Of a stretch of DNA of 16,327 nucleotides, positions 1-16,327 are shown one piece after another. The translations under genes were made by a program, and so were the position numbers. The notes beneath the pieces were generated by a model. It was given only the letters and a program-made list of their open reading frames with translations. It did no database searches and was not told the DNA's origin. Numbering within the stretch: the first letter of the stretch is position 1; each line of letters begins with the position of its first letter. Origin of the DNA: Clostridia bacterium (GTDB taxonomy: Bacteria; Bacillota_A; Clostridia; Christensenellales; CAG-138); NCBI GenBank assembly GCA_017553815.1, contig JAFZJT010000091.1, positions 1 to 16,327 of the forward strand, in the 5' to 3' direction.

Positions 1-1000
1 TCATATGCCTCGCGGCTTACGGTTTCGGCAAGGCGCTTATATATCTCCAGCGCCTCAAGATACAGCTTCTCAGCCTCGGCCATTCTGCCGTTATCCGCAT
101 AGAAAAGGCCGAGGTTGTTGCAGGTATCCGCCACATACGGCTCATACGCCTTGCGGCTTACGGTTTCGGCAAGGCGCCTTCTTATCTCCAGTGCCTCAAG
201 ATAAAGCTTCTCCGCCTCGGTCGGCTTGCCAAGCTTTTCATAGTATAAGACGCCGAGGTTGTTGCATGTATGCGCCACATCCGGCTCATACGCCTCGCGG
301 CTTACGGTCGAAGCTAAGCGCTTTCTTATCTCCAGCGCCTCAAGATACAGCTTCTCAGCCTCGGCAGGCTTGCCGAGCTTTTCGTGATATAAAGCGCCGA
401 GGTTGTTGCAGGTCATCGCCACATCCGGCTCATAGGCTTCGCGGCTTACGGGCTCGGCATGGCGCCTATAAACTTGCAGCGCCTCAAGATACAGCTTCTC
501 CGCCTCGGCCATTCTGCCGTTATCCGCATAGAAAATGCCGAGGTTGTTGCAGGTCGTCGCCACATACGGCTCATACGCTTCGCGGCTTACCGTCTCGGCA
601 AGGCGCCTTCTTATCTCCAGCGCCTCAAGATACAGCTTCTCCGCCTCGGCAGGCTTGCCATTATCATCATAGAAAGCTCCGAGGTTGTTGCAGGTCATCG
701 CCACATACGGCTCATATGCCTTTCGGCTTACGGTTTCGGCAAGGCGCTTATATATCTCCAGAGCCTCAAGATACAGCTTCTCAGCCTCGGCAGGCTTGCC
801 GTTGTTCTTATAGAGAATGGCGAGGTTGTTGCAGGTCATCGCCACATCCGGCTCATACGCCTCGCGGCTTACGGTCTCGGCAAGGCGCCTTCTTATCTCC
901 AGCGCCTCAAGATACAGCTTCTCCGCCTCGGTCGGTTTGCCGTTATCCGCATAGAAAGCGCCGAGGTTGTTGCAGCCAAGTGCAACACTGTCTTCATTAT
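1..1000 (-). repeat. In-frame tandem repeats encoding TPR units (141/144 bp)
   Basis: The marker cgaggttgttgca recurs at 110, 254, 398, 539, 680, 821 and 962, giving spacings of 144, 144, 141, 141, 141 and 141 bp. All are multiples of three, so the TPR frame is kept. The 144-bp units carry one extra codon in the inter-helix loop (E-K-L-G-K instead of D-N-G-K). Units are almost identical in DNA as well as protein, which points to recent amplification or gene conversion. The array continues past the left edge. Confidence 0.9.
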
Positions 1001-2321
1001 CCGGCGTGGGATCGGCCTTGAATATGCTTCGCGCAATCGCAAGCGATTCAAGATAGACCGCCTCGACCTTTTGAAGATTCTTATTGGCGTCATACAGCGT
1101 GCCCAGCAGATTCAGCAGGTTTGCGCGTGCTTGATCGCTTATCTTGCCTCGGTTATCCGGATCATCATAGATATGCTTGAGCTTCTCGGCTATCGCAATC
1201 GCTTTGGGATAATTCTTCTGACCGTACAAAAAGGCTGCGTAGTCATAGATAAAACCATAATCCTTCGCGTTTTTCGCCGCCTCGTAGGCGCTTTCATAGG
1301 CATGCTCGATCTCGTTGAAGCGATTCGGGTTTTCAAGATCGGTTTCCAATGCCATTATTCGGATGCGGATATCCTCAACAATGTTTTTATCCTCAACGAG
1401 AAGCTGCGCTTCAGCAAGCTCCCTTCTGCCGCGTTGGGCTTCGGCGCGCATATCCATCTCTTCGCGGGTAATGAGCGCCTGAACCGCCCTGCTGTCGCCA
1501 TGTTCAAGAAGCCGCAGCGCTTCCATACGGCGCGGATCGGGCTTTTCATTCCTGCGGTTTAGCTCATGAAAATACATGATCTGCTTAAGAAGCGCGCTTT
1601 CAAGCTCGTGGTATTCCTTCCGCACTTCCCCGAGTTCACCCGATATCCTCAGCGCCTCGTCCGCATCGCCGTTTGCGGAGGCGTTGGTCATATCCTTCAG
1701 AAGACTATCCATGCGCTCCTTGAGCTTTTTCAGATTCGGATTATTCTGATACGCAAACACGTTCGCCGCAGAGATATCCTTGATAAGCGCGCCGTTCATA
1801 TACACAGCGCCGTCCTTGACGACCAGCTCGCCCCTGCCGGGAAGCTGATCCATCAGGAACTGCAAAAGCTCGAGCTTCACCGTGTCCACGTCGTCGAACA
1901 TCTTATAGTAGTGTCCGTAATCATCGAAAACAAGGCTGACCGCCCTTTGGATATCGTCGTTTATTATATCCGGAGCGCCGTCCACCGCCTTGAAGAAGAC
2001 GAACACGTTCGGCTTGCCCTTCTCAAGGAAAGCCTGCCGAGCAAGCTCGAGCTCCTTCATGGTGAATTCGCCCGCCTTATGGAAGAACATAAAAATCGTT
2101 GCATCCGCATTGCCGCTTATGTAGTCATTGTGCATTTTCTGCGAGCCGCCCGCGCGCATATCGTTTGGCGTTTCCTCGCAGATATAGCCCTCGATGAAGA
2201 CGCCGCGCTCGTGGTACTTGTTGTTCAGCCCCTGAATAAAGCTCATAAGCTTCATTCGCTCCAGCTCGAGGTCAATTATCGACGAGCCGATAAAGATGCG
2301 GATGGTTTTTTCGGTTTTCAT
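1..2321 (-). CDS. DUF4062/TIR-like N-terminal domain with long TPR array (3' end outside window)
   Basis: Open from the ATG at 2321 to the window edge: 773 codons, no stop. The start follows GGAGG with 7-nt spacing. Residues 1-175 form an alpha/beta domain with FIGSS (10-14), an ER pair (21-22), GGSQ (58-61) and AGEFTMKELEL (83-93), ending in a PNVFVFFK strand. This resembles DUF4062 and TIR-like (STIR) domains, in which the strand-1 loop and a later helix Glu matter; TIR-like activity is inference. A charged helical linker (about 200-330) follows, then divergent TPRs, then at least seven near-identical 47/48-residue TPR units with C-N-N-L-G and E-A-E-K-L-Y-L-E-A-L-E cores. TPR arrays usually bind partners or act as sensors. 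It is the last visible gene of the operon, 149 nt after the domain-only paralog. A cytoplasmic sensor/effector is likely; the C-terminus is not visible. Confidence 0.85.
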   Translation of the reverse strand, partial: MKTEKTIRIFIGSSIIDLELERMKLMSFIQGLNNKYHERGVFIEGYICEETPNDMRAGGSQKMHNDYISGNADATIFMFFHKAGEFTMKELELARQAFLEKGKPNVFVFFKAVDGAPDIINDDIQRAVSLVFDDYGHYYKMFDDVDTVKLELLQFLMDQLPGRGELVVKDGAVYMNGALIKDISAANVFAYQNNPNLKKLKERMDSLLKDMTNASANGDADEALRISGELGEVRKEYHELESALLKQIMYFHELNRRNEKPDPRRMEALRLLEHGDSRAVQALITREEMDMRAEAQRGRRELAEAQLLVEDKNIVEDIRIRIMALETDLENPNRFNEIEHAYESAYEAAKNAKDYGFIYDYAAFLYGQKNYPKAIAIAEKLKHIYDDPDNRGKISDQARANLLNLLGTLYDANKNLQKVEAVYLESLAIARSIFKADPTPDNEDSVALGCNNLGAFYADNGKPTEAEKLYLEALEIRRRLAETVSREAYEPDVAMTCNNLAILYKNNGKPAEAEKLYLEALEIYKRLAETVSRKAYEPYVAMTCNNLGAFYDDNGKPAEAEKLYLEALEIRRRLAETVSREAYEPYVATTCNNLGIFYADNGRMAEAEKLYLEALQVYRRHAEPVSREAYEPDVAMTCNNLGALYHEKLGKPAEAEKLYLEALEIRKRLASTVSREAYEPDVAHTCNNLGVLYYEKLGKPTEAEKLYLEALEIRRRLAETVSRKAYEPYVADTCNNLGLFYADNGRMAEAEKLYLEALEIYKRLAETVSREAY

Positions 2322-2388
2322 ATGCTTTCCTCCAGTATGGAATCATCGTCAACTGTCCGTTATAGGACTTTTGCAGATATAGTCGATT

Positions 2389-2420
2389 CGCCCCGTCAAA
2401 GCAAGACGTTCGGCGGGGCG
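2389..2420 (-). other. GC-rich stem-loop between two operon genes
   Basis: A perfect 7-bp inverted repeat (CGCCCCG at 2389-2395, CGGGGCG at 2414-2420) lies in the 149-nt gap between the 166-aa gene and the TPR gene. A competing inner stem (CGTC/GACG) is possible. No T-run follows on either strand, so it is not a standard intrinsic terminator. It could be an RNA-processing or stabilising element that sets the relative level of the TPR gene. Function is inferred. Confidence 0.4.
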
Positions 2421-2470
2421 GGTGGTTAATCTGCGCAATAAATAACCATAGCGGCCGTTCGCAGACTCAT

Positions 2471-2971
2471 CTATACGTTATCTGCAATTTCTGGCAGAAT
2501 TTCGCGAATAGCCTGCGTTAAATCAAGCTGCACCGTTTCGATATCGCTAAACAATTTATAGTAATGACCATATTCATCAAATATACGGGCAGCTACATTC
2601 TGCACTGCGGGATCGGCAAAGCTTCCATCATCAGCCGTCTTAAAGAAAACATAGATATTCGGTCTTCCCTTTTCAATGAATGTCTCCCTTGAAAGTTCAA
2701 GCTCCTTCAGCGTGAACTCGCCTGCCTTTGTGTAAAACATAAACACGGCGATATCCGCCTTATCAGTTATGAATTCATCGTGCAGCTTCTGCGAGCCGCC
2801 CGCGCGCATATCGTTCGGAGTTTCCTCACAGATATAGCCCTCGATGAAGATGCCGCGCTCGTGGTATTTGTTGTTGAGTCCCTGAATGAAGCTCATCAGC
2901 TTCATTCGCTCCAGCTCGAGGTCGTTGATCGATGAGCCGATAAAGATGCGGATGGTTTTTTCGATTTTCAT
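2471..2971 (-). CDS. Stand-alone DUF4062/TIR-like domain protein
   Basis: 166 aa. I chose the ATG at 2971 because AGGAGG sits 8 nt upstream; an in-frame ATG at 3022 would overlap the CARF gene and lacks such a site. The protein is a single domain matching residues 1-170 of the downstream TPR protein: FIGSS (10-14), ER (21-22), GGSQ (58-61), AGEFTLKELEL (83-93), then PNIYVFFK. Like that domain it resembles DUF4062/TIR-like folds. The first 180 nt and the ribosome site are nearly identical in DNA to the TPR gene's start, so the two arose by duplication. It lies 35 nt downstream of the CARF nuclease in the same operon. It may be an effector subunit, an adaptor or a competitor of the TPR paralog; enzymatic activity cannot be judged from sequence. 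Confidence 0.8.
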   Translation of the reverse strand: MKIEKTIRIFIGSSINDLELERMKLMSFIQGLNNKYHERGIFIEGYICEETPNDMRAGGSQKLHDEFITDKADIAVFMFYTKAGEFTLKELELSRETFIEKGRPNIYVFFKTADDGSFADPAVQNVAARIFDEYGHYYKLFSDIETVQLDLTQAIREILPEIADNV

Positions 2972-3006
2972 TATGCTTTCCTCCTGTTGTTTGGTGTTAT
3001 CCTGCG

Positions 3007-4266
3007 CTATGCTTTTGACCACAGCACTTTGATTTCTTTATAGAGCTTGTCTTCGTTCCATTCTTCAACGTCGCCTATCAGATTTATCTGCATATCATTG
3101 CAGCGCTCGATGATTGCGGCTTTATTTGAGTTTTTCTCAAGCATAGGCGCGATCAAAACCTTTTTAGCGTATTTTCCGCCGAACTTATTGGCAACGCTTT
3201 GCAGCTTGTACAGTTCATCGGCTGAAAAATTCCCGTTTTTGCAAGATACGAATACCGGGATCATACCGCGCATCATAATAACGTCAACTTCGTTTTCGGC
3301 CCCGGGTGCAAACCGCTTTTCCTGCAGCTCGCCATCCCAATCGAGAAAAACGCCTGTCATGACGTCGTTGTATGTCGGATTTCCGTTCTTTTCCTTTGCT
3401 TCAAGCGCGGCAAGATAGACGATGAGCTCGAGCGCTTGTCCGCTTTTTGTAAGACATCGTTTGATCTGTTCGTTCTTGTACTCGATATGCACAGGTTTGC
3501 TTTTATCAAATTCAAAGGAGCTGATCAGTTTTGCTTTGATCAGTTTTTTTATCAATTCGTTGTTGAATAAGTATCTGTTTCTTCCGTTTCTTTCTTGATG
3601 ATCCAATAATACATCTCGTGAACATACAGTGACTTCAGGCTCCGTATCGGGCTCTCTGTACAATTCGGCAGCGCCGAGCACGTCCATCTGCCAATTCCAC
3701 ATGCCGCAATCCTCTTTGCATATGCTCCACAGCGTGCGGATATCCCGTTTGAATTCTTCGTTCATATCCCACAAATGCGTTGTGTCGGCCATTTCGTCCT
3801 CATAGATCACTCTGCCGCCATACAGACTTACGTTGTCTTCAACTGTAAAGCTCAGCGGATTATCCTGAGAAATCTTCTCACCGTCCATATCACAATCGTA
3901 GGTGACACCGCTGCGGATATTTATGTAATGCACCTGAATGTTTTTGTCCCTGTGCCGCTCGCATACAATGCCTGCCGCAAAAATGTAAAGATCCTCACCG
4001 CCGGTAACGTCGATGATGCAGTCGGGATACTGCTCGATTATTTCTTCGAGAGTCTTGACTATGGTGGCTACATCGTTTTTATTTATGTTTTTGCATTTGA
4101 AGTCGATATCATGTCCGTGCTTAAGGAAAAACTCCCTGTATCTTTGGGCGTGATCATTCAGCAAGCCTTTCTGATAGCCGACAAGAATAACTCGCTCCGG
4201 CGCGTGAACGATGCTTGTACAAATGTTTTCCACAACGCTCTTTTCAAAGAATTCTATAAGTGTCAT
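3007..4266 (-). CDS. CARF-PD-(D/E)XK nuclease, Card1/Can2 (DUF1887)-like
   Basis: 419 aa. The N-terminal half is a CARF-type Rossmann domain: a first strand with V-I-L-V-G-Y (26-31) and the characteristic D-V-T-G-G-E-D ligand loop at 86-92. After a linker/winged-helix-like middle, the C-terminal nuclease carries G-Q-A-L-E (E280), N-E-V-D-V (E326, D328) and V-S-C-K-N-G (K343), the layout of the DUF1887/Card1 fold where an acidic pair and a lysine bind metal. Characterised Card1/Can2 proteins are activated by cyclic tetra-adenylate from type III CRISPR and cut DNA and/or RNA; family knowledge suggests a similar ligand-gated nuclease, but no CRISPR is visible here. GGGGAG precedes the start. It lies 49 nt after the RyR gene and 35 nt before the DUF4062 gene. 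All catalytic positions appear intact. Confidence 0.85.
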   Translation of the reverse strand: MTLIEFFEKSVVENICTSIVHAPERVILVGYQKGLLNDHAQRYREFFLKHGHDIDFKCKNINKNDVATIVKTLEEIIEQYPDCIIDVTGGEDLYIFAAGIVCERHRDKNIQVHYINIRSGVTYDCDMDGEKISQDNPLSFTVEDNVSLYGGRVIYEDEMADTTHLWDMNEEFKRDIRTLWSICKEDCGMWNWQMDVLGAAELYREPDTEPEVTVCSRDVLLDHQERNGRNRYLFNNELIKKLIKAKLISSFEFDKSKPVHIEYKNEQIKRCLTKSGQALELIVYLAALEAKEKNGNPTYNDVMTGVFLDWDGELQEKRFAPGAENEVDVIMMRGMIPVFVSCKNGNFSADELYKLQSVANKFGGKYAKKVLIAPMLEKNSNKAAIIERCNDMQINLIGDVEEWNEDKLYKEIKVLWSKA

Positions 4267-4314
4267 ATTCTCCCCATGTACGGCTTGATTTTTCTGCTAG
4301 TCATTTACTCTTCA

Positions 4315-4623
4315 TCATTGATCGGTCTTATCCGCTTGCTCCGGGATTATCCGATAACCGAGCTTGATAATGAGTTTCAGCGTTTCAAATGCCGTATTGC
4401 GATCATAGTCCTTTTCGCTTTCGCTTAGTTGACCGTAAGGAACAAGAAGCGGCGTTGTTTTCTTGGCGTCGTCTTTTTTCTTACCGTATTTCCAGCCCTC
4501 GGCGATCCTGCCCGCGGCCCATACGTCGTGCATGTTTTCGGCGATGAGTTCCGTAAGCTTTGTGAGTTCTTCCGGGAGCTCGATCGCGCTTGTGTCCATT
4601 GGTTTCGGTGTGTATTTAGTCAT
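4315..4623 (-). CDS. Free-standing RyR (ryanodine receptor repeat) domain protein
   Basis: 102 aa, essentially one RyR domain (Pfam RyR, about 90 aa). Hallmarks are A-E-N-x-H-D-V-W-A-x-x-R-I-x-E-G-W-x-Y-G at 28-47, then P-L-L-V-P-Y-x-x-L at 58-66, E-K-x-Y-D-R-N at 70-76 and T-L-K-x-I-x-x-L-G-Y at 81-90. Stand-alone bacterial RyR domains are known, and comparative work on nucleotide-centred conflict systems proposed them as small-molecule (nucleotide-derived ligand) sensors; their ligand is not established. AGGAG sits 7 nt before the ATG. There is no membrane segment, so it should be cytosolic. It lies between the TrkA/RyR membrane protein, which has its own RyR-like tail, and the CARF nuclease, so a sensing or adaptor role is likely. 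Identification is secure; function is inferred. Confidence 0.93.
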   Translation of the reverse strand: MTKYTPKPMDTSAIELPEELTKLTELIAENMHDVWAAGRIAEGWKYGKKKDDAKKTTPLLVPYGQLSESEKDYDRNTAFETLKLIIKLGYRIIPEQADKTDQ

Positions 4624-4664
4624 GTTTCGGCTCCTTTAAATTCAGTTTTTTCTCCACGTTTTTC

Positions 4665-4691
4665 ATTATACTGTCGGTTTTTCCGGAAAAA
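4665..4691 (-). promoter_or_regulatory. Possible internal -10 box with 14-bp palindrome upstream of the RyR gene
   Basis: In the 155-nt gap before the RyR gene the minus strand has TATAAT (4665-4670). A perfect palindrome TTTTTCCGGAAAAA (4678-4691) sits where a spacer and -35 would be. No good -35 hexamer is present at 16-18 bp, so an unaided promoter is unlikely. An activated or repressed internal promoter, or simply AT-rich spacer, are the options. Confidence 0.25.
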
Positions 4692-4778
4692 TGCACAACA
4701 GTTGAAGTATATGAGATTATCGCATGGCATGTTAACCACCGGTTCTCCGTATCCGACCGGCGCACGGCAAACGATGCA

Positions 4779-7568
4779 TTACTCATATTCAGGATATTCG
4801 TACATTTTAAAGTCATACGTTCTGAAGTTTTTCTCCACGTATTCTTTCTTGAATCGCCTTGAAACTCCATCCAGCATATCATCATTATACATTTTCGATG
4901 CAAACAGGTCAGCTTTCATGCCTTGATCGTCGCACTCAACGATGCATGGATGCAGCTTAAGCTCTATGTTCTTATGCTTGCCCAAGTTGCAGCCCGTATT
5001 CAAAGTATCGTCGCACAGCTGAGCAATGTATGACGTCTCTTCGGCGATCTCCGGGCAGGTAAACCCCTCGGTTCTCATGAAGGCAGTCCATCTGCGGTGC
5101 TCAAGCCAAGCAAGCCTATGGAAAAGCTCGGGGCAGGCGGGTTCGCTGCTGCTTATAACATCGTCGATGGTTTTTTCTCCAGCGAGAAACGCTTTGATCG
5201 TCTCATTTAAGTAATTCTTGCACTCTTGGATATAGTTTCCCGGACTGCCCGCTTCAAATTCCTTCGCGGGATAATACCCTTCCCAAGTTTCCAAATGCTT
5301 ATCCGCATCAGCAAGCTTTTTCTCGATGCCTCCTCTCACCGTATCAGGCTCTATAATACTCCCCTCTATCCTATCAGGCTTGAATTCCTTCAAAGCGAAA
5401 TCTTCATAGCTTCTGAAGTTAGTCAAAATCGAGCTGACCAAGGTGTTCGTGCAAAGAAGCTCCAGCGTTCTTATCTCCGCTTTGCTCCCATCTTCGGATG
5501 CAATCCCATGCGACAGCGCTTTCTGATCCTCGCAAAAAGACTTGATCGCTTCTATCATACGGTAAGCATAGTCCTCGACCGTCAGCTTAAGCTTCCCTGC
5601 CTGTATTCCAATCGCAGTATCCGCTTCATTGATAATATTATTATCATTTGCTTCAGCGGCTTCAGGCTTCTGATTTTCGTCTTGCTTGCGCTGTTTCATG
5701 CGGTTTTGCATGTCTTCGATGTATGGTTTAACCCTATTCAGCTCCAATACCACACGGCGCCCGCACTCATCATTCAAAGAGTTGAGTGTGATATTGTCTA
5801 AAGCGGCATTGGTGTAGCTTCCGGGATATAACAGCGTGTTCTTAATGCTCGAAATGCTGCTTAAGAATCTGTACATCGCGATATAGCATACCTTTGCGGC
5901 GTCATTCCCGTCAGTACCGTTCGGCATATCAAGCGCCTGCGCCTTATAACCAAGGTGTATTGCTCTTGAAACATTCGCCCAATAGGAATAAGGATCCTTG
6001 GCATATTTACTCTCTTGAGCTTTGCTTCGCTTTTCCGCAATATTCTGCTCATAAGCGCTGCTGGAATCCTTTGCGTGTTCCTTTATGGATTCAATCAAAA
6101 CATTCTCCTCCGCAAATGTTTCATCCAAGGAACCAAACGGCCTTACCATTGCTCCGAAATAGCCTTCGCCATTAATATCGGTCAGCGTTTTGCTCAATTC
6201 TTCATCCCAAATAGAGCAGACGACCGGAACCGGTTTTTCGCGGCGCACTCCCTTGACGGTTACTATCCTTGCGATCTGTTCCGCAGCCTCAAGGTTTTTC
6301 TTATCTGTGCCGAGGGCGATCGCAAAGTAATCAAAATCCGCAAGTTTTCCGTTCTCTCTGTTCGGCTCGATGAGTATTGCCTCAAGGCCGTCCGCATACA
6401 CATCGCTTTCAATATACTCATAGCTGAAATATTCCGGTGCTTTTGGGGAGCCGTCTTGCTTTACTTGAAGCAGTTTGCAATCAGGCTCTGCCGTTTTAAG
6501 TATTTCATGGTTAATATGGTTTATTCTGCCCTCGAACAGATCGCGCCGCTCGTCCGAGATCACCGTTATCTTCAGTTTGCGGCCCAGCATCTGCCCGCAC
6601 CAATAGACGGCAAGGAAAAGCTCCACTCCGATTCTTCCGGAGCCAAATATCGCAACTCTTATCAAGCCGTTCTTTTGCATGGAGTAATAAAGAGGCACCT
6701 TTTGAAGCAAATCGTAAACTATATTGCGGTGTCTGTTAACACTGAACAGCGTGATCCCCTTGGAGTTCTTGTCTTTATCTTTCATGCTTTGGTTTATCTT
6801 TTCGCGAATGCTTCTTTCAATCAACGTGCCGTAATTCTCATTTGCAAAAACGTATATGGTGTTTTTCTCGTTTAGCTTGTCCATCCTGCCCTTAGCCGTA
6901 AAAGAGCTCAGCGCGGCAAGATTATCTTCATCCGTTCCTATCAGGAAAAACTTTTTCTTCTCCCTACCGTCAAACTCAAGCTCCGAGAGGCTCGTTTTCA
7001 CAAGCACAGAACGAAGCCTCTTGGCTTTTTCACGGTTTTCATCGGAAATAGAATCATCATCGACGTCGGCGTCACAGAATATTAACCGCGGACGCTCGGT
7101 ATTTTCGGATGCTTGATCACCGCCCTGTTTATTATACTTGTTGTAAATGCTTTCTGCCAATGCGAGCGATTCGGGATTAAGCTTTGAAAAATAGTATAGC
7201 GGTCTTTGAGAGAATGCACGCGCAAACCAATGCTTTATGTTTGGAAACAGTTTGATAATGATTGTCAACAGCACCGCGCCGCCGGAGATAGCACATATCG
7301 GGTTTAGGATACTGATGTATATCTCGAAAAAACCTGCCATAGCCGGCATTTTCAAAGATTCTCTTAAAGCTTTGCTTCCGTCTACAAGGAAGCCGGTGTA
7401 ATCCGCATCCATAGTGAAGGATTGCATAGCATAGATAAAGCTATCCACCATTGACTTAAAAAGCCCGTACACGGGGTCGTCTTTTTCGGCAAACGCACCT
7501 GCACGGACGACCGCATATCTCACAAGCGTCGTTGCGTCAGGATAAGCAGCATAAACCCAATGCCGCAT
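4779..7568 (-). CDS. Membrane-anchored TrkA-N-like (double Rossmann) protein with RyR-like C-terminus
   Basis: 929 aa. Residues about 80-108 form a hydrophobic membrane segment (possibly a hairpin), followed by a basic stretch, so most of the protein should face the cytosol. Residues 205-290 look like a first Rossmann unit (K-K-F-F-L-I-G-T-D). Residues 302-460 form a second with V-A-I-F-G-S-G-R-I-G at 305-314, a dinucleotide-binding G-x-G-x-x-G loop as in TrkA-N domains. The end (about 815-890) carries L-E-H-R-R-W at 822-827 and K-L-H-P-C-I-V further on, matching key positions of RyR domains in degenerate form; Y-W-A-N-V-S-R-A near 529-536 may be its first half. The ATG overlaps the stop of the 64-aa gene (TAATG), implying translational coupling. 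It may sense NAD-like or nucleotide ligands at the membrane and act as effector or signal source; this is inference. Confidence 0.8.
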   Translation of the reverse strand: MRHWVYAAYPDATTLVRYAVVRAGAFAEKDDPVYGLFKSMVDSFIYAMQSFTMDADYTGFLVDGSKALRESLKMPAMAGFFEIYISILNPICAISGGAVLLTIIIKLFPNIKHWFARAFSQRPLYYFSKLNPESLALAESIYNKYNKQGGDQASENTERPRLIFCDADVDDDSISDENREKAKRLRSVLVKTSLSELEFDGREKKKFFLIGTDEDNLAALSSFTAKGRMDKLNEKNTIYVFANENYGTLIERSIREKINQSMKDKDKNSKGITLFSVNRHRNIVYDLLQKVPLYYSMQKNGLIRVAIFGSGRIGVELFLAVYWCGQMLGRKLKITVISDERRDLFEGRINHINHEILKTAEPDCKLLQVKQDGSPKAPEYFSYEYIESDVYADGLEAILIEPNRENGKLADFDYFAIALGTDKKNLEAAEQIARIVTVKGVRREKPVPVVCSIWDEELSKTLTDINGEGYFGAMVRPFGSLDETFAEENVLIESIKEHAKDSSSAYEQNIAEKRSKAQESKYAKDPYSYWANVSRAIHLGYKAQALDMPNGTDGNDAAKVCYIAMYRFLSSISSIKNTLLYPGSYTNAALDNITLNSLNDECGRRVVLELNRVKPYIEDMQNRMKQRKQDENQKPEAAEANDNNIINEADTAIGIQAGKLKLTVEDYAYRMIEAIKSFCEDQKALSHGIASEDGSKAEIRTLELLCTNTLVSSILTNFRSYEDFALKEFKPDRIEGSIIEPDTVRGGIEKKLADADKHLETWEGYYPAKEFEAGSPGNYIQECKNYLNETIKAFLAGEKTIDDVISSSEPACPELFHRLAWLEHRRWTAFMRTEGFTCPEIAEETSYIAQLCDDTLNTGCNLGKHKNIELKLHPCIVECDDQGMKADLFASKMYNDDMLDGVSRRFKKEYVEKNFRTYDFKMYEYPEYE

Positions 7569-7762
7569 TACTCAAACGGAATATGCCTGCCTCTGTACGT
7601 TGAATGAAACACTGCATATTTAAAGAATCTTTTCACGGCGAATGCAAATGCAATAACGGATAATACTATAAAAATCACAGCCCAACCTTTGCTTATCAAG
7701 TTGTTCTGAGCAGCGTTATCGGCTGTATCACTCGCTACTGAAAACATGAAAGAATCCAACAT
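7568..7762 (-). CDS. Small single-pass membrane protein, first gene of the RyR/CARF operon
   Basis: 64 aa. Residues about 27-44 (W-A-V-I-F-I-V-L-S-V-I-A-F-A-F-A-V) form one membrane helix. It is followed by K-R-F-F-K, so the C-terminus is predicted cytosolic and the short acidic N-terminus outside. GGAGG lies 9 nt before the ATG. Its TAA shares one base with the ATG of the 929-aa gene (TAATG), a tight coupling suggesting the two proteins form one complex in a fixed ratio. No family is recognised. Possible roles are an anchor, a pore partner, or an inhibitor of the large membrane protein. Coding status is supported by the promoter, ribosome site and coupled junction. Confidence 0.75.
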   Translation of the reverse strand: MLDSFMFSVASDTADNAAQNNLISKGWAVIFIVLSVIAFAFAVKRFFKYAVFHSTYRGRHIPFE

Positions 7763-7797
7763 TAAACAAAGCCTCCATTACACATTGTTTTTAGGAT

Positions 7798-7826
7798 ATT
7801 ATATCAAACTCGATACTGTTTTTCAA
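7798..7826 (-). promoter_or_regulatory. Sigma-70-type promoter of the RyR/CARF operon
   Basis: On the minus strand the -35 TTGAAA (7821-7826) and -10 TATAAT (7798-7803) are separated by exactly 17 bp. The predicted start of transcription is near 7790, about 28 nt before the first ATG (7762). This is the best housekeeping promoter upstream of the six-gene operon. I saw no convincing operator next to it, so expression may be constitutive, consistent with a system controlled by ligand at the protein level. Confidence 0.75.
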
Positions 7827-7979
7827 CCAAAGCCTCGTTATGCACTTCTTATTTGATAAACCGATTTAAACGCCCTTTTTCGCAAGCCATATCTCAAGCA
7901 GGTTCAAAAATCGCATATCTTTAAAGAATAAGCAGCAGTGCCGAAATAGCATTGACACCGCCGCTTTACAATAGCCAAA

Positions 7980-8640
7980 TCAGTTGCTTTGCTTGCACTT
8001 TCCTTCAAGCAAAGCTTTAATCTCGTCTCCTGTCATACGGCTTTTCGCAAGCAGTTCTTCAACGAGTTTATCCATCACGGATCGGTTGGATTTAATAATG
8101 TCTATAGTGTTTTTCATCTCATTATCGAGAACCTTATTCACGGCGGTTCTGACCTGACTCGACAACTCGCCGTTCCTGGCCGACTGATAATCGATGACGG
8201 CAAGTCCAAAGTCTTCATCCATACCGTAGCCGCACATAAGGCTCATTGCTGTTACCGTAGCCGTATTCAGATCTCCTCCTGCACCCGTCGACAGTCCGTC
8301 CTCCTCGCCATAATAAACGATTTCGGCTGCACGACCGCCAAGAGCGATACGAATCCTTGACAGCAATTCCTGTTTTGTATAAATACCTTTGTCTTCATTG
8401 TCACCGTGCTGCATATAGCCGCCGTAGTTGCCCCTTGCAACGATCGTTAAATACGACGGCGTTTCGCCGCTCATCCAGCACAGCAAAGCATGACCCGCTT
8501 CGTGTCTGGCAGTGCGCTCCAAAGCGGCTTCGCTCCTCTTTCTGGTTGCTCCGCCGGTAAAGGTTTCAAAAGCTTCTTCAAGCACTCTGTCGGTAACGTT
8601 CATATTGCCGGCGCGGATCGCCATTCTCAAGGATATTCTA
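7980..8640 (-). pseudogene. FtsH-type AAA/M41 protease remnant: peptidase module only
   Basis: The 216 residues readable from TTG at 8630 begin in the AAA lid (L-R-M-A-I-R-A-G, E-E-A-F-E). They continue through a complete M41 zinc peptidase: H-E-A-G-H at 43-47, G-G-R-A-A-E at 98-103 and a third metal ligand in G-D-L-N-T-A-T (D120). FtsH relatives usually exceed 500 residues; the N-terminal membrane part and the whole ATPase (Walker A/B, SRH) are absent. An in-frame stop lies a few codons upstream (about 8663), and the frame runs straight into the 3' edge of the truncated permease gene with no ribosome site. I therefore call it a deletion remnant. A translated peptidase without its unfoldase is possible but would lack substrate delivery. 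The zinc motifs have not decayed, so the event may be recent. Confidence 0.75.
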
Positions 8641-9058
8641 TCTGCTTTCGCACGGCATAAAAAGCCTCCCGCTCAGCATTTGCCAGCAGGGGCTCATCCA
8701 AACACCTCTGAAAATAGCCGCCGTTCAGCCTTTCGAGCACATCGGGCTTGGATTCGAGCCAGCTAACGAACGAGTCATCCATGCCGATCAAAGTGATATG
8801 AGATGAGATCGAGTCCGCGCGCTCTATCCAAAGCAGCTTTTCATCGAGCTCATCATACGTTATCTCATCGGGTTTTCTATCGCCGTATTCCGCTATAAAC
8901 GAGTGATAGGCTTCGTTATACAATCCCTTTGCGCCGACCTCATCTCCGCCTTTTATCGGCAGTATGCACAGCACGACGGAGAGCGCACTCAAAAGCGCAA
9001 GCATAAACAGAGCAGTTTTGCCGAATAAAACCCTTCTCAGCTCGCGCATATCATTCAT
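8627..9058 (-). pseudogene. ABC-2-type permease remnant (N-terminal part only)
   Basis: About 143 residues from M-N-D-M-R-E-L. One membrane helix (about 14-32, F-M-L-A-L-L-S-A-L-S-V-V-L-C-I-L) is followed by a soluble extracytoplasmic region rich in Asp, Glu and Tyr. ABC permeases of this layout have a large loop after TM1 and then five or more further helices; these are missing. The frame ends at the junction with the FtsH remnant. The start overlaps the end of the ABC ATPase gene by a few bases (several in-frame ATGs at 9061, 9058 and 9049; 9058 is chosen as the compromise), typical of an ATPase-permease pair. Family assignment rests mainly on gene order and the TM1 layout. The product cannot form a transport channel. 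Confidence 0.6.
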
Positions 9059-9769
9059 CATCCCCGAGGAAATGCATATACACGTCCTCAAGATCGCGCC
9101 CGTTCGCTTCCTCAATGAGCTCGGCGGGCGTGCCGTGTGCCACGAGCTTTCCCTTTTTCATTAGGATAACGTCGTCCGCGATGGTCTCGATATCGCTTAC
9201 GATATGCGTAGACCAAAGCACAATGCATTCCTTTGCAAGCTCGTGAACGTAGCTTCTTATGCGTATGCGCTCCTTTGGATCGAGCCCCGCAGTGGGTTCG
9301 TCGATTATTATCAACTTTGGCGCGCCCAATAGGGCTTGGCAGAGGAGCACCCTTTGGCGCATACCGCCCGAAAAGCCGCCCAGCTTTTTATGGGCAGCAT
9401 CCGAAAGGTTCACAAGCTCAAGAAGGCGCATTACCTGCGCCTTTGCCTCCTTCCCCTTTATTTCTTTTAGCTTTGCGATATAAAGCAGGAAGGAATACGC
9501 GTTCATCTCGTCATACATACCCTGCTGCTGTGGCATATAGCCGAGCTTTTCGCGAAAAGCTTTGCCGAGCGCGAGCACGTCCTTGCCATTAAAAAGTATC
9601 TCGCCGCCGTCGCGCGAAACGTTGTCCGTGATGAGGTTCATCATCGTGGATTTGCCCGCGCCGTTTGCGCCGAGTATGCCGCAGATGCCCTTTGAAAAGG
9701 TGTATGAAAAATCATCGAGCGCAATCTTTTGCCCGTAGCGCTTGGTAAGTTTTTTAGTTCAAGCTCCAT
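9051..9769 (-). pseudogene. ABC transporter ATPase, frameshifted near codon 7 (or recoded)
   Basis: Adding one base gives a 239-aa ABC ATPase. From ATG 9769 the frame reads M-E-L-E-L-K-N, then must move -1 to continue L-T-K-R-Y-G-Q, on to Walker A G-A-N-G-A-G-K-S-T, Q-loop P-Q-Q, signature F-S-G-G-M-R-Q-R, Walker B L-I-I-I-D-E-P and switch S-T-H. The downstream frame has a stop five codons before the break and its first ATG (9644) lies after Walker A, so a product from there would not bind ATP. The break sits in T6 on the plus strand (9750-9755), read as A-AAA-AAC on the coding strand, a -1 slippery heptamer in the correct register. GGGGG precedes the start. Options are a deletion, an assembly error, or programmed frameshifting. 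The partner permease is truncated, which favours decay. Confidence 0.85.
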
Positions 9770-9824
9770 ACTTACCCCCATTTACTTCACTCTTCATCAG
9801 CGAAGCGACTTCATTCAAGCTTCA

Positions 9825-11159
9825 TTACCATCTGCGCCAGATCGGGTTTCCCGCCGCTATCTCGCTCTTATCCAGATACCACGTGGGTATCGAACAGGCA
9901 ATTGAGATGCTTCCGTCCTCGCCGGGAGGTTCGGCAAAGATATAGCTCTCGGTTTGAAGAATGAACTATGTTTCCAAGAAATCCTCCGGCATATCCTCAT
10001 AAAGGTACTTTGATACCACGCTGCCGTCCGTATCGGTTACGTATAAGCCCCAATTCGGCCGCGTTTCCTCCTCGGGGTCGTCGTTATAGCCATTGTAGGA
10101 TTTAAGATAGTAACCGTTCGTGTAATCAAGATAAGTATGCCACTTCGAGCTGTAGATATCATCCGTTGAATAGTGAAGCCGTTTTTCGCCCGTTTCTATA
10201 TCCATGCCCCAAAGCCGCATCGCGCTTAGATCCGCCCGATCCGCGGTAACGTACAGTATCTCCCCGTCCTTAACGCCGTAGCACTCATTCAAAGCGTAGA
10301 ACCATTCCCGTTCGGTTCCGATCTCCCGCGCCTCTTCGGTTTTAATATTGTATTCATAGAATCTAACTATGTACTCATCGTTTTCGCCTCCAATATGTCC
10401 AACGCCATAGACGATATCCCCGCTTGAGTATATCGGAATGCCCATTCCGCTCTCCCACGAGCGCACCTCCATCGTATCGAGGCATATCATAAACAGGGCG
10501 CTGTCCGGAACACCGCCCATTGCCACGCTCTTTTTGTACGCGGTATGCGTTATGAACAGATACTTGTTTAAAAAAACGAAGCTCCATGCCGTATACTCCG
10601 GCGTGTAATCGAGCTCCTTTTCCGGAAGGCGCATTACCTCCTCGTTCTGCATGCCGTCGAGCCGCATCCGACAGAGCGACGGATGTGTAACTTGATTAGG
10701 TTCGCCCTCGCCTACGTTATATACTATGTAGTAGATATAGCGGTCGTAGATCCAGATACTCATATTCATAGCGTCCGCTCTTGCGTCGCAGTTGCCGTTC
10801 CTATGATTGCAGTTCGGCTTGGCGCAGAGCGGCAGAAACTCCTTATAGACCTTGTCGCTGACGTATATCATGCCTTCAAAAAGGTAATAAACAGCGTCAT
10901 CTGTTTCAAGGATCGGCGTATACGGTAGCATAAGGCTGGCTTCCGCCGTGCGGCGAAAATCGAAGCAATAGCTCTTTTCGTCCGGCAATGCGGTCTGCTT
11001 TGCCGCATCGGGTGTTTCGTTGAGCTTGCCGCTTTCCGCGCCATTCGTTTCAAAGCCTGCTGGCCTCGGCGTCTGCACCGGTTCGTTTACAACCGAGCAG
11101 GCATAAAGAATGATTATTATCATTAATGAAAGCAAAACATAAGCGCTCCTCTTTATCAT
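9825..11159 (-). pseudogene. Surface lipoprotein of the P-L-C/N-C-x-H family with an in-frame amber codon
   Basis: I start at ATG 11159 (M-I-K-R-S-A-Y), preceded by AAAGGTG, rather than the longer frame from 11240. It begins with a lipoprotein signal peptide: hydrophobic core and lipobox L-Y-A-C. The body is repetitive and beta-rich (Tyr/Trp-laden strands, propeller-like), with L-P-L-C-x-K-P-N-C-x-H and a third Cys soon after, a likely metal or disulfide knot seen in many uncharacterised Clostridia lipoproteins. It stops at TAG 9966-9968 (397 aa). The same frame then stays open for 46 codons (F-I-L-Q-T-E-S-Y...I-P-T-W-Y-L-D-K-S-E-I) to TAA 9825-9827. The last part matches the end of the sister lipoprotein (L-P-G-W-Y-L-D-I-K-E-L), so the amber codon is internal. 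TAG ends the intact CARF gene, so general recoding is unlikely. Loss of the C-terminal strand is the simplest reading. Confidence 0.75.
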
Positions 11160-11219
11160 TTGACACCTTTCTCCCTTGGTGCAAGATTTACCTTTTGATA
11201 TAATACTTCCGACAATGCA

Positions 11220-11265
11220 GGAATGCGAAGATACATTCAAAATATCATGTTCATCCCCGCATTCC
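11220..11265. repeat. 8-bp inverted repeat in the 173-nt gap between the two lipoprotein genes
   Basis: GGAATGCG (11220-11227) and CGCATTCC (11258-11265) are perfect inverted copies around a 30-nt AT-rich centre. No T-run follows, so it is not a terminator. It could be an operator or a loose hairpin in the leader of the downstream lipoprotein. The remainder of 11160-11332 shows only that gene's ribosome site and no convincing promoter. Confidence 0.35.
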
Positions 11266-11332
11266 CATGCATAGTGGTTTAGAGTTTTTTGCAGTTGAAT
11301 GTTACTTAGTGTAGTTCAACGCGAAAGAGCAT

Positions 11333-12537
11333 TTAATCCTCCGGCGCCCAGCTGTGCCAACCAAAGCTATCCGTGCCGAGCTCCTTAATATCCAGATACC
11401 ATCCGGGAAGCGCGGTGGAATCCGAATTCGCCGCACTTCTTTCGTATCCGAATACGAAATCACCGATTATCTTGCTTATGATAGTATCCGGTTCGCCCTC
11501 CGAATGGGGCATCTCTAAGACAAGGTTACCCAAAACGTCGCTCACCTCGGTTCCCGCAAGTGACGGAACCGCGCTCGTATTGCTGCCGAAAATGTAATCT
11601 CCATATGGATAATACCATCGGCGGGTCTGCGGCTCGGCGGAAGCGATCGTAGATAGCTTCCCGCTTTCAGTGTCGATGCGGAAGCTTTTCCCAAGCTCCC
11701 AACCTTCGGCAAAGATAAGGGCGCCATCCTTAAGCATGCAGGAAAACAGCTCCGGCACAAACGGAAGAACAAACACGCGCTGAGCCGTTCCGGCATCGAG
11801 ATCGGCTTTGATAAGCTCATTTCTTCCCTTTCCGCAAATACAATAAAGCTCGTTTCCGTTTCCGGCAATGGGTTCTCCCAACGAAACTCCATCCGGCAGA
11901 TCAAGACGTACTGCTTTCAAATCCTTTGAGCTCAGATCTATCCTATAGGTCTCGGTTGAAAACCCGCCCCGCTCAAAATTTATCAGATGATACATAACAA
12001 CGGCGTATTTATTATGAAAATACCACTCGTATGCATATGCAGCCCCACTGTTTTCCCTGTCTTCAAAATAGGTGCAAAGCTTATCGTGTGCGCTGCCGTC
12101 AAGCTCCATTCGCCATAGCTCCAACGCGCTCCTTCCCTCGGTGTCGGTCCTGATCAAATAATAGATATGCGACCCATAAAGCCACACTTTATTTGAAGCA
12201 TCACCCTCGAGGATCGAGGAGCAGTCTGCTGTCGTATGCTGGCAATTCGGTTTTCCACAGAGCGGCAGCCACTCCTTATTGCATTTATCGCTGAAGAACA
12301 GTTGGTACTCATTTGCCGATGTGAAACACAGATAATAGACCGTTTCTTCGGTCTCAAAAATCTGCTCCATACCCGCGCTTGCATAAACGGAACATAGGTC
12401 GACCGTATAGAATGATGTTGGTTCGGCAGCCTCGGTACCGGAGCTTGACGGAGTGCAGCATATATTGCAAACTATTGAGCTGAGCAGCAAAAAAGAACTT
12501 TAAGCAGCTTGCACTTTTCACACTTTACAATTCTCAT
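11333..12537 (-). pseudogene. Second P-L-C/N-C-x-H lipoprotein, frameshifted in its signal peptide
   Basis: From ATG 12537 (ATGA overlap with the stop of the upstream gene) the frame reads M-R-I-V-K-C-E-K-C-K-L-L-K-V-L-F and then hits a stop. With one T added to the run of six (A6 at 12489-12494 on the plus strand) it continues L-L-L-S-S-I-V-C-N-I-C-C-T into a 401-aa protein: a basic N-terminus, hydrophobic core and Cys-rich lipobox. The rest is intact and resembles the neighbouring lipoprotein: L-P-L-C-G-K-P-N-C-Q-H plus a following D-C, Tyr/Trp-rich strands, and a C-terminal L-P-G-W-Y-L-D. Initiation at TTG 12490 would give a protein without the positively charged start of a signal peptide. 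It is probably a surface accessory protein of the adjacent ABC transporter. Deletion, sequencing error or P-site slippage on the T-run are the alternatives. Confidence 0.78.
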
Positions 12538-12967
12538 TGGATCTGAAAGAACACCTCGCTAACACCATTCAAGACTATTCCTCCATTAATATAACTGTCG
12601 TAAACTGTTCTTTGAAAGAATCCGCTAGTCGGCAGAGAAAACATTGTTTCAATATTTGCATAGGTGAATGAAAATGATATCTGTTTAACTTTGATTGGTG
12701 TCTCACATTCAAGAACAACATTCTTTACATAAACAGGCTCGCCGTGCATGAACTTGAATACATAAGTGTTAGTTCTTGCCTTCAATTTGGCATTCCTGTC
12801 CGTCGTTATGTTTGATGTAACGCTCGATGTTTTTCCGCTTACTCTGCATATATATCGAATGTTACCAAGCGTTCCTTCGTAGGTTGTTGCACCCGCATAC
12901 ATGGGGAGAACGAGAACGGAATTGCAATGAGTATTACGGCAAGAAACTTTCTTGAATACTTTTTCAT
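12534..12967 (-). pseudogene. Small secreted protein, frameshifted just after its signal peptide
   Basis: AGGAGG lies 8 nt before ATG 12967, which opens M-K-K-Y-S-R-K-F-L-A-V-I-L-I-A-I-P-F-S-F, a clear Sec signal peptide. The mature part is in the -1 frame: adding one C to the C4 run (12903-12906) joins S-P-M-Y-A-G-A to A-T-T-Y-E-G and gives 144 aa with a Y-A-G-A-type cleavage region. The alternative ATG at 12992 keeps one frame but yields a charged, signal-less N-terminus that includes the translated ribosome site, so I reject it. The mature part (about 115 aa) is rich in Thr, Val and Phe with two Cys, likely an all-beta fold; no family is recognised. Its TGA overlaps the next gene's ATG. 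It is the first gene downstream of agrD. Confidence 0.72.
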
Positions 12968-13131
12968 TGTTATTGCCTCCTATATTCTTCATTTTTTAGT
13001 TTTGATCAACACTTTTAGGCGTTGACTATTACGGTTTCATAGCTTTTAAAATTATAGTTATTATGCGTAAAGCTTGCTTAAGTAGCTGATGCATGATGAA
13101 TGGCTTCACTCATATTGAATTCGTGCATCAA

Positions 13132-13272
13132 TCAGTCTTTCATCAACTCTTCGGGCAGCTTGGGTTCATACATCGGTCCAAAACAAGGTGCCGCTGCAAA
13201 AGCATTGGCAGCGAACGCAAAGACCGCTGCAAGAACGGAAACAATCACGATGATTATTCTTGCCTTTTTCAT
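13132..13272 (-). CDS. agrD: AgrD-type cyclic lactone autoinducer peptide precursor
   Basis: 46 aa, preceded by a near-perfect AAGGAGGTGA. Residues 1-28 form an amphipathic/hydrophobic leader (M-K-K-A-R-I-I-I-V-I-V and an Ala-rich end). The core is C-F-G-P-M (30-34), followed by the conserved acidic tail Y-E-P-K-L-P-E-E-L. This matches AgrD peptides of Firmicutes, such as the Listeria precursor with C-F-M-F-V before Y-E-P. By family knowledge AgrB cuts after the core and closes a five-residue thiolactone between the Cys thiol and the Met carboxyl; the leader is then removed. The predicted signal is therefore a C30-M34 ring with a short N-terminal tail. It is divergent from agrC-agrA, which should encode its receptor and regulator. 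No agrB lies in the window. The gene is too short for routine calling. Confidence 0.9.
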   Translation of the reverse strand: MKKARIIIVIVSVLAAVFAFAANAFAAAPCFGPMYEPKLPEELMKD

Positions 13273-13385
13273 AATCTCACCTCCTTCTAAAGAACGTAGT
13301 AGTATTTGTCATCCCTCTCCAAGGATGTATTCTTGTATGCTTGCAGCATACATTGAATCCATGCAATCACCATTCATGATTTTAT

Positions 13386-13414
13386 TTTATCAAATTATTA
13401 CCGACATGGGTCAA
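13386..13414 (-). promoter_or_regulatory. agrD promoter
   Basis: On the minus strand TTGACC (13409-13414) and GATAAA (13386-13391) are spaced 17 bp. The -35 is good and the -10 is weak, as expected for a promoter needing activation. The predicted leader is about 105 nt. The direct repeats at 13418-13448 lie immediately upstream of the -35, where an AgrA-type activator would contact polymerase. Confidence 0.6.
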
Positions 13415-13417
13415 ATG

Positions 13418-13448
13418 TGCCGTAAAAGCATATTTTTATGTCGTAAAA
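13418..13448 (-). promoter_or_regulatory. Predicted AgrA (LytTR) binding site: 21-bp-period direct repeats
   Basis: TG[CT]CGTAAAA occurs at 13418-13427 and 13439-13448 (read TTTTACG[GA]CA on the agrD strand). The repeats are 21 bp apart, two helical turns, which is the geometry of LytTR-domain regulators (about 9-bp direct repeats with a 12-bp gap). They end 4 bp upstream of the agrD -35. The site also lies 25 bp upstream of the agrC -35, so both directions could be affected. Protein identity is inferred from the adjacent agrA. Confidence 0.65.
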
Positions 13449-13472
13449 ACTCGTTTGGGGCTCAAAGGTAAA

Positions 13473-13501
13473 TTGACCTTATCAATTATTAACGGTATAA
13501 T
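13473..13501 (+). promoter_or_regulatory. agrC-agrA promoter
   Basis: TTGACC (13473-13478) and TATAAT (13496-13501) are separated by 17 bp. Transcription would start near 13508, giving a leader of about 37 nt before GTG 13545. A second -10-like TATAAC at 13510-13515 lies 14 bp downstream within a direct repeat. Confidence 0.7.
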
Positions 13502-13514
13502 ATTAACGGTATAA
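13488..13514 (+). repeat. Tandem 13-bp repeat over the agrC -10 box
   Basis: ATTAACGGTATAA occurs at 13488-13500 and again at 13502-13514, separated by one base. The first copy spans the end of the spacer and most of the -10; the second lies in the initially transcribed region. Duplication of a -10 element or a second regulator site are both possible. Confidence 0.7.
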
Positions 13515-13544
13515 CATAAGCAGTGAGTATTAAAGGGGACGAAT

Positions 13545-14861
13545 GTGAGCGATATACTTATCCATGCATACGAATGGCTGATCTGCTTAGGGGAAGCAGT
13601 GGTTGTGTTTCTTTTATTCAAAAACAGATTCAACTGCACGAAGCCGAGACCGTATTTGGCTCTTGCAGGTATTCCTGTAATAGCAAGCTGCACTTTTGTT
13701 ATGAATCTGCTTTCGATCCCGTGGGCAATTCTTGCGCTGATCAGCATAGCCATTCACCTTGTCTACGCTTTTCTCTTTTTTGACGGCACCCCTACCCTTA
13801 AATATATTTGGGTGGACGTTCCGTTCGTTATCTTCTGCGTTTCCAACTATCTGTGCCTGATAGTTTTGTATGCTGTAACCGACTGGGGAGGATTGGGGCT
13901 CATCCCCGGCAATACTATCAGGGTGTTCGGGCAGTTATTCTATACGGCAATCAATTTCAGCATAGCGTTTTTTTTAATGCGTGTTAAAAATGAAGGCAGC
14001 GAGCTGCCCGCGGCGCTTCGCGCCGGTACGATATTGCTGTCGTTCATAGGAATTGCCGTTGCAATGTATTGCTTTTCCGAAATGGTATCGCCCGGTAATG
14101 CAGATATACCGACAGTATCATGGATGCTGTGTACCTCCGTGCTCGTATTGAGCGCCGCGCTTCTGCTTTTATCCGGATACCTCTCACGTCTATACCACAG
14201 GCAGCTTGAAACGCAGAAGGAGCTTCAAAAAACGAAGCTTGAAGCAGAGCACGTTTCGCAGGTTTCGGCGATGTACGACCACGTGCGCGGATTCAGGCAC
14301 GATATGAGCGGAATGATATCAACCGTGCTGAGCCTTGCCGAAAACGGCGAATACGAAAGCATGAAGGCTTATCTGCGGGAGATGAACGGAGCCGCCGAGG
14401 AAACGAGGCTCATTATAAACACGAGCAATCCTGCGATAGACGCAACCGTTTCCGCCAAGCTCATGCTTGCGGATAACTATGGGATAAAGGTGGAGCATAC
14501 CGTCTCCGTTCCGAAAAACATCAACATCGACAGCACCGATGTTTGCTCAGTTATAATGAATCTTATGGACAATGCGATAGAAGCGGTGTGCACTCTGCCG
14601 AGCGGTATGCGCAAAATCGACTTTTCAATGATAGACAAAGGCGGCATGCTCAGCATAGGTGTTAAAAACACCTGTATCGGCAGCTATCATTACGACGGCG
14701 GAAAACTGCTGACCACGAAGAATGACGGCGCGGTACACGGAATAGGTCTGACCCGCGTCGGCCGCATCGCGGCAAAGCACGACGGCTTTATGAAGGTGGA
14801 ACCGAAGCAGAATAGCTTTGAAGTAAATGTTCTGCTACCCATCCCGGATAAAACGATATGA
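13545..14861 (+). CDS. agrC: AgrC-like sensor histidine kinase (HPK10 type)
   Basis: 438 aa from GTG, with AAAGGGG 6 nt upstream. Residues 1-212 hold about seven membrane helices (for example 11-25, 36-56, 60-79, 88-111, 128-146, 160-178, 191-213), the usual peptide-sensing domain of AgrC. A coiled linker (217-240) leads to the phospho-acceptor box R-G-F-R-H-D-M-S-G (H252). The ATPase part has the N box N-L-M-D-N-A-I-E-A (339-347) and a G box H-G-I-G-L (398-402), a GHKL ATPase of the HATPase_c_5 type. Its stop overlaps the agrA start (ATGA). By family role it binds the cyclic peptide outside and phosphorylates AgrA inside. The divergent agrD gives the likely ligand. Intact. Confidence 0.92.
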   Translation: MSDILIHAYEWLICLGEAVVVFLLFKNRFNCTKPRPYLALAGIPVIASCTFVMNLLSIPWAILALISIAIHLVYAFLFFDGTPTLKYIWVDVPFVIFCVSNYLCLIVLYAVTDWGGLGLIPGNTIRVFGQLFYTAINFSIAFFLMRVKNEGSELPAALRAGTILLSFIGIAVAMYCFSEMVSPGNADIPTVSWMLCTSVLVLSAALLLLSGYLSRLYHRQLETQKELQKTKLEAEHVSQVSAMYDHVRGFRHDMSGMISTVLSLAENGEYESMKAYLREMNGAAEETRLIINTSNPAIDATVSAKLMLADNYGIKVEHTVSVPKNINIDSTDVCSVIMNLMDNAIEAVCTLPSGMRKIDFSMIDKGGMLSIGVKNTCIGSYHYDGGKLLTTKNDGAVHGIGLTRVGRIAAKHDGFMKVEPKQNSFEVNVLLPIPDKTI

Positions 14862-15553
14862 GAATAGCATTATTTGAGGACAATGGTGAGCATGCGGCAA
14901 AGCTCACGAATCGCATTCAACTATGGGCGGATCAAAGCGGAAAGCGGATCACCGTAACGCATTTTGCCTCCGCGTTTGAAGCAAAGGAGCTTTTATTATT
15001 CGACTGCATCCTTCTTGATGTTGAGATGCCGGGAATGGACGGCATTGAGTTCGCCCGCGAAATACGCGCAAGCGGAAACAAGGTGCCAATAGTTTTTGTT
15101 TCAAGTCATACCGAATACAGCATTGACGGTTATGAGGTTAACGCGCTGCGATTTATCGACAAGAATGCCTCCGATTTCGAACGCAGACTGTTTGAATGTA
15201 TGGATAAGACCGCGTATGAGGTGGAAAACAGCCTTAACGCATACTACAATATCCGCGCGAGCCGAAAGCTGATCAGTATTCCACTGCATGAAATACTGTA
15301 TTTCGAGATCCTCGATCACAATTTGATAGTGCATACCGTTTCCGGCGTTTTCATTGAGCGCAAAACCTTTTCGGAACTTAAAAAAGAACTTCCAAAGCAA
15401 TTCGTCCAGATAGGCAGATCTCATATTGTAAATGTGCTTCAAGCCGGACAGATAACCTCAAAGCAGATCGCGCTTCGAAACGGTGAAACGCTGATCGTTG
15501 CCCCGAAGTATTCTTCGATACTGTTTGAAGCTTTTATGTCAATCAGAAGTTAG
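14858..15553 (+). CDS. agrA: AgrA-like response regulator, receiver plus LytTR DNA-binding domain
   Basis: 231 aa. The receiver domain (1-120) has the acidic pocket E7-D8, phospho-acceptor D54 in I-L-L-D-V-E-M-P-G, S82/S83 in the position of the switch Ser/Thr, and K102. The LytTR domain (about 135-230) shows E-I-L-Y-F-E, F-V-Q-I-G-R-S-H-I-V-N and a closing K-Y-S-S-I-L-F-E-A-F. LytTR regulators bind paired 9-bp direct repeats; such a pair lies upstream of agrD. It is translationally coupled to agrC by a 4-base overlap. The expected role is activation of agrD (autoinduction) and of the secretion/lipoprotein genes beyond it. No sign of damage. Confidence 0.92.
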   Translation: MRIALFEDNGEHAAKLTNRIQLWADQSGKRITVTHFASAFEAKELLLFDCILLDVEMPGMDGIEFAREIRASGNKVPIVFVSSHTEYSIDGYEVNALRFIDKNASDFERRLFECMDKTAYEVENSLNAYYNIRASRKLISIPLHEILYFEILDHNLIVHTVSGVFIERKTFSELKKELPKQFVQIGRSHIVNVLQAGQITSKQIALRNGETLIVAPKYSSILFEAFMSIRS

Positions 15554-15592
15554 TTATGCCCATATCGCAAATGAAAACAGAATCATTCATTT

Positions 15593-16327
15593 TTAATCAG
15601 TCTTGATAGCGTTTTCAACCGTTACCATAAGTTGCTCCCAATCAATTAGCTGATCGTGCTTACACGGAGCACCAGAAACAGGGCTCCGCATCCCCTTTTT
15701 CAGCGAGTGTCTTATATACATTTGAGCAAGCTCACTGACAAGCAGCGACTTATAACTATACAACACTTTATTCCTGAAATCCGCCTTAAAGGCTTCAACC
15801 GCTTTGTCATCATTACAGAGTTTTTGACCATATGTAGCAATTGACAGTACTGCAGACACGCAGATTTCAGACGGAACATCATTGTGCAAGTTGAAAAAAT
15901 CACATACGATTGAACCCGGTTTCTTTAGTTCGTAAGCTGTATACCTACTTAAACTATTTGTTGTTCTTGAGTTCGTTATAGACTCAATATTGCAACTCAT
16001 ATTATGCTTACTCTTTCCGAATTCATGATCCGGCTCATACCTTAAGTCTTTCTTGGTAACGATGTAATGATATTTTTCATTATTGGCACCAAGTGGAACA
16101 CTTTTGTTTTTTAAACACGGATTTAGTGAGTTTTTGTCATTGACAAAGCAATAACCACCACAGTATTCGCTAGTGTATTTATAAAAAGAACAGCAGTCTG
16201 CCATTAATGCGGATGGCGGTTCTTCCAAATCATTATCCCCGCTGCTGATTATTCTGGTTTCGTAATCATCGACTTCGTTTGTCGTACTCACCATCCATTC
16301 ATCTACAGGTTCATCTTCATTGCTACA
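15593..16327 (-). CDS. Unrecognised protein, 5' end outside window
   Basis: The frame is open from the right edge to TAA at 15593-15595, 244 codons in view. ATG 16294 is possible but has no clear ribosome site, and the frame continues upstream (E-D-E-P-V-D-E-W), so the start is probably beyond the window. The protein is polar and acidic at its visible N-terminal end. It has a Cys cluster (D-C-C-S-F-Y, Y-C-G-G-Y-C-F, N-P-C-L-K) and a helical C-terminal half (L-L-V-S-E-L-A-Q-M-Y-I-R-H-S-L) without membrane helices or a signal peptide in view. I recognise no family. It converges with agrA, 39 bp apart, so it is a separate transcription unit. The Cys cluster could bind zinc, but spacing fits no standard finger. 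Confidence 0.6.
   Translation of the reverse strand, partial: CSNEDEPVDEWMVSTTNEVDDYETRIISSGDNDLEEPPSALMADCCSFYKYTSEYCGGYCFVNDKNSLNPCLKNKSVPLGANNEKYHYIVTKKDLRYEPDHEFGKSKHNMSCNIESITNSRTTNSLSRYTAYELKKPGSIVCDFFNLHNDVPSEICVSAVLSIATYGQKLCNDDKAVEAFKADFRNKVLYSYKSLLVSELAQMYIRHSLKKGMRSPVSGAPCKHDQLIDWEQLMVTVENAIKTD

Follow-up and report, generated by a model that had tools for sequence, protein, structure and literature searches.

We report a bacterial locus in which a predicted RCK-gated channel with a C-terminal ryanodine receptor (RyR)-type domain stands beside a single-RyR protein, a Card1-type CARF nuclease and two TIR/DUF4062-like proteins. Our best explanation, held tentatively and at somewhat less than even confidence, is a modular nucleotide-signalling locus, here in partial decay, with a TIR-made signal, RyR readers and a channel effector, for which we infer the ligand, the conductance and the role in defence. 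It draws on the recurrence of the parts in related genomes, predicted folds of channel and TIR type, the conservation of RyR residues, the rarity of Cas10 and SMODS in relatives and the damage to the window copy. Slightly more doubtful is its specific form, in which a RyR-gated bacterial channel with an acidic pore motif would answer a cyclic ADP-ribose (cADPR)-type signal from neighbouring sensor-fused TIR/DUF4062 proteins, the RyR-type domain being coupled in some proteins also to a nuclease of Card1 type and to a kinase.

Organisation of the locus

The window, i.e. the whole stretch of 16,327 nucleotides that was analysed, carries on its minus strand co-directional open reading frames (ORFs) at 7762-7568, 7568-4779, 4623-4315, 4266-3007, approximately 2971-2471 and from 2321 to the window edge. 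A preliminary description of this DNA took them for six intact genes under one good promoter. Their common direction holds, but their intactness does not: a stop and a frame change interrupt the channel gene, and the TPR gene is cut. A promoter-like TTGAAA-17-TATAAT site is present at 7826-7798 (minus strand, 11/12 consensus match), but promoter-like sites in positions 1-9000 are as frequent as in shuffled sequences (12 versus 12.0).

The 64-amino-acid (aa) membrane ORF (7568..7762, minus strand), previously regarded as a component of its own, is the N-terminus of the 929-aa protein P0002, i.e. the detached first membrane helix of the channel. In the homologues P0007-P0012 the same segment is fused to the N-terminus of the channel protein, which rules out a separate small membrane gene. 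Stop and frame change lie inside the second membrane helix, the start of which is absent from P0002; according to tblastn frames, in-frame homology resumes at about residue 54 of the homologue P0009. The exact 929-aa form was found on 4 contigs.

Upstream, at 7980..8636 (minus strand; ORF 8630-7980), lies the remnant of a tandem-AAA/M41 (FtsH-type) protease (PF01434, E=8.9e-32), absent from the preliminary description. It matches positions 952-1162 of the 1165-position protease family model and comprises the peptidase end only, not AAA and M41 in one protein. By tblastn, 15 of 18 full-length protease relatives align from 8636, the rest from 8633, 8630 and 8609. Two Walker A motifs and HE.GH are found in all 18 protease relatives of more than 1100 aa.

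Channel protein and RyR-type domains

P0002 (4779..7568, minus strand) looks like an RCK-gated channel with a C-terminal RyR-type domain. The model of its homologue P0009 resembles GsuK, DMI1/CASTOR and TrkA, and its predicted membrane helices and tandem RCK fold place it in the RCK-gated superfamily. The matches listed for this resemblance span model residues 42-589, so that the RyR-type part lies outside the fold comparison. RCK relatives bind nucleotides or ions. KCC transporters, dipicolinate synthase and SPY lead the 12 matches that Foldseek returned for the channel model at E<=0.001, among which Slo2.2 ranks twelfth. A viral structure library gave 0 matches at the same threshold. By sequence, Pfam found no family in P0002 and no solved relatives of the channel were retrieved from the PDB (both at E<=0.1), and PADLOC had no match for P0002, P0003 or P0005. 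Among 54 channel relatives, TrkA_N was detected in three (best E 0.034) and the Pfam RyR family in none at E<=0.1. The K+ filter T-x-G-Y/F-G is absent from all 54; there is a conserved F-S-M-D-E-D-Y-T-like stretch instead. The kind of protein proposed in the preliminary description, TrkA/RyR, was correct, but a simple sequence search does not reveal it; the assignment relies on a structure model, on the comparison of profiles and on relatives that bridge the gap. The channel looks ligand-gated and would therefore be a receptor and effector rather than the damage sensor suggested there.

The two RyR modules differ in how they are recognised. P0003 (102 aa; 4315..4623, minus strand) is a single-RyR protein by Pfam (PF02026, 123.6 bits against a cut-off of 27.4, E=3.9e-36), with B. 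thetaiotaomicron and animal RyR chains as PDB matches. The domain at the C-terminus of P0002 (about residues 790-929; 4782..5201, minus strand, approximate limits) stays below the PF02026 cut-off and is recognised by profile similarity, binding residues and bridging relatives, among them L101, whose RyR match exceeds the Pfam cut-off. Residues H824, W827, H873 and D900 of P0002 are invariant in 12 of 12 proteins of alignment A1. Comparison of the channel C-terminus with RyR domains by hhalign gave a probability of 71.6 (shuffles <=3.1), a rise from 23.6 in a first run with fewer RyR sequences that followed the addition of animal RyR repeats and distant relatives. The ORFs of the first run had been chosen by the pattern EH..W (87/88), and locus-wide conservation counts are biased since the patterns EHRRW and LHPC served to retrieve the loci; neither selection affects the 12-protein alignment A1. 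The single RyR has 29 matches in 28 genomes. Its phosphate-His position is T in 23 of 25 proteins, including that of the window.

CARF nuclease and TIR-like proteins

P0004 (419 aa; 3007..4266, minus strand) is a Card1/Can2-type protein with a CARF and a PD-(D/E)XK-like nuclease domain, in agreement with the preliminary description. It exceeds the PF09002 cut-off (28.5 versus 26.4 bits, E=1.2e-6) and matches PADLOC CARF4 (E=3.3e-31) and the Can2 chain 7bdv (E=5e-6). An SCK motif replaces ECK in 19 of 19 aligned Card1-type proteins. P0004 may be a second effector. Some Card1, some kinase and the NACHT Pfam matches in the loci fall below cut-off.

A gap of 36 bases containing AGGAGG separates the Card1 stop from the start of a 166-aa TIR/DUF4062-like protein (2471..2971, minus strand). 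It is followed by a second such domain with TPR repeats (TPR_10, E=1.7e-68), which runs off the window edge (1..2321, minus strand). The N-terminal domains of the two proteins are 65% identical. Their likeness to TIR/DUF4062 proteins stands, but their DUF4062 scores (15.3 and 14.3 bits) lie under the Pfam cut-off of 24.7; Foldseek found no match to the TIR-like model at E<=0.001. SIR2, SLOG and macro domains were not detected by Pfam at E<=0.1 in the six window proteins. The simple catalytic motif S.W..E was looked for in 11 neighbouring TIRs and is present in 6. Other TIR partners are often fused to sensor-like domains (LRR, beta-propeller, AAA-type NTPase), as the window protein is to TPR. 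TIR-like proteins had been proposed as executors; signal making looks the likelier role.

Recurrence in related genomes

Partners on the same strand were counted in the best 80 of 147 related genome loci. Card1 lies within 6 kb in 18/80, a single RyR within 3 kb in 22/80 and both in 12/80, so that the parts do recur together, in line with the preliminary description. The tandem-AAA/M41 protease accompanies the channel in 20/80 loci, YbjN-like genes are present in 10/80 and a sigma-like gene in 4/80; 33/80 lack Card1, RyR, protease, TIR and c6 altogether within range. TIR proteins stand beside the channel in 13/80 loci (about 0.5 expected), and TIR or DUF4062 genes recur next to the channel or the single RyR. 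These 13 loci show no overlap with the 27 Card1/protease loci (p=0.0027), which rules out a fixed six-gene system and points to a modular network instead. Channel, Card1, RyR and DUF4062 are all combined in L003. L095 has Card1, protease and RyR, with no channel match in 11 kb. The exact TIR-like pair recurs with both proteins in L058 and with one in L046. Among viral contigs, 20 pattern matches were obtained and 0 confirmed.

Among the 17 genomes that have Card1 at the locus, Csm1 exceeds its cut-off in one (G010, with a full Csm1), and Cmr2 and SMODS do so in none. For these relatives, the counts support the proposal of a CARF nuclease not always accompanied by type III CRISPR. Matches at E<=0.001 were found for Csm1 in 13/44 genomes (1 over cut-off), Cmr2 in 3/44 (0 over cut-off) and SMODS in 2/44 (G038, G042). 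In G032 and G018 the matches fall in the late parts of the Csm1 and Cmr2 models alike.

Discussion

In the mechanism that we propose, TIR/DUF4062-type enzymes, often fused to a sensor (TPR here), would respond to a trigger, for instance phage infection, by converting NAD+ to an ADP-ribose-type signal. RyR domains would bind it, as suggested by the conservation of their binding residues and by the phage RyR proteins that a 2026 preprint describes. Binding would open the pore of the RCK channel and upset the membrane, the single RyR protein may buffer or remove the signal, and the Card1-type nuclease would act as second effector. Several observations count against this explanation: the disjoint TIR and Card1/protease loci, L095, the 33/80 partnerless loci, the lack of PADLOC matches for P0002, P0003 and P0005, T in 23/25 single RyRs, SCK, S.W..E in only 6/11 TIRs, the split channel and the sub-cut-off Cas10 matches.

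CARF nucleases and TIR/DUF4062 proteins are linked to conflict systems, and the presence of both families, together with the patchiness of partners that defence loci typically show, speaks against a physiological or stress channel. There, RyR would read ATP, ADPR or an NAD-related compound, RCK would adjust ion balance, and protease, YbjN-like and sigma-like partners would serve quality control, with no part in immunity. We consider this unlikely, even though it would suit the protease at 20/80 loci with YbjN-like genes at 10 and sigma-like genes at 4, the lack of TIR within 3 kb in all 27 Card1/protease loci, the lack of matches to P0009 in plasmid and phage records and the binding of nucleotides or ions by RCK relatives. 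Rather improbable is also that an independent TIR/DUF4062-TPR pair merely landed downstream of a Card1/RyR/channel module. The rarity of the exact pair near the channel (L058, L046) and the disjoint Card1 and TIR loci would fit; the 36-base gap with AGGAGG, the combination in L003 and other TIRs at the channel in 13/80 loci do not. That Card1 serves type III CRISPR or CBASS elsewhere via cyclic oligonucleotides, the rest being passengers, is very unlikely. CARF domains usually bind cyclic oligoadenylate, and G010 has its full Csm1; as a general signal source, however, both are disfavoured by the counts in relatives' genomes (Csm1 1/17, Cmr2 0/17, SMODS 0/17, bin completeness unreported).

The literature searched contains no account of this locus type; the most relevant preprint, on TIR systems, lies outside its reach. 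If true, the modular signalling reading would add to bacterial nucleotide signalling a new receptor-effector class, a channel read out by a RyR-type domain. It would also place Card1-type CARF nucleases in a context other than type III CRISPR, and the phage RyR proteins described in the 2026 preprint might have here their counterpart on the host side.

Among known systems, Thoeris is similar in that a TIR-type protein, here a putative enzyme, neighbours one whose domain can bind 2'/3'cADPR in phage relatives. In the present locus, however, an RCK channel with a RyR-type domain would act as effector, and the SIR2-SLOG/macro-TM architecture of ThsA is not among the six proteins. CARF and a PD-(D/E)XK-like nuclease are shared with the type III accessory nucleases Card1/Can2, which differ in Cas10 (over cut-off in 1/17 here), in ECK for SCK and in partners, here RyR, channel and protease genes. 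Phage RyDEP proteins (PMC13232231) have a RyR domain with H, W and D at binding positions and a size similar to the single RyR; ours are bacterial operon genes, and the window protein has T at the phosphate-His position. Work on FtsH-containing conflict systems (PMC7159879) describes a presumed conflict locus encoding a protein with a pair of AAA domains, of which one is FtsH-like; the proteins here differ in having M41 peptidase too and in adjoining RyR and channel genes.

Predicted membrane helices and tandem RCK-like domains are shared with GsuK, CASTOR/DMI1, Slo and TrkA, whereas the K+ filter is lacking here (0/54) and a RyR-type domain and a first helix are extra. It has long been asked whether cADPR acts directly on ryanodine receptors, and a small bacterial RyR-type channel with candidate signal enzymes would, if the reading is true, offer a reconstituted test of it. 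Like animal ryanodine receptors, the predicted channel would bear RyR-type domains in its cytosolic part; unlike them, it is bacterial, far smaller and RCK-gated in its body, with a RyR-type domain that in the window is too divergent for Pfam.

Gene order and decay of the window copy

Sequence and model comparisons give good support for the parts of this gene cluster, for their recurrence and for the predicted channel-RyR architecture; the ligand, channel activity and a role of the system in defence are inferred. All genes of the window copy lie on the minus strand: an M41-peptidase ORF (8630-7980), a 64-aa membrane ORF (7762-7568), P0002 (7568-4779), which is the predicted RCK-gated channel-like protein with a C-terminal RyR-type domain, the single RyR protein P0003 (4623-4315), the Card1-type CARF nuclease P0004 (4266-3007), a TIR/DUF4062-like protein (2971-2471) and a second TIR/DUF4062-like domain joined to TPR repeats (from 2321 up to the window edge). 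The exact 929-aa P0002 is present on four contigs, the longest of 39,531 bases; the comparisons below rest on relatives rather than on the window's own whole genome. Of the promoter proposed in the preliminary description, the site at 7826-7798 does fit the consensus (11/12), but such sites are equally frequent in shuffled sequence (12 vs 12.0).

The small membrane gene listed there as a component of its own corresponds to the channel N-terminus, which is fused in the full-length P0002 homologues P0007-P0012 and is the same kind of membrane segment as the 64-aa ORF. This ORF carries the first helix and its stop overlaps the ATG of P0002, homology in the P0002 frame restarts at about residue 54 of P0009, within the second helix, and hydropathy at the P0002 start is low (best 0.54 vs 1.43 for the second helix in P0009). 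Because of the position of the first helix, the restart inside the second and the low hydropathy, we conclude that the channel gene is split in the window. The M41 ORF corresponds to positions 952-1162 in a family model of 1165 positions. Among protease relatives longer than 1100 aa, 18/18 carry HE.GH and a pair of Walker A motifs; their alignments start at 8636 (15/18) or at 8633, 8630 and 8609 (the other three). The 5' part of the protease is absent from the window, and the remnant adjoins a short ABC permease ORF. The window copy joins Card1 to DUF4062-like proteins, and parts have been lost.

Beyond the remnant, an ABC transporter ATPase ORF and the short permease-like ORF occupy 8627-9644, the latter stopping at the junction with a truncated look. 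Two adjacent ORFs of 424 and 385 aa (9966-12490) resemble, by eye, a paralogous pair of lipoprotein-like proteins; the first had no Pfam match at E<=0.1. On the plus strand (13545-15553) a GHKL-type histidine kinase (PF14501) precedes an ORF resembling a response regulator by eye.

Recurrence of the cluster

A genome scan confirmed 147 relatives, and the best 80 loci of the 147 were analysed. They are chiefly from Clostridia metagenome bins (L042 and L043 share one), with one Cloacimonadota and one Faecalibacterium isolate, many from animal gut or rumen as judged by title. Joint recurrence of parts of the gene set was borne out in these 80: on the channel's strand we found Card1 within 6 kb in 18, a single RyR gene within 3 kb in 22 and the protease within 4.5 kb in 20 (17 of them within 50 bases), besides a YbjN-like gene (10), c6 (9) and a sigma-like gene (4). 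One or more of the five partners Card1, RyR, protease, TIR and c6 were present in 47/80; none is in range in 33/80, some of which are cut by contig ends. Card1 coincides with RyR (12 vs 5.0 expected, p=8e-5) and with the protease (11 vs 4.5, p=2e-4), both p values ignoring relatedness among the best 80 loci. The unnamed 180-aa family c6, one tested member of which had no Pfam match, adjoins the channel in L057, L059, L061, L065, L066, L070, L072, L075 and L080 and never overlaps with single RyR in these 80 loci (p=0.046). Card1, the tandem-AAA/M41 protease and single RyR are also consecutive in L095 (543-5592), an 11 kb stretch lacking a channel match.

With four loci as seeds for a TIR model, we found TIR proteins on the same strand within 3 kb of the channel in 13 of the best 80 loci; in L038, L074 and L075 the gene is on the opposite strand or farther away. 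The expectation is about 0.5 loci, from 227 TIR_2 matches in 104 Mb of 44 genomes, observed and expected rates coming from different TIR models and four loci (L059, L061, L065, L070) resembling each other. S.W..E is present in 6/11 neighbouring TIRs checked. TIR-LRR proteins flank the channel in L004 and L052; L085 reads channel-like, RyR, TIR-FtsK and L086 RCK-like, RyR, TIR-LRR. The TIR-FtsK gene of L085 (2784-4544), in which the TIR domain is joined to a motor of FtsK type, lies immediately 3' of the single RyR gene. DUF4062 occurs with an AAA-type domain 614 bases from the channel in L041, and with AAA_16 (NACHT and nSTAND1 below cut-off) followed by single RyR in L071. In L003 Card1 and channel are divergent from RyR and DUF4062, therefore four window families meet there. 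TIR loci and Card1/protease loci show no overlap among the best 80 (p=0.0027), and this mutual exclusion in the sample favours a picture of interchangeable modules grouped with a single channel family.

Signal source and previous descriptions

Independence from CRISPR, as proposed earlier, agrees with the near absence of Cas10 from the 17 relatives' genomes with Card1 at the locus (Csm1 over cut-off in 1/17, Cmr2 in 0/17). Among all 44 genomes searched, those given for 44 of the best 80 loci and of unreported bin completeness, Csm1 passed its cut-off in G010 alone, one of these 17, and Cmr2 in 0/44. At E<=0.001, sub-threshold matches included, Csm1 occurs in 13/44 and Cmr2 in 3/44. SMODS matched in 2/44 (G038 and G042), neither among the 17, and TIR_2 in 44/44. 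This gene combination was not described in the literature searched, mostly abstracts, nor in the passages of PMC13142454 that the search returned; RyR, TrkA and DUF4062 were not found in passages of PMC7159879.

Card1-type nucleases

P0004 has a clear CARF/nuclease architecture. Nuclease activity of the operon proteins is uncertain, since ECK of two solved chains is SCK in 19/19 operon Card1 proteins. ECK is present in all four of L088-L091, whose proteins had no Pfam RyR match. Those of L088, L090 and L091 (1392, 1440 and 1493 aa) match the channel-family RCK and/or RyR-type region and end in a Card1 nuclease region, over the Pfam cut-off only in L091; their Pfam kinase matches exceed the cut-off in L088 and L091, whereas that of L090 falls short of it. 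L089 combines a Card1 nuclease end over cut-off with EHDRW...LHPC and has a TIR gene nearby.

RyR-type domains and phage RyDEP

H824, W827, H873 and D900 are invariant in A1, a 12-protein alignment, and kept in 87, 87, 85 and 79 of 87 locus ORFs, counts that are biased because loci were located with EHRRW and LHPC patterns and ORFs picked by EH..W. Profile comparison of the channel C-terminus with RyR domains gave probability 71.6 and score 33.5, against at most 3.1 and 18.3 in 60 column shuffles; a narrower comparison gave probability 23.6. One channel-family member, L101, exceeds the Pfam RyR cut-off (28.0 vs 27.4 bits). The channel profile also found the metagenome protein P0073 (1497 aa), a protein kinase that contains the RyR-type stretch EHRRW...LHP. 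A second paralogue of about 600 aa, without most of the RyR-type end, adjoins the full-length channel in L004, L021, L036 and L037, and the two could form mixed channels.

Strong single-RyR matches number 29, in 28/44 genomes. According to PMC13232231, phage RyDEP cleaves 2'/3'cADPR via H75 and D117, with contacts from W78 and H100, and 6/8 tested homologues bound these signals. Single RyR proteins keep H, W and D in 25/25 each and have T at the H100-like position in 23/25, positions being matched to RyDEP by our reading of motif order. Two unannotated human faecal phage records, MT837259.1 (L104) and MT836850.1, encode single RyR proteins that share 56-58% identity with P0003. These are possibly phage counterparts of RyDEP.
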